Shown here in pieces: positions 1-64,000 of a DNA stretch of 64,000 bases. The notes beneath the pieces are model-generated. The model saw only the letters and a program-made list of their open reading frames with translations, was not told the DNA's origin and did not search any database. Within the stretch, counting starts at the first letter, position 1. Each line of letters starts with the position of its first letter. This DNA is from Beijerinckiaceae bacterium (GTDB lineage: Bacteria; Pseudomonadota; Alphaproteobacteria; Rhizobiales; Beijerinckiaceae). Where the stretch lies: positions 1 through 64,000 of the forward strand of contig JAJPIC010000012.1 in NCBI GenBank assembly GCA_021324915.1, written 5' to 3'. The position numbers were made by a program, and so were the translations under genes.

Positions 1-680
1 CGCATCGCGATCGGCGAGACGAGGAAGCGCTCGGCGAACGGCCGGGCAAAGCTATCAAGCACCCGATCTTCGTCGTCGTCGAAATCGCGGCCAATCTCGA
101 CGAAGGGGTGTTCGATCGGTGTTTCCGGTTGCAGGACGCGCTGCTTGCGGTCGGGAAACGCTTCGTCCCAGGCGGCAAAAACCATCTTGCGCGGCATCAG
201 CAGGCACGAAGCGTAAAAGTCCGCCTGCCACTCCACCCGCTCTTTAGCTTGGCTTGAGCGGCAGATGACCGTCGGTCGCGCACGATCGACCAAGAGCGAA
301 CCTTGATCTCGGGTCGGGCGGACAAGCGGTCGGTGCAGCCGCCAATGTCCACCGCCTTCGTGCGCAAGCGTGAACCTGTAGCGCCCCTCGCGCTCGGGCC
401 GCTCCTCGGGGTCGAGGCTCTCGTCGATGACGATCCTGCCGGCTTCGAGCCAGATCGCGCCGAACATGTCCGGGTCGAGGCCGATCCCGCTGCGCGGAAC
501 ATCGAGCAGCCGGTGCAAATCGTCGAACTCGACATGAAGCTTCAGGTGCTTCTCGACGATATCCTCAATCGGGATCGGAGCGCGCACCTCGATGCCTCTT
601 GCGTGGGCGAATTCGCCAAGCAGGGCCGCAGCGTCGCGTTCGATGGCGTCATCGGCGATATAGGGGACTCGAAGGGTCAT
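1..680 (-). CDS. ImmA/IrrE-family zinc metallopeptidase (3' end off window)
   Basis: This reading frame is open from an ATG at 680 to the window edge, so its C-terminus is missing. The protein carries an HExxH zinc-protease motif (LAHEGGHWRLH) at about residue 117, followed by ERVEWQADFYASCLLMP, whose glutamate is the usual third zinc ligand of peptidase family M78 (ImmA/IrrE, COG2856). Members such as ImmA of ICEBs1 cleave a partner XRE repressor to induce genes. The gene directly upstream on the same strand, 46 bases away, is an XRE repressor, which fits such a pair. Assignment to the family is firm. The partner relationship is inferred from adjacency. Confidence 0.85.
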   Translation of the reverse strand, partial: MTLRVPYIADDAIERDAAALLGEFAHARGIEVRAPIPIEDIVEKHLKLHVEFDDLHRLLDVPRSGIGLDPDMFGAIWLEAGRIVIDESLDPEERPEREGRYRFTLAHEGGGHWRLHRPLVRPTRDQGSLLVDRARPTVICRSSQAKERVEWQADFYASCLLMPRKMVFAAWDEAFPDRKQRVLQPETPIEHPFVEIGRDFDDDEDRVLDSFARPFAERFLVSPIAM

Positions 681-726
681 TCACTTAATCCTCATTTGCA
701 TCATCTGTGCGCTGCCCGCCGGCGCC

Positions 727-1080
727 CTACTTATCCTTCGCCTTCTGTGCCTGCCGTGCCAGGCGGGCCATATCCTCTGCCGTCAACCCTTTCGCCGCCC
801 TCAGGAAGTCCGCCATTTCCCGCGGGCGCTCGCGGATGATGTCGGTCAATTCGGATGCAACGCGGCCTGCCATCGCCAGCAGTTCGTCCGCATCCTGCCC
901 GATGATACCGGCGATCTTCCTGACCTTGTCTTCCGCCGGCGGCGGAAACTCGTCCCGCTCCACCTTCGACAGATAGGTCGGGCTCACCCCGATCTTCTTC
1001 GCCATCTCCCTCAGCCCGATCTCCTTCGCCTCCCGCTCGCGGCGGATGAACGCGCCGAACTTCTCCCTCCCGGCCTTCAT
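727..1080 (-). CDS. XRE-family helix-turn-helix repressor
   Basis: The product is a 117-residue DNA-binding protein. Its HTH lies near residues 22-45 (LREMAKKIGVSPTYLSKVER), with the typical recognition-helix serine/threonine/tyrosine pattern, and is followed by a helical tail. I chose the ATG at 1080 (MKAGREKFG) rather than the longer frame from 1146, because a good promoter lies between the two positions and the upstream start would sit before its -35 element. It probably controls itself and the ImmA-like peptidase downstream, and may be that enzyme's cleavage target. Such pairs are common in integrative elements, prophage remnants and toxin-antitoxin-like modules. Confidence 0.85.
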   Translation of the reverse strand: MKAGREKFGAFIRREREAKEIGLREMAKKIGVSPTYLSKVERDEFPPPAEDKVRKIAGIIGQDADELLAMAGRVASELTDIIRERPREMADFLRAAKGLTAEDMARLARQAQKAKDK

Positions 1081-1098
1081 GGTTTCACGCTCCGTCGT

Positions 1099-1157
1099 CT
1101 GTTTAGGTGTCACTTTACACTCGATTCGAAGGTCGATGTCAACCATCGACTAAACAG
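1099..1157 (-). promoter_or_regulatory. Promoter and operator-like inverted repeats of the XRE/ImmA pair
   Basis: On the minus strand a -35 TTGACA (1142-1137) and a -10 TGTAAA (1119-1114) are separated by exactly 17 bases. Two inverted repeats frame it. CTGTTTAG and CTAAACAG occupy 1150-1157 and 1099-1106 and flank the whole promoter. TCGATG/CATCGA at 1133-1149 overlaps the -35. The arrangement fits autorepression by the XRE protein. The predicted leader is only about 25 bases. Confidence 0.6.
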
Positions 1158-1171
1158 CGGTCCACGGATAT

Positions 1172-1326
1172 TCAGGCCGCCAGCCGAGCGTCCCGGATTT
1201 CTTCGAGAACGCGCCGGAAATCCGGTTCCGGGGCGAGGCACATGGTTCTATAAGCGTTCAGGAACGGCAGCCAATCAGCGCCGCCTTTCGGACCCGCCGT
1301 CTGGGCCGCGCGTAACGCCGCCGTTA
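1172..1326 (-). pseudogene. 3' remnant of an unidentified gene
   Basis: Directly after the transglycosylase stop, a different minus-strand frame reads about 50 residues (LRAAQTAGPKGGADWLPFLN, then AYRTMCLAPEPDFRRVLEEI) to a TGA at 1172-1174. It has protein-like composition, but no ATG, GTG or TTG lies upstream in frame for at least 40 codons. I read it as the tail of a gene whose 5' part was lost in the deletion that also truncated the transglycosylase. The function is unknown, and chance coding cannot be excluded. Confidence 0.3.
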
Positions 1327-1692
1327 AAACCCCGCGCGATAGAGCCGCATGGTCCGGGCCTCGTTGCCCTTCGCCAAACGATAGGCGCGGGCGAGATAAG
1401 GAACCGCGAATCTCAAGTTGATTGCCGGGTCGAGCAAGCCGTCCGGCTTTCCTCCATACCCCATGCGGCGAGCGGTCCGATAAGTGATCTGCATCAGCCC
1501 GTAACAGCCGGCATGCACCGCCGCCGGGTCATACCGGCTCTCGCGTTGTACGACATTTTTTACAAGGGAGACCGGCACATCTGCGCGGGCGGCAGATTCC
1601 GCGATCAATGCGTCTATGGCTTCGCGTCGCTCCGTTGCCCAAGCCGACGAGCATGACGTCGCCGCGAGGATTGCGAGCAGAATCGGACGCAC
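1324..1692 (-). CDS. Truncated lytic transglycosylase (SLT domain)
   Basis: The 122-residue protein begins with a signal peptide (MRPILLAILAATSCSSAWA). An SLT-fold catalytic core follows: the catalytic glutamate is in VVQRESRYDP, followed by GCYGLMQI and NLRFAVPYLARAYRLA. It would cleave peptidoglycan glycan strands in the periplasm, as VirB1-like enzymes and phage or conjugation muramidases do. It stops abruptly at RLYRAGF, where relatives continue for tens of residues, so it has probably lost its C-terminus. The catalytic residues survive, but activity is doubtful. Together with the XRE/ImmA pair it suggests the remains of a mobile element. Confidence 0.75.
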   Translation of the reverse strand: MRPILLAILAATSCSSAWATERREAIDALIAESAARADVPVSLVKNVVQRESRYDPAAVHAGCYGLMQITYRTARRMGYGGKPDGLLDPAINLRFAVPYLARAYRLAKGNEARTMRLYRAGF

Positions 1693-1800
1693 AAATCACC
1701 CGACCATGAAAGCCGCAGCCCATTAACGGCTAACGCAGCGTATAAGTTCCGCTCGGCGGGCGATGGCGCGGCGCGATGGGCACGTTTGGTTCCGAACGCG

Positions 1801-3402
1801 TCATTCCTCCGCTCTGATGCTCGCGAAATGCGCCTCGCGCAGGTCGAGCTCGCGTTCGATCCGGCGCCGCGCCTCGTCTTTCAGCTTGCCCTTGCGATAA
1901 AGATCGTTGATGAGCTTGCGCTCGGCAGCAATCAATTCCGTATCGACATCGTCGCGAATCCGTGTGAGCTTCCTGTGACCGTCGTCGCCGTCGCTACGAT
2001 GCGTCACCCGCTTCAAACGCTCGCGATAAAAGGCGCGCATCGGCCCGACGATGTCTTCGGGAAGTTTGCGTTCGACGGCGAGGCGCTCGAGCTGTTGCAT
2101 CGCCGCTTCGACCGCTTGGCGGCGAACCTTGTATTCTTCGGCCTTGTCGGCCTGACGCTCGCGGCGGCCTGCATTGGCAAGGCCCAGCGCACGGATGACG
2201 AAGGGCAATGCCAGCCCCTGCCCGACCAATGTCACGATGATCACCGCAAAGGTAAGAAAGAGAATGAGGTCGCGCCCGGGGAAGGCTTGGCCCGTCCGGG
2301 TGGTAAATGGAATCGCCAGCGCCGCGGCGAGCGAAACGATGCCGCGAACCCCGGTGAAAGAGATGATGAAGGGATATTGCCAGGGGGGCGAGGGATCCTT
2401 GCGCGCAATTGCCGGAATCTGGCGCGGAAGATAAGTCGCCGGATAGACCCAGATGAAGCGCGTGACGATGACAACCGCGCAAACGATCGCCGCCGAGAGG
2501 ACAAGATCATAGGTCGAATAATGATCTATCCCCCCAAATAGCCTGCGCGCCTGGAGACCCGTGATCAGGAAGACCATGCCTTCGATCACGTAAATGAACG
2601 ACTCCCAGAAGAAAATTCCCTGCAGACGGGTCGCGGCGCTGATCAATCTGAGGCCGTTCCAGCTGATGTAGAGGCCGGCGGTGACGGTCGCGAGCACGCC
2701 CGAGCCGCCCAATTGCTCAGGCGGCCAATAAGCGATGAAGGGCGTCAGGATCGAGAGCAGAAGCTCGATGCGCGGATCGTTGACCCAGCGGCGCAGCCGG
2801 AGCATCAGCCAGCCGACGCCAACACCCCAGAAGATCTCGCCGACGAGAATTGCGGCGAAAGTCATCGACGCCCTTTCGAGCGAGAACGTGCCGATGCTTA
2901 CGGCCGTAACAGCGAAGCGATAGAGAATGAGCGCAGTTGCGTCGTTCGCCAGGCCCTCGCCTTCGAGGATGACAAGGATGCGCCGCGGCAATCCCATTCG
3001 TTCGGCGATCGAAAGCGGCGCGACGGCGTCGGGCGGCGAGACGATCGCGCCGAGGACGAACCCAACCGGCCAGGAGAGGTGCAACAGAAGATGGCAGGCT
3101 GCCGCAACCGCGACCGTCGTGAAGATCACGCAGCCGATCGCAAGCAGGCCAATGGGACGCAGATTGAAGCGGAATTCGCGCCAGCTCATCGCCACAGCCG
3201 AGGAATAGACGATGGGCGGCAGAATGAGCATCAAGACGAATTTCGGCTCGAGCTGAACCGAGGGAAGGCCGGGAATGAGCGCCAGCACAACGCCCGTCAA
3301 AACCAGGAGAATGGCCGGCGGGATCTTGAGCCGCGCCGCAGCGAAAGCCACGGCGGCAATGACGCCGAGCAGAAGAACGAGGGTCTGGATGGTCGTGATC
3401 AT
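1801..3402 (-). CDS. Na+/H+ antiporter, CPA1 family
   Basis: The protein is 533 residues, with about 12 hydrophobic membrane segments over the first 410 residues and a charged cytoplasmic tail rich in Arg, Lys and Glu. The CPA1 hallmark with its Asp pair region (GAIVSPPDAVAP) lies near residue 120, and EGLANDATALI follows near 150, as in bacterial NhaP/YjcE-type antiporters. It exchanges protons for Na+ or K+ across the inner membrane for pH and salt homeostasis. Length fits the family. The ROK kinase gene ends a short distance upstream on the same strand, and no functional link between the two is evident. Confidence 0.9.
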   Translation of the reverse strand: MITTIQTLVLLLGVIAAVAFAAARLKIPPAILLVLTGVVLALIPGLPSVQLEPKFVLMLILPPIVYSSAVAMSWREFRFNLRPIGLLAIGCVIFTTVAVAAACHLLLHLSWPVGFVLGAIVSPPDAVAPLSIAERMGLPRRILVILEGEGLANDATALILYRFAVTAVSIGTFSLERASMTFAAILVGEIFWGVGVGWLMLRLRRWVNDPRIELLLSILTPFIAYWPPEQLGGSGVLATVTAGLYISWNGLRLISAATRLQGIFFWESFIYVIEGMVFLITGLQARRLFGGIDHYSTYDLVLSAAIVCAVVIVTRFIWVYPATYLPRQIPAIARKDPSPPWQYPFIISFTGVRGIVSLAAALAIPFTTRTGQAFPGRDLILFLTFAVIIVTLVGQGLALPFVIRALGLANAGRRERQADKAEEYKVRRQAVEAAMQQLERLAVERKLPEDIVGPMRAFYRERLKRVTHRSDGDDGHRKLTRIRDDVDTELIAAERKLINDLYRKGKLKDEARRRIERELDLREAHFASIRAEE

Positions 3403-3456
3403 CGGGCCTTCCTAGCCTATCCGTCCGGCGCATGGCATGGAAGGCGAGCCAAAAAC

Positions 3457-4356
3457 TCAAATATCTTCCGGCCAAAGCCAGGCGGCGCCGCGTACGCCGC
3501 TCGAATCGCCGTGCATCGCCTTCAAAACACGGGTCGTCACGACGTCCGAAAAGGCGTGCCTGCCTAGCAAGGACGGGACGAGGTCATAAAGCGGCGCGAC
3601 GTTCGAGAGCCCGCCGCCGAGCACGATCGCATCCGGATCGATGATATTGACGACAATGGCGAGCGCACGCGCCAATCGGCCGGCGTAGATTTCAACCGTG
3701 CGGCGCGCTTCTCTTTCGCCTTTTGCCGCGGCCTCAGCAATGGATTCCGCGCTCGCTTGCTCCCCCGTGCGCTGCCGATGTTCCAGCGTGAGCGCGCTCC
3801 CGCTTAGCCAGGTTTCGACGCAATCCGACCTGCCGCAGTAACAGGGCCGCGGCTCGCTCCGCCGCTCCTCGGGGGTCAGCGGCATGGGATTATGCCCCCA
3901 TTCGCCGGCGATCTTGTTGCGGCCAGAGAGGAGCTTGCGGTCGATCACCAGCCCGCCGCCAACCCCCGTGCCGAGAATAACGCCGAAGACGCAAGATGCG
4001 TCCGCCCCGGCCCCGTCGATCGCTTCGGACAAAGCCAGGCAATTGGCATCGTTTTCCAAGCGCACCGGCCGGCAAAGATGTTTCTCGAGATCGCGGTCGA
4101 AAGGCTTGCCGTTCAAGACGATTGTATTGGCATTGCGGATGAGACGGCTCTTCGGCGAGAGCGAGCCGGGCATTGCGACGCCGATGGTGCCGTGCCCAAA
4201 TTCCTCTTCGAGCGCACCGACGAGCTCGCCGATTGCCAGAATAATCGCCTCATAGTCGCGCGGTGTCGGCAGCCTGCGACGCGCGAGAATAGCGCCGTCC
4301 TTTCCGAGCGCGATCGCCTCGATTTTTGTGCCGCCGAGATCGACGCCGATGCGCAT
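3457..4356 (-). CDS. ROK-family sugar kinase (fructokinase / N-acetylhexosamine kinase type)
   Basis: A 299-residue cytoplasmic kinase. The N-terminal phosphate-binding loop is DLGGTKIEA (residues 6-14). The substrate region contains LENDANCLAL, with the catalytic Asp, and GTGVGGGLV. A zinc-binding ROK signature is complete: EWGHNPMPL, then CYCGRSDCVETWLSG. It phosphorylates a hexose using ATP. E. coli Mak (fructokinase) and NagK share this layout, and sequence reading alone does not separate the substrates. It is co-oriented with the antiporter and panC. Confidence 0.88.
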   Translation of the reverse strand: MRIGVDLGGTKIEAIALGKDGAILARRRLPTPRDYEAIILAIGELVGALEEEFGHGTIGVAMPGSLSPKSRLIRNANTIVLNGKPFDRDLEKHLCRPVRLENDANCLALSEAIDGAGADASCVFGVILGTGVGGGLVIDRKLLSGRNKIAGEWGHNPMPLTPEERRSEPRPCYCGRSDCVETWLSGSALTLEHRQRTGEQASAESIAEAAAKGEREARRTVEIYAGRLARALAIVVNIIDPDAIVLGGGLSNVAPLYDLVPSLLGRHAFSDVVTTRVLKAMHGDSSGVRGAAWLWPEDI

Positions 4357-4420
4357 GCCGCCTCCTGCGACGGTCTATAGGCCGCGGCGGAGCGGGACTT
4401 CAAGCGCCCGCAGATCCGCC

Positions 4421-5278
4421 CTAGACCCCGATATTGTCGATGAGCCGCGTGTTGCCGAGCCTCGCGGCGGCAAGCAGCCGGATCGGGCCTTCCTGGTCTA
4501 GCGGCGCAAGCGTCTCGGCATGACGGGCTTCGAAATAATCGAGGACGAAGCCGGCGTTGGTCAGCATATCGTGCGCTTGCACCAGCGCGTCCTTGAGCGG
4601 CATGCCTTGCCTCAAAGCGTCGCGGCAGAGCGCGAGCGCCGCGTGGAGGAGCGGTGCGCGCGCCCGCTCCTCGGCCGAGAGATATTCGTTGCGCGAAGAG
4701 AGTGCCAAGCCATCTTCGGCCCGCACCGTCGGTACAGGCACGATCGCGATGTCGAGATCGAGATCGCGCACCATCTGCGTGATCACTTTGAGTTGCTGAT
4801 AATCCTTCTCGCCGAACACGGCGAGGTCAGGCCGGCATTGGTTGAAGAGCTTGGCGACGATGGTCGCAACGCCCGCGAAATGATCCGGGCGGAATTTGTC
4901 CTCGAGTCCGGCCTTGGCCGGACCGCCGACGAGGATGGTCGTAGCAAATCCGGCCGGATAGACCTCTTTCGTTTCCGGCGCGAAGACGAGATCGCCCCCT
5001 GCTGCCGCGAAAGATTGAACATCGCGCGCAAAGGGCCGTGGATAGGATCCGAAATCCTCACCCGGCGCGAATTGCGTCGGGTTGACGAAGATCGACAGAA
5101 CAATGCGCCGCGCGCGCTTCTTCGCCTCTTCGACGAGCGACAAATGCCCGGCGTGGAGCGCGCCCATTGTCGGCACGAGCGCGATAGGCTCGCCGGCGGC
5201 GCGCCATTGCTCGAGCATCCCGCGCAACAGCGCGACCGTGCGGACGATCGCAACGCCTTGCGCGGATTGCACGCTCAA
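4421..5278 (-). CDS. panC: Pantothenate synthetase
   Basis: The 285-residue enzyme condenses D-pantoate and beta-alanine with ATP to form pantothenate, the last step before coenzyme A synthesis. It shows the nucleotidyltransferase HIGH-like motif in VPTMGALHAGHLSLV, then FVNPTQFAPGEDF, FGEKDYQQL and LSSRNEYLS, all family hallmarks. Length is standard. Its ATG overlaps the stop of the upstream gene by four bases (ATGA), so the two are probably translationally coupled. No panB lies next to it. Confidence 0.97.
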   Translation of the reverse strand: MSVQSAQGVAIVRTVALLRGMLEQWRAAGEPIALVPTMGALHAGHLSLVEEAKKRARRIVLSIFVNPTQFAPGEDFGSYPRPFARDVQSFAAAGGDLVFAPETKEVYPAGFATTILVGGPAKAGLEDKFRPDHFAGVATIVAKLFNQCRPDLAVFGEKDYQQLKVITQMVRDLDLDIAIVPVPTVRAEDGLALSSRNEYLSAEERARAPLLHAALALCRDALRQGMPLKDALVQAHDMLTNAGFVLDYFEARHAETLAPLDQEGPIRLLAAARLGNTRLIDNIGV

Positions 5279-5739
5279 ACCTCGACGCCTCTCAACCGGA
5301 CCGCGCGCGGCGCTTCCTTGTCGTCGCCGAGCGCGACGATCGAAGCAATATAGGCCTCCGGCAGCGCCCAGTCTCGTGCTGCGGCGATGATGGCTTTCAA
5401 ATGCGCCGGAATGGGTTTGGCTTCGGCCTGATTGGTGCCGGCATAGACGAGCGCGCGAACGGGACCTCCGCCTTCGCGTAAGACAGGCTGCATGATCTTG
5501 CGATAAAGCCCGCGCCCGACCTCCTCATAACGATCGAGGGCCGCCACGTCGGACAGCGCGAGGTCATAGAGCACGCCATGCACGTCGGCGCGCGGATCGG
5601 TCTTGATCGAGACATAGCCGGGCGCCGCAATGAAGAGCCTGTGCCGGGCGAGACGCGCGCGCCCGAGCGCACGCGAATTGGGGCAGCGCCGGTGCATGGC
5701 GGCACGATCCATATTGGAGCCATAAGCGAAGTAAAGCAT
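5275..5739 (-). CDS. Gamma-glutamylcyclotransferase-like (AIG2 fold) protein
   Basis: A 154-residue cytoplasmic protein opening with LYFAYGSNMDRAAM, the glycine loop typical of the gamma-glutamylcyclotransferase/AIG2 fold. It continues with VLYDLALSDVAALDRYE, where the acidic residue expected for catalysis lies. Family members release 5-oxoproline from gamma-glutamyl peptides or act on other gamma-glutamyl amines, but many are uncharacterised. The gene overlaps panC by four bases and shares its direction, so they form one transcription unit. Substrate unknown. Confidence 0.85.
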   Translation of the reverse strand: MLYFAYGSNMDRAAMHRRCPNSRALGRARLARHRLFIAAPGYVSIKTDPRADVHGVLYDLALSDVAALDRYEEVGRGLYRKIMQPVLREGGGPVRALVYAGTNQAEAKPIPAHLKAIIAAARDWALPEAYIASIVALGDDKEAPRAVRLRGVEV

Positions 5740-5833
5740 GGGAGCCTTTCAAGAGACTGCGACCTGCTTTGGCCGCTGTTCGCGATCCGGTCAAGTCGGC
5801 TCGTCAAGCCGAGGCCTGGAAGTCAGGTGCTCC

Positions 5834-5896
5834 GTCATTACGCGCGAAGCGGAGCAATCCAGAACGCGGTAGGCCGAACCTGGATTGCTTCGTCGC
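5834..5896. repeat. Dispersed palindromic repeat, family B
   Basis: The sequence reads tcattacgcgcgaagcggag followed by caatcc, about 20 bases, then ggattgcttcgtcg. It is an imperfect palindrome that resembles the copy at 17799-17900. It sits between two minus-strand genes, after the TonB-dependent receptor and before the start of the cyclotransferase-like gene. Short repeats of this type are scattered in many Hyphomicrobiales genomes. Confidence 0.6.
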
Positions 5897-5910
5897 CTTT
5901 TCGGGCTCTT

Positions 5911-8049
5911 CTAAAACCTCTGCGTCAGGCCGCCGAAAAATCCGCGCCGTGGTCCATACTGGGGCGCGAAGACGCCGATGCCCGATCCGTCCCGGATCTG
6001 ATAGACCGTATCGAACAGGTTGACGACGTCGAAACGCAAAGTCAGCGGCCCGAGTCCTGTACTCGCCGGCAAGATGAAATCATGCGTGACGCCGAGGTTG
6101 ACCTGCGTATAGGGCGCAACGGTGCCGGTATTGGCAAAGCCGTTGCGCAACCCGCTGCCGTAGATCAAATCGGCGCTGAAGCGCGTCGCCTGCCAAAGAT
6201 AGGAAATCCCGGCGGAGCCCGTCCAAGTCTGGTCGTGGTCGGTATAAATGTAATTACTGGCGATATAGGCGAGCTCGGCGGGATCGAATAAATATTGGTT
6301 GGACGAGACTTGCGTCGCGCGTTGGCGCGCCCAGGCAATATTGGCGTAGGCCGAGAGGCTGCCGACTTGATAATTCGCCTTGACTTCGACGCCGGTATTA
6401 TAGGCGCGCGCATAATTGAAAGCGGTGAGCACGAGCGCCTGGCCGAACTGGCCGTCATCGAGAAGATTGGTCGCGCGCTTGTAATAGGCATCGACCCCCG
6501 CTTCCAGCCCCGGAAGAAGCTTTTGCGTGACGCCGGCGTCGAAGACGTTCGAGCGTTCCGGCTGGACCGGACTGTTCTGCGCGACCGCGGCCGCCGCCGT
6601 CGTATTGGCAAAGAGCGCTAGATTGGTCGGCGCCGCGAGCGCCTGCTCCGGCGGCGTGAAATAACGCGCATATCCTGCATGGAAGGTCGTGCCCGGGAGC
6701 GGCGTATAGGTCAGGCTCACGCGCGGGCTCACCTGATTGGCGCTGACATATTCGGCCATCTGATCGAAGCGCAGACCGGCATTGAGAATAAGCCCGCGCG
6801 CGATCTCCCACTCGTCTTGCGCATAGAGCGACCCGAGCCAGCCGAGCTTGGAACTATTGTCATTGATCGTGAACGGCGCATCGACGGGATTGCCGCTCAT
6901 ATCGACAGGGAGGACGGCGTCGGAATTGAGCGCCTGGGTATCCTCGCCGCTGACGTAAAAGCCGAAGCGCAAAGTATGCGGGCCGAGATGATCGGCGAAA
7001 TCGCCCTCTATGCCGTTGAGCAAGCTGTCGCGCGTCACGTCGGAGGCGACGCCGTTGAAGACGAGGTCGCCGACCGGGTCGGGAATGAAGTGCAGCGTCG
7101 AGTCGCGCGAGAACACGGAGATTTGCGCATCGATCGCGCCGACGGTCTTCTGCGCCGCGAGCACATTATAAAAATTCCGTTCGACCTGGTTCTCGTTCAA
7201 ATCGGCGGAATTGAAGTCGCTCACACCGAAGGCGGTGAATTGCGGTGCTTGATCCGGATTGTTCGGGATCTGATATTTGTTGATTGCCGTGCCGGTGATG
7301 AACATCAGCCGCGTGCCGTCGTCCAAGATGGTCGAAGCATAACCGAAGAACCGGCCCTGCCGCGTCCGATCGTGGATGGCGTCGTAATTTGGCGTCGGAT
7401 TTTCGATCCCGACGTCATCCGTAAGCAGGCGGCCGGTGACGAAGAATTGCGTCTGGCCGATCGTGCCGCCGTAAGTCACATAGGGCGATACGGTCGAATG
7501 GCTGCCGCCGTAAAGGCTGATGCTGCCGCCCGGCTGTGACGCGCCCCCACGGGTCATAATATCGACGAGCGCAGCGGTATGAAGGCCATATTCGGCCGGG
7601 AGCGCGCCGTCGACCAGTGCCAGGCTGCCGATGAAATTCGTCTCAAGCACCTGGCCGAAACCCGAGACGCCATCCGGCAAAAGCACGCCATTGATCCGAT
7701 ATTGCACGTTGGCATGCTCGTTGCGCACGTGCAGGTCGCCGCTGGCGGCTGAATCCTGCGAGACGCCGGGCGCCTGCAGCAGAACCTTGTCGAGCGGCGT
7801 ATTGGGACCCTGCGGCAGATCGTTGATCGCGTTCTCGTTGATCTCGTAGCTGTTGGCGCCGATGCTGGTGAATATGGTCTGCCGCGCTCGATCGAGTTCG
7901 TCAGTTTGCTGAACCATGCCCGGGCTCGCCGTCAGATCGAGCTGCGAGGATTGCGCCGGCGCCGTGACATTGACTTGCGGCAATGCCTGTTGGGCAAGCG
8001 CCGGCCCCGCGACACCCACAAAAAACACCGCAACGAGAACAATCCGCAC
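5911..8049 (-). CDS. TonB-dependent outer-membrane receptor
   Basis: A 712-residue outer-membrane transporter. A signal peptide (VVAVFFVGVAGPALAQ-like) ends near residue 19. A plug domain follows, with PLDKVLLQAPGVSQD, VQYRINGVLLPDG and a region ending in ALVDIMTRGG. A 22-strand-type barrel then leads to a C-terminal phenylalanine (GFFGGLTQRF), as expected for barrel assembly. I use a GTG start at 8049, preceded by a G-rich Shine-Dalgarno, because the nearby ATG at 8060 is out of frame. It imports a scarce ligand using TonB energy. The Zur-like box just upstream points to zinc or a zinc chelate. No siderophore or ABC partner gene adjoins it. Confidence 0.92.
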   Translation of the reverse strand: MRIVLVAVFFVGVAGPALAQQALPQVNVTAPAQSSQLDLTASPGMVQQTDELDRARQTIFTSIGANSYEINENAINDLPQGPNTPLDKVLLQAPGVSQDSAASGDLHVRNEHANVQYRINGVLLPDGVSGFGQVLETNFIGSLALVDGALPAEYGLHTAALVDIMTRGGASQPGGSISLYGGSHSTVSPYVTYGGTIGQTQFFVTGRLLTDDVGIENPTPNYDAIHDRTRQGRFFGYASTILDDGTRLMFITGTAINKYQIPNNPDQAPQFTAFGVSDFNSADLNENQVERNFYNVLAAQKTVGAIDAQISVFSRDSTLHFIPDPVGDLVFNGVASDVTRDSLLNGIEGDFADHLGPHTLRFGFYVSGEDTQALNSDAVLPVDMSGNPVDAPFTINDNSSKLGWLGSLYAQDEWEIARGLILNAGLRFDQMAEYVSANQVSPRVSLTYTPLPGTTFHAGYARYFTPPEQALAAPTNLALFANTTAAAAVAQNSPVQPERSNVFDAGVTQKLLPGLEAGVDAYYKRATNLLDDGQFGQALVLTAFNYARAYNTGVEVKANYQVGSLSAYANIAWARQRATQVSSNQYLFDPAELAYIASNYIYTDHDQTWTGSAGISYLWQATRFSADLIYGSGLRNGFANTGTVAPYTQVNLGVTHDFILPASTGLGPLTLRFDVVNLFDTVYQIRDGSGIGVFAPQYGPRRGFFGGLTQRF

Positions 8050-8076
8050 GCGACCCCCATCGGCGCTAGAATAGTA

Positions 8077-8093
8077 ATGTTATTACATAACGT
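8077..8093 (-). promoter_or_regulatory. Zur-like operator upstream of the TonB-dependent receptor
   Basis: The plus-strand sequence ATGTTATTACATAACGT is a near-palindrome that matches the common proteobacterial Zur core ATGTTATAATATAACAT at 14 of 17 positions. It begins 28 bases upstream of the receptor's GTG start, where a repressor would block transcription. The comparison is with my recollection of the consensus and not with a computed matrix. Confidence 0.6.
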
Positions 8094-8177
8094 ACGGGGA
8101 TCTGTCAATCCGGGGCCCCGCCGCGCGGCGGGCGAAGGTCAGGCGTGCCTCAAGGCTTCATGCGTCTGAAAGCGGCG

Positions 8178-8717
8178 CTAGGAACGTTCGCGGTTAAAGG
8201 CGTCCATCGCCTGGCCGAAACCGCGGAAGGAAAATTCAATCGCGACTTTCCGCCCGGCCGCATTGGTGAAATAGAGACGCCCCGTGTCGGACTCCACGGA
8301 ATGCCAGGCGCGCAAGGTCTCCTCTTTCAGGTCGGCATCGGCGATACAACCGCCCGGCACGCAGCGCCGCCACGCGAGTTCGACGCCCGGATCCTTGTCC
8401 TGCGCGGTGACGCGCGGCGAAACCTCAAACGTGATGTCGGTCGGCAGAACGGCGGTGACGCGGAATTCATCCTTGCCCGGCTGGCGGTCGACGGCGATTT
8501 GCGCGATGGGGCGCTGCTGACCATCCGGCACCACGCTCTGCTCGACCTCGCAAACATGTTGCTGCTGGCGCACGCAGTGCAAAGTCCAAGCGCCGTAAGT
8601 CGCGGTCGTCACTTCGGGCTCGGAACTCACCGGCGGCGCAGCCGGGTTGGTCTGGGCAAAGGATCGCGAGCCGGCGCCGGCGGCAAGAAGCAAGGCGAAG
8701 AAAAGAATTCGGATCAC
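8178..8717 (-). CDS. Invasion-associated locus B (IalB) family periplasmic protein
   Basis: A 179-residue secreted protein. From the GTG at 8717 a signal peptide (VIRILFFALLLAAGAGSRSF) runs to AQ. The mature part has the IalB pattern: YGAWTLHCVRQQQHVCEVEQ, RVTAVLPTDITFEVSPRV, RRCVPGGCIADADL and VAIEFSFRGFGQAMDAF, with paired cysteines likely forming disulfides. The frame stays open to an ATG at 8858, but that adds 47 charged residues before the signal peptide, so I prefer the GTG. IalB was named in Bartonella. In free-living Hyphomicrobiales its homologues are common and of unknown role. Confidence 0.85.
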   Translation of the reverse strand: MIRILFFALLLAAGAGSRSFAQTNPAAPPVSSEPEVTTATYGAWTLHCVRQQQHVCEVEQSVVPDGQQRPIAQIAVDRQPGKDEFRVTAVLPTDITFEVSPRVTAQDKDPGVELAWRRCVPGGCIADADLKEETLRAWHSVESDTGRLYFTNAAGRKVAIEFSFRGFGQAMDAFNRERS

Positions 8718-8859
8718 GGCGCCATCTCGAACGCTTTGGTCGCAGGAAGGATCAATCGCGCCGAAACTGCATGCAAAATTCTCCTTGTTCAAGTGGCGAA
8801 AATTTCTCTCTCCCGATGGAAATTTCCCCGATGCGAAATTGCGAGAGGGACGGCGCAAT

Positions 8860-9555
8860 CTACGCTTGTTCCTCGTCGCCGCTGAACTCCTGCAGAAGTT
8901 CGCGCGCCAGGACCCGCGTAATAGGACGGCCGCGCGCTAAAGCCGTGCGATCGAGCAGATCGACGAAATAGCGGGCGGTGTCCAGCGAGCGCTCGATATG
9001 CAAAGCGATAAATTCGAGAACGCCCGCATCGACGTTGAGCTGGCGATCGCGAAATAGCTTGCCGAGCACAGCCCTGAGCAAGACATCATCAGGCGCGCCG
9101 AGCTCGACCACTGGGGCAAGGCGCAAGCGCGACAGAAGATCAGGCGTGGAAATGCCCCAGAGATCGGGCTTGCGACGCGCAGTCAACAGCAGGCTCGTCT
9201 TTTGCTGGCGGACAAGGTTGAGAAGATGAAACAGCGCGGCTTCCGCCCCGCCGATCTCGTCCGCACCTTCGAGGACGAGCGCCGGCTTGCCCGCAAGCGC
9301 GGCGACGTCAGAGCCTTCCAGCAAACGGCCGAAGGAGATTTCGGCCGCCGTCTGGGCAGCCCAGATCGCCGCGAGATGACTCTTCCCGGCTCCCGAAGGG
9401 CCGACCAGAAGCAGCACATGGTCAGGCCAGGAAGGCCAGGCCTCGATCATGCGCAACGCTACGGCATTCGACTGCGAGACGAGAAAATCCTCTCGGCGGA
9501 AATGCGGCGCAAGGGGCAGATCGAGACCGAGCTGGTGCCAATAGTCGGGCAACAT
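8860..9555 (-). CDS. hdaA: DnaA-like replication regulator (HdaA type)
   Basis: A 231-residue AAA+ protein homologous to the central domain of DnaA but without its DNA-binding domain IV. The Walker A is VGPSGAGKSHLA, and a Walker B-like stretch ALVLEGADEI follows. Sensor regions include LLLTARRKPDLWGISTPDL. In Caulobacter, HdaA promotes DnaA-ATP hydrolysis through the beta clamp and so prevents re-initiation. The start is the ATG at 9555 (MLPDYWHQL), four bases past the permease stop. The longer frame to 9726 lies inside that gene. The order with the permease and CDP-alcohol transferase is conserved in alphaproteobacteria. Confidence 0.82.
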   Translation of the reverse strand: MLPDYWHQLGLDLPLAPHFRREDFLVSQSNAVALRMIEAWPSWPDHVLLLVGPSGAGKSHLAAIWAAQTAAEISFGRLLEGSDVAALAGKPALVLEGADEIGGAEAALFHLLNLVRQQKTSLLLTARRKPDLWGISTPDLLSRLRLAPVVELGAPDDVLLRAVLGKLFRDRQLNVDAGVLEFIALHIERSLDTARYFVDLLDRTALARGRPITRVLARELLQEFSGDEEQA

Positions 9556-9559
9556 GGCT

Positions 9560-10723
9560 TTAGCGATCTTCGATGATCTTCTGTTGATCCGCGGCTTTCT
9601 TTGCAAGCAAGCCGGTTTCGGCGGCGACGTGCAGCTCCGGAAGGCTGCTATAGAGATTGCTGCCCCGGTACCGGCGAACCGCATAGCGCAGGATGACGCC
9701 GGCGGCCGCCGCAACCGGCACGGCAATAATGAGGCCCGTGAAACCGAACAGGCTGCCGAAGGCGAGAAGCGCGAAGATCAGCCAGACCGGATGCACGCCC
9801 ACTCTGTCGCCGACGAGTTTTGGCGAGAGAATATTGGCTTCGAGCAATTGCCCGACGATGACGACCCCCATCGCCATGGCGAGCAAGTTCCAGTGCGGCC
9901 AGCCTTGTACGATGGCCACGATTGCCGCGACGACGAGCGCGATGAGCGAACCCACATAGGGAATGAAGCTCAAAAATCCCCCGGTAATGCCGATCAACAG
10001 CCCGAAGTTGAGGCCCACGAGCGACAGGCCGAGGCTATACCAGACGCCGAGGAACAGGCAGACGAGCGATTGTCCGCGCAGGAAACCGGCCATGGCCTGA
10101 TCGATTTCCTTCGCAATCTGTCGCACCACGGGCCGATGGCGCGGCGGAACGAGGTTATCGACCTCCGAAATCATCTTTTGATAATCGAGCAACATGTAGA
10201 AGGCGACGACCGGCGTCACCACGACAACCGAGGCGAGGCTGATCAAGGCGAAGCCGTGCGTGACGAGCGAATTCAAGAATGATGCCGTCCACGACGCCGC
10301 CTGGCCGGCGAGCTCGCCCAAGCTCGCGCGAACGTCCGGCACGCCGGTCCCAACGCCAAATCGCTGCAGCAGCGGTCCCGCGTAATCGTGCAGAACTTTC
10401 CCGCCTGCGCTCACCATCAGCTTCTGCAAATTGTTGAGAAGATCCGGCAGCGCCCTGACGAATTCTGCGAACTGATGGCTCAGGACCGGGACGATCAAAG
10501 TGAGGATCAAAGCGAGGATGGTCAGGCCGCCGAAGAGAATCAAAAGCGTCGCCGCGAGCCTGTTCATTCCGAGGCTCTGGAGGCGATCGGCGATCGGATG
10601 GAGGAGATAGGCAATGAGGAAGGCGGCGGCGAAGGGCAGAAGGACGCCGCTGAACACCCAAAGAAAGAGAACGAGAAGGGCCAAGGCCGCGGCCCAGAAG
10701 CCGATTTGCCACTCGATCCGCAT
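9560..10723 (-). CDS. AI-2E family (PerM/YhhT-like) membrane permease
   Basis: The protein is 387 residues with about eight hydrophobic membrane segments. An N-terminal pair is followed by a long soluble region (about residues 85-150). The conserved C-terminal block has GLLIGITGGFLSFIPYVGS, LLEANILSPKLVGDRVGVHP and SLFGFTGLIIAVP, diagnostic of the AI-2E transporter family (UPF0118). Reported roles for the family include autoinducer-2 export and Na+/H+ exchange, so the substrate here is unassigned. It is tightly followed by hdaA on the same strand, which suggests co-transcription. Confidence 0.9.
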   Translation of the reverse strand: MRIEWQIGFWAAALALLVLFLWVFSGVLLPFAAAFLIAYLLHPIADRLQSLGMNRLAATLLILFGGLTILALILTLIVPVLSHQFAEFVRALPDLLNNLQKLMVSAGGKVLHDYAGPLLQRFGVGTGVPDVRASLGELAGQAASWTASFLNSLVTHGFALISLASVVVVTPVVAFYMLLDYQKMISEVDNLVPPRHRPVVRQIAKEIDQAMAGFLRGQSLVCLFLGVWYSLGLSLVGLNFGLLIGITGGFLSFIPYVGSLIALVVAAIVAIVQGWPHWNLLAMAMGVVIVGQLLEANILSPKLVGDRVGVHPVWLIFALLAFGSLFGFTGLIIAVPVAAAAGVILRYAVRRYRGSNLYSSLPELHVAAETGLLAKKAADQQKIIEDR

Positions 10724-10754
10724 GAAGAACTCTCGGCCGCCGGGGCGGACTTAA

Positions 10755-10890
10755 CTAGAGCATGATCCGAAAGATCATGCCCAATCAAAACCTAAAGTAC
10801 GATGGCCAAATGCCGTGATTCCATCGCGAATTTGGTCCGAGCATCGGATTTATCCCAAAACCGGTGCCCGTCCTGGGTCCAATGCTCTAG
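10755..10890. repeat. Dispersed inverted-repeat element, family A, copy 1
   Basis: Perfect 9-base terminal inverted repeats, ctagagcat (10755-10763) and atgctctag (10882-10890), bound a 136-base element between two minus-strand genes. Its interior includes gagcatgatccgaaagatca and cccaaaaccggtgcccgtcc. The right terminus supplies the TAG stop codon of the CDP-alcohol phosphatidyltransferase gene. Related copies lie at 13666-13713 and 62021-62096. Confidence 0.7.
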
Positions 10891-11429
10891 AGGCTCATGT
10901 GCCTCGACCAGCTGGCCAGATAGGCCGCGAGCGACGCGAGCGTCAATGCCGCCACCCCGTAAGCGGTGAGGGTAAACCAGGGCCCGAGTGTGAATTGAAA
11001 GGCCTTGGCCCCGAGAACCGCCGCGGCGAAAGCGATCTGCGCCACCGTGTTGATCTTCGAGATCAAAAGCGGCCTGATCTTGATCGGCTTGCCCATGACC
11101 CAGGAAATCATGAAGGCGCCGATGATCATGAAGTCGCGGGCGACGACGACAATGGCGAGCGTGCTCGGCAGAGCGCCGACGACGGCGAGCGCCACGTAAA
11201 TCGAGACGAGCAGCGCCTTATCGGCCAAGGGGTCGAGATAGGCGCCGAGTTCGGTACGCAGATTGAAGCTTTTGGCAAGCCAGCCGTCTACCGCATCGGA
11301 GACCCCGGCGAGAATAAAAAGGATGCAGGCGCCCTGCCAATTTCCGGCCGAGATCATGGCGATCACGACCGGCACGAGGCCGAGCCTAGCAAGCGTAATG
11401 AGATTGGGAAGACTGGCGTAAACCGGCAT
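10887..11429 (-). CDS. CDP-alcohol phosphatidyltransferase family protein
   Basis: A 180-residue inner-membrane enzyme with about five hydrophobic segments. The catalytic signature of the family is present near residues 44-71 ([11 protein letters not shown], then [12 protein letters not shown]), with its metal-binding aspartates. The usual arginine after DG-x2-A is a lysine here. Relatives include PgsA (phosphatidylglycerophosphate synthase) and other head-group transferases. Which alcohol it uses cannot be read from sequence, so I leave the symbol blank. It is divergent from purM. The stop codon falls inside the flanking repeat. Confidence 0.85.
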
Positions 11430-11552
11430 GGATTGGCCCTATGGGCGATACATAGCGCCAATTTCAGGCATACCGGAAATGCCCTCGGGACCTGGCGGTT
11501 GCCGCGCTTGCCTTGCGCCAGCCGAGCGGTTAGGCCTGCGCGCGAGAGCGAC

Positions 11553-12602
11553 ATGGTGAAGAAGAGCCTCACTTACGCCGACAGCGGAGTCGATATCGAC
11601 GCCGGCAACGCTATGGTCGAGCGGATCAAGCCGATCGTCCGGGCGACACGGCGGCGGGGCGCCGACGCCGAAATCGGCGGCTTTGGGGGCCTTTTCGATC
11701 TCAAGGCTGCGGGCTTCACCGACCCGATCCTGGTGGCCGCCAACGACGGGGTCGGCTCAAAACTCAAGCTCGCGATAGCAAGCGGCCTTCACACGACGAT
11801 CGGCATCGATCTCGTCGCAATGTGCGTTAACGATCTCCTCGTCCAAGGCGCCGAGCCCCTCTTCTTTCTCGACTATTATGCGACGGGCAAGCTCGATCCG
11901 GAGGTCGGCGCCAAGATCGTCGAAGGAATAGCGCAAGGCTGTATCGAGGCAGGCGCCGCGCTGATCGGCGGCGAGACGGCGGAAATGCCCGGCCTCTATT
12001 CGGGCGAGGACTACGACCTCGCGGGCTTTGCCGTGGGCGCTGTCGAACGCGGCAATCTTTTGCCGAAGGCGGTGGTAGCGGGTGACGCCGTTCTCGGCCT
12101 TCGCTCGTCCGGGCTGCATTCCAACGGCTTTTCGCTCGTGCGCCAGATTCTCGAAGAGGCGAAGCTCGCCCTTTCCGATGCCGCGCCCTTCGCGCCCGGA
12201 ATAAGCCTCGCCAAAGCCTTGCTGACGCCGACCCGGATTTACGTGCGGCCGGTCCTTCGCGTCCTGAAGGAAGGTCACGCGATCAAAGCGCTCGCACATA
12301 TTACCGGGGGCGGCTTTCCCGATAATTTGCCGCGCGTTTTGCCGAAAGGCCTCGGGATTAAGCTCGATCTTACGGCCATTCCCGTGCCGCCGGTCTTCGG
12401 CTGGCTCGCCAGCAGCGGCCCGGTCGAGGAAAAGGAGATGCTGCGGACCTTCAATTGCGGGATCGGGATGGCGGTGATCTGCGCGCCGGAGCACGCGGAT
12501 CGCCTCCAATCCGCGCTCCGCGCCGCCGGCGAAGAGCCCGCAGCGATCGGCACTGTCGTCGAAGGGTCCGGCGTCGCCTATGCCGGCCGGCTTGCGCTGT
12601 GA
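11553..12602 (+). CDS. purM: Phosphoribosylformylglycinamidine cyclo-ligase
   Basis: A 349-residue AIR synthetase that closes the imidazole ring of FGAM with ATP in de novo purine synthesis. Clear motifs are [60 protein letters not shown] and [16 protein letters not shown]. The start is the ATG at 11553 ([10 protein letters not shown]). The frame remains open upstream to 10815, but that part runs antisense through the CDP-alcohol transferase gene and is not coding. The stop overlaps the purN start (GTGA), indicating coupling. Confidence 0.97.
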
Positions 12603-13243
12603 GCCGCAAGCGTACCGCGATCTTCATTTCGGGCCGCGGCTCGAATATGCGCGCGCTCATCGAAGCGGCGTCCAACCCGCGCTACCCGGCCGAGATCGCG
12701 CTCGTTCTCTCGAATAGGCCGGAAGCCGAAGGTCTCGCGATCGCCAAGGGGCTCGGGATCAATACCGCCGCGGTCGATCACAAGATCCATGCGGGACGCG
12801 AGAATTTCGAGGCGAGCGTGCAGGTTCTGCTCGAGATTCATCGCATCGAGCTGATTTGCCTTGCCGGTTTCCTGCGGCTCCTCACGCCGTCTTTCGTACG
12901 GGCCTGGGAAGGGCGGGTGATCAATGTCCACCCTGCCCTCCTGCCGGCCTATCGCGGCCTTCATACGCATGAACGGGCGCTCGCCGACGGCGTGAAGATC
13001 CACGGCTGCACGGTTCATTTCGTTGTCCCGGCGGTGGACGAGGGCCCGATCATTGCGCAGGCGGCGATCGCCGTGCGCGATTCGGATACGTCCCAGACGC
13101 TTGCCGGCCGCGTGCTGGAACAGGAACACAGGATCTATCCGGCGGCTCTGGCGGCGGTCGCCGCCGGCCGAATCAGGCTTTCCGGCAATCGAGTCTTTTT
13201 CGATTCGGGGGCGGAACCCGCGCCGCTCGTCGTCGCGCCTTAG
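12599..13243 (+). CDS. purN: Phosphoribosylglycinamide formyltransferase
   Basis: A 214-residue enzyme that transfers the formyl group of 10-formyl-tetrahydrofolate to GAR in purine synthesis. It has the nucleotide/phosphate loop [12 protein letters not shown], the folate-site region LAGFLRLL, the catalytic triad block [20 protein letters not shown] with its His, and a conserved Asp region in [15 protein letters not shown]. The start is the GTG at 12599, overlapping the purM stop. The last four bases overlap the convergent NDUFA12 gene. The one-carbon donor supply connects to folD at 31-32 kb. Confidence 0.96.
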
Positions 13244-13647
13244 CCTTCCGGCGTCCAGGCCTCGTAATCGCCGGTCGCAGGCGGGCGCACGCCTTCCGCG
13301 AGCGTCGAGCCCGGCGGACGCCAGGCCTGCGGCGTTCCAGTCAGATTGGGCTGATAAGGCGCCTGCCAATTGCGCGGCGCGTAATTTTCGTCGGGCGGCG
13401 GCACATCGACCGTGTGATGCAGCCAGCCATACCAGCCGGGCGGCGTCATCGAGCCTTCGGCCAAACCCGAATAGATGACCCAGCGACGCTCGAATCCGAG
13501 CGCCGGGTCCTTGGCGCCGCCGCGCGTCCGATAATAGCGATTGCCGAACTCGTCCGTGCCGACGAGTTCGCCCTTCCGCGACGTATAGAAGAGCGTGTTG
13601 AGAGTCGCGCCGTGCCACCAAGTGAAAAGGCGCAGGAGCCAGTGCAT
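13240..13647 (-). CDS. NDUFA12-family complex I accessory subunit
   Basis: A 135-residue protein homologous to the mitochondrial supernumerary complex I subunit NDUFA12/B17.2, found in alphaproteobacteria. Typical features are LFTWWHGATLNTLFYTSRKG, VGTDEFGNRYYRTRG, RRWVIYSG and the proline-rich end with PPGWYGWLHHT. It probably sits on the peripheral arm of NADH:ubiquinone oxidoreductase at the membrane. No other nuo gene is near. It converges with purN and overlaps it by four bases. Confidence 0.92.
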   Translation of the reverse strand: MHWLLRLFTWWHGATLNTLFYTSRKGELVGTDEFGNRYYRTRGGAKDPALGFERRWVIYSGLAEGSMTPPGWYGWLHHTVDVPPPDENYAPRNWQAPYQPNLTGTPQAWRPPGSTLAEGVRPPATGDYEAWTPEG

Positions 13648-13665
13648 CGAATTGTCCGCGAGTTA

Positions 13666-13713
13666 GAGCATGTTCCGGAAAAGCGGGAACCGGTTTTCCG
13701 AAAAAACATGCTC
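13666..13713. repeat. Dispersed inverted-repeat element, family A, copy 2
   Basis: A compact 48-base palindrome bounded by gagcatgtt (13666-13674) and aacatgctc (13705-13713), with an inner pair cggaaaa/ttttccg around an ACCGG core. It lies in the 478-base gap upstream of nrdJ and just before the NDUFA12 start. The strong symmetry would fold as a hairpin in RNA. It resembles the larger copy at 10755-10890. Confidence 0.65.
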
Positions 13714-13958
13714 AATCGGAAACCTGAAACGCGATTGCGATGATTTTCCTCGCGTCGCGCTTTATCGGCGCGGACTATGGCGAGGGCGGCCTTCCTTGTC
13801 CAGCACCGCAAGTTTCAGGCAGGGTTCATCGCGATCTTGTGGCGGCCTGTCCGCACCTGGGCCTGGGGATAGCGGGAAAATCCTTGCCCGCCCTTGTGTT
13901 AGGGCGATCGCGCGGCGAAGAATTCAAGGCTCTGCAAGGCTTGAATTTTTTAAGATTT

Positions 13959-14027
13959 ACACAATATTTTGTAGCTAGTCTGCCACTGACCACTAAAGCT
14001 TGACGTCGTGAAACGCTGCGCTAGGCT
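13959..14027 (+). promoter_or_regulatory. NrdR box pair and putative nrdJ promoter
   Basis: ACACAATATTTTGT at 13959-13972 matches the NrdR-box consensus ACACWATATWTWGT at all 14 positions. A weaker site, CCACTAAAGCTTGA (13990-14003, 9 of 14), begins exactly 31 bases downstream, the three-turn spacing usual for NrdR pairs. It overlaps a possible -35 TTGACG (14000-14005), which pairs with a -10-like TAGGCT (14022-14027) at 16-base spacing. NrdR is the ATP/dATP-sensing repressor of ribonucleotide reductase genes, so binding here would repress nrdJ when dATP is abundant. Confidence 0.75.
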
Positions 14028-14071
14028 GAGGTGGTACGGCGCGGAGTCGCGATCGGCGCTGTAATGTGGGG

Positions 14072-14106
14072 GCGGACCCAAGGGTCCGCGCGGGAGCGAT
14101 CCCGCG
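14072..14106 (+). other. Tandem hairpins in the nrdJ leader
   Basis: Two adjacent stems precede the start codon. GCGGACCC/GGGTCCGC occupies 14072-14089. CGCGGGA/TCCCGCG at 14089-14106 closes a GCGA (GNRA) tetraloop. The second ends 19 bases before the ATG, just upstream of the GGGGAC ribosome site. I see no cobalamin-riboswitch B12 box. They may stabilise the message or tune translation. Confidence 0.45.
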
Positions 14107-14125
14107 GCAATTCGGGGACAAATTC

Positions 14126-17100
14126 ATGCGGATCGAGCGGCGCTACACAAAGGCAGACACTTCGCCCTATGAGGCGATCGAATTCCGGACAACCCGGAGC
14201 GAGATTCGCAATCCGGACGGCTCGACCGTTTTTGCGCTCGATGGGATCGAGGTTCCGGCCGCCTGGAGTCAGGTGGCGGCCGACGTGCTCGCGCAAAAAT
14301 ATTTCCGCAAGGCTGGCGTGCCGGCGCGGCTGAAGCCTTTCGAAGAGCCGGACGTGCCGTCTTTTCTCTGGCGCAAGATCGCCGACGAAGCGGCGCTCGA
14401 ACACATGCCGAAGGCCGAACGCTATGGTTCGGAGCGCTCCGCCCGCCAAGTCTTCGACCGGCTCGCCGGCGCTTGGACCTATTGGGGTTGGAAGGGCAAA
14501 TATTTCGACGGCGAAGAGGACGCGCGCGCCTTCTATGACGAATTGCGCTTCATGCTGGCCAAGCAAATGGCGGCGCCCAATTCGCCGCAATGGTTCAACA
14601 CGGGCCTTCATTGGGCCTATGGCATCAACGGGCCGAGCCAGGGTCATTTCTACATCGATTTCGAAACCGGCAAGCTCGTCAAATCGAAATCGGCCTATGA
14701 GCATCCCCAGCCGCACGCCTGTTTCATCCAGTCGGTCGCCGACGATCTCGTCAACGAAGGCGGCATTATGGACCTTTGGGTGCGCGAAGCGCGGCTCTTC
14801 AAATATGGCTCGGGGACCGGCTCGAATTTCTCCAAGCTGCGAGGCGAGAACGAGGCTCTCTCGGGAGGCGGCAAATCCTCCGGCCTCATGTCTTTCTTGA
14901 AGATCGGCGACCGGGCGGCCGGGGCGATCAAATCCGGCGGGACGACGCGCCGCGCGGCCAAGATGGTGGTCGTCGACGTGGACCATCCAGACATCGAGGC
15001 CTTCATCGACTGGAAGGTCAAAGAGGAAGAGAAGGTCGCTGCGCTCGTCGCCGGCTCGAAGATCGTGAAGAAGGCGCTCAAAGCAATCCTGCGCGCCTGC
15101 GTCAATTGCGATGGACCGGGCGACGATTGCTTCAATCCCGAAAAGAACCCGGCTCTGAAGAAAGAGATCAAGCTCGCCAGGCGAGCGTCGGTGCCGGACG
15201 GCATGATCAAGAAGATCATCCAATTCGCGCGGCAAGGCTATAAGGACGTCGACGAAGTCATCTCCTTCGACACGTTCACGACGGACTGGGATTCGGAAGC
15301 CTATCTCACCGTCTCAGGCCAGAATTCCAACAATTCTGTCCGTATCGCGGATGGCTTCCTGCGCGCCGTGGAGGAAGACGGCGATTGGACCTTGACGCGC
15401 CGCCTCGACGGCAAACCGCACAAGGTGCTGAAGGCGCGCGAGCTCTGGGAGAAGATCGGCTATGCCGCCTGGGCTTCGGCCGACCCGGGCTTGCAATTCC
15501 ATTCGACGATCAACGATTGGCACACCTGCCCGGCGGCGGGCCCGATCGTCGCATCCAATCCGTGCTCGGAATATATGTTCCTCGACGACACGGCGTGCAA
15601 TCTCGCCTCGCTGAACCTTCTGCCGTTTCTCGATCCGCAGACGCGAACCTTCGACATCGAATCCTACGAACACGCGGTCCGGCTCTGGACGATCGCGCTC
15701 GAAATTTCGGTGCTGATGGCGCAATTCCCGTCGAAAGAAGTCGCCAGGCTTTCCTACAATTACCGCACCCTCGGCCTCGGCTATGCCAATATCGGCGGCC
15801 TCCTGATGTCGTCCGGTATCGCTTATGATTCGGACGAGGGGCGCGCAATCTGCGGCGCGCTCTCGGCCGTAATGACCGGCATCGCCTATGCGACATCCGC
15901 CGAAATGGCGCGCGAACATGGCCCCTTCACTCATTTCGCCGAGAATCGCGATGCCATGCTGCGTGTGATGCGCAATCACCGGCGCGCCGCGCTCGGCGAA
16001 GCTTCGGGCTATGAGGCGCTCGCGACGGCGCCCGTGCCGCTCGATCATGCCGCCCTGCCCGACCGCAATCTCGGTATCCATGCGATTGCCGCTTGGGACA
16101 AGGCGGTCGAGCTCGGCGAGGCACATGGCTATCGCAACGCGCAGACGACGGTCGTAGCGCCGACCGGCACGATCGGCCTTGTCATGGATTGCGACACGAC
16201 CGGGATCGAACCCGATTTCGCCCTCGTCAAATTCAAGAAGCTCGCCGGAGGCGGCTATTTCAAGATCATCAACCGCGCCGTGCCCGAAGGCTTGCGGGCA
16301 CTCGGTTACAGGCCCTCGGAAATCGCCGAGATCGAAGCCTATGCCGTCGGCCATGCGTCGCTGCGCCAAGCGCCGGCGATCAATCATACGAGCCTCAAGC
16401 AAAAGAGCTTCACCGAGGCAAAGCTCGAAGAGCTCGAAAAGGCGCTCGCCACCGCTTTCGACATCAAATTCGTCTTCAACAAATGGACGCTCGGGGCCGA
16501 TTTCCTCGTCCACGCGCTTAAAGTGCCGGAAGAGAAGCTCGACGATGCGACCTTCGATCTCCTGACTTTCCTCGGCTTCAGCAAAGCCGAGATCGAAGCC
16601 GCCAATATCCATGTCTGCGGCGCGATGACGGTAGAGGGCGCGCCGCACCTAAGGAGCGAACATTATCCGGTCTTCGATTGCGCCAATCCCTGCGGGCGCA
16701 CCGGCAAGCGCTACCTTTCGGTCGAAAGCCATATTCGCATGATGGCGGCGGCGCAGCCCTTCATCTCGGGTGCGATCTCTAAGACCATCAACATGCCGAA
16801 CGAGGCGAGCGTCGAGGATTGCAAAAGCGCCTATATGCTTTCCTGGCGGCTCGGGCTCAAAGCCAATGCGCTCTATCGCGACGGCTCGAAGCTTTCGCAG
16901 CCCTTGAACGCTCAGCTCATCGCCGACGAGGAGGAAGAGGAAGAAGCGGTCGAAGCGCTCGTCGCATCGAACGTGCCGGCGCGCGCGACCGTAGTTGCCG
17001 AGAAGATCGTCGAGCGCATTGTCGAGCGGATCGAGCGCACGCGCGAGCGCGAGCGCCTGCCCGACCGGCGCAAGGGCTATACGCAAAAGGCGGTGGTCGG

Positions 17101-17776
17101 CGGCCACAAGGTCTATTTGCGCACCGGCGAATATGCAGACGGGCGCCTCGGCGAAATCTTCATCGATATGCACAAGGAAGGCGCGGCCTTCCGCTCGCTG
17201 ATGAATAATTTCGCCATCGCCATTTCGGTCGGTCTGCAATATGGCGTGCCGCTCGAGGAATATGTCGATGCCTTCATCTTCACGCGGTTCGAGCCGGCCG
17301 GTCTCGTCCAAGGCAATGACGCGATCAAGAATGCGACCTCGATCATCGATTACATCTTCCGGGAACTCGCGATCTCCTATCTCGGCCGCAACGATCTCGC
17401 CCATATCGATCCGACCGATATCGGCCATGACGTGCTCGGCAAGGGCGAGGATCAAAGCCGCCCGCCGCAAGGTGCGGCGAAACTCGTCTCGAAAGGTTTC
17501 GTGCGCGCGAAAGCCGATAAGCTGATGCTCGTGCAAGGCGCCGGACAAGGGGCGACGGCGCTCAAAAAGAACCTCGAAAACGAGATCGAGGCGGAGCTCG
17601 GCGAGCTCGACTGGTCGGTGCCTGCCGAGCGCACGAGCGTCGCTTCCAAGCGCAGCGAAGCGCGGATGAAGGGATACACCGGCGAAGCCTGCCCCGAGTG
17701 CAATAATTTCACGCTCGTGCGCAACGGCACGTGCCTCAAATGCGACACCTGCGGGGCGACGACGGGATGTAGTTGA
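14126..17776 (+). CDS. nrdJ: Vitamin B12-dependent (class II) ribonucleotide reductase
   Basis: A 1216-residue enzyme that reduces ribonucleotides to deoxyribonucleotides using adenosylcobalamin to generate the thiyl radical, so it needs no oxygen and no metallocofactor assembly. Visible landmarks are [13 protein letters not shown], the substrate-binding region [10 protein letters not shown], the radical-site block [20 protein letters not shown], and [20 protein letters not shown]. The C-terminal zinc-ribbon tail ends [29 protein letters not shown] chose the ATG at 14126 ([11 protein letters not shown]), which matches the usual family N-terminus and follows GGGGAC. It is preceded by NrdR sites. 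Confidence 0.97.
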
Positions 17777-17798
17777 GCCTCGCGCGGCTTGGCGCGTC

Positions 17799-17900
17799 AT
17801 GGCCGGGCTCGACCCGGCCATCCACATCCCTCATTGCGAGCGAAGCGAGCAATCCCGTTGCAGGTCTGGATTGCTTCCGCGTGCGGTCCTCGCAATGACG
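17799..17900. repeat. Dispersed palindromic repeat, family B, and terminator-like hairpin
   Basis: Immediately after nrdJ, atggccggg/cccggccat forms a perfect 9-base stem with a 5-base loop (17799-17821). Next comes tcattgcgagcgaagcgagc (from 17831), then ggattgcttcc and cctcgcaatgacg, an imperfect long palindrome that resembles the copy at 5834-5896. It occupies the gap between convergent genes and may act as a bidirectional transcription stop. Confidence 0.65.
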
Positions 17901-17901
17901 C

Positions 17902-18354
17902 CTACCCCGTCGGCAGCCCTTTCAGCATGCGCCAGCGCTTTTCGGCGCGCGACTCGTTCGTTTTCGGCGCGCTGAGGAAATAGACGAGCGATGCCTGGCT
18001 CCCGAAGCAGAAGACCTGATGCGTATCGGGATCCGTCCAATTGAAAGAACAATCGGTCGGAATGAGCTTGCCCGCGGCGACGCCGATCGGATCATGATCC
18101 TCGAAAGCGCCCTTGCCTTGCAGAGGATGCGGCCGGCCGATGTCCCACATGCCCCAGCTCTTGCCGGGCTCGGCGCCCTCGATGCGCGGGTCTTGCAATC
18201 CGTCTTTCATCGCATCCGTCGAATTGGCGTCATTATCCTGCGGAGTCGCGGACCCGGACGTCTGCGCCAAAGCTGCGGCGCAGAACGCGACGCCCGCCAA
18301 CAAGACCAAAATCGCTCTACTCAAAATCGCTCCACCAAGCCCGCTCGATGCCAT
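17902..18354 (-). CDS. Secreted protein of unknown function
   Basis: A 150-residue protein with an N-terminal signal peptide (ILVLLAGVAFCAAALAQ). A short linker rich in Ser, Asp and Asn is followed by a compact domain holding SWGMWDIGRPHPLQG and two cysteines (TDCSFNW and VFCFGSQASLVYFL). The C-terminal part faintly resembles a YHS-type metal-binding domain (Cys...FCxxS...FL), but I do not assign one. No metal or catalytic motif is certain. It is convergent with nrdJ and divergent from the LysR regulator, and might be controlled by it. Function unknown. Confidence 0.7.
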   Translation of the reverse strand: MASSGLGGAILSRAILVLLAGVAFCAAALAQTSGSATPQDNDANSTDAMKDGLQDPRIEGAEPGKSWGMWDIGRPHPLQGKGAFEDHDPIGVAAGKLIPTDCSFNWTDPDTHQVFCFGSQASLVYFLSAPKTNESRAEKRWRMLKGLPTG

Positions 18355-18499
18355 CCGCTTGCCTCTTCAATTCCTTGGACTTACTCTAGCCGCGGTTATC
18401 TTTCGATCATACACCGGCATTCGCGACGCACGACATTTAATTGTCTCATGGTCGCGATGAGCGCGGCTCATGCGCGCGAACTGGGGCGCGAAGGTCATA

Positions 18500-19414
18500 A
18501 TGCTCTACGATACGACCCTTTTGCGCACTTTCGCCGCCGTTTGCGACTCCGGCAGTTTCACCAAAGCGGCGCGCGCAGTGAACCTCACGCAATCCGCCGT
18601 GAGCCTGCACGTCAAGCGCCTGGAGGACCAGGTCGGTGCCCTGCTCATCCAACGCAATGCGCGCGGCATCGAGCTTACCGAACAGGGCGAAATTCTGCTT
18701 TCGTATGCGAGGCGCATCCTCGCGCTCTTCAAGGAGGCCGGCGAGCGCCTGGGCCGCGAAGGCGACAACCTGATCCGCATCGGCGCGCCGGAATATTTCG
18801 ATCTCCACACGCTCTCCTCGCTGCTCGCGCAATTCTCGGCGCGTTATCCCGATGTGCGGCTGCAAATCGAGCTCGGCATCGGACCGGATATTTCCGAGCT
18901 GATCGATGACGGCGCGCTCGACCTTGCGATCGTCAGCAACGAGATCGGCGAAGGCGATGGGATTGCTCTTTGCCGTGAGCGCCGCGTCTGGGCGGCCGGG
19001 CGCGCCATGCGCCTCGCGCCCGACGAACCTGCGCCGCTCGCGCTCTATCCGCCCTTTTGCCGCTGGCGCAAGCTCGCGCTCGAACAGCTCGACCAGGCAG
19101 GGCGGCCCTGGACGCTCGTCATTCAGAGCGCCGGGACGACCGGCATTCTCGCCGCGCTCGACGCCGGGCTCGCGATCACGATCTTTCCCGAATATAGCTT
19201 GCCGGACAGGCTTAAAGCTTTAGGCAGCGCCGAGGCGCTTCCGGCTCTGCCCGATTTCGAATTCGTTCTGCGCCGCAGCCGCAGGACTTCACCCGCAGCC
19301 GATCATCTTGCCGAGATGATCATCAATTTCTTCCAGCTTTCGACGGCGCTGGTGCCGGCGATGAATACCAAAGAACGCGCCCAGCTCCTCTTGCGGACCG
19401 CTCTCGAGGCTTAA
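18500..19414 (+). CDS. LysR-family transcriptional regulator
   Basis: A 304-residue regulator. The N-terminal winged HTH (residues about 3-62) reads LLRTFAAVCDSGSFTKAARA, then NLTQSAVSLHVKRLEDQVG, the LysR signature. The C-terminal co-inducer domain begins near residue 90 (IRIGAPEYFDLHTLSSLLAQ). The start at 18500 (MLYDTTLLRTF) has AAGG six bases upstream and fits the family. The target and ligand are unknown. It is divergent from the secreted protein gene at 17902-18354, with about 145 bases between, the classical arrangement for a LysR protein and its target. Confidence 0.93.
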   Translation: MLYDTTLLRTFAAVCDSGSFTKAARAVNLTQSAVSLHVKRLEDQVGALLIQRNARGIELTEQGEILLSYARRILALFKEAGERLGREGDNLIRIGAPEYFDLHTLSSLLAQFSARYPDVRLQIELGIGPDISELIDDGALDLAIVSNEIGEGDGIALCRERRVWAAGRAMRLAPDEPAPLALYPPFCRWRKLALEQLDQAGRPWTLVIQSAGTTGILAALDAGLAITIFPEYSLPDRLKALGSAEALPALPDFEFVLRRSRRTSPAADHLAEMIINFFQLSTALVPAMNTKERAQLLLRTALEA

Positions 19415-19542
19415 AGGCGATCGAGCCCCGCTTTCAGCGCGCCGCGACAATTCTTTAGCCATGTTTGTTCGCGCCTGCAGCTTGGATCATACACCGCTCG
19501 CCCCAAGCGCGTGACGCCTTTCTTTCCGACCTGATGGATGGT

Positions 19543-21030
19543 TCAGGCGGCTTTGGTCTTCTGGCGGCAGGCGACAATCCCATAATGGTCTCTGCCGAAA
19601 TCCCGGCACGTCCAGGTCTTGTCGACAACGTCGATCATCGGCGGATGAAGTCGCGCAACCGTTCCCCTAAATCCGGTGTAATAGATCCAAAGGATCGCGG
19701 CATCATGCGCCCTCGCTTCCTCGATCAGGCGCTTGTTCGGATCCTCGTTGGCGCCGAAGAACACCGGCGTCACCTCAACCGGCACACCGGCCCGCATGAA
19801 GAAAAATCGCCCGGTCGCCGTCAGGAGACGCGGATCGATCGTGCGGTTCGCCGGATTGTCGAAGAATAGGACGATGCGGTCCGTTTTGGCCGCCATCAGG
19901 GCTTGTGCCGCCCGCTCGAAGCTAAAAGCTCTACCTGGAGAATTGATCTGGCTGGCGACCACAATGAATGCGATAGCCGAATAAAAGCATAATATGATGA
20001 GCGGCGCAAATTCCCAATTGCGTCTGATCCGGCAGAAAATGAGAGCCAGTCCGAACAAAGCGCCAGGACCGAAGGGCATCAAATAGCGGAACGTGAAACA
20101 CGGCCGAATAAAGCCAATTGCCACAACGACGCCAACCGAAACCAATGCCGCGGCGGGAACGAGCCAGAGGGCGCGCTCCTCCTCCGAAACCGGGCGCGGC
20201 CACCACAGCAGACTTGCGAGAAACAAGAGTACGGCGAGCGCCGCGACGATCCAGAAGTTCGAGAGGACGTCGATCGCCGTCCACAAATCACTAGGGCCGA
20301 GCAGCGAGTACCAGGCGATCTGCGGGTTCAGATAAGGAAGGAAATGGCCCAGATGGAACGCCAGCCAGATTGGAAGAGGAACAAAGACCAAAGCAGCCGG
20401 CCAGAGTGGCACGATGCCGCCGCGCAAGCGGACGAGGAGGATGATCGATTGTATGGCGATCAAAAAGCCTGCGTAATAATGCGTGAGAAGGAGAAGAACA
20501 CCCACGGCGGCCCAACCGAACGCGACACGTCTGGCTGGAGCGAGCAGGAGTTGGACGAAGAGAATTGTGTTGAACGTCGCCAATAGAATGAGCAGCGCGT
20601 AGCAGCGTGCCTCGTGCGCAAAGGTAAAGCCCGGGATCCAGAGGGCAAGCAATGCACCCCAGTAGAACTTCAATCCCCGGGTTGGAATGGAACGGCTCGC
20701 TAGCGCAATCCATGCGGCAGCGGCCGCAAAAATGGCGCTCGGCACGCGTAGAGCAATATTCGACAGGCCAAAAACTCCCGTCCAAAAGTGGAGTATGAGA
20801 TAGTAAAGGGGTGCATTCACGTCGACGAGCATCAGCTCGAATGAGTCCTTTAGCGAGCTTGGCGCAACGATCGCACCCGTCCCCGTTTCATCGAACCAAA
20901 GCGTCTGATCGAGGCCGATGAAATGAATGACTGTCCCTGTGATCAGAGCGACATAAGCCGCCAAGCGCAGAGGATCTACACCTTCCTCCGGCGACGCTTT
21001 GCTCGCAATCTTTTCGGCGATGAAAGCCAT
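19543..21030 (-). CDS. GT-C type membrane glycosyltransferase (GT39/ArnT-like)
   Basis: A 495-residue polytopic protein with about 10-12 hydrophobic segments. Near residue 44 lies the acidic motif LWFDETGTG in the first periplasmic loop, followed by VDVNAPLYYLILHFW, both characteristic of dolichyl-phosphate-mannose/ArnT-like GT-C transferases that use a polyprenyl-phosphate sugar outside the inner membrane. The start is the ATG at 21030, preceded by a strong GGAGG five bases away. The frame extends 12 codons further upstream. The gene probably decorates the exopolysaccharide made by the adjacent cluster. Confidence 0.78.
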   Translation of the reverse strand: MAFIAEKIASKASPEEGVDPLRLAAYVALITGTVIHFIGLDQTLWFDETGTGAIVAPSSLKDSFELMLVDVNAPLYYLILHFWTGVFGLSNIALRVPSAIFAAAAAWIALASRSIPTRGLKFYWGALLALWIPGFTFAHEARCYALLILLATFNTILFVQLLLAPARRVAFGWAAVGVLLLLTHYYAGFLIAIQSIILLVRLRGGIVPLWPAALVFVPLPIWLAFHLGHFLPYLNPQIAWYSLLGPSDLWTAIDVLSNFWIVAALAVLLFLASLLWWPRPVSEEERALWLVPAAALVSVGVVVAIGFIRPCFTFRYLMPFGPGALFGLALIFCRIRRNWEFAPLIILCFYSAIAFIVVASQINSPGRAFSFERAAQALMAAKTDRIVLFFDNPANRTIDPRLLTATGRFFFMRAGVPVEVTPVFFGANEDPNKRLIEEARAHDAAILWIYYTGFRGTVARLHPPMIDVVDKTWTCRDFGRDHYGIVACRQKTKAA

Positions 21031-21119
21031 CCTCACCTCCGGCTTGAGACTAGCGGGCGCAGGCATAAGAAAGCTTTAAACCATGTTGTGAAACGCGCTG
21101 CGTTCGCTATTCAGGCGGC

Positions 21120-23261
21120 TCAGGCGTTGAGCGCGGCGCCAGTCTCGCTGCTCTCTCCGCTATCCACGTTGTCGATGACGAGGACCTCCGGGGCGCCGGC
21201 AGCCTTGAGTGTGGCGCGCGCCGCTTCGGTTTCCGTATCGTTTTTGTCCGGCATAGCGAGCACGACGAAATCGGCGAAAGGCGCGAGCACTTTCGGCGTG
21301 TCGCTCGCCGTCAGCGGCGGCGCGGCCAGCACGACGAAATCGTAGGTCTGGGTGAGAGCATGGAGAATGACATCGAGTTCGTCCGGATCGAAATCGTCGG
21401 CCGAGCCGAACGCAACGAAATGCAGCCGCGAATCTTGATCGCGATGGATCACGTCGGCGAACGAGGCCGTGCCGTCGAGGAGATCGGTGAGGCCGATCAT
21501 TTTCTTTCCCGCATTTGGCATCAGCGCCGCCACTTGCGCCGCTTTGCGGTCGAGATCGATCATGATGGGGCGGCCCTCCCGAGCGAGAGAGCGCGCAAAG
21601 CCGATCAGAGCGGCGGTCGCCGCTTCGCTTTCCGACGCTCGCGTCGCGAGGACATAAACGCCTTGATCGGTCGTAGCGCGCGCGGCGATCTTTTCCTTCG
21701 GGTCGCGCTCCGCCGCGATCTCTTCGCGCAAAGCCTCCGCGACCCCGGCTTCGGCCGTCGCACCTCCTTCGCGCGAGCGGCCGAACTGTTTGACGCGCTC
21801 GATCGTCTCGGCAAATCCGCTCGGCCTCGACTCATCGACTGCATCGCGCGGGCCGCCGGAAAGTAATTCGCTGCCGACCGCGGCCCCGAGCGAGAGAACA
21901 AAGGCCGCAATGGTTCCGAAGGCGAGCGTCGGGATTTTTTTCGGGAAGGAAGGCTCATCGGGCGGCGTGGCGCGTGAAATGATGCGCGCGTCGGCCGGTG
22001 TCGACGTCGAATATTCGACCGCCAGGGCCTCTTGATATTTCGTCATGCTGGCATCGAGCTCCGTCCGCAAGGCCTGAGCGGCGCGCTCGAGATCGCGCAG
22101 ATGCACGGCGTCCGTGTTCGAGGCGACGACTTGCGTCTTCTGTTGCTCGATGGTCCCTTCTATATTCGCAACGCGCGAGGCCGCGATCTTGGAATCATTC
22201 TCGAGCGCACGAGCAATGGTCTCGGCCGCGGCGCGCAGCTGCGTTTCCAGATTCGTGATCTCAGCATGGAGCTCTTTTATCCGCGGATGGCCGGGAAGAA
22301 GAGCACCGGATTCGAGCGCGAGCTGCGCCCTGGCCGTCACCAATTGTTCGGCAATGCGTCGGATAAGATCATTATTGGCGACGTCCGGTACTTCGGAAAT
22401 GCGCCCCTGGCGCAACATATCGCGAATGAGCGAGGCTCTCGCCTGGCTGTCCGCCTGCTGTGTGCGCGCGCGCGACAACTCGCTGTTGAGCTCGGCGAGC
22501 TGCTGGCTGGTAATGGTCATATTATTATTGCCGGCGAGAAGGCCGGTGCTGGCGCGGTAGCGCTCGACCTCGTCGGCCGCGCGAACCGCCTTGTCCTTCA
22601 GCTCGTCGATCTGGGCGGAAAGGGACGTCGCTGCCTTCTTTGCGAGCTCCCGCTTTGCGTTCGATTGCATCTGCAAATAGAGGCTGGCGATCTCATTGGC
22701 GGCATGGGCTGCGAGTTGCGGATCCTTGGACCAGAATTGGATCGTGATGACACGCGTCTTGGTGGGTGAAAAGACCGTCAATCTCTGCTCGAACGTATTG
22801 AGCACGCGGTCTTCTGCCGGAACGCGCATCGGATCGCGCATCAAGCCGAACATGACGAAGAGGCGCGAGACGACGCTGAGGCCGTGCGCATAGGGGTCGA
22901 ACTCCGGATTGCCGACGAGACCGAGGTCATCGATCGCCTTGCGCCCGAGATCGGGAGAGGTGATGAGCTGAACCTGGCTGCCGACCAGCGCCTCGTCGGT
23001 CGCCTCGGTATTTTGCTGAATCTGTTGCTCGGTGAGTTGCGGCCCCGTGAGGAAGTTCTCCTGATTTTCGAGCAGAACTTGCGCCTGCGCGGTATAGCGC
23101 GGCTTGACCATCGTCACGAAGAGGCTGGCGGCGAGAAAGCCGAGCGCCGTCGAGATCAGAATCCAATAGCGCTTACGATAGATCGCAGAGCCGAGCGCTC
23201 CGAGGTCGAGGTCGTTCGAGCGCTCCTCGAATTCAATGTCCGGCTCGAAAACCTGGGTCAT
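21120..23261 (-). CDS. Wzz/ExoP-type polysaccharide co-polymerase with degenerate kinase domain
   Basis: A 713-residue inner-membrane protein. The first transmembrane segment is near residues 33-53 (YWILISTALGFLAASLFV). A long periplasmic Wzz region with coiled coil follows, then a proline-rich motif (TPPDEPSFPKKIPTL) and a second membrane segment near residue 455. The cytoplasmic C-terminus aligns with the BY-kinase fold, but where Walker A (GEGKS/T) should be it has ATRASESEAATAA. A Walker A'-like IMIDLD remains and there is no terminal tyrosine cluster. It should control chain length without kinase activity. It is divergent from the OPX gene. Confidence 0.85.
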   Translation of the reverse strand: MTQVFEPDIEFEERSNDLDLGALGSAIYRKRYWILISTALGFLAASLFVTMVKPRYTAQAQVLLENQENFLTGPQLTEQQIQQNTEATDEALVGSQVQLITSPDLGRKAIDDLGLVGNPEFDPYAHGLSVVSRLFVMFGLMRDPMRVPAEDRVLNTFEQRLTVFSPTKTRVITIQFWSKDPQLAAHAANEIASLYLQMQSNAKRELAKKAATSLSAQIDELKDKAVRAADEVERYRASTGLLAGNNNMTITSQQLAELNSELSRARTQQADSQARASLIRDMLRQGRISEVPDVANNDLIRRIAEQLVTARAQLALESGALLPGHPRIKELHAEITNLETQLRAAAETIARALENDSKIAASRVANIEGTIEQQKTQVVASNTDAVHLRDLERAAQALRTELDASMTKYQEALAVEYSTSTPADARIISRATPPDEPSFPKKIPTLAFGTIAAFVLSLGAAVGSELLSGGPRDAVDESRPSGFAETIERVKQFGRSREGGATAEAGVAEALREEIAAERDPKEKIAARATTDQGVYVLATRASESEAATAALIGFARSLAREGRPIMIDLDRKAAQVAALMPNAGKKMIGLTDLLDGTASFADVIHRDQDSRLHFVAFGSADDFDPDELDVILHALTQTYDFVVLAAPPLTASDTPKVLAPFADFVVLAMPDKNDTETEAARATLKAAGAPEVLVIDNVDSGESSETGAALNA

Positions 23262-23334
23262 GCGCAACCTCGCGGCGCATCGGATCGGCGCTCATGAGCT
23301 TCGGTGGCACATCAAGACGTGCGAAGGTTGAAAC

Positions 23335-23385
23335 GAGGTTAATAACCTCCTCAAATCAAAGATCGAAGGTTAAGGTTTATTAACC
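23335..23385. promoter_or_regulatory. Palindromes in the exopolysaccharide divergent promoter region
   Basis: In the 192-base AT-rich gap between the co-polymerase and OPX genes are two inverted repeats: GAGGTTAATAACCTC (23335-23349) and GGTTAA-N6-TTAACC (23368-23385). The second continues into TTAACCAT, the half-site known for the alphaproteobacterial cell-cycle regulator CtrA, although the two TTAA elements are 6 apart and not the usual 7. A TATAAA lies a few bases downstream. They probably bind a regulator of both directions, whose identity is uncertain. Confidence 0.4.
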
Positions 23386-23453
23386 ATGCCGCTCTATAAA
23401 AATCGGAACACACTGCAACCCCTTGGCGAGAGCCCATTCCTGCGGCAGGGATC

Positions 23454-24011
23454 ATGCGGCGCATCATCGTTTCAATCGTCATTTTGGCCGTGTCTCTGCT
23501 CGTGTCGGCCTGCGCACCGTCCTACTCGGCCTATTTCGATTCGGATCCGAATGTGCCCTACCGGCTGGCGAGCGGCGACCGCTTGCGCGTCATCGTTTTC
23601 GGCCAGGATGACTTGAGCAACTCCTATGCCGTCGACGGCTCGGGCCATATCCAGATGCCGCTCATCGGCATAGTCACCGCGGAGGGCAAGACCACTGCCG
23701 AACTGGCAAGAGATATCGAGATACGATTGCGCAACGGCTTCTTGCGCGATCCGCATGTCTCGGTGGAGGTCGAAGCCTTTCGGCCTTTCTTTGTGCTCGG
23801 CGAGGTCACGACGCCTGGCCAATACCCTTACGTCAACGGCATGACTGCGGAGACCGCCGTTGCCATCGCGGGCGGGTTCACTCCGCGCGCCTATAAGGAG
23901 AGCGTCGAGCTCACCCGCACGATCGACGGACGGCAGGTGACGGGCGAAGTGTCGATCAAACATCCGATTAACCCCGGCGATACGATCGTCGTGCGAGAAC
24001 GCTGGTTTTAG
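23454..24011 (+). CDS. Polysaccharide export lipoprotein (OPX/Wza family)
   Basis: A 185-residue outer-membrane polysaccharide export protein. A lipoprotein signal ends in the lipobox LLVSAC, with lipidated Cys at residue 20. The Poly_export domain follows (YRLASGDRLRVIVFGQDDLS to DPHVSVEVEAFRPF), then an SLBB-like repeat (FFVLGEVTTPGQYPYVNGMT). It is short relative to E. coli Wza, as in ExoF- and GumB-like proteins. It should form the outer-membrane or periplasmic channel matched to the divergent Wzz/ExoP protein, and starts the plus-strand operon of glycosyltransferases. Confidence 0.92.
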   Translation: MRRIIVSIVILAVSLLVSACAPSYSAYFDSDPNVPYRLASGDRLRVIVFGQDDLSNSYAVDGSGHIQMPLIGIVTAEGKTTAELARDIEIRLRNGFLRDPHVSVEVEAFRPFFVLGEVTTPGQYPYVNGMTAETAVAIAGGFTPRAYKESVELTRTIDGRQVTGEVSIKHPINPGDTIVVRERWF

Positions 24012-24023
24012 AGAGGCGAGCCC

Positions 24024-25202
24024 ATGGCAAAGTCCGCCGATAGCAAGCTGCGCATTCTGCATGTATTGCGCACGCCGGTCGGCGGGCTCTTCCGGCATGT
24101 CGCCGATCTCGCCAGAGAACAGGCGGCGCGCGGCCACGCGGTCGGGCTCGTCGCCGATTCCTCGACCGGCGGCGAGCGGGCCGAAGCGGTTTTCGCCGAG
24201 CTCACATCGGCGCTGTCCCTCGGCCTTCTGCGCCTGCCGATGCAACGCCAGCCTAGTCCGCTCGATTTGCCGCTCGCGGCGCGAATCGCGCTCCATGCGC
24301 GCAGGCTGCGCGCCGATGTCATACACGGCCACGGCTCAAAGGGCGGAGTCTACGCGCGATTGCCAGGTTTTCTGCCGGGGCTCGGCGCGCCGGTGCGCGC
24401 CTATACGCCGCATGGCGGCAGCCTCCATTTCAACGGCGCGAGCTACCGGGCCGCCGAGCGCATTCTCGCGGCGCGGACCGACCTTTTTCTTTTCGAAAGC
24501 GCCTATGCGCGCGACCGGCTCATCGAGCGCATCGGGCCGCCGCGCGGCCTCGTGCGCACCGTCGTCAACGGTTTGCGTGCGTCCGAGTTCACCCCCGTCG
24601 AAGCCTCTCCGGAAGCGGCGGATTTCGTTTTCATCGGCGAGCTCTGCGCGGCCAAAGGCATCGATACGCTGATCGATGCCATGGCCGCCTTGTCGCAGCG
24701 CGCCATTCGCCCGCGTCTCCTGCTTGTCGGAGCCGGGCGCGATGAAGCCGCGCTCGTTGCCAAGGTGCGGGCGAACGGGCTTGCCGAGACGGTCACCTTT
24801 GCCGGCGCGATGCCGGCCCGCGATGCGTTCAGGCGCGGGCGTATCCTCGTCGTCCCCAGCAGGGCTGAATCGCTTCCATATATTGTGCTCGAAGCCGCGG
24901 CGGCGCGCGTGCCGATGATCGCCACCAACGTCGGCGGTATCGGCGAAATCTTCGGCCCCCATAAAGGCCGGCTTATCGGCTCCAACGATCCGCTGGCTCT
25001 CGCTCAAGCGCTCGAAGCGAGCTTGCTAAAGGATCCTGCCGAGCTTCGGCGCCAAGCCGACATGCTCGCCGCATTCGTTGCGACCCGCTTTACCATAGAT
25101 GAAATGGCCGATTCCGTCCTCGCCGGCTATCGCGAGGCTATCGGTTCCCGGCAAAAAGCCCAATCCGCAATATCTTTCGCCCTCCCATCTTCGCACAAAT
25201 AA
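24024..25202 (+). CDS. GT4-family glycosyltransferase
   Basis: A 392-residue GT-B fold enzyme. The N-terminal domain begins LRILHVLRTPVGGLFRHVAD, with the GG loop for the acceptor side. The C-terminal domain has FVFIGELCAAKGIDTLIDA, then VVPSRAESLPYIVLEAAAA, the E-x7-E-type motif of GT4 retaining transferases, and MIATNVGGIGEI. It adds a sugar from a nucleotide donor to the growing lipid-linked repeat unit at the cytoplasmic face. It lies 12 bases after the OPX gene and 1 base before the initiating transferase, so it is in the same operon. Confidence 0.9.
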   Translation: MAKSADSKLRILHVLRTPVGGLFRHVADLAREQAARGHAVGLVADSSTGGERAEAVFAELTSALSLGLLRLPMQRQPSPLDLPLAARIALHARRLRADVIHGHGSKGGVYARLPGFLPGLGAPVRAYTPHGGSLHFNGASYRAAERILAARTDLFLFESAYARDRLIERIGPPRGLVRTVVNGLRASEFTPVEASPEAADFVFIGELCAAKGIDTLIDAMAALSQRAIRPRLLLVGAGRDEAALVAKVRANGLAETVTFAGAMPARDAFRRGRILVVPSRAESLPYIVLEAAAARVPMIATNVGGIGEIFGPHKGRLIGSNDPLALAQALEASLLKDPAELRRQADMLAAFVATRFTIDEMADSVLAGYREAIGSRQKAQSAISFALPSSHK

Positions 25203-25203
25203 A

Positions 25204-26706
25204 ATGACGAACGTACTGCGCGACATCGCGACGCCCGAGCCCCCAGAGAGAGAGAACGAGGCGCAACGGCTTCTCGCCGCCACACGCGCCTTGCAATCGA
25301 GCGCCGCGACGCCGGCCATTTCGCGTGTCGTTCTCGAAGGATTCGCGCGCATCGTGGAATTCGTGCTGATCGCGGCCACCGGGCTTAGTCTTGGGTTCAT
25401 GGAAACGCCCGTCGCACGCGCGCCCCTCGCGATAGCCGCAGTGCTCGTCGCTGCCGGGCTCGTGCTCGCCTTTCAAAGCTCTAGTCTCTACAAGCTCGGC
25501 TTCATCAGAAAGTGGAAGGCGCTGCGCCTTGGAGCGATCATTGCCTCGGTCTTCGGAATAGCCTTTGCCATTTTGCTTCTCTTCCGGCTGGAGGCGATTT
25601 ATCCGCGCGAATTCTTGGCTACCTGGTTCGGCAGCACGCTCCTCCTGCTCCTCTGCGAACGCGCGGGGTTGGCGCTCATTGTCGATCGGCTCATCAAGAG
25701 CGGCCGGCTCGTTCGGCGCACCGCGCTCGTCGGCGGCGGGTCGCCGGCCGATGCTCTGCTCCAGCAACTTTTTGCGCAGGCGCCGCCCGACTTGCAGATC
25801 CTCGGCATTTTCGACGACCGCACCGACGAACGTTCGCCGGACGTCGTCGCCGGCTTTCCGAAGCTCGGCACGGTCGACGATCTTCTCGAATTCGCGCGCC
25901 GAACACGCATAGATCTCGTCATCTTCACGCTGCCGATCACGGCCGAGCAGCGGCTCTTGCAGATGCTGCGCAAGCTGTGGGTCCTGCCCATCGATATTCG
26001 CCTTGCGGCGCATATGAGCAAGCTGCAGTTCCGGCCCCATTCCTATTCCTACCTCGGCACGGTTCCGCTCATCGATATTTTCGAGAAGCCGATCGCGGAC
26101 TGGGACCTCGTCATCAAACATTGCTTCGACAGGATTGTCGGTGCGCTCTGCCTTTTGCTGCTTGCGCCCGTGATGGCGCTCGTCGCCCTTGCCGTCAGGT
26201 TGGATTCGAAGGGTCCGATCCTCTTCAAACAGAAGCGCTATGGCTTCAACAATGAGGTGATCGAGATCTACAAATTCCGATCCATGTATATCGACACGCT
26301 CGATTTCGGCGCGGCGAAACTGGTGAGCAAGGGCGATCCGCGCGTCACGCGGGTCGGGCGCTTCATTCGCAAGACATCCCTCGACGAGTTGCCGCAGCTC
26401 TTCAACGTCGTGTTCAAGGGCAATCTTTCTCTCGTCGGCCCCCGTCCGCACGCGCTTCACGCCAAGGCGGCCGAGCGCGAATATGACAAGGTCGTCGACA
26501 GCTATTTCGCCCGGCATCGCGTGCGTCCCGGCATTACCGGCTGGGCGCAGATCAATGGCTGGCGCGGCGAGACCGATACGACGGACAAAATCCAAGGCCG
26601 CGTCGAATGCGACCTCTATTACATCGAGAATTGGTCGATCTGGCTCGACATATCCATCCTCTTGGCGACGCCCTTCGCGCTGTTCAAGACCGCAAACGCC
26701 TATTAG
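25204..26706 (+). CDS. Undecaprenyl-phosphate sugar phosphotransferase (WcaJ/PssY-like)
   Basis: A 500-residue polyprenyl-phosphate hexose-1-phosphate transferase that begins repeat-unit assembly. It has four to five N-terminal membrane segments, a CoA-binding-like middle domain ([29 protein letters not shown]) and the conserved catalytic C-terminal domain. That domain includes [56 protein letters not shown] and SLVGPRPHA, whose Asp-Glu and Arg residues are diagnostic. The start is the ATG at 25204, one base after the GT4 stop. The substrate is likely UDP-glucose or UDP-galactose, which sequence does not settle. Confidence 0.93.
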
Positions 26707-26767
26707 GCTCGTCAATGAGAGGCGGCCAGTCTCACCGACACCGCCAGGCGCGGATGGCAGGTGAGCC

Positions 26768-28021
26768 ATGACGTTGCAGATCGGCGCAGGCGCCAGACCG
26801 CGCGTCACCTATCAAAAACTCCTCGACGCGCTCTTCGCCGTTTTTGTCTTCAGCGGATTTATCGCATTCATCGAGCCTTCCCCCTATGATGGGCTTGCCT
26901 TCATCGCCTTCCCTGCCTGGCTTCTCGGCGGCTTTCGAATCCGCCGCGTTCAACTCGTCGCCGTCCTGCTCTGGTGCGTATTGACGATTGCCGGCTTCGC
27001 CGGCCTCATGCTCTATCTGAACGATCCGGACGCGCGCAATTATCAGTTCACATCGCTCTATCTCTATTTCACCGCCATCTGCTACACATTGTTCTTCGGC
27101 GAGCGCTCGCTGGAACGCGCCGAGATCTGCCTCAAGGCCTATACGCTCGGCGCCGTTGTCGCCGCTACGATCGGCGTCCTCGGCTATTTCGGCTACGCCG
27201 GTCTCTCGGGCACGGTTCTTTACGAACGGGCCGCCTCGACCTTCAAAGATCCGAACGTCTACGGTTCCTACATGATCCTCGGGATCGCCTACGTCGTGCA
27301 GGACCTTTTGATCGGCAGCGGATGGAGGCGAATTGTTTCGCTCCTCGCGCTCGGCATTTTGATGGCCGGCGTTTTCGTTTCATTTTCGCGCGGCTCTTGG
27401 GGCGCGACGCTGCTCGTCTTCGTGATGATTACCGTTCTGAGCTATACGACCTGCAACAACAGCGCGACACGCCGGCGGATCGTGATCATGAGCGCCATCG
27501 TCTTCGGGGTCGTCGCCTTGGTTCTCCTGTTCGTCCTTTCGCAGCACGACATTCGCGAATTCTTTTATCAGCGTGCCGTGCTGCAGACCTATGACGAGGG
27601 CGAGACCGGTCGTTTCGGCAACCAATTGCGTTCAATTCCGATGTTGCTCGACCATCCTGAAGGATTGGGGCCGCTCAGGTTTCGCCAGCATTTCGGGCTC
27701 GAACCGCATAATTCCTATGTCGGCGCTTTCGCCAACAGCGGCTGGCTCGGCGGATTTACTTGGATCTTCATCGTCTCTTCGACGGTCGTCCTCGGTTTCC
27801 GGCTGATCTCGGTGCCCTCGCCTTACCGCCGGCTGGCGCAAGTCGCCTGGCCAGCGCTCTTCGCCATCATTCTGCAAGCCTTTCAGATCGACATCGACCA
27901 TTGGCGGCAGATTTTCCTGCTCTTCGGCATGGTCTGGGGATTCGAAGCGGCGCGGCAGCGTTCTATGGAACGGGCCCGAAATCTCGAGCGGCCGGTCAGA
28001 GGGAGCGAGACCTATGACTAG
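26768..28021 (+). CDS. O-antigen ligase/polymerase-like (Wzy) membrane protein
   Basis: A 417-residue protein with about 10-11 hydrophobic segments and one large periplasmic loop near residues 260-310. In that loop are TGRFGNQLRSIPMLLDHPEG, GPLRF and LEPHNSYVGAFANSGW, the Wzy_C/O-antigen-ligase pattern with the conserved His-Asn before the last helices. An earlier FVSFSRGSWGATL motif is also typical. It should polymerise lipid-linked repeat units in the periplasm. No Wzx flippase was found in this window, so the locus is incomplete or the flippase is elsewhere. It overlaps the DUF423 gene by 8 bases. Confidence 0.85.
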   Translation: MTLQIGAGARPRVTYQKLLDALFAVFVFSGFIAFIEPSPYDGLAFIAFPAWLLGGFRIRRVQLVAVLLWCVLTIAGFAGLMLYLNDPDARNYQFTSLYLYFTAICYTLFFGERSLERAEICLKAYTLGAVVAATIGVLGYFGYAGLSGTVLYERAASTFKDPNVYGSYMILGIAYVVQDLLIGSGWRRIVSLLALGILMAGVFVSFSRGSWGATLLVFVMITVLSYTTCNNSATRRRIVIMSAIVFGVVALVLLFVLSQHDIREFFYQRAVLQTYDEGETGRFGNQLRSIPMLLDHPEGLGPLRFRQHFGLEPHNSYVGAFANSGWLGGFTWIFIVSSTVVLGFRLISVPSPYRRLAQVAWPALFAIILQAFQIDIDHWRQIFLLFGMVWGFEAARQRSMERARNLERPVRGSETYD

Positions 28022-28385
28022 ATGGGCCTATGCGCTTGCCGGGTTTGCGGCACTTTATGGTGCAGCAGGCATTATGGAGGCGGCGGCCGGCGCGCATGCA
28101 CTCGCAAGCCCTCTCGTCAAAATCTCCGCCGATATGCTCGTCGTCAATGCCGCAGCGGTGATCGCGATCAGCGCCTTCGCCTTCGCCACGTCATCGCGTC
28201 TCTTGCTTTTCGCTGCCGCGGGCCTCTTGCTCGGCACATTCCTTTTCTGTGGCGAACTCAGCGCGCATGCGTTTCTCGGGCGGAAATTTCTTCCACTCGC
28301 CGCCCCTGTAGGCGGATTCCTGATGATTGCCGGCTGGCTCGCTTGCGCCGCGGTGGCATTCTGCCGCCTCTTTCGCAGCGGTTGA
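28014..28385 (+). CDS. DUF423-like small membrane protein
   Basis: A 123-residue protein with four hydrophobic segments. It shows features of the DUF423 family (COG2363): YGAAGIMEAAAGAHAL near the N-terminus, and LLLGTFLFCGELSAHAFLG followed by FLPLAAPVGGFLMIAGWLAC. The family's function is unknown. Its start overlaps the polymerase gene by 8 bases, so translation is coupled. Whether it takes part in polysaccharide production is an inference from position only. Confidence 0.75.
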   Translation: MTRWAYALAGFAALYGAAGIMEAAAGAHALASPLVKISADMLVVNAAAVIAISAFAFATSSRLLLFAAAGLLLGTFLFCGELSAHAFLGRKFLPLAAPVGGFLMIAGWLACAAVAFCRLFRSG

Positions 28386-28526
28386 ATTCTTCCGGGCCGA
28401 AGTGCAGTCCGAGGAAACCGATTGCGCCGGATTTGAGGCGCCGCAGGCGCCGATCACATTGACGCGCGCCGCCCAATTTCCTAAGCATGCGAGGTCGCGC
28501 GCGGGCCAGAACAACACAGGCCCAAA

Positions 28527-28907
28527 ATGGAAGATAAGAGAGAGCCGCAGAGCAAGCCGCGGATCCTGATCGTCGAGGATGAGGCCTTCGTCGCCGTCAT
28601 GCTCGCCGACATGCTTGAGGAACTCGGCTACGAGGTCGCGGCGAGCGTATCGCAGGTCTCGCAGGCCAGGGAATTTCTCGCAGACGGAAACGTCGACATC
28701 GCTCTGCTCGACGTTAAATTGGGAAACGAGACAATCGATCCCGTCGCCGATCTGCTTGCCGAACGCCGTTGTCCTTTCATTTTCACGACCGGCTACGGAC
28801 AGGACGGGGTTCCGGCCGCCTACGCAAACCGCAAGGTTCTGCAGAAGCCGTTTCAAATCAACGAGCTCGCGGCCGCGCTGCGGGAACAGATCGGACCGGC
28901 CCATTAA
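28527..28907 (+). CDS. Single-domain response regulator
   Basis: A 126-residue CheY-like receiver without output domain. The acidic pocket is VEDEAF (Glu17, Asp18), the phosphorylatable residue is Asp62 in ALLDVKLG, the switch threonines are in FIFTTGYG, and Lys107 is in LQKPFQ. It therefore appears phosphorylatable and would act through protein contacts or as a phosphate sink, a common design in Hyphomicrobiales. No histidine kinase gene is near. It lies after a 141-base gap from the exopolysaccharide operon. Confidence 0.93.
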   Translation: MEDKREPQSKPRILIVEDEAFVAVMLADMLEELGYEVAASVSQVSQAREFLADGNVDIALLDVKLGNETIDPVADLLAERRCPFIFTTGYGQDGVPAAYANRKVLQKPFQINELAAALREQIGPAH

Positions 28908-29213
28908 TCTGCCTATCCAGCCGGGCTGCCGATCAGGCCGGATCGCGATGGACTTTCCTGAGCCAAGCTTCTAGCATCGGGGCCTCGGCAAGGGCTTGGC
29001 TTGTCGAATGCGCACGAGCGCAAGAAGAGCTCGATAGACGCAAATCCGCCGCGATCCAGGCATCAATTTGCGCTCGTGAGACGGCATCGATCCTAGATCT
29101 CGTGCAAGGTCCTTCGCAAAATCGTTTGCCGTTCCTTTGCATGTGAAGGCCTATCTCGTGAACCTTCGTGCCGTGATCTTTCTCGACCTTCGTCGCCGGC
29201 TCGCAGGCCGAAC
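28908..29213. other. 306-base intergenic region without recognised gene
   Basis: The gap lies between the response regulator and the first AsmA-like gene. A 69-residue minus-strand frame (28933-29142) exists, but it has no ribosome site and no recognisable features. The upstream promoter of the AsmA-like gene presumably lies near 29150-29210. I see no strong repeat or terminator. Confidence 0.4.
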
Positions 29214-31082
29214 ATGTCGCCTCTGATGAGCGGGTCCTTTTCCGCCGCCTTGCCGGCTATGCCGCGAAAACGCTCGATCGCGCTCATGCTCGCCGGCCTT
29301 TTGGCCCTCGGCATGATCGCGACCGCGATCGCCTCTTGGTTTCTCCCGGCGGAAATTCTCGCCAATCAGCTTGCCGGGCAAATCGACCGCGCGACCGGGT
29401 TGACGGCCGTCGTCGACGGGCACGTGCGTTTCCATCTTCTGCCTGAGCCGCGCATCGATGCCGACGACGTCGTGCTCTCCGATCCTTCGGGCGCCGTCCG
29501 CGTCGACATCGCGACGACCAGCGCCTATTTGCGGATCCTTCCGCTTTTCGGCGGGCGACTCGAGATCGGCCATGCGGTCCTCTATCAGCCCAATATCTTC
29601 GTCTCCTTAGACCGCAAGCCGCGACCCGGCGAAGGATTGGCTCTAGTCCTGAGGTCTCAGCCGGCGAAATCGGGCAATCTCTTTGGACGTATCGAGATCG
29701 TGGACGGGCGCGCTCGTTTCCAAGCCCAACAAGCGGATACAACCACGATCGAGGCGATCAATCTCAGCCTCGAATGGCCGAGCGCCTACGCTTCGGCCGC
29801 TCTCAACGGCAGTCTTACCTTGCGGGGGATGCCGATCAGTCTGGACGCATGGCTCTCGCAGCCGCTTGAATTCCTGAGCGGCAATCCGTCCGCCACGATC
29901 CTGCGGCTGCGCTCCGACGCCCTGACGCTCTCGACCTCCGGCAATGTCTCGGCTCGGCCGCATTTTCAATACGTCGGACGCGTCTTCGCAACGGCGGAAT
30001 CACTGCGCAGATTGGCGGATGTCCTCGGTCATCCTTTCCCGCGGCATGGAAGCTTCGCCAATCTCGAAATGCGCGGGGACCTCGATTTCGAGAGCGAAAG
30101 CGCAGCGCTCACCAACCTGCACCTCAGTCTCGACGGCAATGACTACGAGGGAGACGTCGCGCTCGGCTACCGGGACAATTCGCTGCAAGTATCCGGGACT
30201 TTGGCCAGCAATTTGCTCGACATCACGCCTTTCCTCGCCGTTCCGCCCGGCTCATTGAGCGATTCCGGCCAATGGCAACATCATGGGCTCGATCTTTCCG
30301 ACCTGCGTTTCGCGGATCTGGATTTGCGCATCTCGGCCTCTCGCCTGCGCTTCAACGACGTGGAGGTCGGCGACGCGGCTTTGTCCGTCATTACCAAGCC
30401 GGGCCTCATCGACCTCAACCTCGGCGAAGCCACCGCGAACCAGGGCACGATCAAGGGACGCCTGACGCTCGCTGCCAAGGGCGGGACACTCGCGCTTCAT
30501 GTTGCCGGCAACGGCAAGGACGTCGATCTCGAGCCGATGGATCTGGGTCTCAAACGGCGCCCGCTTGCCGGTTCGCTCAATGCATCGCTCGCGCTTGCCG
30601 GCTCCGGCGGCGACCTCCAGCAGATCATCGAGAGTCTCGCCGGCCACGCCCAGGTCTTGGTCACTGGCGGCCAAATCAAAGGGATCGACGTCGGCTCGAC
30701 CTTGCAGCAGGCCGTGCCCATCGGCCAAGGTTTCAAATCCGTGGACGGGAGCACCGGGTTCGACCGGCTGAGCTTTGCGGTCAGCCTCGGCAAGGGCTTT
30801 GCCGACTTCACCCAGGGTCAGTTGAGCATGCCTGGCCTGCAGCTCGACTTCGCCGGGAGCGCCGATTTGCGCAATCGAAGTCTCGACCTTTCGGCGCTCG
30901 GCACAATGACGTCGGCCGCCGGCAAGGCGCGGAGCGCAACCACGCCCCTTACATTGCGCGTGACCGGCGGCTGGGACGATTTCCAGTTCGTCCAAGCCGA
31001 ACCTGATCTACGTCTTCCCCCGAAGCCGCGGCACAACGGCGACCTGCCGGATGATGCGACGAGCTATACGCCGCCGGACTGA
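29214..31082 (+). CDS. AsmA-family protein (first copy)
   Basis: A 622-residue protein anchored by one N-terminal membrane segment (IALMLAGLLALGMIATAIAS) with the rest in the periplasm. It shows AsmA/TamB-like features: the N-terminal block (IDRATGLTAVVDGHVRFHLL, then EPRIDADDVVLSD) and the C-terminal AsmA_2 block with LAGSLNASLALAGSGGDLQQ and LSMPGLQLDFAGSADLRNRS. Such repeating beta-groove proteins are now linked to phospholipid transfer to the outer membrane. The start at 29214 is uncertain, and the ATG at 29259 (MPRKRSIALM) is an equal candidate. A related gene lies at 33112. Confidence 0.85.
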   Translation: MSPLMSGSFSAALPAMPRKRSIALMLAGLLALGMIATAIASWFLPAEILANQLAGQIDRATGLTAVVDGHVRFHLLPEPRIDADDVVLSDPSGAVRVDIATTSAYLRILPLFGGRLEIGHAVLYQPNIFVSLDRKPRPGEGLALVLRSQPAKSGNLFGRIEIVDGRARFQAQQADTTTIEAINLSLEWPSAYASAALNGSLTLRGMPISLDAWLSQPLEFLSGNPSATILRLRSDALTLSTSGNVSARPHFQYVGRVFATAESLRRLADVLGHPFPRHGSFANLEMRGDLDFESESAALTNLHLSLDGNDYEGDVALGYRDNSLQVSGTLASNLLDITPFLAVPPGSLSDSGQWQHHGLDLSDLRFADLDLRISASRLRFNDVEVGDAALSVITKPGLIDLNLGEATANQGTIKGRLTLAAKGGTLALHVAGNGKDVDLEPMDLGLKRRPLAGSLNASLALAGSGGDLQQIIESLAGHAQVLVTGGQIKGIDVGSTLQQAVPIGQGFKSVDGSTGFDRLSFAVSLGKGFADFTQGQLSMPGLQLDFAGSADLRNRSLDLSALGTMTSAAGKARSATTPLTLRVTGGWDDFQFVQAEPDLRLPPKPRHNGDLPDDATSYTPPD

Positions 31083-31087
31083 TAATT

Positions 31088-32050
31088 TTACGAGCGCGCG
31101 CCGCGCGACAATTGCGCCGCACGCAATGTGTTGGCCATCAACATCGCAATGGTCATAGGACCGACGCCGCCGGGCACCGGCGTGATCGCCCCCGCGCGCG
31201 GCAAAGAGGAATCGAAAGCGACATCGCCGACGAGCCGGGTCTTGGGCTGACCTTGCGCAGTGACGCCCTCGCCGGGAACGCGATTGATGCCGACGTCGAT
31301 AACGATGGCGCCTTCTTTGATCCATTCGCCGCGGATCATTTCCGGACGGCCGACGGCCGCAACGACAATATCGGCACGCCCGACGATTCCCTTGAGATCG
31401 CGACTGCGCGAATGGGCGATCGTCACCGTCGCATTGCGCGAGAGCAGCAATTGGGCCATCGGTTTGCCGACAATATTGGAACGCCCGACAACCACGGCAT
31501 CGGCGCCCGAAATTTCCACGCCGAGGGCCTTCGCAGCTCTTTCGAGCAGCAGCATAGAGCCGGCCGGCGTACAAGGCACGAGCGCGCGCTCGAGTTCACC
31601 AATCGAGAGCAGACCCGCATTGAATGGATGGAAACCATCGACATCCTTCGCCGGCGAGACACGCTCGAGCACGCGTGCCGCGTTGACTTGCGGTGGCAAT
31701 GGCAATTGGATCAGGATGCCGTGAATGGCGGGATCGGCATTGAGCCGATCGACGAGCGCGAGCAATTCCCCCTCGCTGACAGTCGCGGGCAGATCGTGCT
31801 GAACCGAATGAAAGCCGCAGGATTGCGCCGCCTTGCCCTTGGATCTCACATAGACTTGGCTCGCCGGATTCTCGCCGACGAGAACGACGGCGAGACCGGG
31901 CTTCACGCCCTCTCCGGTCAATGCCGCGGCGCCCGCAGCGACTTCCGCCAGAACCGACTCGGCGATCTTCTTGCCGTCGATCAGCAAGGCCTTCTGGCCC
32001 GATGGCCGCAAAATATCCGCTTGTGCCTGCTGGTCCGTGGCCAAAGTCAT
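31088..32050 (-). CDS. folD: Bifunctional methylenetetrahydrofolate dehydrogenase/cyclohydrolase
   Basis: A 320-residue cytoplasmic enzyme that interconverts 5,10-methylene-, methenyl- and 10-formyl-tetrahydrofolate, giving the formyl donor used by PurN. Motifs are clear: [20 protein letters not shown], with the catalytic Lys, then [53 protein letters not shown] and the final [19 protein letters not shown]. It runs about 25-30 residues longer than many homologues at the N-terminus, so an internal start is possible. It converges with the first AsmA-like gene. Confidence 0.97.
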
Positions 32051-32119
32051 GGAAACGCATCCTCCCGCTCAAAACCGAAGGCGCTTATTGTCAGTTTTCC
32101 TCGCTCCTGCCAAGGCGGG

Positions 32120-32986
32120 TCAGTGCGGCGGATTTTCATAGGCAAAGCGCGCCCAATGCCGCCCGCTGGCGCCTGGCGGCAAGACGAGCATGGAAGGTTT
32201 GTCGAAGAGATCGCCAGCGAAATCTTCCGGATCGCTGTAGCCGGTCCATTCTTCGATGCACAGAAACCCCCGGCCAGGCCGGCACCAGAGCGCGAAATGT
32301 GGGAAACTGCTTTCAATCACGATTGCCGGCCCGTTCGGGGCCTCGAAGCGCACGGATCGGCTCCGGGCGCCAATTAAGCAAAGTGCATCCTTCTCGAAAA
32401 GCTGCGGGTCGAGCCGCAAGGCAGCGCCTTCGAACGGAATTGGCCGTCGCGCCTGCGAGATGAGGCCGCCTCGCGCGATCACGGGGACGAAGGGATCTTC
32501 GGCCGAAGAAAAGCGCAGAGAATAGTCCTTCGGTCTGCCGCCGGCGAAAGGCCAGCGAAATCCTGGATGAAGCCCGCAGGCATAGGGCATTGGTCCGGGC
32601 CCGCAATTCTCAACGGTGAGGGCAACGAAAATCGCGGCCGCGCTGAGGTGATAATCGGCGGTCAGGCGAAAATCGAAAGGGTAAAGCGCGCGCGTCGCCA
32701 CATCGCTCGTCAAGACGAGCCGCGCGTAATCCTCTCCCCGCGCGAGGGCACGAAACGGGAAATGGCGGGCGAATCCGTGCAGACCGAGCGGATAGATCTT
32801 TTCGCCGACACGCACCCGACGGTCCTTCGTCCAGCCGACCACCGGGAAAAGCAAGGGCGCCGTCTCGTTCCATACTTCCGGGTCCGGCGCCCAAAGCAAG
32901 GGCGTTTCGCCGACCCGCCAGTCCTTGAGCTCGGCGCCATGTAGCGCGATGGCCGCCCGCGTAGCGCCGGATACGAGGTGGATCAT
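32120..32986 (-). CDS. Aldose 1-epimerase-family (LacX-like) protein
   Basis: A 288-residue beta-sandwich protein of the galactose mutarotase superfamily. Typical marks are LLFPVVGW, YPLGLHGFARHFPF, with an expected active-site His, YACGLHPGFRWPFAGG (second His) and FLCIEEWTGYSDPEDF, with the expected catalytic Glu. It resembles the LacX-like branch, whose sugar or sugar-phosphate substrate is often unknown. It lies just upstream of folD on the same strand, with 69 bases between, and divergent from the second AsmA-like gene. Confidence 0.85.
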   Translation of the reverse strand: MIHLVSGATRAAIALHGAELKDWRVGETPLLWAPDPEVWNETAPLLFPVVGWTKDRRVRVGEKIYPLGLHGFARHFPFRALARGEDYARLVLTSDVATRALYPFDFRLTADYHLSAAAIFVALTVENCGPGPMPYACGLHPGFRWPFAGGRPKDYSLRFSSAEDPFVPVIARGGLISQARRPIPFEGAALRLDPQLFEKDALCLIGARSRSVRFEAPNGPAIVIESSFPHFALWCRPGRGFLCIEEWTGYSDPEDFAGDLFDKPSMLVLPPGASGRHWARFAYENPPH

Positions 32987-33111
32987 GCAAAGCCCGCTCG
33001 CGGGGTTGAAGCGAATTTTCGCTGTCTAAATTAGACCGCAATGAAATTGAACGTCGCGCCACGTTCGCGACTGCGGGATCGTCACATAAGCCGAGTTCGA
33101 GGTTGGGTTGG

Positions 33112-34731
33112 ATGAGTCTTGCCAAGAAGATCGCTCTTTTCTTTGTTGCACTCGCCGTTGCGATCGGCGCGGCAGATCTCTTGTCTCGTCCTGTATTGGC
33201 CGAGATCTTGGCGCTCCGCATCCATGCCGCCTCGGGGCTTCACGCAAAGATCCGCGCGGCCAAATTGGTCTTTTCCTCGCCTCCGAAAATAGTCGCTGAC
33301 GACGTAACTCTCAATTCGCCGCAAGGCTGGAGTCTCAGCGCCGATCACATTCATTTCGGCTTTGCCTGGGAGGACCTGTTCGACGGCAAGATGAACATTG
33401 CGGATCTCTCGCTCGAACGTCCCGTTCTGCAGATCACTCAGCAGGCGCTGGACGCAGAGGCGGCCCATCGCGACTCTTTCGCGCTCGGTGGCACTCTCAC
33501 GGCGCGCGACGGGCGCTTGGTTTACCGGAACCTGCGCCGCGACATGAGCGCCGAGATTCAATCCATTGCGCTCGTCGCCACACCGAGAGAGGACGGCGGT
33601 CTCGCCCTGCGCTTTGGCGGAAAGCTCGACGGAACCGATCTCCGGCTCGATGGCGCGCTCCATTCGGTTTCGGATTTCATCGCGGGACGCGCGACCGCTT
33701 TCGAGGGAACGGATACCAGGGGGGCGAGACTTCATGCCCGCCTCCGCCTCGGGGAGGGAAGTTTCGGCTTCGACGATCTAGCGCTCAGCGCCTCCGGCGG
33801 AACACTGCACGGTGCAGGCTTTTTCCGGTGGACCGGCGAGGCGCCCAGGCTCGAGGCGAATATCGACGCCGATCGGCTCGATCTTGGTGCTTTACAATTG
33901 GGAGCCGACCATCCGATCGATCTCAAAGATCTGCGCCTGCTCGACGGCGCGCTCACCCTCAAGGCGGGCACGCTCAGCGCCAGCGGCATTCAAGCGCGAA
34001 AAATCGCGATTGCCGCCAAGCTCGATAAAGGACGGCTCACGTCTTCACTCGCCGCCGGCGATTTCTATGCGGGTAAGGCCGACGCGGATCTTGCAATCGA
34101 TGCGGCGCAACCCAGCCCGAAGGAAAAGCTCAAAGCCGATTTTTCGGGCGTTCAGGCAGCTCAACTGCTCAATTTGGCTGGCGTCGAAGGGCAAGGCACT
34201 TTGAGCGCGGCTTTCGATCTCGCCTCGGAGGGCGCCGAGATTAAAACCATCGCGAACGGCCTCGCCGGGACTGCCGAGCTCGACTTCACCAATGGCACGG
34301 TCAGCGGCCTTTCGACTCTGTTGAGCGCGGTTGCGCCCTTTCTGCCCAAGATCGGCAATCTCGACAAGATCGCGATCAACTCGGCGCATGCGCGATTTGC
34401 GGTCGCCACGGGCGAGGCCGATACGGACGACATTCGGATCGCCAGTCCCGTGCTCGATGTGAGTGGGAAAGGGACGATCGATCTTGTCGGAGAGACACTC
34501 GATCTGCATTTCGAACCGAAATTGGCCGGCGGCGCGAACAGCGACCGGCCGACAGACCTCGGCACAACCATCCTCCTGCGCGGACCTTGGAATGCGCCGC
34601 GGGTCAGCGCCGACGTCGATACCGGGCGCGCAATCGGCAATTTGCTCGGCGGGCCCGGCGGTGCCGCCATTATGAAAGGCCTCGGCGCTTTGCTCAACAG
34701 CCTTTCGGGCGCTCCGGATTCCCCGCAATAG
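33112..34731 (+). CDS. AsmA-family protein (second copy)
   Basis: A 539-residue protein with an N-terminal membrane anchor (IALFFVALAVAIGAADLLSR) and a periplasmic beta-rich body. The C-terminal AsmA-type block is evident: GLAGTAELDFTNGTVSGLST, DDIRIASPVLDVSGKGTIDL and LDLHFEPKLAGG, and RGPWNAPRVSADVDTGRAIG near the end. It shares architecture, not close sequence, with the gene at 29214. The start is the ATG at 33112, and a TTG three codons earlier is less likely. It is probably an envelope lipid-handling protein. Confidence 0.85.
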   Translation: MSLAKKIALFFVALAVAIGAADLLSRPVLAEILALRIHAASGLHAKIRAAKLVFSSPPKIVADDVTLNSPQGWSLSADHIHFGFAWEDLFDGKMNIADLSLERPVLQITQQALDAEAAHRDSFALGGTLTARDGRLVYRNLRRDMSAEIQSIALVATPREDGGLALRFGGKLDGTDLRLDGALHSVSDFIAGRATAFEGTDTRGARLHARLRLGEGSFGFDDLALSASGGTLHGAGFFRWTGEAPRLEANIDADRLDLGALQLGADHPIDLKDLRLLDGALTLKAGTLSASGIQARKIAIAAKLDKGRLTSSLAAGDFYAGKADADLAIDAAQPSPKEKLKADFSGVQAAQLLNLAGVEGQGTLSAAFDLASEGAEIKTIANGLAGTAELDFTNGTVSGLSTLLSAVAPFLPKIGNLDKIAINSAHARFAVATGEADTDDIRIASPVLDVSGKGTIDLVGETLDLHFEPKLAGGANSDRPTDLGTTILLRGPWNAPRVSADVDTGRAIGNLLGGPGGAAIMKGLGALLNSLSGAPDSPQ

Positions 34732-34931
34732 CCGCGCGCGAATTGCGCAGGCCATCTGAGAAACCTCCGAATAGCGAGCACCATTCGGGCGCGACTTTTG
34801 CAATCTTAATAATGCCGTAGACCGGTCCTTATCCTTGCACCGCGCTCCGAGCCGGAAACTTAGGAGGCGGGTTGCGCATTTCTAAGTACCGGTCAGATTC
34901 TGGCACTCCCGCCGGCCCGATGGAGGTGGTC

Positions 34932-35372
34932 ATGGACACGCGTACTCTCATTGCCGCGGCTTCGCTGATTTTCATGAGCTCCTCGCCGTTTGCCGGGGCG
35001 GCCTCGGTCGCGGGACCCGTTGGCGTCTGGCAGGTTGCAGACGGAACCGCCAATGTTGCGATCCGTCCGTGCGGCCAGAACCTCTGCGGCTTCGTCGCCT
35101 GGTCGAAGGATGGCGCCAATCTCGTGGGCCGCGAAGTCCTGATCGATATGAAGCCCAATGGCGGCCTGTGGTCCGGCGTCGTGGTGAACGCAGCCGACGG
35201 CGAAAAATATGACGCGCATATGTCGCTCGTCAGCAGCAATGTGCTCAAAATCGAGGGCTGCGTGATGGGCGGCGTGTTCTGCGGCGACCAGAACTGGTCG
35301 CGCGTCGGCGAAGAGCCGCGCGACCAATCGCGAAAGCTCAAGGTCCATCGCTATCAGGCGCGCAACGATTGA
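34932..35372 (+). CDS. DUF2147-family secreted protein
   Basis: A 146-residue exported protein. A signal peptide (TLIAAASLIFMSSSPFAGAA) precedes a DUF2147 domain with VGVWQVADGTANVAIRPCGQ, LCGFVAWSK, WSGVVVNAADGEKYDAHMSL and LKIEGCVMGGVFCGDQNWSR. The paired cysteines may form disulfides. The fold is a small lipocalin-like barrel of unknown ligand. The start at 34932 follows GGAGG six bases away. The frame extends 20 codons further upstream without a better site. It follows the second AsmA-like gene by 200 bases. Confidence 0.85.
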   Translation: MDTRTLIAAASLIFMSSSPFAGAASVAGPVGVWQVADGTANVAIRPCGQNLCGFVAWSKDGANLVGREVLIDMKPNGGLWSGVVVNAADGEKYDAHMSLVSSNVLKIEGCVMGGVFCGDQNWSRVGEEPRDQSRKLKVHRYQARND

Positions 35373-35493
35373 CGCTCCTCCCCGCGAACGAGACGAGATG
35401 GAGAGAGGATTAGACCGAGGGGCTGAGGCGCCGCAACAATGTGCTAATCACCCGGTCCCTCTCTATCGCCCTCCCCGGACGAGGAGTGAGAAG

Positions 35494-36465
35494 TTAGCTC
35501 GCCAGCAGTTTCGCAATCACCGCCTTCGCGTCTTCGATGACGACTGTATTGGTCGCCGGCCGGCTCAAAATATCGGCGAAGGAAAACATGTCTGCAAGAC
35601 GTGCGATCGCCTCCCAATTCTGGGGCAGAAAGCCGCCGCCCTCGCGATAGCCGCGCGCAAGCGAAGCAGAGAATTTCGGATTATTGTCGAGCGGCGGGCG
35701 CAGCAGATTGCCGAAGTCGAAGGCGGGTGAAGCGCTGAGCGCATATTCCCAATCGATAACAGCCGCGATCTCCCACACACCGGCCGGCCTGCGGATCAGA
35801 ATGTTCGATCCGTTGAAATCGCCGTGCACGAGGGTCGGCTGCGGCCATTGCGAGAGACTATCGCCCCTGCGTGAGGCATATTCGATCAGCGCGAAGGTAA
35901 GCTTCTCGCCCAGTCTCTCGCGGCCAGGCCCCTCGATGAAACAATCCTTCAAATAATGGAGCATGCCCTCCCTATCGAGATCGATCGGAGCCGCGACTTT
36001 GAGATTCGAGTCCAAAAACCCGAATTGATCGAAATGAAAGGCGTGAATGCGCGCCAGCATGCGGCCGATGGCATAGCCGAGATCCACGATTTTCTCGGCC
36101 GAAAGCGACGCAAACATCGCCTGCAGCTCGCAACCTTCGATCCAGTCGATGAGCGCATAAGGATGACCGGCGATGCTGCTCTTTGGGCTGAAATGGATGA
36201 AATGCGGCACGGGCACATGACCGGCGACCAGCCGATAGACGGCCATTTCCTTCTCGGCGGGTGCGACGCCGCGTTGGTAGAGGCGAAGCAAGACAGCGCC
36301 CGGGCGCTTGGAGAGGCGGATCTTCAGATTCGTATTGATGAGCCCGCCCTTGACCGGTTCGATACTGAGAATCCGATTTCCCGGAAAGAACGGCAGGACA
36401 AGCGCCTCGACTGCGGCCGCGTCCAGTTTCACGACCGGCACATGCCGTGGCCAATGTTCCTTCAT
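35494..36465 (-). CDS. Aminoglycoside/choline phosphotransferase-like kinase
   Basis: A 323-residue protein-kinase-like phosphotransferase. The nucleotide region is VKGGLINTNLKIRLSKRPGA. Brenner's catalytic motif is LVHGDFNGSNILI, and the metal-binding Asp is in AAVIDWEYALSASPAFDFG. Members phosphorylate aminoglycosides, choline, homoserine, methylthioribose or sugars, and the substrate is not clear here. The N-terminal start is the ATG at 36465 (MKEHWPRHVP). The frame runs on to 36564 but would overlap the RND gene end. It follows the RND pump on the same strand. Confidence 0.85.
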   Translation of the reverse strand: MKEHWPRHVPVVKLDAAAVEALVLPFFPGNRILSIEPVKGGLINTNLKIRLSKRPGAVLLRLYQRGVAPAEKEMAVYRLVAGHVPVPHFIHFSPKSSIAGHPYALIDWIEGCELQAMFASLSAEKIVDLGYAIGRMLARIHAFHFDQFGFLDSNLKVAAPIDLDREGMLHYLKDCFIEGPGRERLGEKLTFALIEYASRRGDSLSQWPQPTLVHGDFNGSNILIRRPAGVWEIAAVIDWEYALSASPAFDFGNLLRPPLDNNPKFSASLARGYREGGGFLPQNWEAIARLADMFSFADILSRPATNTVVIEDAKAVIAKLLAS

Positions 36466-36497
36466 GCCTCGCCCGCCATGCCGCAGGCAATAGCCGC

Positions 36498-39400
36498 CTA
36501 TTCCGCGGGGGCGGGCTTCTCCATCTCGGCGGTAAGCCGCGGCGCACCCGTAACTGTGCGCCAAAAGCGCAGGATGGCAAGCCGCAGGTCGTCGATCACG
36601 GCGAAAAAGGCGGGAACGAAGAGAAGCGAGAGGCAGGTCGAGACAAGGAGCCCGCCGATCACGGCCGTTGCCATGGGAGAGCGAAACTCGCCCCCCGCGC
36701 CGATCCCGAGCGCGCTCGGCACCATGCCCGCAACCATTGCGACCGTGGTCATGATGATCGGCCGCATCCGTTTCTTGCCGGCCTCCACGATCGCCGTCGT
36801 GCGCTCGAGACCGTCCTTCATCGCTCGAATCGAAAAATCGACGAGCATGATTGCGTTCTTCGTCACGATTCCCATCAGCATCAAAATGCCGATGACCACG
36901 GGCAGACTGAGCGGCCGGCCGGTGACGAGAAGCGCGAGAATCGCGCCGCCGATCGACAAGGGAAGCGAGAAGAGAATGGTGATCGGCTGCAGGAAGCTCG
37001 CAAAGAGGATCACGAGGACCGCATAGACCATGGCAAGCCCGTTGCGCATGGCCTCGCCGAAGCCGCTGCTCAAATCGTCCATTGCCTCCGTGCTTGCCGA
37101 CTTGCGCAGGCTGATGCCCGGCGGAAGATGATGGATCAGCGCGAGAGCATCCAAGGATTTCTCGACATCGCCGAGCGCCGCCCCATCGACGAGATCGGCC
37201 TCGATCGTCGCCGAACGGGCACGATCGAAATGCGTGATGCTGGCCGGCCCTTCGGCGAGATCGATCTTGGCGAGCCTGCCGAGCGGAACGGGATCTCCCG
37301 CCGTGCTTGGCACGCCAAGCGCACCGAGGAAATTTGGATTGGCGCGTGCCCGGTCATCGAACTCGAGCCGGATTGGAACGAGCCGTCCGCCGATCGTCAG
37401 CTTGCCGTCGAGGTCTCCGATCGTGGCAAGTTTGATGGTCTCGGCGAGCGCATCGGCCGAAACGCGCAGCTTTGCCGCGAGCGCCTCGTCGGGCTCTATG
37501 CGCAGTTCCTGCCGATCGGGCGCGATCGAGGCGACGACGTCCGTGACCAGCGGCAGTTTCCGCATCTCGCTCGCAAGTTCGGCGGCGAATTTTGCAACAA
37601 GCGCCGGGTCCTGGCCCGTTACGATCCGCGAGACGGGCCGCGTGCCGTAATCGTCGACGAACCAGAATTTGATATCCGGAACGTTCGCGAGATCCTTGCC
37701 GATCACCTCCTGCAATTGCGGCACGGACAGGCGGCGCTTTTGCTTGGGAACGTAATTGATGACGAGCTGTGCTTTGCGCACTTCCGGCGTTCCCGGCAGC
37801 ATGCGTCCGCCGTCGATCAGCACGCTTGCGATTTCGGGCCGCTTGCGCAGCCGAGCGGAAACCATGTCGGTGACCTCGGCGGTCCGATCGAGCGCTGTGC
37901 CGGGCGGCAATTCGATTGCGAGATGCGAACGGCCGGAATCCTGCGTCGGCTGGAAATCCCGCGAGACGAGATTGCTGGTGATGCTGAGAATCGAGAGAGC
38001 GAAAAGAAAGAGCCCGATCAGCACGGACTTATATCGATTCTCGACCGTCCATTTCACCAGCCGTCCATACAACAGGCAAACCCGTCCGGTCTTTTCGTGA
38101 CGCCCATCCGATTTGAGGAAATAAGCCGCAAGCATGGGCGTGATGAGCCGCGCTGCAATCAGCGAGAAAATGACCTCGGCCGCGATCGTCAGGCCGAATT
38201 GCTTGAAATATTGCCCGGCGATATTGCCGATGAAGCTTACCGGAGCGAAGACCGCAACGATGGTCAGGCTGATCGCGATGACGGCCAATCCGATCTCGTC
38301 GGCCGCGTCCATCGCCGCCTTGTACGCAGACTTGCCCATGCGCATATGGCGCACGATGTTCTCGATCTCGACGATCGCATCATCGACGAGAATACCGGTT
38401 GCGAGCGTGACCGCGAGAAGGCTGACGACGTTGAGCGAAAATCCGAGAAGATCCATCACCCAGAAGGCGGGGATGATCGACAGGGGCAGAGCGATCGCTG
38501 CAATGAGCGTCGCGCGCAAGTCGCGCAAGAAGAGAAAGACGATGATCACCGCGAGCGCCGCCCCTTCGAAGAACGTGTGCAGCGCGGATTCGTAATTGCC
38601 TTCGGTATAATGAACGGACGTATCGATCAGCCGCAGGTCGAAGTCGGGATGTTCCGCCTTGACCTTGTTGACGAGCGCTTCGACCCTCGCAGCCACCGAA
38701 ACATCGCTGGCGCCCTTTGCGCGCAAAATGCTGAATGCCACGATCGGCTGGCCGTTGAGGCGGGCGAATGTGCGCGGCGGTGCGATCGTATCCGTCACCG
38801 TCGCGATTTTGTCGAGGCGCACCTGGCCCCCGCGCGGCAGCGGGATGAGGCGCGCGGCGAGCTCGGCTATGCCGCCCTGTCCGGCTAGCGGCGCGATGTG
38901 CCGCTCGACCTCTTCGGCGGTCAGGCCGTCGGCGGCAAGGCTATCGGGATCGAGCTTGACCTCGACTTCCCGGTCGACGCCGCCGATGCGCTCGACCGAA
39001 TTGACCCCGGGCACAGCCTTCAGCCTGCCTATGACGTCGTCATCGAGGAAGGCGGACAATTGCTCCGCGCTCTTGCCGGGCGAGATCGCAGCATAGGTCA
39101 GAATCCCGAGGCCGATGGCATCGACCCGCCGCACGACGAGGTCGCAATTCGCCGGCAAATCGCCCCGAACCTGCCCGATCGCCTCTTTGGCTTCGGCAAA
39201 GGCGCGCTCCGGATCGACATCGAGGGCGAAGGTGAGCGTGGTCGCGGATATTCCATCGCTCACCGAGGACATCGTGTGGCGCAAGCCCGCAAGTCCGGCG
39301 ACGGCATTTTCGATTTTCGCCGTCACTTGCGTTTCGAGTTTCGACGGAGGCGTGCCGATCTGGGTGACGATCACCGAAACGATCGGCGGGTCGACATTCG

Positions 39401-39518
39401 GCAACAGCGTGACGGGCAGCTTTTTGAAACTCAAACAGCCGAGCGTGAGCATCACCAGCGCCAAGGCGATCGCCGGCAAGGGTTTGCGAATGGATAGGGC
39501 GGAAACGTTAAGAGCCAT
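36498..39518 (-). CDS. RND-family efflux transporter
   Basis: A 1006-residue inner-membrane pump of the AcrB/MdtB type. It starts with the usual IRKPLPAIALALVMLTLGCL first helix, then LPNVDPPIVSVIV and a large porter domain. Helix 4 carries the proton-relay pair in TGILVDDAIVEIENI. A second half with parallel architecture has VVIGILMLMGIVTKNAIMLV and GMVPSALGIGAGGEFRSPMA. It probably extrudes hydrophobic compounds with proton influx. No membrane-fusion adaptor or TolC gene adjoins it: upstream is a 672-base stretch with no recognisable gene, and downstream a kinase. Confidence 0.93.
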   Translation of the reverse strand: MALNVSALSIRKPLPAIALALVMLTLGCLSFKKLPVTLLPNVDPPIVSVIVTQIGTPPSKLETQVTAKIENAVAGLAGLRHTMSSVSDGISATTLTFALDVDPERAFAEAKEAIGQVRGDLPANCDLVVRRVDAIGLGILTYAAISPGKSAEQLSAFLDDDVIGRLKAVPGVNSVERIGGVDREVEVKLDPDSLAADGLTAEEVERHIAPLAGQGGIAELAARLIPLPRGGQVRLDKIATVTDTIAPPRTFARLNGQPIVAFSILRAKGASDVSVAARVEALVNKVKAEHPDFDLRLIDTSVHYTEGNYESALHTFFEGAALAVIIVFLFLRDLRATLIAAIALPLSIIPAFWVMDLLGFSLNVVSLLAVTLATGILVDDAIVEIENIVRHMRMGKSAYKAAMDAADEIGLAVIAISLTIVAVFAPVSFIGNIAGQYFKQFGLTIAAEVIFSLIAARLITPMLAAYFLKSDGRHEKTGRVCLLYGRLVKWTVENRYKSVLIGLFLFALSILSITSNLVSRDFQPTQDSGRSHLAIELPPGTALDRTAEVTDMVSARLRKRPEIASVLIDGGRMLPGTPEVRKAQLVINYVPKQKRRLSVPQLQEVIGKDLANVPDIKFWFVDDYGTRPVSRIVTGQDPALVAKFAAELASEMRKLPLVTDVVASIAPDRQELRIEPDEALAAKLRVSADALAETIKLATIGDLDGKLTIGGRLVPIRLEFDDRARANPNFLGALGVPSTAGDPVPLGRLAKIDLAEGPASITHFDRARSATIEADLVDGAALGDVEKSLDALALIHHLPPGISLRKSASTEAMDDLSSGFGEAMRNGLAMVYAVLVILFASFLQPITILFSLPLSIGGAILALLVTGRPLSLPVVIGILMLMGIVTKNAIMLVDFSIRAMKDGLERTTAIVEAGKKRMRPIIMTTVAMVAGMVPSALGIGAGGEFRSPMATAVIGGLLVSTCLSLLFVPAFFAVIDDLRLAILRFWRTVTGAPRLTAEMEKPAPAE

Positions 39519-40190
39519 TGGTTTCGCCTTGCGCGCCCTCGCTCATAATGAAGACCTTGATTGGTTGCCGTCCCTTTGGTCGGCGCAGCTGCGGCTGAGG
39601 TTCAAGCCGCGCTGGGATAGGCTCAATCCCGCAGGATCATTCGGCGTCGCTGAGCGCGCTTGACGGCGCGCGAGACTGGCGAGAGGGAGATGTCGTGCGG
39701 CTTCCGGCTGAAGCGGATAAGAAAATTCATGGAATGGCCGAACAAATAGATCCTTCCGAAATTCATCCGAGCACGCGCCACCATGAACGGCGCGGGAGAC
39801 AATGTTCGAGCTGTCTAAGTCTGAGCTATCCGAGCCCGGAACCGGTCGCGTGTGGCGCCGAGAAGCTGGGGCTGGCGGGGAATAACACGAGCAATAAGTC
39901 CAAAACATGGGCGGGCATGCGACTCCTCGCCTCACCCGGGAACGGCGCGGCAGGGGCGCCAAGCAGATTCCGCGCCAAGCTTTGCCAGAGCCAATGTGCG
40001 CGCGCTGCGGTCTCATCCGGCACAAGGCTGCAAGATATTGAACGCGCGCGCAAAAAAGCGGAGCGGTTCCGATTTGATCGCACCGCGCAGCGACAACAGC
40101 AGCAGTGGGGCCAGATACCGGCTATACAGAACGCTGGGGATTCGCTTTGATAAACCCAACGAACAAGGATGAAGGCTGAGGGGCTTTGCC
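39519..40190. other. 672-base region without recognised gene
   Basis: The gap lies between the divergent RND pump and HpnP genes. Frames of 80-160 residues occur on both strands (for example 39695-40150 plus, 39543-40025 minus), but they lack ribosome sites and have skewed Arg/Ser/Pro composition typical of noncoding GC-rich DNA. An adaptor gene would be expected beside the pump, so this may be decayed sequence. Promoters for both flanking genes must lie here. Confidence 0.5.
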
Positions 40191-41780
40191 ATGGCGCATT
40201 CGGTGCATGATTGTGTACGTCGCATCCTTTGCGTTTTCCCGCGCTATACGCCTTCGTTCGGAACTTTCGAATATTCCTATCGACTGACGATGGGCACGCG
40301 CGCCTTCATGCCGCCGCAGGGCCTTTTGCTGATTGCAGCGAGCCTGCCGCCGCATTGGCAAGTCCGCTTCATCGACGAAAACATGGAGCTTGCGGGCGAC
40401 AAGGACTTTGCCTGGGCCGATGCGGTTTTCGTGAGCGGCATGCATGTCCAGCGTCGGCAGATCGAAGAGATCTGCCGCAGAGCGCATCGCCACGACAAGA
40501 TCGTCGCGCTCGGCGGTCCTTCGGTCTCGGCCTGCCCGGAATATTATCCGAGCTTCGACTATCTGCATGTCGGAGAGCTTGGCGATGCCACGGAAGAGCT
40601 TTTTGCCCGCCTCGCCGAGGACACGCGCCGGCCGGAGCGGCAGATTGTTCTGACGACGAAGGTGCGCCGCGAGCTCGCGGATTTCCCTGTCCCGGCTTAC
40701 GATCTCGCGCAGATCGACCGCTATCTGCTGGGCTCGATTCAATATTCCAGCGGCTGCCCCTATCGCTGCGAATTCTGCGACATTCCGGGTCTCTACGGAC
40801 GCGTGCCGCGCATCAAGACGCCGCAACAGATCATTGCCGAGCTCGACAAGCTGCTCGAACGCCGGATCGCAGGGGCCATCTATTTCGTCGATGACAATTT
40901 CATCGCCAACCGGCGCGCCGTCACCGAGCTTCTGCCGCACGTGATCGAATGGCAGAAGCGCAATTCCTATCCAATCAATTTCTCCTGCGAGGCCACACTC
41001 AACATCGCTCGCACGCCGGAAGTTCTCGCGCTCATGCGCGAAGCGGGATTCGATACGGTCTTCTGCGGAATAGAAACGCCGGAGCCCGAAGCACTGCGCG
41101 GCATGGAGAAGAAGCAAAATCTCGTCATGCCCATCCTCGATTCGATCCGCCAGATCAACAAGCACGGCATGCAAGTGGTCTCCGGCATCATTCTCGGGCT
41201 CGATACCGATACGCCGGAATCGGGACAGCGCCTCCTCGATTTCATCGAGGAATCCAAAATCCCGATGCTGACCATCAATCTCCTGCAGGCTTTGCCGCGT
41301 ACGCCGCTCTGGGACAGGCTCGCGCGCGACGGCAGGATCGACGAAGACGAAAGCCGCGAATCGAACGTCCGCTTTCTCATGCCTTACGACGAAGTCGTCG
41401 CCATGTGGCAACGCTGCATGAAGGAGGCCTATGAACCGGAGCGCTTGTTCGAGCGGTTCGCCTATCAGATGCAGGAGACCTGGCCCAACCGCCTGCCCCG
41501 CCCACTCGGCGGCTATCGCACGTCGCCGCGCAATCTCCTGCGCGGTCTCGTCATGCTCGCGAAAGTGATCTGGCACCTCGGAATTGTCGCTGACTATCGG
41601 GCGATCTTCTGGAGATTCGCCAAGCCGCTGTTCAAGCGCGGCGATATCGAAGCGATCCTCGCCACGGCGATCCAGGCCTATCATTTGATTTTGTTTTCGC
41701 GCGATGCCAGCACCGGGCGCGCCAATGCTTCGAATTACGCGCCGAAACTGCGTGTTCTCGAAGAAGCAGTGCCCCATTGA
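40191..41780 (+). CDS. hpnP: Hopanoid C-2 methylase (B12-binding radical SAM)
   Basis: A 529-residue radical-SAM enzyme with an N-terminal cobalamin-binding region. The beginning matches what I know of HpnP: CVFPRYTPSFGTFEYSYRLT and RAFMPPQGLLLIA. The middle has GGPSVSACPEYYPSFDYLHV. The iron-sulfur cysteines are Cys189, Cys193 and Cys196 (SGCPYRCEFCDIPGLYGR), followed by IYFVDDNFIANRR and FCGIETPEPEAL. HpnP methylates C-2 of hopanoids, making the 2-methylhopanoids read as geological biomarkers. No other hopanoid gene is in the window. A related B12-radical-SAM protein of another role cannot be fully excluded. Confidence 0.8.
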   Translation: MAHSVHDCVRRILCVFPRYTPSFGTFEYSYRLTMGTRAFMPPQGLLLIAASLPPHWQVRFIDENMELAGDKDFAWADAVFVSGMHVQRRQIEEICRRAHRHDKIVALGGPSVSACPEYYPSFDYLHVGELGDATEELFARLAEDTRRPERQIVLTTKVRRELADFPVPAYDLAQIDRYLLGSIQYSSGCPYRCEFCDIPGLYGRVPRIKTPQQIIAELDKLLERRIAGAIYFVDDNFIANRRAVTELLPHVIEWQKRNSYPINFSCEATLNIARTPEVLALMREAGFDTVFCGIETPEPEALRGMEKKQNLVMPILDSIRQINKHGMQVVSGIILGLDTDTPESGQRLLDFIEESKIPMLTINLLQALPRTPLWDRLARDGRIDEDESRESNVRFLMPYDEVVAMWQRCMKEAYEPERLFERFAYQMQETWPNRLPRPLGGYRTSPRNLLRGLVMLAKVIWHLGIVADYRAIFWRFAKPLFKRGDIEAILATAIQAYHLILFSRDASTGRANASNYAPKLRVLEEAVPH

Positions 41781-41786
41781 GCGGGG

Positions 41787-42422
41787 ATGTTCACCGGGAC
41801 CGGAGGATCCGGGAACACCGGTTCCATAAAGACCGTACCACTCGCCCGTTCGAAGCTACCGATCGATACGGCCGCTCTCGCCCGATATCTGATCGGCAAA
41901 ATGTTGGTGAGAGAATTGCCGGAAGGCATGGCTAGCGGCCGCATTGTCGAGACCGAAGCCTATGTGATCGGCGACGCCGCCGGGCACGCCTTCCGCGGCA
42001 TGACCAAGCGCAATCGATCGTTGTTTCTCGAGCGCGGACACGCCTATGTCTACCTCGCCTACGGCAGTTCGTACATGCTCAACGTTTCGAGCGAGAAGCC
42101 CGGGATCGGAGCCGGCGTTCTGATCCGGGCGATCGAGCCGCTTCAGGGCATAGAGATCATGCGCTTAAATCGCGGCATCGAACGCTTGCGCGACTTGGCA
42201 CGAGGACCAGGAAGGCTCGCCGCGGCGCTGCGGATCGATAGCGCGCTCGATGGGGTGGATCTTTGCCGAGAAGGCCCGCTATGGCTTGGACATCGTGAGG
42301 ACGAGCCCGGCGAAATCGGGCAGAGCGTCAGGATAGGCATTTCGCGTGACGCGCACAGGCTCCTGCGATTTTATCTTCGCGGCAGTCCTTTCATCAGCGG
42401 CCGAAGATCGCTCAATGAATAA
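41787..42422 (+). CDS. 3-methyladenine DNA glycosylase (AAG/MPG family)
   Basis: A 211-residue DNA repair enzyme that excises alkylated purines. Hallmarks are ALARYLIGKMLVRELPEG, the catalytic glutamate in GRIVETEAYV, and HAFRGMTKRNRSLF, AYVYLAYGSSYMLNVSSE, GAGVLIRAIEPLQG and ARGPGRLAAAL. It starts six bases after the HpnP stop and is likely co-transcribed with it, an unexpected pairing of lipid modification with DNA repair that may be coincidental. Confidence 0.94.
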   Translation: MFTGTGGSGNTGSIKTVPLARSKLPIDTAALARYLIGKMLVRELPEGMASGRIVETEAYVIGDAAGHAFRGMTKRNRSLFLERGHAYVYLAYGSSYMLNVSSEKPGIGAGVLIRAIEPLQGIEIMRLNRGIERLRDLARGPGRLAAALRIDSALDGVDLCREGPLWLGHREDEPGEIGQSVRIGISRDAHRLLRFYLRGSPFISGRRSLNE

Positions 42423-42458
42423 AATCGGTCCTGCCCGTCCCACGCAGGGAATAGGAAA

Positions 42459-44594
42459 TCACTCCGCCGCATGAACGTTCAAGCTCGTAGCGAGCTGATT
42501 GAGCGTGACGAAAGGAATGACGATATCGGCATGCGCGACGGTCGCTGGACGGTGCGCAGCGATGACGCGCGTCATGCGCAAGTCGCGCAAGGTCGCGGCG
42601 ATACGCGCTTCGGTCGGCTCGTCGAGATGGCTCGTCGCTTCATCGAGAAAGAGAATGCGCGGCTTGAGATAGAGAGCGCGCGCCAGGACGACGCGCTGCA
42701 TCTGGCCGCCCGATAGAGCGCTTCCCATATCTCCGACGAGCGTTTCAAATCCCATCGGCATCCGCCGGATGTCTTCGAGGATCGCCGCCTGCGCGGCGCA
42801 TTCCTCGATCAGCGCCATGTCGGGGTGATCGTCGAAGCCGGAGATATTCTCCGCAATCGTGCCTGCAAATAGACCATCGTTTTGCAATACGCCGCCGATC
42901 AGCCGACGATAATTCACAGGGCTCAGCGTTCTGACGTCGCAGCCGTCGATCGCGATCGAGCCTTCGCTCGGCTGCAAGAGGCCCATCAGAACCTTCAAAA
43001 GCGAAGTCTTGCCGCAACCCGACGGACCAGTGATGGCGCAGCATTGTCCGGCCTCGATCGTCAGGTCGGCATTGCGGAAGATCCAGGGCTCGTTGTCGCC
43101 ATAGCGCAGCGAAATGCCCGAGGCGACGAGCTTCGAGCCTTGCTGGCCGGGCGGCGTAATGAGATTCATACGCCCTTCCCGCCTCGGCTCCGGCTCGGCC
43201 AGCACGATGTCGGACAGCCGCTCGGTCTGCACATTGAGGGTTCGCAATTGCAGCGCCGAGGTGAGCAGATTGCCGATGCGCGTGGTGAACTGGTCCTTGT
43301 AGGCAAGGAAGGCGACGAGCATGCCGAGCGTCATATGGTTCTCGATCACCATTTTCGCGCCCAGAACCAGGAGAATGACGCGGTCCGCGCCGAAGAGAAA
43401 TTCATTGGCGCGGCTGAATAGGAGATCGAGCCGCTGCAAGCGCAGGCGTGCGTTCAGCGCCTCTACGAAATGATTGAGCCAGATGGCCCGGCGCCGCTCG
43501 GCAAGCCCGAGGAGCTTGACGCTCGCGATGCCGCGCATCGTCTCGATGAAATGGGTTTGCTGCTTCGCCTCGTTGACGATCGCCTCTTCCGTTCCCTCCC
43601 TATAAGACCGATAGGCGAAGATGCGCAGGATGACGTTGAGCGTGACCGAACCAATGGCGACAAAGCCGAGCCAACCACCATAAAGAAACAGCATCACCAG
43701 CATGCCGACCGCCATGACGCCGTCGAGGACTGCCTGGACGAGGTCGGTTGTGAGGGATTTTTGGATGGTCGTGAGCGACGTGAAGCGCGAGATGAGATCG
43801 CCGACATGGCGGCTCTCGAAATAATCGAGCGGCAATCTCGTCAGATGATCGAAGAGGCTCGTGCCCCATTGCAGCGCGATCCGCGTCCCGGTCAGCATGA
43901 TCGCCCAACCGCGCGCAACGGCGATGGCGAGCTGCACGAGAAGGAGAAGGCCGAGCCCAATTGCCACGACGAGCAGCAAGTCCTGGTCGGCATTGACGAT
44001 CACTTCGTCGATGATGACTTGCGACGCCATCGGAATAAGAAGTGTCACTGCCTCGATGCCGAGCGAGAGCAGGAGGATTTGCGCGAGCGCCGGAGAAAGG
44101 CCCTTGATGTTGCGGAAGAGATGACGAAGGCGCAGCGCATTGCGCTCGTCCTTCTTCACGAACATGTTCGAGGGATGTACCTCGAGCGCGACACCGGTGA
44201 AGAGCCGCGACACGTCGCGGAAGCTCAGCTTGCGGCGCCCGGACACGGGATCATGGACGGTCACGGTCTTATGACCGACGCGTTCGAGCACCACGAAATG
44301 GTTGAGATCCCAATGCAGAATGCACGGCAGCCGCAGCCGCGAGAGGTCCTCGACCTCGAGCCGCAAGGCCCGCACCGCAAGCCCCATCGAGCCCGCGATG
44401 TCCATGAGATGGCGCAAGGTCGTGCCCTTGATCGACACCGCGTAGCGGCGCCTGAGAGCCGCAAGATCGATCGGATGGCCGTAATAGCCGAGTATCATGG
44501 CAAGACACGCCAAGCCGCATTCGGCCGCCTCGGTCTGCAGAATGATCGGCAGCCGGCGCCCGAACCCGAAGCGCAAAGAGCTCCCTAGATCCAT
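42459..44594 (-). CDS. Bacteriocin-type ABC exporter with C39 peptidase domain
   Basis: A 711-residue fusion in three parts. Residues 1-135 form a C39 cysteine peptidase with oxyanion Gln20, catalytic Cys26 (QTEAAECGLACLAMI), His99 (HWDLNHFVVLE) and Asp115 (VHDPVSG), all intact. About 160-430 is the ABC membrane domain. About 475-711 is the ATPase, with Walker A GPSGCGKTS, signature LSGGQMQRV and Walker B RILFLDEATSHLD. This CvaB/RaxB type removes a double-glycine leader while exporting a peptide. Its start overlaps the adaptor stop (TAATG), so the two are coupled. The likely cargo is the peptide at 46252. Confidence 0.95.
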   Translation of the reverse strand: MDLGSSLRFGFGRRLPIILQTEAAECGLACLAMILGYYGHPIDLAALRRRYAVSIKGTTLRHLMDIAGSMGLAVRALRLEVEDLSRLRLPCILHWDLNHFVVLERVGHKTVTVHDPVSGRRKLSFRDVSRLFTGVALEVHPSNMFVKKDERNALRLRHLFRNIKGLSPALAQILLLSLGIEAVTLLIPMASQVIIDEVIVNADQDLLLVVAIGLGLLLLVQLAIAVARGWAIMLTGTRIALQWGTSLFDHLTRLPLDYFESRHVGDLISRFTSLTTIQKSLTTDLVQAVLDGVMAVGMLVMLFLYGGWLGFVAIGSVTLNVILRIFAYRSYREGTEEAIVNEAKQQTHFIETMRGIASVKLLGLAERRRAIWLNHFVEALNARLRLQRLDLLFSRANEFLFGADRVILLVLGAKMVIENHMTLGMLVAFLAYKDQFTTRIGNLLTSALQLRTLNVQTERLSDIVLAEPEPRREGRMNLITPPGQQGSKLVASGISLRYGDNEPWIFRNADLTIEAGQCCAITGPSGCGKTSLLKVLMGLLQPSEGSIAIDGCDVRTLSPVNYRRLIGGVLQNDGLFAGTIAENISGFDDHPDMALIEECAAQAAILEDIRRMPMGFETLVGDMGSALSGGQMQRVVLARALYLKPRILFLDEATSHLDEPTEARIAATLRDLRMTRVIAAHRPATVAHADIVIPFVTLNQLATSLNVHAAE

Positions 44595-45874
44595 TATGCC
44601 CCGCCGCTCACGAGCCGGACGCTGCGCTGCAGGTGATAGAGCGGATCGAACAGCCAGCGATAGAGCGGGCGCTTTTCGAGCGCGATATCGGCATCGACGC
44701 GCATGCCCGCCTCGAGCGCCTTGCGCCGACCGTCGACCGAGACGTAGTTCGTCTCGGGCGTTACGAGAATTCGGTAGATCATCTCTCCTGATCCGCTCTG
44801 CGGAGCTGCCGGTTGCACAGCTTGTTCGCCGCTCGGCATGTCGACCGGGGCGCGGGTCGCTTCCTTCACCGTGCCGCGATAAAGACCGTAGCGCTGGAAG
44901 GGATAAGCCGCGTAGCGCAGCACGACCGGCGCACCCTTTTCGATGAACCCGATCGCCGCGCTGTTGACGAAAAGATTGACTTCGAGATCGCCGGTACGCG
45001 GGAGAAGCGTGACGAGCGGCGTGCCGGCTGCAACTTGTTGGCCGGCGTGAACGCGAATGGACGTGGCGGTGCCCTCCTCCGGCGCGCGCACCTCGATGCT
45101 GCGTTTGGCCTGGCCCTCGGCAATGAGTTCGTCGACATGCAAGGCGTCGCGGTCGATCGCATTGATGTCTTGAGCGAGCTTATCGTCGAACATCGACAAT
45201 TCATCGTCGATTTCGGCGATACGGCCTTTGACCTGCAAGGCGTTCTGCTGAAATTGCGCGCCCTGCGCAAGCGCCTGGATATAGATGTAATTTTGGCCCT
45301 GATAATCGGGATCGGCGACGAAACCCGCCCTGACCCCGCGCTGCAATTCGTCGGCCTTGGTCTTCATTGCGGTGACGGCCGAATTCTGAATCGCGATTTG
45401 CTGCTCGAGCTGATCATATTGGCTCTGCAGGTTGGCGAGTTGCTCCTTCAGCGCCTTTTTCTGCAGGCCGGCCATCGAGAGCCGGATCTGGCGTTGCTTT
45501 TCAAGATTGGCCTTCTGAGCGGTGAGCTGGGCAATGACTTGCTGCTCGGTCGCGCCATTCGAGGAATGCGTGTCGAGATTGACGATGAACAGCAGCGCGC
45601 CCTTCTCGACCTTTTGGCCTTCCTTCACGGCCGCCGTGGTGACCACGCCGGCGGCGGGGCTAGCGAGCGTGATCAATCCCGTTTTCGGCAAAAGGACGCC
45701 CGTTGCATGAACCCGGCGCGTGTAAGTGCCGAACAGCGCGAACAGGACCGCCGCGCCGAGGAGGGCGACGCTGATCGTCGCAACGAGCTTTACCGAAAGC
45801 GGCTGCACCAGATGGACGGGACCAAGCCACGCGTTTTTTCGCGCCTCGATGACCTCGCTGCGAAAAAGCGCCAT
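44594..45874 (-). CDS. HlyD/CvaA-family periplasmic adaptor
   Basis: A 426-residue membrane-fusion protein. The N-terminus MALFRSEVIEARKNAWLGP is typical of CvaA/RaxA adaptors, then comes one membrane helix (LVATISVALLGAAVLFALFG). The first lipoyl half (LASPAAGVVTTAAVKEGQKV) is followed by a long coiled-coil hairpin (about residues 105-230). The second lipoyl half and beta barrel follow (IEVRAPEEGTATSIRVHAGQ). It bridges the C39-ABC exporter to a TolC-like channel, which is not in the window. The start is the ATG at 45874, because upstream codons to a GTG at 46036 do not match the family. Confidence 0.92.
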   Translation of the reverse strand: MALFRSEVIEARKNAWLGPVHLVQPLSVKLVATISVALLGAAVLFALFGTYTRRVHATGVLLPKTGLITLASPAAGVVTTAAVKEGQKVEKGALLFIVNLDTHSSNGATEQQVIAQLTAQKANLEKQRQIRLSMAGLQKKALKEQLANLQSQYDQLEQQIAIQNSAVTAMKTKADELQRGVRAGFVADPDYQGQNYIYIQALAQGAQFQQNALQVKGRIAEIDDELSMFDDKLAQDINAIDRDALHVDELIAEGQAKRSIEVRAPEEGTATSIRVHAGQQVAAGTPLVTLLPRTGDLEVNLFVNSAAIGFIEKGAPVVLRYAAYPFQRYGLYRGTVKEATRAPVDMPSGEQAVQPAAPQSGSGEMIYRILVTPETNYVSVDGRRKALEAGMRVDADIALEKRPLYRWLFDPLYHLQRSVRLVSGGA

Positions 45875-46251
45875 GCCGAAACCCTGTCTCTTGGAACCTG
45901 ATGCGCCAGATCGGCGCCGAGCGACTTGCAAACCCCACCTCAAAACTTCCGGTACAGGCAGAATGTTCCGCGTTAAAAGCGCAGGTATAGCCGGATCAAG
46001 CTTGGCAATATGCAAATATGCAACAGATGTTGTCACCGAGTCACAGGCTATTCCTTATGCCACGGCGATTCTGTGCTTAGATATTCAGCAAATCTACTTG
46101 GCTTTACGCCACAGTGCACGGAAAATTACCTCTCTGGTTGAACAAAAGCCTGGGCAACGCGTTAGGGGCTTTGATGTACCAGGTTGCGCTGCATCGCGAG
46201 ATCAGCGCGATCTCTGCATCTGAACCCGCATCATCACAGAAGGATGTGAAA
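45875..46251. other. 377-base divergent intergenic region of the peptide locus
   Basis: It separates the adaptor (minus) from the leader peptide (plus). By eye the right two thirds (about 46000-46250) are distinctly richer in A+T than the flanks and include the tandem motif atatgcaaatatgcaac near 46012. I find no additional double-glycine peptide and no immunity-type membrane ORF here. A promoter for each direction must be present, but none is convincing by inspection. Confidence 0.45.
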
Positions 46252-46458
46252 ATGCCTCAGACCGAAACGATACGTGAATTGACTGCTTCCGAGCTCGACG
46301 AGGTTTCCGGCGGGCTCTCGGTCACTGCGCATGTTGGCGTCAATGCGAGCGACGTCACCGGCGCCGTATCCGGGCTGGTTGGCCAAGTCGGCGGCTTGGT
46401 CAGCGGTCTTCTCGGCACGGTTCTCGGGGCCGTCGGCGGCCTGACGAGCGCCCTTTGA
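46252..46458 (+). CDS. Double-glycine leader peptide (bacteriocin/microcin-like precursor)
   Basis: A 68-residue precursor. The leader, residues 1-21, contains RELTASELDEVSGG, the pattern recognised by C39 peptidases, with cleavage predicted after Gly21. The 47-residue core starts LSVTAHVGVNASDVTG and then becomes a hydrophobic run with many glycines and GxxxG steps (GLVSGLLGTVLGAVGGL), suitable for membrane insertion. It has no cysteine. The ATG at 46252 has GAAGGA seven bases upstream. The frame continues upstream to 46114, but those residues look noncoding. It is divergent from the exporter genes. Activity and any immunity protein are unknown. Confidence 0.85.
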   Translation: MPQTETIRELTASELDEVSGGLSVTAHVGVNASDVTGAVSGLVGQVGGLVSGLLGTVLGAVGGLTSAL

Positions 46459-46515
46459 GGGGCAATCCAAATTTAGCGCGATAAGCGGGCGGCGGGGGCT
46501 GCTGCGCCTCCGCTG

Positions 46516-47262
46516 CTACTCGTCTTCAAGACTTTCATCTTCGAGCGCATCCATCTCGTTCGACTCTTCCGGCTCCGGCAGGCTTTCGTCGTCGCGAGCT
46601 TCCGCGCCTTCGTCCAGCGGGTCCTCGTCTTCCATCAATGCCAGATCGTCGCGCGGTTGCGGCACGACGAAATTCTGCGGCAAGGGCCCATCGAAAAGCC
46701 CGGCGCCTTTGAGTTCCTCGAGGCCCGGCAGATCGCCGATCGCCTCCAGACCGAAATGCATCAAAAAAGCTTCGCTCGTGCCATAGGTGAGCGGCCGGCC
46801 CGGCGCGCGCCGCCTGCCGCGCAATCTCACCCAGCCCGTCTCGATCAACACGTCCATCGTGCCCTTCGAGATTGCCACGCCGCGAATATCCTCGATCTCG
46901 GCACGCGTGACCGGTTGGTGATAGGCGATGATGGCCAAGGTCTCGAGCGCCGCGCGCGACAATTTTCGCGGCTCGACAATGTCCTTCGACAAAAGCCAGC
47001 CGAGGTCGGCAGCGGTGCGGAAGAACCATTTCTTGCCGACGCGCATGAGATTGACGCCGCGCGCGGCATAATCCTGCTTGAGGCGCGAAAGGACCGTTGC
47101 GACCTCGAGCCCTTCCGGCATGCGTCGCGCGATTTCCGCTTCCTCGAGCGGTTCAGATGCGGCGAACAACATCGCTTCGGCAATGCGCATGGCCTCGCCG
47201 AGGAGAGCTGCATCCGTCTCCCTCTCCCTGTCGTCGGCAAACAATCTGGCCACCTCTGCCAA
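46516..47262 (-). CDS. scpB: Segregation and condensation protein B
   Basis: A 248-residue kleisin-interacting protein of the SMC-ScpAB condensin. Two winged-helix domains occupy about residues 18-185, with AEAMLFAASEPLEEAEIARR, LETLAIIAYHQPVTRAEIED, IRGVAISKGTMDVLIETGWV and PLTYGTSEAFLMHFG, all conserved. The C-terminal 50 residues are a strongly acidic tail. It starts nine bases after scpA and ends the dgt-argS-SPOR-nagZ-scpA-scpB series. In related genomes tatABC commonly follows, but here the peptide gene does. Confidence 0.95.
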   Translation of the reverse strand: MAEVARLFADDRERETDAALLGEAMRIAEAMLFAASEPLEEAEIARRMPEGLEVATVLSRLKQDYAARGVNLMRVGKKWFFRTAADLGWLLSKDIVEPRKLSRAALETLAIIAYHQPVTRAEIEDIRGVAISKGTMDVLIETGWVRLRGRRRAPGRPLTYGTSEAFLMHFGLEAIGDLPGLEELKGAGLFDGPLPQNFVVPQPRDDLALMEDEDPLDEGAEARDDESLPEPEESNEMDALEDESLEDE

Positions 47263-47271
47263 TCAATCCCC

Positions 47272-48069
47272 CTAACTCGACTGTCCCGTTTCGACCGCGC
47301 GTTGCTTGATCCAGAGCGGCGCAAAGGCGCGATCCTGACGCAGGCTCACATCGCCTTGCAGCACCATTTCGAGTGCCGCGGCAAAGCCCGAAGCGCGCAC
47401 CGCGCGGCGCTTCTCGCGGGTCGGGCAATAGGCCGCGAGAAACGTATCGAGCACCGTCCAATCGACCGCCTGCCCCACGAGCCTCTGTAAGGCCTCGCGC
47501 GCCTCGACGAGCGACCAGACGAAGCGCTGCTTGAGCCGCATGTGCGAGGCGGCATGTTTCTGCCTCTGCCGCGCATAGGCCGAGAGAAGATCGTGCAAGC
47601 TCGCCTGCCATTGCGGCTTGCGCGAGACTTCAACGCCTTCCGGCTGGCCGCGCTGGAACATGTCGCGGCCGAGCCGCGGCCGGTTGACCAGCGCTTCGGC
47701 CGCCGCCCGGATCGCTTCCAGCCGCCGCAGCCGCAGCGCCAGCGCCGCGGCAAGATCCGTGGCAAGCGGCTCTTCCTCTTTCTGCGCCTGCGGCAGGAGC
47801 AGCCGCGACTTCAAGTAAGCAAGCCAGGCCGCCATGACCAGATAATCGGCCGCGAGCTCGAACCGCAAATTGCGCGCCTCTTCAATGAAGGCGAGATATT
47901 GTTCTGCCAGGGCGAGAACGGAGATCTTGGCAAGATCGACTTTCTGACGGCGCGCCAATTCGAGAAGAAGATCGAGCGGGCCTTCGAACCCGTCGACGTC
48001 GACGAAAAACGCCGGCTCGGTGTCCTGCGGCGCTTCGAAAGCGAGCGACGAATCATCCCCTTGCGTCAT
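47272..48069 (-). CDS. scpA: Segregation and condensation protein A
   Basis: A 265-residue kleisin that bridges SMC heads in bacterial condensin. The diagnostic N-terminus is FVDVDGFEGPLDLLLELARR, QKVDLAKISVLALAEQYLAF and ADYLVMAAWLAYLKSRLLLP. The C-terminal winged helix carries the cap-head contact. I chose the ATG at 48069 (MTQGDDSSLAF), since the frame upstream to 48303 lies antisense over nagZ and is not kleisin-like. Co-directional with nagZ and scpB. Confidence 0.95.
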   Translation of the reverse strand: MTQGDDSSLAFEAPQDTEPAFFVDVDGFEGPLDLLLELARRQKVDLAKISVLALAEQYLAFIEEARNLRFELAADYLVMAAWLAYLKSRLLLPQAQKEEEPLATDLAAALALRLRRLEAIRAAAEALVNRPRLGRDMFQRGQPEGVEVSRKPQWQASLHDLLSAYARQRQKHAASHMRLKQRFVWSLVEAREALQRLVGQAVDWTVLDTFLAAYCPTREKRRAVRASGFAAALEMVLQGDVSLRQDRAFAPLWIKQRAVETGQSS

Positions 48070-48131
48070 GCTGTTCAGCCCGAATCGCAGAAAAAACGGA
48101 TCCCCGGACACGGGGCGCGAGCTTCCCCCGA

Positions 48132-49136
48132 TCAAGCCGCGATCGCAAGCGCGGCCGCGACCTCCGCCCAAGCTTCCACAGGATCGAAGGGCCGCCTCTC
48201 GCCCTGCCAGCCGAGGGCGCGCGACGCCCGCCTTGAGGACTCGCCCGAAAGCAGAGGCGCCGCCGCTGCAACTTCCATCGCCTCGGCAAGATCGCCGTTG
48301 CAATGCAGCGCGATATCGACACCCGCCTTATAAGCCGCCTCGGCACGCTGACGCAAACCGCCGGTGAGCGCCTTCATCGAGAGATCATCGCTGAGGAGAA
48401 GGCCGGAAAAGCCGATTTTCTCGCGAATATAATCGATGAGCACCGGCGAGAGCGTCGCCGGCCGGTCGGGATCGAGCATCCGATAAACGATATGGGCGGT
48501 CATGGCGATCGGCAGATCGGCATTGGCGGCAAAAGGGGCGAAATCCGTTTGAACCAAAGTTTCTAGCGACGCGTCCACCACCGGCAGATCGAGATGGCTG
48601 TCGCATTTCGCGCGGCCGTGGCCGGGAATATGTTTGATGACCGGCAAGACGCCGGCATCAGAGAGACCGAGCGCGGCCGCACGGCCGAGGCTGGCGACGA
48701 GATGCGGATCGCGCGAATAGGCGCGATCGCCAATGACGCCATGGCTGCCCTCGGCCGGCACGTCGAGAACCGGCGCGCAATCGATATTGATCCCGAGGCG
48801 GCTCAAATCCTGGCCGATGAGCGCGCTCGCAAGCCTCACAAGCCTTTGCTTGCGCTCGAGCGGCAGGTCGAGCCGCCCGAACTCGGCCGCCGCCGGATAG
48901 GCGCGCCAATGTGGCGACCTGAGCCTTTGTACACGTCCCCCCTCTTGGTCGACGAGAACGGCTGCCTCGGCGCCGATGCAGTCCCGGAAGCTCGCAATGA
49001 GCGCGCGGACCTGATCGGGCGTCTCGACATTGCGCTGGAAAAGAATGAAGCCGAACGGATGGCTCTCGCGAATGAAGGCGCGCTCTTCTTTCGTCAAGGA
49101 CAGGCCGCTACAGCCGCAAATGAAGGCGCGCGCCAT
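48132..49136 (-). CDS. nagZ: Beta-N-acetylglucosaminidase (GH3, peptidoglycan recycling)
   Basis: A 334-residue cytoplasmic glycoside hydrolase that removes GlcNAc from GlcNAc-anhydroMurNAc peptides during wall recycling. The motifs are FGFILFQRN, LVDQEGGRVQRL, KHIPGHGRAKCDSHLDLP, with the His and Asp of the general acid loop, and FSGLLLSDDLSMKALTG, with the nucleophile Asp. Standard length. It follows the SPOR-domain protein gene by 29 bases, a conserved pairing in alphaproteobacteria, where both are wall-related. Confidence 0.95.
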   Translation of the reverse strand: MARAFICGCSGLSLTKEERAFIRESHPFGFILFQRNVETPDQVRALIASFRDCIGAEAAVLVDQEGGRVQRLRSPHWRAYPAAAEFGRLDLPLERKQRLVRLASALIGQDLSRLGINIDCAPVLDVPAEGSHGVIGDRAYSRDPHLVASLGRAAALGLSDAGVLPVIKHIPGHGRAKCDSHLDLPVVDASLETLVQTDFAPFAANADLPIAMTAHIVYRMLDPDRPATLSPVLIDYIREKIGFSGLLLSDDLSMKALTGGLRQRAEAAYKAGVDIALHCNGDLAEAMEVAAAAPLLSGESSRRASRALGWQGERRPFDPVEAWAEVAAALAIAA

Positions 49137-49165
49137 GTCCTCATTTCATCCGGAGCTTTGTCGGC

Positions 49166-50665
49166 TCAATCGCGCGCGACGAAGCAGCTTCCACCCTTGG
49201 CCTGCACCTTTTGGCAAAGCGCAGTCGCCCCTTCGTGCGACAGGCCGACGACACGAACACGCCAGACTGACTTATTGCCGACCGAAGCTCTGTGATATTT
49301 AAGGCGGTGGCCGGAGAGCTCGCCGCGATATTGCTCCTGCAGCTTGCTCAGGGCCTGCCGTGCCTCGGCCTCCGTCGCCGGAGCGGCGAGCTGGACATCG
49401 AAACCGCGACTCGAGGCGACCTCGCTGGCCTCGGGACGCGCATCGGCGACTTTCGTTGGCTTGGGCTCGCTGACTTGATTGCTCGCCTCGCCGGAACCTT
49501 GCCCATTATCCTGATTTGACGCCGTGGGGGTCGGGTCGACCGCAGTCGGGGCCGCCGGTGACGCAGCGGCCGTGTCGGTGCTCGGCGGCGAAGCGGGAGC
49601 AGCAGGTTCGGCCGGCGCCGCGATCGGCATGACGGGCGCAAGGCCGGCGGCGTTTTGCGGCGGCGCATTGTTCTGCTGCACGGGCGGCGCATCGCCCGAT
49701 ACGATCGTTCCGTCCGGACGCACCGCGACGGTCTTCACCTTCCGCGGTTCGATCATGCCAGAAACGCCAAAGGATTGAGCGGACGCGGCCTCGACCGCAG
49801 GCGGCGGAGGGACGGGCACGACCGCCGCGCCGCCCTCAACTTGTGCCGGCGAAGCCTGGGGCGCCGCCTGAGGCGAGCTCAGGTCGACCGGCTCTTCGGT
49901 GTGGTTGACGACGGTGGTCGGCGCCGGTTGCGGCGTCTTGTCGAGAAGCGAAACGTCCTGGTTGGGTTTGCTCGTGTCGGACGCGTCGGAAGCCTGAATT
50001 TTGGTCGGGCCCGGCGCGGCCTTGATCATCGCGATCTCATGAGGCGCGGCCGTATGGTGCTTCAGGGTAAAGCTCGCCCCGATGCCGACGAGGCCAAGAA
50101 CGATGACCGCCGCAGTCGCATAGAGCGGCAGGCGTGAGCGCGCCGGTTCGACGACGTACTCCGGCTCCGGCCCCGCCGCGAAATCCGGGCCCGGCACAAA
50201 AGTGGAATCGTAAGGAGAATCGAGCCAGTCCTCATCTTCGAGCGCGTGCTCCTGAGCTTCGAATACGGGCTCTTCTTGAGGCTGTGGCGCTGGGTACTTC
50301 GGCTGCGCCACCGGGTACTTCGGCTCCGGCACCAAGCGCTTTTGCTCCGGCGCGGCACGGAAGTCGGGCGTAATCGAGCCGCGCAGCGCCGCTTCGATTG
50401 CGGAGAAGTCGCCGCCGAGCTTTTGGCCCGGAAGTGGCGGCCCCTGCCGATCATTCACATCGAAACGCGGCTCGGCTCTGTTCGGCGCAGCCGTAGGGCG
50501 CGGCGGAAAAAGGCCATTGAACCGATCTTCGGTATTGCCGACGAGCCTGGCGAGTTCGGCGAGTGGATCCTCGCCGTTCTTTGCCGGGGCGGCGGGCCGG
50601 CCTAAACGCCGTTCGAATTCATCGAGATTGATCATCTGACGCTGCTTGGCTGCGGGCTCACTCAT
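49166..50665 (-). CDS. SPOR-domain cell-envelope protein
   Basis: A 499-residue protein. An N-terminal cytoplasmic part begins MSEPAAKQRQMINLDEFERR. One membrane helix lies near residue 180 (LYATAAVIVLGLVGIGASFT). A long Pro/Ala-rich periplasmic linker follows. The C-terminal SPOR domain (FDVQLAAPATEAEARQALSK to VWRVRVVGLSHEGATALCQK) binds denuded glycan strands at the septum. The start is the ATG at 50665 with GAGG upstream. The frame extends 28 codons further. The position between argS and nagZ is conserved and hints at a division or wall-remodelling role. Confidence 0.88.
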   Translation of the reverse strand: MSEPAAKQRQMINLDEFERRLGRPAAPAKNGEDPLAELARLVGNTEDRFNGLFPPRPTAAPNRAEPRFDVNDRQGPPLPGQKLGGDFSAIEAALRGSITPDFRAAPEQKRLVPEPKYPVAQPKYPAPQPQEEPVFEAQEHALEDEDWLDSPYDSTFVPGPDFAAGPEPEYVVEPARSRLPLYATAAVIVLGLVGIGASFTLKHHTAAPHEIAMIKAAPGPTKIQASDASDTSKPNQDVSLLDKTPQPAPTTVVNHTEEPVDLSSPQAAPQASPAQVEGGAAVVPVPPPPAVEAASAQSFGVSGMIEPRKVKTVAVRPDGTIVSGDAPPVQQNNAPPQNAAGLAPVMPIAAPAEPAAPASPPSTDTAAASPAAPTAVDPTPTASNQDNGQGSGEASNQVSEPKPTKVADARPEASEVASSRGFDVQLAAPATEAEARQALSKLQEQYRGELSGHRLKYHRASVGNKSVWRVRVVGLSHEGATALCQKVQAKGGSCFVARD

Positions 50666-50757
50666 GACTTTTACCTCGACATTCGCCCTTCGTCGCGTCC
50701 CCTGCCCCGCTATAACGCTCTTAAACCAGGCTTTTTTCGTGCTGACCACATGGCGGA

Positions 50758-52521
50758 TCAGCGCATTTCATCAGGAGCCTTCACCCCCAGAATGGCAAGA
50801 GCGGCCGCCAGTATGGAAGTGATTGCGGCGACCAATGCGAGCCGGGCCAGGGTTAAATCTCGACTTTCTTCATTAACAAAACGTAATTGTGGCTGATCTT
50901 TGCCGCGCGTCCAATGTGAATGCAGATCTGAGGCAAGATCATGTAGATAAAACGCCAGCCGATGCGGTTCATGCGCCTGGGCGGCGGCCTCTATTACACG
51001 GGGATATTGGCTGATCAGCTTGATGAGGCGGATTTCGCCTTCGTCCGCGAGCAAAGATAGATCGGCACCGGCGAGCGCCGGAACCGACAAATCTAGCCCA
51101 GGGAAAGTCGCGAGCGCCTGCCGCATCACGGATCTTCCACGCGCATGGGCATATTGCACATAAAAGACCGGATTGTCTTTAGATTGTTCGATGACGCGGG
51201 CGAGATCGAATTCGAGCACCGCGTCATTCTTCCGAAACAACATCATGAAGCGGACGGCGTCGGCGCCGACTTCATCCACCACTTCGCGCAGAGTGACGAA
51301 ATCCCCGGCGCGTTTCGACATTTTGACCGGCTCGCCCCCGCGCATCAGCTTGACGAGCTGACAGAGCTTGACGTCGAGTTCCGCCTTGCCGGCAGAAAGC
51401 GCTGCAACTGCCGCCTGCATGCGTTTCACATAGCCGCCGTGATCGGCACCCCAGATATCGATCAAGATTTCGAAACCGCGATCGATCTTCGACTTGTGAT
51501 AGGCGATATCGGAAGCAAAATAAGTATAGCTGCCGTCCGACTTGGTGAGCGGCCGGTCGATATCGTCGCCGAATGCGGTCGAGCGGAAGAGCGTCTGCTC
51601 GCGGTCTTCCCAATCCTCGCTCGGCTGGCCTTTCGGCGCAGGCAAGCGGCCGACATAGACGAGATTTTTGGCGCCCAGATCCTCGATCGCCGCCGCAACC
51701 TGATCCTTGCCATCTGCGGTCAGCGAACGTTCCGAAAAGAAAAGTTCGTGGGTGATCTTCAGCGCAGCGAGATCGCCGCGGATCATTTCCATCATGCCGG
51801 CAATGGCCGCAAGCCGCACCGGCGCCATCCATTCGCGCTCCGGGAGATCGAGGAGCGAGCGGCCGTATTCTGCGACAAGCGCCGCGCCGACGGGCTTCAG
51901 ATAATCGCCGGGATATAAGCCCTCGGGAATTGTGATTTCCTCGCCGAGTGCTTCGCGATAGCGCAGATAGGCCGAGCGCGCGAGCACATCGACCTGAGCG
52001 CCGGCATCGTTGATATAATATTCGCGGGTCACGTCATGGCCGACATAGGCGAGGAGATTGGCGAGCGCGTCGCCGAAGACCGCGCCGCGTCCATGCCCGA
52101 CGTGCATCGGCCCGGTCGGATTGGCCGAGACATATTCGACATTGATCTTGCGCGGTTCGACCGGGGTTGCGCCAAAGCGGGGCCCTTCGATCAAGGCGGC
52201 GCGAAGAATCTTCCCGAACACCGGGGGCTTCAGGCGGATGTTGAGAAATCCAGGGCCTGCGACCTCGGCTTGCGCAACGTCCTCGTCTTCTGCGAGCGCC
52301 GCTGCAAGCTCGGTTGCGAGCTGACGCGGATTAGCGAAATGGGCTTTGGCCTCCTTCGCATAAACCATGGCGGCGTTGACCGCGAGATCGCCATGCGAAG
52401 GATCGCGCGGCGGCTCGACCACGAAACGCGCAAGATCGAGGTCGGCCGGCAAGCGGCCGCTCGCCGCGATCGTCTTCAAGATCGCCGCTATACGGGCGTG
52501 GAATTCGGAATAAATATTCAT
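50758..52521 (-). CDS. argS: Arginyl-tRNA synthetase
   Basis: A 587-residue class I aminoacyl-tRNA synthetase. The N-terminal Arg-tRNA-binding domain ([20 protein letters not shown]) is followed by the HIGH motif in [40 protein letters not shown] and a KMSKS-type [13 protein letters not shown], with a DALR anticodon-binding domain ending near [20 protein letters not shown]. Complete and standard. It lies 14 bases after dgt in the same direction, so the two are probably co-transcribed. Confidence 0.97.
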
Positions 52522-52535
52522 CCTGCGCGCCGCGC

Positions 52536-53768
52536 CTAACGCAATTCGGGCGTAACGTCAAAAAGGCGCTGGTGCTCGGCGAGAGCGTAACGATCCGTCA
52601 TGCCTGCGATATAGTCGCAGACGAGCCGCGCAAGCTGTCCCTGCCCCTTCACGCGCGTTTTTGCGGCGAGCGCCCATTCGCCCGGCATCAGTCCCGGATT
52701 GTCGAGAAACGCCGGGAAAAGCGCGCGGATCACCTCCGCCGCTTTCACCCGCACGCCGTTGATGCGCGGATGACGATACATGTGCTCGAGGAGAAAGAGC
52801 TTGAGCTGCTTGTCCACCCTCTCCGCTGCTTCCGAGAATCCGACGACCGGAGCCGATTGCGCGCGCACGTCTTCAGCGCTTTTCAGGCCCGTGAGCCTGC
52901 GCCGGCTCTCGGCGATCGCATCCTCGATGAAATAGGCGATCACGCGCCGGGTGACCTCGTGGATGCGGCGGGGCCGTTCGAGGTCAGGATAGCGCTGCTC
53001 TATACGGCGCAGAATTTCGTGCAGGAAATCGACCGCGGCGAGGTCGGCAAAATCGAAGAGGCCGGCCCGCAGCCCGTCGTCCAGATCGTGCGCGTTATAG
53101 GCGATGTCGTCGGCCAAGGCCGCGGCCTGGGCCTCGGCGCTCGCGAAACTGGCGAGGCTCAGATCGTGTTTGGCGGCATATTCGGTCACCGCAACCGGCA
53201 GGCCGCGGCCAGCATAGCGCGGCGCCGGCCCTCCGTCCGCCCGCAGCAAGGGACCATTGTGCTTGACGAGGCCTTCGAGCGCTTCCCAGGTCAGATTCAA
53301 GCCGTCGAAGGCGGCATAGCGGTGCTCGAGCTTGGTCACGATCCGCAGCGCCTGCGCATTATGATCGAAGCCGCCGTGGCCGGTCATCAATTCGTCGAGC
53401 ACGTCCTCGCCCGTATGGCCGAAGGGCGTATGGCCGAGGTCATGGCCGAGCGCCAGGGCTTCGGCGAGGTCATCGTCGAGGCCGAGGACGCGCGAGATCG
53501 CCCGCGCGATCTGGCTCACCTCGATCGTGTGGGTGAGGCGCGTGCGATAATGATCCCCCTCGTAGGGAACGAAGACCTGGGTCTTGTGCGCGAGCCTGCG
53601 GAAGGCGGTGCTATGTAGAATCCGGTCGCGGTCGCGCTGGAATTCGGTCCGGGTTGCAGACGGCGGCTCGGCAACGAGCCGCCCGCGGCTCGCGGCGGGA
53701 TCGGCGGCATAGGACGCCCGCCAGGGCGCCGGAGCCGAATTTTGCCTATCGCCAGTAGCTGTATCCAT
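52536..53768 (-). CDS. dgt: Deoxyguanosinetriphosphate triphosphohydrolase-like protein
   Basis: A 410-residue HD-domain dNTP triphosphohydrolase that removes triphosphate from dNTPs. The start region [20 protein letters not shown] is typical. The HD metal ligands are in [14 protein letters not shown] and [17 protein letters not shown]. Other conserved parts are [40 protein letters not shown] and [18 protein letters not shown] use the ATG at 53768 (MDTATGD). The longer frame to 54254 lies antisense over erpA and is not coding. Alongside nrdJ it shapes the dNTP pool. Divergent from erpA with 138 bases between. Confidence 0.93.
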
Positions 53769-53906
53769 TGCGCCCTTTCCGCTGGCGCGACGCGTCGCCG
53801 CCTTCTGCCCGGCCACGATTCGTTGCGGCCATGGGCTTTGCGACATATCTTCCCTTTGAGAGAGCCTGCAAGCCAAGGCTTGCGCAAGGCAAGTTCGAGG
53901 GACTTG

Positions 53907-54251
53907 ATGAGCGATACGGCAGTTGAAATTCCGGTCGAACTGACGGCAAGCGCGGCGCGGCGCATCGCCGAAATTCTGCGGAAAGAGCCCGAAGGCTCGG
54001 CCCTGAGGATAGGCGTCGAGGGCGGGGGCTGTTCCGGCTTCCAATATACCTATACGATCACTCAGGAGCGTTCGGACGACGACCTCGTTCTCGAAGAGGC
54101 CGGCGCCATTGTCATCATCGATCCGATTTCGCTCGATTTTCTGCGGGGCAGCCAAATCGATTTCGTTGACGATTTGATGGGCCGTATGTTCAAGATCAAT
54201 AATCCGGCGGCGACAGCCTCCTGCGGCTGCGGCGCGAGCTTCTCGGTCTAG
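53907..54251 (+). CDS. erpA: Iron-sulfur cluster insertion protein (ErpA/IscA type)
   Basis: A 114-residue A-type carrier that passes [Fe-S] clusters to apoproteins. The three cluster cysteines are in VEGGGCSGFQYTY and NPAATASCGCGASFSV. The fold segment ISLDFLRGSQIDFVDDLMGR is standard. The start is the ATG at 53907 with GAGGG upstream. Divergent from dgt, a linkage seen in many alphaproteobacteria. A-type carriers are close relatives, so IscA cannot be excluded by sequence alone. Confidence 0.92.
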   Translation: MSDTAVEIPVELTASAARRIAEILRKEPEGSALRIGVEGGGCSGFQYTYTITQERSDDDLVLEEAGAIVIIDPISLDFLRGSQIDFVDDLMGRMFKINNPAATASCGCGASFSV

Positions 54252-54311
54252 CACCCCGCCAGCCGCTCAGGTTGGCGTGGAACGCGAAAATCGACTGTCT
54301 GCGGATCAGCA

Positions 54312-55205
54312 TTGCAAGCTCTCTTCATCGGCCAGACCTATATCGACGTCACGGTCCTCTGCGGCGCTATGCCGGCGGGCGACGAAAAGACGGTCGCCCA
54401 CGATTACGCGGTGTCATTCGGAGGCAATGCCGTGACCGCGGCCTTTGCCTGCGCCAAGCTCGGGTGCGTGCCCGACCTTATTGCCACCGTTGCGGAAGAC
54501 TGGCTCGGCCGGATGTTTCTCGACATGGCCCGCGTCTACAGAGTTCCTGTCCATCCGCGCCATGTGAAGCGCTCCTCCCTGTCCTTTGTCCTGCCGAAGG
54601 ACGGCAAGCGGGCCATCCTGCGCGCCCGCGACGATCATTTCCTCGATCCTTTTCCGAAGCTCGATCTCGAAGGATGCCGCATCCTTCATCTCGACGGGCA
54701 TCAGGAGGACGCCGCGATCTATTACGCCAAGGCCTGCCGGGAGCGCGGGATCCTGACCTCGCTCGACGGCGGAGGGCTGCGCGGCAATTTACAGGATTTG
54801 CTCGCCTATATTGATGTCGCAATCGTCGCCGAGCGGCTTTGCGAACAGATGCATCTCACCCCTTCCGCCATGCTCGACCATCTGAAGGCGAAGGGATGCA
54901 AGATCGGCGGCGTGACCCAGGGCGAGCGCGGCATGATCTGGTATGACGAGAAGGGGCGTGTCTCGCATCTGCCGGCCCTGCCCGTCCCGCAGGAAGAAAT
55001 TATCGACACGTCCGGCGCGGGCGACGTCTTCCACGGCGCCTATGTCTTCTCTTATCTCGATGCGCCGGAACGCGGCTTTGCGGCGCATTTCGAATTCGCC
55101 CGGGCGGCGGCCGCCTATAAGATCCGCCGCCTCGGCAATGAGGCGGGCCTGCCCACGCTGGCCGACATTGCGGCGATCGCAAGGACCTATGCCTTGGTCT
55201 CCTGA
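54312..55205 (+). CDS. PfkB-family sugar kinase
   Basis: A 297-residue ribokinase-like kinase. The N-terminal region has FIGQTYIDVTVL and SFGGNAVTAAFACAKLG, and the C-terminal PfkB signature is IDTSGAGDVFHGAYVFSYL, with catalytic Asp. It phosphorylates a sugar or nucleoside with ATP. Substrates vary (ribose, fructose, KDG), and none is evident from context. The start is a TTG at 54312. No ATG lies nearby, and residues before it would not match. It lies 60 bases after erpA. Confidence 0.85.
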   Translation: MQALFIGQTYIDVTVLCGAMPAGDEKTVAHDYAVSFGGNAVTAAFACAKLGCVPDLIATVAEDWLGRMFLDMARVYRVPVHPRHVKRSSLSFVLPKDGKRAILRARDDHFLDPFPKLDLEGCRILHLDGHQEDAAIYYAKACRERGILTSLDGGGLRGNLQDLLAYIDVAIVAERLCEQMHLTPSAMLDHLKAKGCKIGGVTQGERGMIWYDEKGRVSHLPALPVPQEEIIDTSGAGDVFHGAYVFSYLDAPERGFAAHFEFARAAAAYKIRRLGNEAGLPTLADIAAIARTYALVS

Positions 55206-55342
55206 ATTCGCTTAAGTTTTGCCCTCAAGGGCAGGAGTTGAACGGCGCTACGCCGCGGGGGCATGGCTCGGCAGCAAAATCGGCTTGCGATTTCGGCAAA
55301 TCCTGCTTTGGCTGGGATGGGACCGCCGCCAACGAGGTCATC

Positions 55343-57295
55343 ATGCGCCGTGCCGCGATTTTTACCGGGGCTTTTTTCGGGGCCCTGCTGACCCTGGCCG
55401 CCCCTGCCTTGATCTACCGCTGTGCGGCCGATTGGGTGGCGCAGGCGGAATTCTCCAAGTTCGCGGCGCGCGTGCCGGGATTGACGGGCAAGGTCATCGC
55501 CGGTGCTGAAACTGTCACAATCACGAACCTTGCTTATCGCGGGCAAGGCGTCGAGTTGCGGATCGGCCGCATCGTGCTCCCACTCCGCACGCCCGGCCTT
55601 CTGACATCGTCGGCCTATGCCACGGAGTCCGGCAAAGGCGGCCAATGGACCGCGCCCACGGGCGGCTCGGTTTCGGCCGAAAACATCGAGCTCGCCGCCG
55701 GCGGAATTCATTACAGCATCAAGAGCGTCACGCTCTCCGGCACCGATCTCACGAAGTCCGAACTCGATTCGATCTTCGATCCTGGCAACTCGCTCTCACT
55801 CTATAATCGGATCGAGAAGATCTCGGCGGCGCAGGTCACAATCCCGGAGATCACCGCAGATTTCACGCTCAATAACGAGAGCGAGAAGACCACCTATAAA
55901 GACGTCGTTCTCAATGAGGTTGCGCAGGGACGAGCAAGCGAAGCAGCGATCGACAGCGCAGTCTCCAATGTCGATTCGCCCCAGGGCTCGATGCAAAGCA
56001 CCTTCGGACCGATCAAAGTAAAGAGCTTCGATCTCGCACTTTTGGCGCGCTTCGTCAGCGAAACGCGCAGTGACGATGCGCAGCCGCGGCAAACGCTCTA
56101 TCAATCGCTTGAAATCTCCGGCGGCAGGATGAGCTTCGGGACCCAGCACGCCGAGGTCGACGTCGGCCTGATGTCGGAGAGCGACGTCAAAGTCAGGCCG
56201 CTGCGCACGCCGCCCATTTCGCTCGCTAAGCTTGTCGGCGGGTCGGATTCGAGCAGCAATCAGCAGCAGATCATCGCATTCCTCTCGGACATGCTGGAGA
56301 GCTATGAGATCGGCGCGCTCGATATCTCCGACTTTCAGATGACCATCGGCGAGAAGGACAATCAGGCGCACGCCGCGCTTGGTCATATCCGCCTCTCGCA
56401 AATGGCCGATTCGAAGATCGGCGAAATCGGTTTTGAGAATTTCACCGTCGAAGGATCGGACGCGAAGATCAAGCTCGGCAGTTTCGCGATGCATGGCATC
56501 GACTTCAAAGCGCTCTTCGAGACTGCCGAGAGTGCCGCGGGCTTACGCGAACCGGCCGATCATCCCCCTTCCATCATCGAGAAGATCTCGCTCGCAGGTC
56601 TCGACGTCGGGCTCGCCAATCCCGAAGCGCATGTGCAACTCGCCGACCTCGGGCTCTCGGGCGATGATCCCGTCGACGGTTTTCCGAGCCATTTCGCGAG
56701 CAACATGGATCACCTGCTGCTCGATCTTAAGAATGCGGCGATCGCCAAGCAATTCAGCGAGCTCGTGTCGCTCGGCTATGACAAGCTCGATGTTTCGAGC
56801 AAGATCGATGCGCATTTCGATGCCGCCAAGCGCGAACTCGGTGTCAACGAGCTCTCGCTCACCGGCGCCGACATGGGCGCCGTCAAGGTCAGCGGAAATC
56901 TCGGGAACGTGAGCAAAGACCTGTTCTCGACCGACGAGGCGCATATGGAAGCGGCGGCGCTTTCCATCCTGATTCAGCGACTCGAATTACGGATCGAGAA
57001 CGCCGGCTTCCTCGAACGATTCCTCGCTTCGGTCGCGAAAGAGAATAACAAGAGCCTCGAGGAAACGCGCCAGGCTTACGAAGAGGCTGCGGCGACGAAG
57101 ATTCCTGAATTGCTGGGCGGGGGCGCTTCGGCGAAGGCGGTCGGCGCCGCAGTTGCCAAATTCATCGCACGGCCGAAGAACCTGCGCATTGTCGCTGTCG
57201 CGCCGGACGGCATCGGTGCGCTCGAATTCGCACTCGTCAAGGATCCGAACGCGCTGATGGACAAGGTGTCGATCGTCGCGACCGTCGACGAATGA
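55343..57295 (+). CDS. Large periplasmic protein of unknown function
   Basis: A 650-residue protein with one N-terminal hydrophobic anchor (RAAIFTGAFFGALLTLAAPA) and a long, repetitive beta-rich periplasmic body. Phrases such as ISAAQVTIPEITADFTLNN, EIGALDISDFQMTIGEKDNQ and LSLTGADMGAVKVSGNLGNV recur as amphipathic strands. A short helical part occurs near residues 580-625 (NNKSLEETRQAYEEAAATKI). It superficially resembles AsmA-like or DUF945-like envelope proteins, but I do not assign a family. The start is the ATG at 55343, with GAGG five bases upstream. It is followed by the STAND gene after 172 bases. Confidence 0.8.
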   Translation: MRRAAIFTGAFFGALLTLAAPALIYRCAADWVAQAEFSKFAARVPGLTGKVIAGAETVTITNLAYRGQGVELRIGRIVLPLRTPGLLTSSAYATESGKGGQWTAPTGGSVSAENIELAAGGIHYSIKSVTLSGTDLTKSELDSIFDPGNSLSLYNRIEKISAAQVTIPEITADFTLNNESEKTTYKDVVLNEVAQGRASEAAIDSAVSNVDSPQGSMQSTFGPIKVKSFDLALLARFVSETRSDDAQPRQTLYQSLEISGGRMSFGTQHAEVDVGLMSESDVKVRPLRTPPISLAKLVGGSDSSSNQQQIIAFLSDMLESYEIGALDISDFQMTIGEKDNQAHAALGHIRLSQMADSKIGEIGFENFTVEGSDAKIKLGSFAMHGIDFKALFETAESAAGLREPADHPPSIIEKISLAGLDVGLANPEAHVQLADLGLSGDDPVDGFPSHFASNMDHLLLDLKNAAIAKQFSELVSLGYDKLDVSSKIDAHFDAAKRELGVNELSLTGADMGAVKVSGNLGNVSKDLFSTDEAHMEAAALSILIQRLELRIENAGFLERFLASVAKENNKSLEETRQAYEEAAATKIPELLGGGASAKAVGAAVAKFIARPKNLRIVAVAPDGIGALEFALVKDPNALMDKVSIVATVDE

Positions 57296-57467
57296 CTTGC
57301 GCCGCTCTTGGCGCTCCTCCTTGCGGCGAGCCGGCACGCCTGCATCCGGCAAGCGGCCGAAATTTGGCAATGGCGCTGGCTCGTGTAGCGGCGGCCGGGC
57401 GGCGCGAGTATCGTTCGACGACTGAGACGCCCCTCAGGACGATATCCGGCGCGTGCGGGAGGACGCG

Positions 57468-60400
57468 ATGAACGCCGAGGATATTGCACGCGTCGTTCGG
57501 ATTTTCGTGTCCTCGCCGAGCGACGTAGCGCCGGAGCGCGGGCGTGTGCAGGCGGTCGCCGCCAAGCTCAACCGCGAATACGAAGGCCTCGTCCGTTTCG
57601 AGACCGTGCTGTGGGAAGAGCATTTTTACAAGGCCGACCGCAGTTTTCAGCCGCAGATCGATCGGATCGGTCAGCCGGACGCTTGCGATATTCTGGTGTC
57701 GATCTTTTGGACCCGTATCGGCACGGAGCTTCCTTCCGATTTCGCCCGGATGCCGAATGGCGAGCCCTACCCGTCCGGCACGGCTTATGAATTATTGAGC
57801 GCACTCGAAGCTTCAAAGAGCAAGGGCCTCCCTGACGTCTATGTATTTCGCAAAACGGCCGACGCGGCGCTGCCGACGGCCGACCTCGAGCGCCGCCTGC
57901 AGGCGCAGACGCAACTCGATGCTCTGGAAGCCTTCTGGAGCGAATGGTTCAAGTCCGAGAAGGGACATTTCAGAGCGGCGTTTCAGACTTTTCCGACTAC
58001 CGACGACTTCGAAGCCCAGATCGAAGAGCTGCTGCGCCAATGGCTCCAGAGCCATCATCTCCTCGGGCCACGGCTGAAATGGCCGAAGGAGAAAGGTTCG
58101 CCCTTCCCCGGGCTGGCGCCCTTCGAGGCCGGTTATGCAGCGGTGTTCTTCGGCCGCGACCGCGCGATCGATGACGCGCGCCGTCGACTCGCCGCCTCCG
58201 CCGAGAGCGGCACGCCATTCTTGTTGATTGTCGGCGCAAGCGGGTCGGGCAAATCCTCGCTGGCGCGCGCCGGCTTGATCCCGCGGCTTACGACGCCGGG
58301 TGTGGTCGAAACAATCCATGTTTGGCGCGTGGCGCGTATGAAGCCGAGCGAGGGCCAGTCCGGCCCGGTCTCCTCGGTCGCCGCGGCGCTGCTTGCCGCG
58401 CTGCCGGAACTGGCGCAAGGCGATTTCCCGGACGCCGCTGCGCTTTCCGACAATCTGCGCAGAGGCGGCGCCGCCGCAGCGCGACCGATCGCCAGAGCGC
58501 TTATGCGCATCGCCGAGGCGGAGCGGCAAGAGCGCCATTCCGACCAGCCATTGCGCGCGGCGCTCGTGCTGCTCATCGATCAGCTTGAGGAGCTCTTTGC
58601 TCAAACGGTCCACGATGAAGAGCGTGCGGCGTTTGCGCAGGCCATAAAGGAACTGGCGGCAACAGGCATAGTGTGGTGCATCGCGACCTTGCGCGCCGAT
58701 CTTTACGAACTGTTGCTCAAGCAACCGATGCTCCGTGAATTGAAGGAGAGCGGCGCCACGCTGGACCTCAGTCCGCCGGGGCCAGCCGAGCTTGCCGAAA
58801 TCGTCCATGCGCCGGCCGCGGCGGCTGGTCTCGCTTTCGAACACAGCGCCGAAAAGGGCGCGCTCGACGAACGGCTCCTTGCTGACGCAAAAACGGCCGA
58901 CAGCCTGCCGCTTCTGCAATTCGCGCTGCGCCACCTCTATGAACAGCGTGTCGAAACGGACGCGGGCACGCAACTCACGCACGCAGCCTACGACGCGCTC
59001 GGCGGTTTGCAGGGCGCCATAGCCGCGGAAGCCGAGCGGGCAGTGGCGAACCTGCCGACGGGCACGCTCGACGCCCTGCCCAGGCTCCTGCGGCGCCTTG
59101 CAGAGCCGGCGCGCGACGGAACGAGCTTTACGCTGCGCGCGGCCGAGCACGCCGACATCGCGAGCGATCCGGCGGAGATGGCGCTGGCCGACGCGCTTCT
59201 TGCGGCTCGCATTGCCATTGCCGGCACAGATGCCGGCGGGCGCCCGACACTGCGGCTCGCCCATGATGCTGTGCTTACCGCCTGGCCGCGCGCGGCAGAA
59301 GCAGCGCAAGCGAGCCGCGACTTCTATCGCGTGCGCGCCGAGGTCGAAGACGCGCTGCGGCGTTGGCAGGGGCACGGACAGCCGAAGGACCGGCTGATCC
59401 AGCGCGGCGTGCCGCTGGCGGAGGCGGAACAACTCGTCTCCAAGTTCGCCGACGAATTGCCGGCGGAACTCGTCGGCTTTGTGAACGCCTCGCAGCGCCA
59501 GGCCCGTTTGCGCCAGCGGCTCGTGGCAGGCGCCGCAGTATTCTTTCTCGTCATTGCGGTCTTGGCCGGCTGGCAATGGCGCGCTGCGGTCAGCGCGCGC
59601 GCGGAAGTCGAACGTCAGCGTGATCGCGCCGAGCACGATCTCAACCTGGCGACCGACGCTTCAAACGGCCTCGTCCGGGACCTGGCGGACAAGCTGCGCT
59701 TCGCGAGCGGCGTTCCAACGCCGGTGATCAAGGAAATCATCGGGAAGGCGCGCGAGCTGCAGGAACAGCTCTTCAGTGCGGGGGAATCGAGCCCTCAGTT
59801 GCGCTGGAGCCAGAGCGCCGCACTCATAGAATATTCCAGAGCCCAGTTCTTGCTCGGCGATCTGAACGCAGCCTTGGAGGCGGCACGAAAATCCAACGAT
59901 ATTGCCAAGGGCTTGATGTCCACGTCGCTGCCCGACACAGAGTGGGCCCGCGTCCTCATGGGCAGCTATGAGACCATGGGTCTGGTGCTCGACGAGCAAG
60001 GCCGTACCGAGGAGGCGCTTGCCGTCTACAACGCCCAGCTGGTGCTCGCCAAGACCATGACATCGAAATATACGGATGATGTCTGGCGAAGCTGGCGTGC
60101 TTCGGCTGACCGAGGCGTCGCCAGCATGCTCATCAAGCTGCATCGGATCGACGAGGCGCTTGCGGCCTATCGTGAGGCGCTTGAAATCAGGAAAACGCTT
60201 GCCCAGAACGCGCCCGGCGATTCGGAAAGGCAGCGCGACGTCGCGACGGCCACGGCCGACATCGGCGACGTGTTCAGGGCCGAAGGTCATCTGGCCGAGG
60301 CTCTCGCGCAATATCGCGAGGATATGAGAACCCTGGAGATGCTTGCCGGTAAGGACCCGACGAACACTCTGTTGCAGGACGATCTCATCATCGACAACAA

Positions 60401-62006
60401 CAAGCTGGGCAGCGTTTTCAAGGCGCAGGGTCAGCCCGATCAGGCTCTCGCCGCCTATGAGCGGGCGCGAGCCATAGCCGAAAAGCTGGTTCTGCAGAAC
60501 GAGGGCAATGCTCGCTGGCAGGGCGATCTCGCCTATTCGACGGAACAGGTCGCCGACCTGCTCTTGGATCGCGGCCGGATCGATCAAGCGATCTCCGCCT
60601 ATCGCGATCTTGTCGCCGTGCGCAGTTCGCTCGCCTCCAGCAATCCCGAAAATTCGCAGTTGGCGGTCTATCTTTCAGGCGCCGACGAGGAGCTTGGATT
60701 TGCCCTGGAGAAGAAGCGCGATCTTGCCGGCTCCCTGGAGGCCTATCAAGACAGCCTTGCCGTCGAACAGAAGCTGACGAAATCGGCGCCCGGCAATACC
60801 GACTGGCAGGACTCTCTCTCCGGAACATACGAGAGAATCGGCGATGTGCAGCACGCACAGGGCCATTTGGCCGAGTCGTTGGCGTCCTATCAGGCCGCCC
60901 TTGCGATCCGGCAACGCTTGACGAACTCCGATCCCGGCAATGCCGATTTCGAGAGAGACGCGGGCAAATTATACGTGACCATCGGCGACGTGCAAAAGGA
61001 GGAAGGTAAACTGCCGGATGCTCTCGCCTCCTACGATGCTGGCCTGGTCGCGATGGAGAGACTGGCGAAATCCAATCCCGGCATCTCCTTGAAAAAAGGA
61101 CTCGCCGGGTTGCACGAGATAATTGGTGACGTCCAAAATGCGATGGGCAAGCCGGCAGACGCCGTAGCCTCTTATCAGGTCGCCCTTACGATCGTCGAAC
61201 AGCTCGTCAGAGCCGATTCCTCCGATACCGACCTGCGGTACCAGGTCTTGGCCGCGCATCAGGAGATTGGCGATCTGCAGAAGGCCCAGAACAAGCTTAC
61301 GGACGCGCTCATCTCGTATCGGAATGAGTTAGCCGTAGCGAAGGATCTTGCAAGTTCCGATCCCGGCAATGCCCGCTGGCAACGCTGCCTAGCCGAAGCA
61401 TACGAATTAATCGGTGATATTCAGGAGCGCCTGAACAGGCTCGAGGACGCCGTCTCCAGCTACGGCAGCAGCCTAGCGATCCGCAAGGCGTTGCTGGCGA
61501 AGGAGCCGAGCAATACCGAATGGCAGCGCGACCTGTCGGTCGTATATAATAACCTGGGCGACCTGCTCGGCGAGCAGAACAAGCTTAACGACGCCCTCGC
61601 CGCCTATCGAAGCGCGCTTGCCATTCTCCAGGCGCTGAACGCGCGTGACAAGACCAATGCAAACTGGCGCGACGGGTTGAGTTACAGCATCGGCGGCATC
61701 GGCGGATTGGCATTCCATTTCCTCCTTGTGCACGACTTCGCCGATGCACTCGTCACCGCCGACCAGGCGATTTCGCTCGCGCCCGACAAGACATGGCTGT
61801 ACACAAACCGCGCGCACGCACTGATGTTTCTCGGGCGCACCGACGAGGCACGCTCGCTCTATCTGCAATACCGGAATCAAAAGAATGTGCAGGAGGGCAA
61901 GTCCTGGGCCGCCGTCATTCTCGACGACTTTGCCGAATTACGAAAGGCGGGGCTCAGCAATCCGCTGATGGACGAAATCGAAAAGGACTTCAAGGCCGCG
62001 GGCTGA
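57468..62006 (+). CDS. DUF4062-nSTAND ATPase with transmembrane segment and TPR array (NLR-like)
   Basis: A 1512-residue multidomain protein. Residues about 10-125 read RIFVSSPSDVAPERGRVQAV, matching DUF4062, a TIR/SEFIR-like domain of candidate signalling proteins. Residues about 211-610 form a novel STAND (nSTAND1-type) ATPase, with GLAPFEAGYAAVFFGRDR, Walker A GASGSGKSS (256-264) and Walker B LVLLIDQLEELF with Asp371. A membrane helix lies at about 685-703. From about 760 to the end are some 13 TPR-like units with about 48-residue period. STAND proteins are ligand-triggered switches, and several families act in antiphage immunity. Start ATG with GGGAGG. Confidence 0.85.
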   Translation: MNAEDIARVVRIFVSSPSDVAPERGRVQAVAAKLNREYEGLVRFETVLWEEHFYKADRSFQPQIDRIGQPDACDILVSIFWTRIGTELPSDFARMPNGEPYPSGTAYELLSALEASKSKGLPDVYVFRKTADAALPTADLERRLQAQTQLDALEAFWSEWFKSEKGHFRAAFQTFPTTDDFEAQIEELLRQWLQSHHLLGPRLKWPKEKGSPFPGLAPFEAGYAAVFFGRDRAIDDARRRLAASAESGTPFLLIVGASGSGKSSLARAGLIPRLTTPGVVETIHVWRVARMKPSEGQSGPVSSVAAALLAALPELAQGDFPDAAALSDNLRRGGAAAARPIARALMRIAEAERQERHSDQPLRAALVLLIDQLEELFAQTVHDEERAAFAQAIKELAATGIVWCIATLRADLYELLLKQPMLRELKESGATLDLSPPGPAELAEIVHAPAAAAGLAFEHSAEKGALDERLLADAKTADSLPLLQFALRHLYEQRVETDAGTQLTHAAYDALGGLQGAIAAEAERAVANLPTGTLDALPRLLRRLAEPARDGTSFTLRAAEHADIASDPAEMALADALLAARIAIAGTDAGGRPTLRLAHDAVLTAWPRAAEAAQASRDFYRVRAEVEDALRRWQGHGQPKDRLIQRGVPLAEAEQLVSKFADELPAELVGFVNASQRQARLRQRLVAGAAVFFLVIAVLAGWQWRAAVSARAEVERQRDRAEHDLNLATDASNGLVRDLADKLRFASGVPTPVIKEIIGKARELQEQLFSAGESSPQLRWSQSAALIEYSRAQFLLGDLNAALEAARKSNDIAKGLMSTSLPDTEWARVLMGSYETMGLVLDEQGRTEEALAVYNAQLVLAKTMTSKYTDDVWRSWRASADRGVASMLIKLHRIDEALAAYREALEIRKTLAQNAPGDSERQRDVATATADIGDVFRAEGHLAEALAQYREDMRTLEMLAGKDPTNTLLQDDLIIDNNKLGSVFKAQGQPDQALAAYERARAIAEKLVLQNEGNARWQGDLAYSTEQVADLLLDRGRIDQAISAYRDLVAVRSSLASSNPENSQLAVYLSGADEELGFALEKKRDLAGSLEAYQDSLAVEQKLTKSAPGNTDWQDSLSGTYERIGDVQHAQGHLAESLASYQAALAIRQRLTNSDPGNADFERDAGKLYVTIGDVQKEEGKLPDALASYDAGLVAMERLAKSNPGISLKKGLAGLHEIIGDVQNAMGKPADAVASYQVALTIVEQLVRADSSDTDLRYQVLAAHQEIGDLQKAQNKLTDALISYRNELAVAKDLASSDPGNARWQRCLAEAYELIGDIQERLNRLEDAVSSYGSSLAIRKALLAKEPSNTEWQRDLSVVYNNLGDLLGEQNKLNDALAAYRSALAILQALNARDKTNANWRDGLSYSIGGIGGLAFHFLLVHDFADALVTADQAISLAPDKTWLYTNRAHALMFLGRTDEARSLYLQYRNQKNVQEGKSWAAVILDDFAELRKAGLSNPLMDEIEKDFKAAG

Positions 62007-62020
62007 TCGATCCTAGAATT

Positions 62021-62096
62021 TTAGAGCGGGATTTGCGCGAAAAGCCGATATCCACTTTTTCGCATCCCGCTATCCACTTTTCGCATCCCGCTCTAA
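62021..62096. repeat. Dispersed inverted-repeat element, family A, copy 3
   Basis: Perfect 12-base termini, ttagagcgggat (62021-62032) and atcccgctctaa (62085-62096), bound a 76-base element between two convergent genes. The interior holds a tandem near-identical unit: tatccacttttt followed by cgcatcccgc at 62049-62070, and again, one T shorter, at 62071-62091. The right terminus supplies the TAG stop of glyQ (62093-62095). The palindrome may also end transcription from both sides. Confidence 0.7.
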
Positions 62097-63073
62097 ACCG
62101 CCGACTCCGCCTCTGCGCCCGCCCCACCCGCCTTTGTCTTCAACCATGCCCGGCCGCAAGCCTTTGCGAGTTCCCGCACCCGCAGAATATAGCTTTGCCG
62201 CTCGGTGACTGAGATTACGCCGCGCGCGTCAAGGAGATTGAAAATATGCGAGGCCCTGATGCATTGATCATAGGCCGGTAGAACCAACAGATGCTGGGCG
62301 TCGCGCTCGCCTTGCTTGAGCAGAGCCTTGCATTCGGCTTCCGCGTCCTTGAAATGCTGAACGAGCGCGCCGACGTCCGCCGCCTCGAAATTATAGCGCG
62401 AATATTCCTCCTCGGCCTGTTTGAACACGTCGCCATAGGTGATCTTCTCGGCGCCGTCGCGGCCGTTGAAATTGAGCTCGAAGACGTTCTCGACACCTTG
62501 CACATACATCGCCAGCCGTTCGAGCCCATAGGTCAGCTCGCCCGAGACCGGCGCGCATTCAATTCCAGCGACCTGCTGAAAGTAAGTGAATTGCGAGACT
62601 TCCATTCCATCGCACCAGCATTCCCAGCCGAGCCCCCAGGCGCCGAGCGTCGGGCTTTCCCAATCGTCCTCGACGAAACGGATGTCGTGCATGGATAGAT
62701 CGATGCCGATGGCTTCGAGCGAGCCGAGATAGAGATCCTGCAAATTCTCCGGCGAAGGCTTCAGGATCACCTGAAATTGGTAATAATGCTGGAGACGATT
62801 GGGGTTTTCGCCATAGCGGCCGTCTTTAGGTCGGCGCGAGGGCTGCACGTAAGCGGCTTTCCACGCAAGCGGCCCCAGCGCGCGCAAAATGGTTGCCGGA
62901 TGAAACGTGCCGGCGCCGACTTCCATGTCATAGGGCTGCAGGATCACGCAGCCTTGCGCCGCCCAGAATTTTTGCAGCGCGAGAATAAGGCCCTGGAAAG
63001 AGCGCGTCGGATCGAGCCAATCGGAATTGCGAGCTTGGGCGGCACGGGTCATGACAATGTCGTCGGGACTCAT
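62093..63073 (-). CDS. glyQ: Glycyl-tRNA synthetase alpha subunit
   Basis: A 326-residue subunit that with GlyS charges tRNA-Gly. Clear signatures are [98 protein letters not shown] and [14 protein letters not shown], all highly conserved in the heterotetrameric type. The start is drawn at 63073, and [12 protein letters not shown] at 63052 is also possible. No glyS lies downstream: a repeat and the convergent STAND gene occupy that place, so the partner must be encoded elsewhere. Confidence 0.95.
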
Positions 63074-63223
63074 TATGCGGTTGCGGCGGGAAGGATAGGC
63101 TATTATGCTCCGCGCGCGCCGGTGAACGTCAAGCTATCTGACGCGCCGTAAGCAAATTTATACCAATAACGCGCATTTCGGGGGCGGTTCGCTGGTCTCA
63201 TTCCAGCCGCCTGGGAGGATTTT

Positions 63224-63430
63224 ATGCGGTCATTTCGTGACGTGATTATTGTGGCGTGCCTTCTCGGTTTGGTGGTAAGCGCGGCGACGACTGCCGCCGA
63301 AGCCGCACCCGCGGCAGGAATCAGTCAAGCAGCCTCATCGGTCCGCTCAGCCGAAACGTCACGCCCCACCGGTTCCTTCGTCGAAAAGGCGCTTTTGCAC
63401 TTCACCTCGCATCGCCATCATTATTGGTGA
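63224..63430 (+). CDS. Small secreted protein of unknown function
   Basis: A 68-residue protein with an N-terminal signal peptide (DVIIVACLLGLVVSAATTAA, then EAAPA), a short Ser/Ala-rich middle and a basic, aromatic C-terminus (HFTSHRHHYW). A strong ribosome site, GGGAGG, ends five bases before the ATG, which supports real translation. The mature product would be about 40 residues. No family recognised. The clustered histidines at the end could bind a metal, which is inference only. Confidence 0.65.
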   Translation: MRSFRDVIIVACLLGLVVSAATTAAEAAPAAGISQAASSVRSAETSRPTGSFVEKALLHFTSHRHHYW

Positions 63431-63448
63431 ACAGCTCGCCGCCCGAAC

Positions 63449-64000
63449 TCACCAATTGATCAGCGCTTCGCCGCGATTAACTTTCTCGATTTGAGCCTGA
63501 AATCCCTGCGCGTCATGCAAGACGAGCGCGGGCGCGATTTTGAGCGGAGCGCGGCTGCCTTTTTTGGCGCGCAACAGAATTCGATGGGCCGGCGCTTCGC
63601 TGCGCGCCTGGATCGGCAGAAGGGTCAGCGCACCGGCGGAACTCGTGACGGAGGCGAGGAGCTCCGTCAGCGCATCCGGCCGGTGGATCATGAGGAAGAG
63701 GCCGCCCTCCTCCAGCAAAGCCATCGATGCGGCAATCCATCGGGCGAGCGGGTCCGTGCCTGAAAAAGGCATGGCATAGGCTGAACGCTTGGCCTCCGAT
63801 TGCGGGAGCCGGACCCGTGCCGGATCGAAATGCGGCGGATTCGTGATCACGAGGCGCGCGGAAGCTGCCGCGAGACCGGCTCTCTCGAGGCTCGCGAAAT
63901 CGAGAAGATCGGCCTCGTAGACATGGCCGCGCTCAGCAAGGCCATTCAGCGCGAGGTTCTCCCGCGCAAGCGCCGCGGTGGCCGGATCATTCTCGATGAG
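63449..64000 (-). CDS. TrmN6-like tRNA methyltransferase (5' end off window)
   Basis: The minus-strand frame is open from the window edge to the stop at 63449, so the N-terminus is missing. The visible part is a Rossmann-like methyltransferase of the tRNA1(Val) adenine-N6 (TrmN6/YfiC) group. ENDPATAALARENLALNGLA is the motif region that contacts the SAM adenine. LVITNPPHFDP is the NPP[YFH] base-binding motif. ALLEEGGLFLMIHRP is the later strand. The closest alternatives are other small-RNA or protein N-methyltransferases with an NPP motif. Confidence 0.82.
   Translation of the reverse strand, partial: LIENDPATAALARENLALNGLAERGHVYEADLLDFASLERAGLAAASARLVITNPPHFDPARVRLPQSEAKRSAYAMPFSGTDPLARWIAASMALLEEGGLFLMIHRPDALTELLASVTSSAGALTLLPIQARSEAPAHRILLRAKKGSRAPLKIAPALVLHDAQGFQAQIEKVNRGEALINW

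What the first reader, a model, noticed from the sequence alone, without database searches (positions are those of the whole stretch)
42459..46458. Self-contained double-glycine peptide export locus
A 68-residue precursor with a textbook GG leader (ELTASELDEVSGG) and a glycine/GxxxG-rich hydrophobic core lies divergent from a coupled HlyD-type adaptor and a C39-peptidase ABC exporter whose catalytic Cys26, His99 and Asp115 are all intact. The three genes together can process and secrete a membrane-active peptide. No recognised immunity gene or modifying enzyme is present, so either self-protection is unconventional or the peptide is not a killer (for example a signal or envelope factor). The core is unlike any bacteriocin I can name.
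Basis: partly seen in the sequence, partly recalled or inferred. Interest (0 to 1): 0.75.

Follow-up and report, generated by a model that had tools for sequence, protein, structure and literature searches.

The report
Exported glycine-zipper peptide, three-gene module
A relative of methanol-using bacteria carries a compact three-gene unit that should make, trim and export a small glycine-rich peptide; it resembles known surface-bound killer peptides, but no protection gene travels with it and the peptide changes no faster than its exporter, so its job may not be ordinary bacterial warfare.

Summary
In detail: a 68-aa GG precursor (46252-46458 +), HlyD adaptor (44594-45874 -) and C39 ABC exporter (42459-44594 -), catalytic residues intact. 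They form a conserved module: in 35 of 35 loci extracted because they had a hit, such a peptide lies beside HlyD-ABC (27 divergent, 8 co-directional). In 397 family genomes, 29 of the 30 exporters at least 63% identical to the window's accompany a strong peptide match. In the window's genus, five genomes lack the cassette cleanly (scpB-rSAM gap 0-119 nt, against 4.0-4.7 kb in four occupied sites), so no immunity gene is linked there, and the radical-SAM neighbour is not part of it. The core has two GxxxGxxxG motifs, is neutral to acidic, and is under purifying selection (dN/dS 0.02-0.45 in 24 chosen pairs). Closest known: the Cdz system of Caulobacter and class II microcins. It meets most Cdz-like sequence criteria but lacks an immunity gene, and its core does not diversify. 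Best reading: a self-associating surface peptide exported Cdz-fashion, antagonism the likeliest purpose; a non-killing surface factor or signal is not excluded. New variant of a known kind.

The parts
46252..46458 (+). 68-aa precursor: 21-aa double-glycine leader and 47-aa glycine-zipper core (G44-G48-G52 and G55-G59-G63)
   Evidence: 29 of 397 family genomes have a match at E <= 2.4e-20
45875..46251 (.). divergent intergenic region (GC 0.51 against 0.62 for the window) with an AAGGAT ribosome-binding site before the peptide; poorly conserved in five genomes of the genus, no conserved small ORF
   Evidence: one promoter-like match on the - strand against 0.4 expected; no Rfam match
44594..45874 (-). 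HlyD-type periplasmic adaptor, 426 aa from ATG at 45874
42459..44594 (-). C39-peptidase ABC exporter, 711 aa; C26, H99, D115 intact; the only C39 domain found in the genome at E <= 0.001
41787..42422 (+). 3-methyladenine DNA glycosylase, a bystander: no match in the occupied loci L111-L114 of the genus
40191..41780 (+). B12-binding radical-SAM protein (DUF4070), flanking gene, not part of the module
46516..47262 (-). scpB, the other flanking gene of the cassette

Best explanation
A one-cargo type I secretion module. The C39 domain of the ABC exporter removes the 21-aa leader after Gly20-Gly21 (inferred from intact catalytic residues and the conserved leader). The mature 47-residue peptide passes through the HlyD adaptor and one of the genome's TolC-like channels to the outside (inferred; candidates shown). 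There its helix-prone glycine zippers make it self-associate on the producer surface and insert into membranes (inferred from sequence and from the Cdz precedent). The likeliest purpose is antagonism of nearby bacteria without a dedicated linked immunity gene, self-protection coming from lack of a receptor or from export that bypasses the own inner membrane (inferred).
For: Gene content and intact triad. Peptide beside HlyD-ABC in 35 of 35 loci extracted, in two orientations. 29 of 30 exporters >=63% identical co-occur with a strong peptide match among 397 genomes (Fisher P about 1e-41 on 29/1/1/366, not corrected for kinship). Seven TolC-like (OEP) genes, 14 domain matches. Two GxxxGxxxG without proline or charge inside. 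AlphaFold2 gives helix 32-67 at low to moderate confidence (mean pLDDT 64.9; block means 76 and 81 over residues 41-60). Divergent operons, GG-type leader and zippers match Cdz (PMC5380434 sections 5, 12, 13, 18, 32). Patchy presence in the genus; duplicated or second peptides in some relatives.
Against: No immunity gene in the cassette of the genus. The core is under purifying selection much like the exporter, whereas PMC5380434 reports substantial variation between Cdz-like proteins of related strains. Cores are neutral or acidic (net 0 to -4 in 44 peptides, one of them cut by a contig end). G+A+V+I is 55% of the core against 75% quoted for CdzC/D. No killing, export or aggregation has been observed. 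Zipper enrichment is marginal, and the peptide of G475 has lost zipper glycines.
Confidence: 0.48

Rival explanations
1. A conserved, non-killing surface or matrix factor: the zipper peptide assembles on the cell surface (functional-amyloid-like) and aids adhesion or aggregation; no immunity gene is needed.
For: Purifying selection on the core; no conserved linked immunity candidate found; one core family shared by Methylovirgula, Methylobacterium, Methylorubrum and Methylopila. C39 peptidases also process amyloidogenic peptides in Fap-type systems, as mentioned in PMC11798529 (section 5).
Against: Interleaved clean absence of the whole unit among relatives suits a dispensable social trait better than a core envelope component; no Fap-like outer-membrane gene in the cassette.
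Confidence: 0.28
2. A secreted peptide signal: the exporter releases the mature peptide as a cue sensed by the same species, possibly through a linked regulator.
For: Conserved core; an AraC-type regulator gene lies near the peptide in 16 of 35 loci.
Against: No regulator in the window cassette. The other 19 of 35 stretches gave no AraC match (some are cut by contig ends), among them all five of the window's genus; the window genome has only AraC matches limited to the C-terminal part of the query, residue 143 onward. A hydrophobic zipper 47-mer is an unusual pheromone (general knowledge).
Confidence: 0.13
3. A classical class II microcin: a diffusible toxin with an unlinked or unrecognised immunity protein.
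For: Same export scheme apart from immunity (PMC9746304 passages, which also allow that not all microcins may have specific immunity proteins); sub-threshold Bacteriocin_IIc match; related exporters of about 46% identity are common on enterobacterial plasmids.
Against: No candidate within the cassette; conserved rather than diversifying core; no cassette gene matched at the cassette-free sites.
Confidence: 0.11

Closest known systems
Cdz system of Caulobacter crescentus (CdzABCDI) and Cdz-like systems (PMC5380434)
   Same: Type I secretion pair divergently transcribed from small peptides with a G[G/A/S] leader and uninterrupted glycine zippers; single-peptide forms are usual among Cdz-like systems
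   Different: No CdzI or other immunity gene; core conserved rather than variable; lower G/A/V/I content; C-terminus TSAL uncharged; no sequence comparison with CdzC/D could be made here
Class II microcins with CvaA/CvaB/TolC export (microcin V type)
   Same: C39 ABC exporter with the same triad spacing, adaptor, TolC-like channels elsewhere in the genome, GG leader
   Different: No linked immunity gene; neutral or acidic zipper core without cysteine; no match above curated family cut-offs
Pfam PF10439 Bacteriocin_IIc
   Same: Leader and Gly-rich core align over positions 4-58 of 59
   Different: 23.0 bits, below the 27.1 cut-off; 8 of 15 relatives match at E <= 0.01, best 1.8e-5. In one search Caulobacter vibrioides also matched this family only below the cut-off
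Neisseria nap peptides (PMC11798529)
   Same: Small GG-motif bacteriocin-like peptides next to a C39 peptidase, without detected antimicrobial activity
   Different: Cationic peptides in a low-GC island with a LagC-like immunity gene and a FapF homologue; they act in autolysis

Membership tests
Cdz-like systems | peptide 60-151 residues | tested here: met
   68 aa
Cdz-like systems | leader ending in G[G/A/S] | tested here: met
   VSGG at 18-21; G20-G21 invariant in 15 of 15 rows
Cdz-like systems | one or two glycine zippers not interrupted by proline or charge | tested here: met
   G44/48/52 and G55/59/63, last charged residue D34; enrichment over shuffles marginal
[quoted passage not shown]
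   ends TSAL: partly polar, uncharged; many Methylobacterium-type relatives end in K
Cdz-like systems | type I secretion system within 10 kb | tested here: met
   HlyD start 378 bp away
Cdz-like systems | immunity protein of the CdzI kind (the source calls these hard to identify) | tested here: not met
   no further gene in the cassette of the genus, no conserved small ORF
Cdz-like systems | sequence relation to CdzC/CdzD | not tested
   their sequences were not in hand; the source reports no BLAST hits for CdzC/D
Cdz-like systems | surface aggregates and contact-dependent killing | not testable with these tools
   needs experiment
Class II microcin | C39 ABC exporter with catalytic triad | tested here: met
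   C26/H99/D115
Class II microcin | membrane fusion protein | tested here: met
   HlyD domains above cut-off
Class II microcin | TolC | tested here: inconclusive
   7 OEP genes in the genome; which one serves, if any, is unknown
Class II microcin | cognate immunity protein | tested here: not met
   none linked in the genus; an unlinked one cannot be excluded
Class II microcin | antibacterial activity | not testable with these tools
   needs experiment
PF10439 Bacteriocin_IIc | score at or above the gathering cut-off | tested here: not met
   23.0 against 27.1 bits
NHLP/NHLM export systems | TIGR03796 / TIGR03794 equivalog cut-offs | tested here: not met
   478.5 against 853.3 and 72.2 against 156.2 bits

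The most novel reading that the evidence does not exclude
A GG-leader glycine-zipper peptide family whose core is kept by purifying selection and which needs no immunity gene: a conserved secreted surface or matrix building block (or kin cue) of methylotroph-related Hyphomicrobiales that uses microcin-type export machinery for something other than killing.
Probability: 0.38. Interest if true: 0.68.

Novelty: new variant of a known kind. Interest (0 to 1): 0.5.

Why it matters
Microcin-type exporters are usually read as weapons with a linked immunity gene. Here a cargo family has a conserved core, no linked immunity gene in the genus examined closely, and clean presence/absence among relatives with natural empty-site strains. 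That makes it a tidy system for asking whether glycine-zipper GG peptides of Gram-negatives are always weapons. A search of the held papers for methylobacterium + bacteriocin + glycine zipper returned none.

Tried and rejected
Radical-SAM gene 40191-41780 as a peptide-modifying enzyme: rejected, it is present next to scpB at all 5 cassette-free sites looked at (4 in full length, G497 only its end at a contig edge). DNA glycosylase 41787-42422 as part of the unit: rejected, no match in L111-L114. NHLP/RiPP system: equivalog cut-offs not reached. Linked immunity gene: ORF clustering across loci (whose output was cut, so I read only its head and tail) gave as neighbours in three or more lineages only frames overlapping peptide, HlyD or ABC, judged by position, and the AraC gene with its shadows; ORFs under 30 aa were not examined there, and genes private to one lineage outside the window's genus (for example a membrane-protein-like ORF after the peptide in L129) were not excluded as immunity genes. 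Own-genome second hit at C24 (E 0.003, inside a 482-aa frame) was not followed. Two class-level hits (E 8e-4 and 9e-4, inside 478- and 833-aa frames) were taken as chance. Five weak family hits (G570, G589, G694, G732, G771) were left out of the 29; only G589 was looked at. Rfam and promoter scans led nowhere. A PDB search of the peptide gave one hit at E 0.88. Plasmid regions of Gluconobacter, Methylobacterium bullatum and Kozakia with related exporters were opened but not scanned for peptides. HlyD dN/dS of 0.95 for one distant pair (L032/L036) is read as saturation.

Limits: 13 of the 30 lower-identity exporter loci were fetched and scanned. The 35 loci (29 family genomes and 6 further order genomes) were chosen because they had hits, so they measure linkage, not prevalence; in L040 the peptide next to the exporter is the second (beta) type, the alpha copy of that genome being on another contig. 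The pairs were chosen by hand and are not independent; where a locus has two alpha copies the one nearest HlyD was used. Exporter of G621 matched over residues 4-494 only.
Full report
WHAT IS THERE. The window (contig C15 of a 3.07-Mb, 28-contig genome, 98.6% complete) holds a 68-aa ORF at 46252-46458 (+) with leader MPQTETIRELTASELDEVSGG and a 47-aa core; a 426-aa HlyD-type adaptor at 44594-45874 (-); and a 711-aa exporter at 42459-44594 (-) with Peptidase_C39, ABC_membrane and ABC_tran domains. Q20, C26, H99 and D115 are present; the C/H/D spacing equals that of the CvaB triad quoted in PMC9746304 (passages). The best solved relative is an ABC-type bacteriocin transporter with the peptidase domain (4ry2 and others); ComA comes further down the list. 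The genome shows no other C39 domain at E <= 0.001, no other Bacteriocin_IIc match at E <= 0.1 and seven OEP/TolC-like genes. GC of the three genes (0.61-0.65) is close to that of the window (0.62).

ORGANISM. 

CONSERVATION AND LINKAGE. The peptide family was found in 12 of 397 order genomes and in 35 of 397 family genomes at E <= 0.001: 29 strong (E <= 2.4e-20), one beside an assembly gap (G543, 2.1e-9) and five weak. In the class sample 4 of 289 matched, two of them weakly inside long frames. The exporter searched in 397 family genomes gave 60 genomes: 30 with 63% identity or more and 30 with 43-55%. Of the first 30, 29 are the strong-peptide genomes; the thirtieth (G589, fragmented) has two different glycine-rich GG peptides. 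Among 13 of the 30 lower-identity loci scanned, several have other GG-type leader peptides nearby with unrelated cores. In 35 of 35 loci extracted because they had hits, a peptide of this kind lies beside HlyD-ABC, 27 divergent and 8 co-directional; a link kept across a change of orientation argues for a functional unit.

SELECTION. Over 24 hand-chosen pairs core dN/dS is 0.02-0.45; it is lower than that of the exporter in 13 pairs, higher in 10 and equal in one (my count). Window against L113 and L114 of its genus: core 84% and 91% identical (dN/dS 0.10, 0.07), leader 67% and 67%, HlyD 75% and 70%, ABC 83% and 77%. This is not general: against L111 of the same genus the core is 62%, leader 67%, HlyD 62%, ABC 73%, and in several Methylobacterium-type pairs the core is less conserved than the exporter (83% against 93% for L119/L131). 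In the most distant pair with Methylopila-type loci (L032/L036) the core is 65% against 37% for HlyD. Short sequences make single values rough. The overall result is purifying selection, not diversification.

A CLEAN CASSETTE. In the window's genus the unit sits between scpB and the radical-SAM gene. Four occupied sites span 4030, 4384, 4621 and 4735 nt (the last, the window, includes the DNA glycosylase); five genomes without it have gaps of 0, 76, 119, 0 and 91 nt, and neither peptide nor exporter was found elsewhere in those five. G412 is a single-contig genome; the other four are incomplete assemblies, and in G497 only the end of the radical-SAM gene is on the contig. Two further genomes with the peptide (G581, G543) could not be scored for the full site. 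On a ScpB+radical-SAM tree of eight of the eleven genus genomes presence and absence are interleaved, needing at least three changes (my parsimony count), or four if only losses. Exporter and flanking-gene identities run in parallel (83 and 80, 73 and 72, 81 and 81%), which favours vertical descent with loss over repeated insertion. So no immunity gene, modifying enzyme or mobile gene belongs to the unit in this genus. The 377-nt divergent region is poorly conserved among five genus genomes apart from the ribosome-binding site, and holds no conserved small ORF.

VARIATION IN RELATIVES. Four loci carry a second, distinct GG peptide ('beta', alignment A3) and others a tandem copy of the first. 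An AraC-type regulator lies on the peptide side in 16 of 35 loci, in none of the five of the window's genus. All 44 peptides extracted (one cut by a contig end) have neutral to acidic cores (net 0 to -4) without cysteine; eight contain a proline.

HOW IT PROBABLY WORKS. Shown: genes, intact triad, conserved leader, linkage, channel candidates, a helix prediction of low to moderate confidence. Inferred: cleavage after Gly21, export through HlyD and a TolC-like channel, self-association through the zippers, membrane or surface action. The nearest worked-out precedent is Cdz of Caulobacter (PMC5380434: abstract, passages and sections 5, 12, 13, 18, 32 seen), with the same divergent plan and zipper peptides held on the producer surface. 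The module meets the length, leader, zipper and linkage criteria given there; it lacks an immunity gene and the toxin variability noted there. I therefore hold that it works like Cdz up to the surface, with antagonism the likeliest purpose, but do not file it as a proven member. A conserved surface factor is the main rival; the gonococcal nap peptides (PMC11798529: abstract and section 5 seen) show that bacteriocin-like GG peptides need not be antimicrobial.

NOVELTY. Kind known, variant new as far as the held papers show: the listings show no title or abstract describing this family, (methylobacterium, bacteriocin, glycine zipper) returned 0 papers, and passages of PMC13174018 treat gamma-proteobacterial candidates only. 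The library lacks most subscription journals.

Noticed in passing
L125 9821-10036, L031 10499 (-), L033 9379, L040 9623: A second GG peptide type (beta) with a different, well conserved core containing a proline, beside the first in three loci and next to the exporter in a fourth; suggests a two-peptide version.
   Followed up: partly
L009 8536-9480, L035 10704-11597, L034 8503-9489 and others: AraC-family regulator gene near the peptide in 16 of 35 loci, absent from the five loci of the window's genus.
   Followed up: partly
L135 44-301 (-), L136 7065-7289 (-): Two strongly repetitive glycine-zipper GG peptides in a genome (G589) whose exporter is 69% identical to the window's.
   Followed up: no
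L137 7541-7774 (-), L138 13547-13771, L139 6972-7166, L146 7488-7739: More distant exporters (45-55% identical) sit near GG-type leader peptides with unrelated cores, including a Lys/Asp-rich one and a Gly/Ser/Asn-rich one.
   Followed up: no
window 41787-42422: A 3-methyladenine DNA glycosylase gene lies between the radical-SAM gene and the exporter in the window genome, with no match in the occupied loci L111-L114 of its genus.
   Followed up: partly
L035, about 2224-2650 bp from the HlyD start on the peptide side: A short frame resembling the end of an ABC ATPase next to the AraC gene, perhaps a relic of a second exporter (by eye).
   Followed up: no
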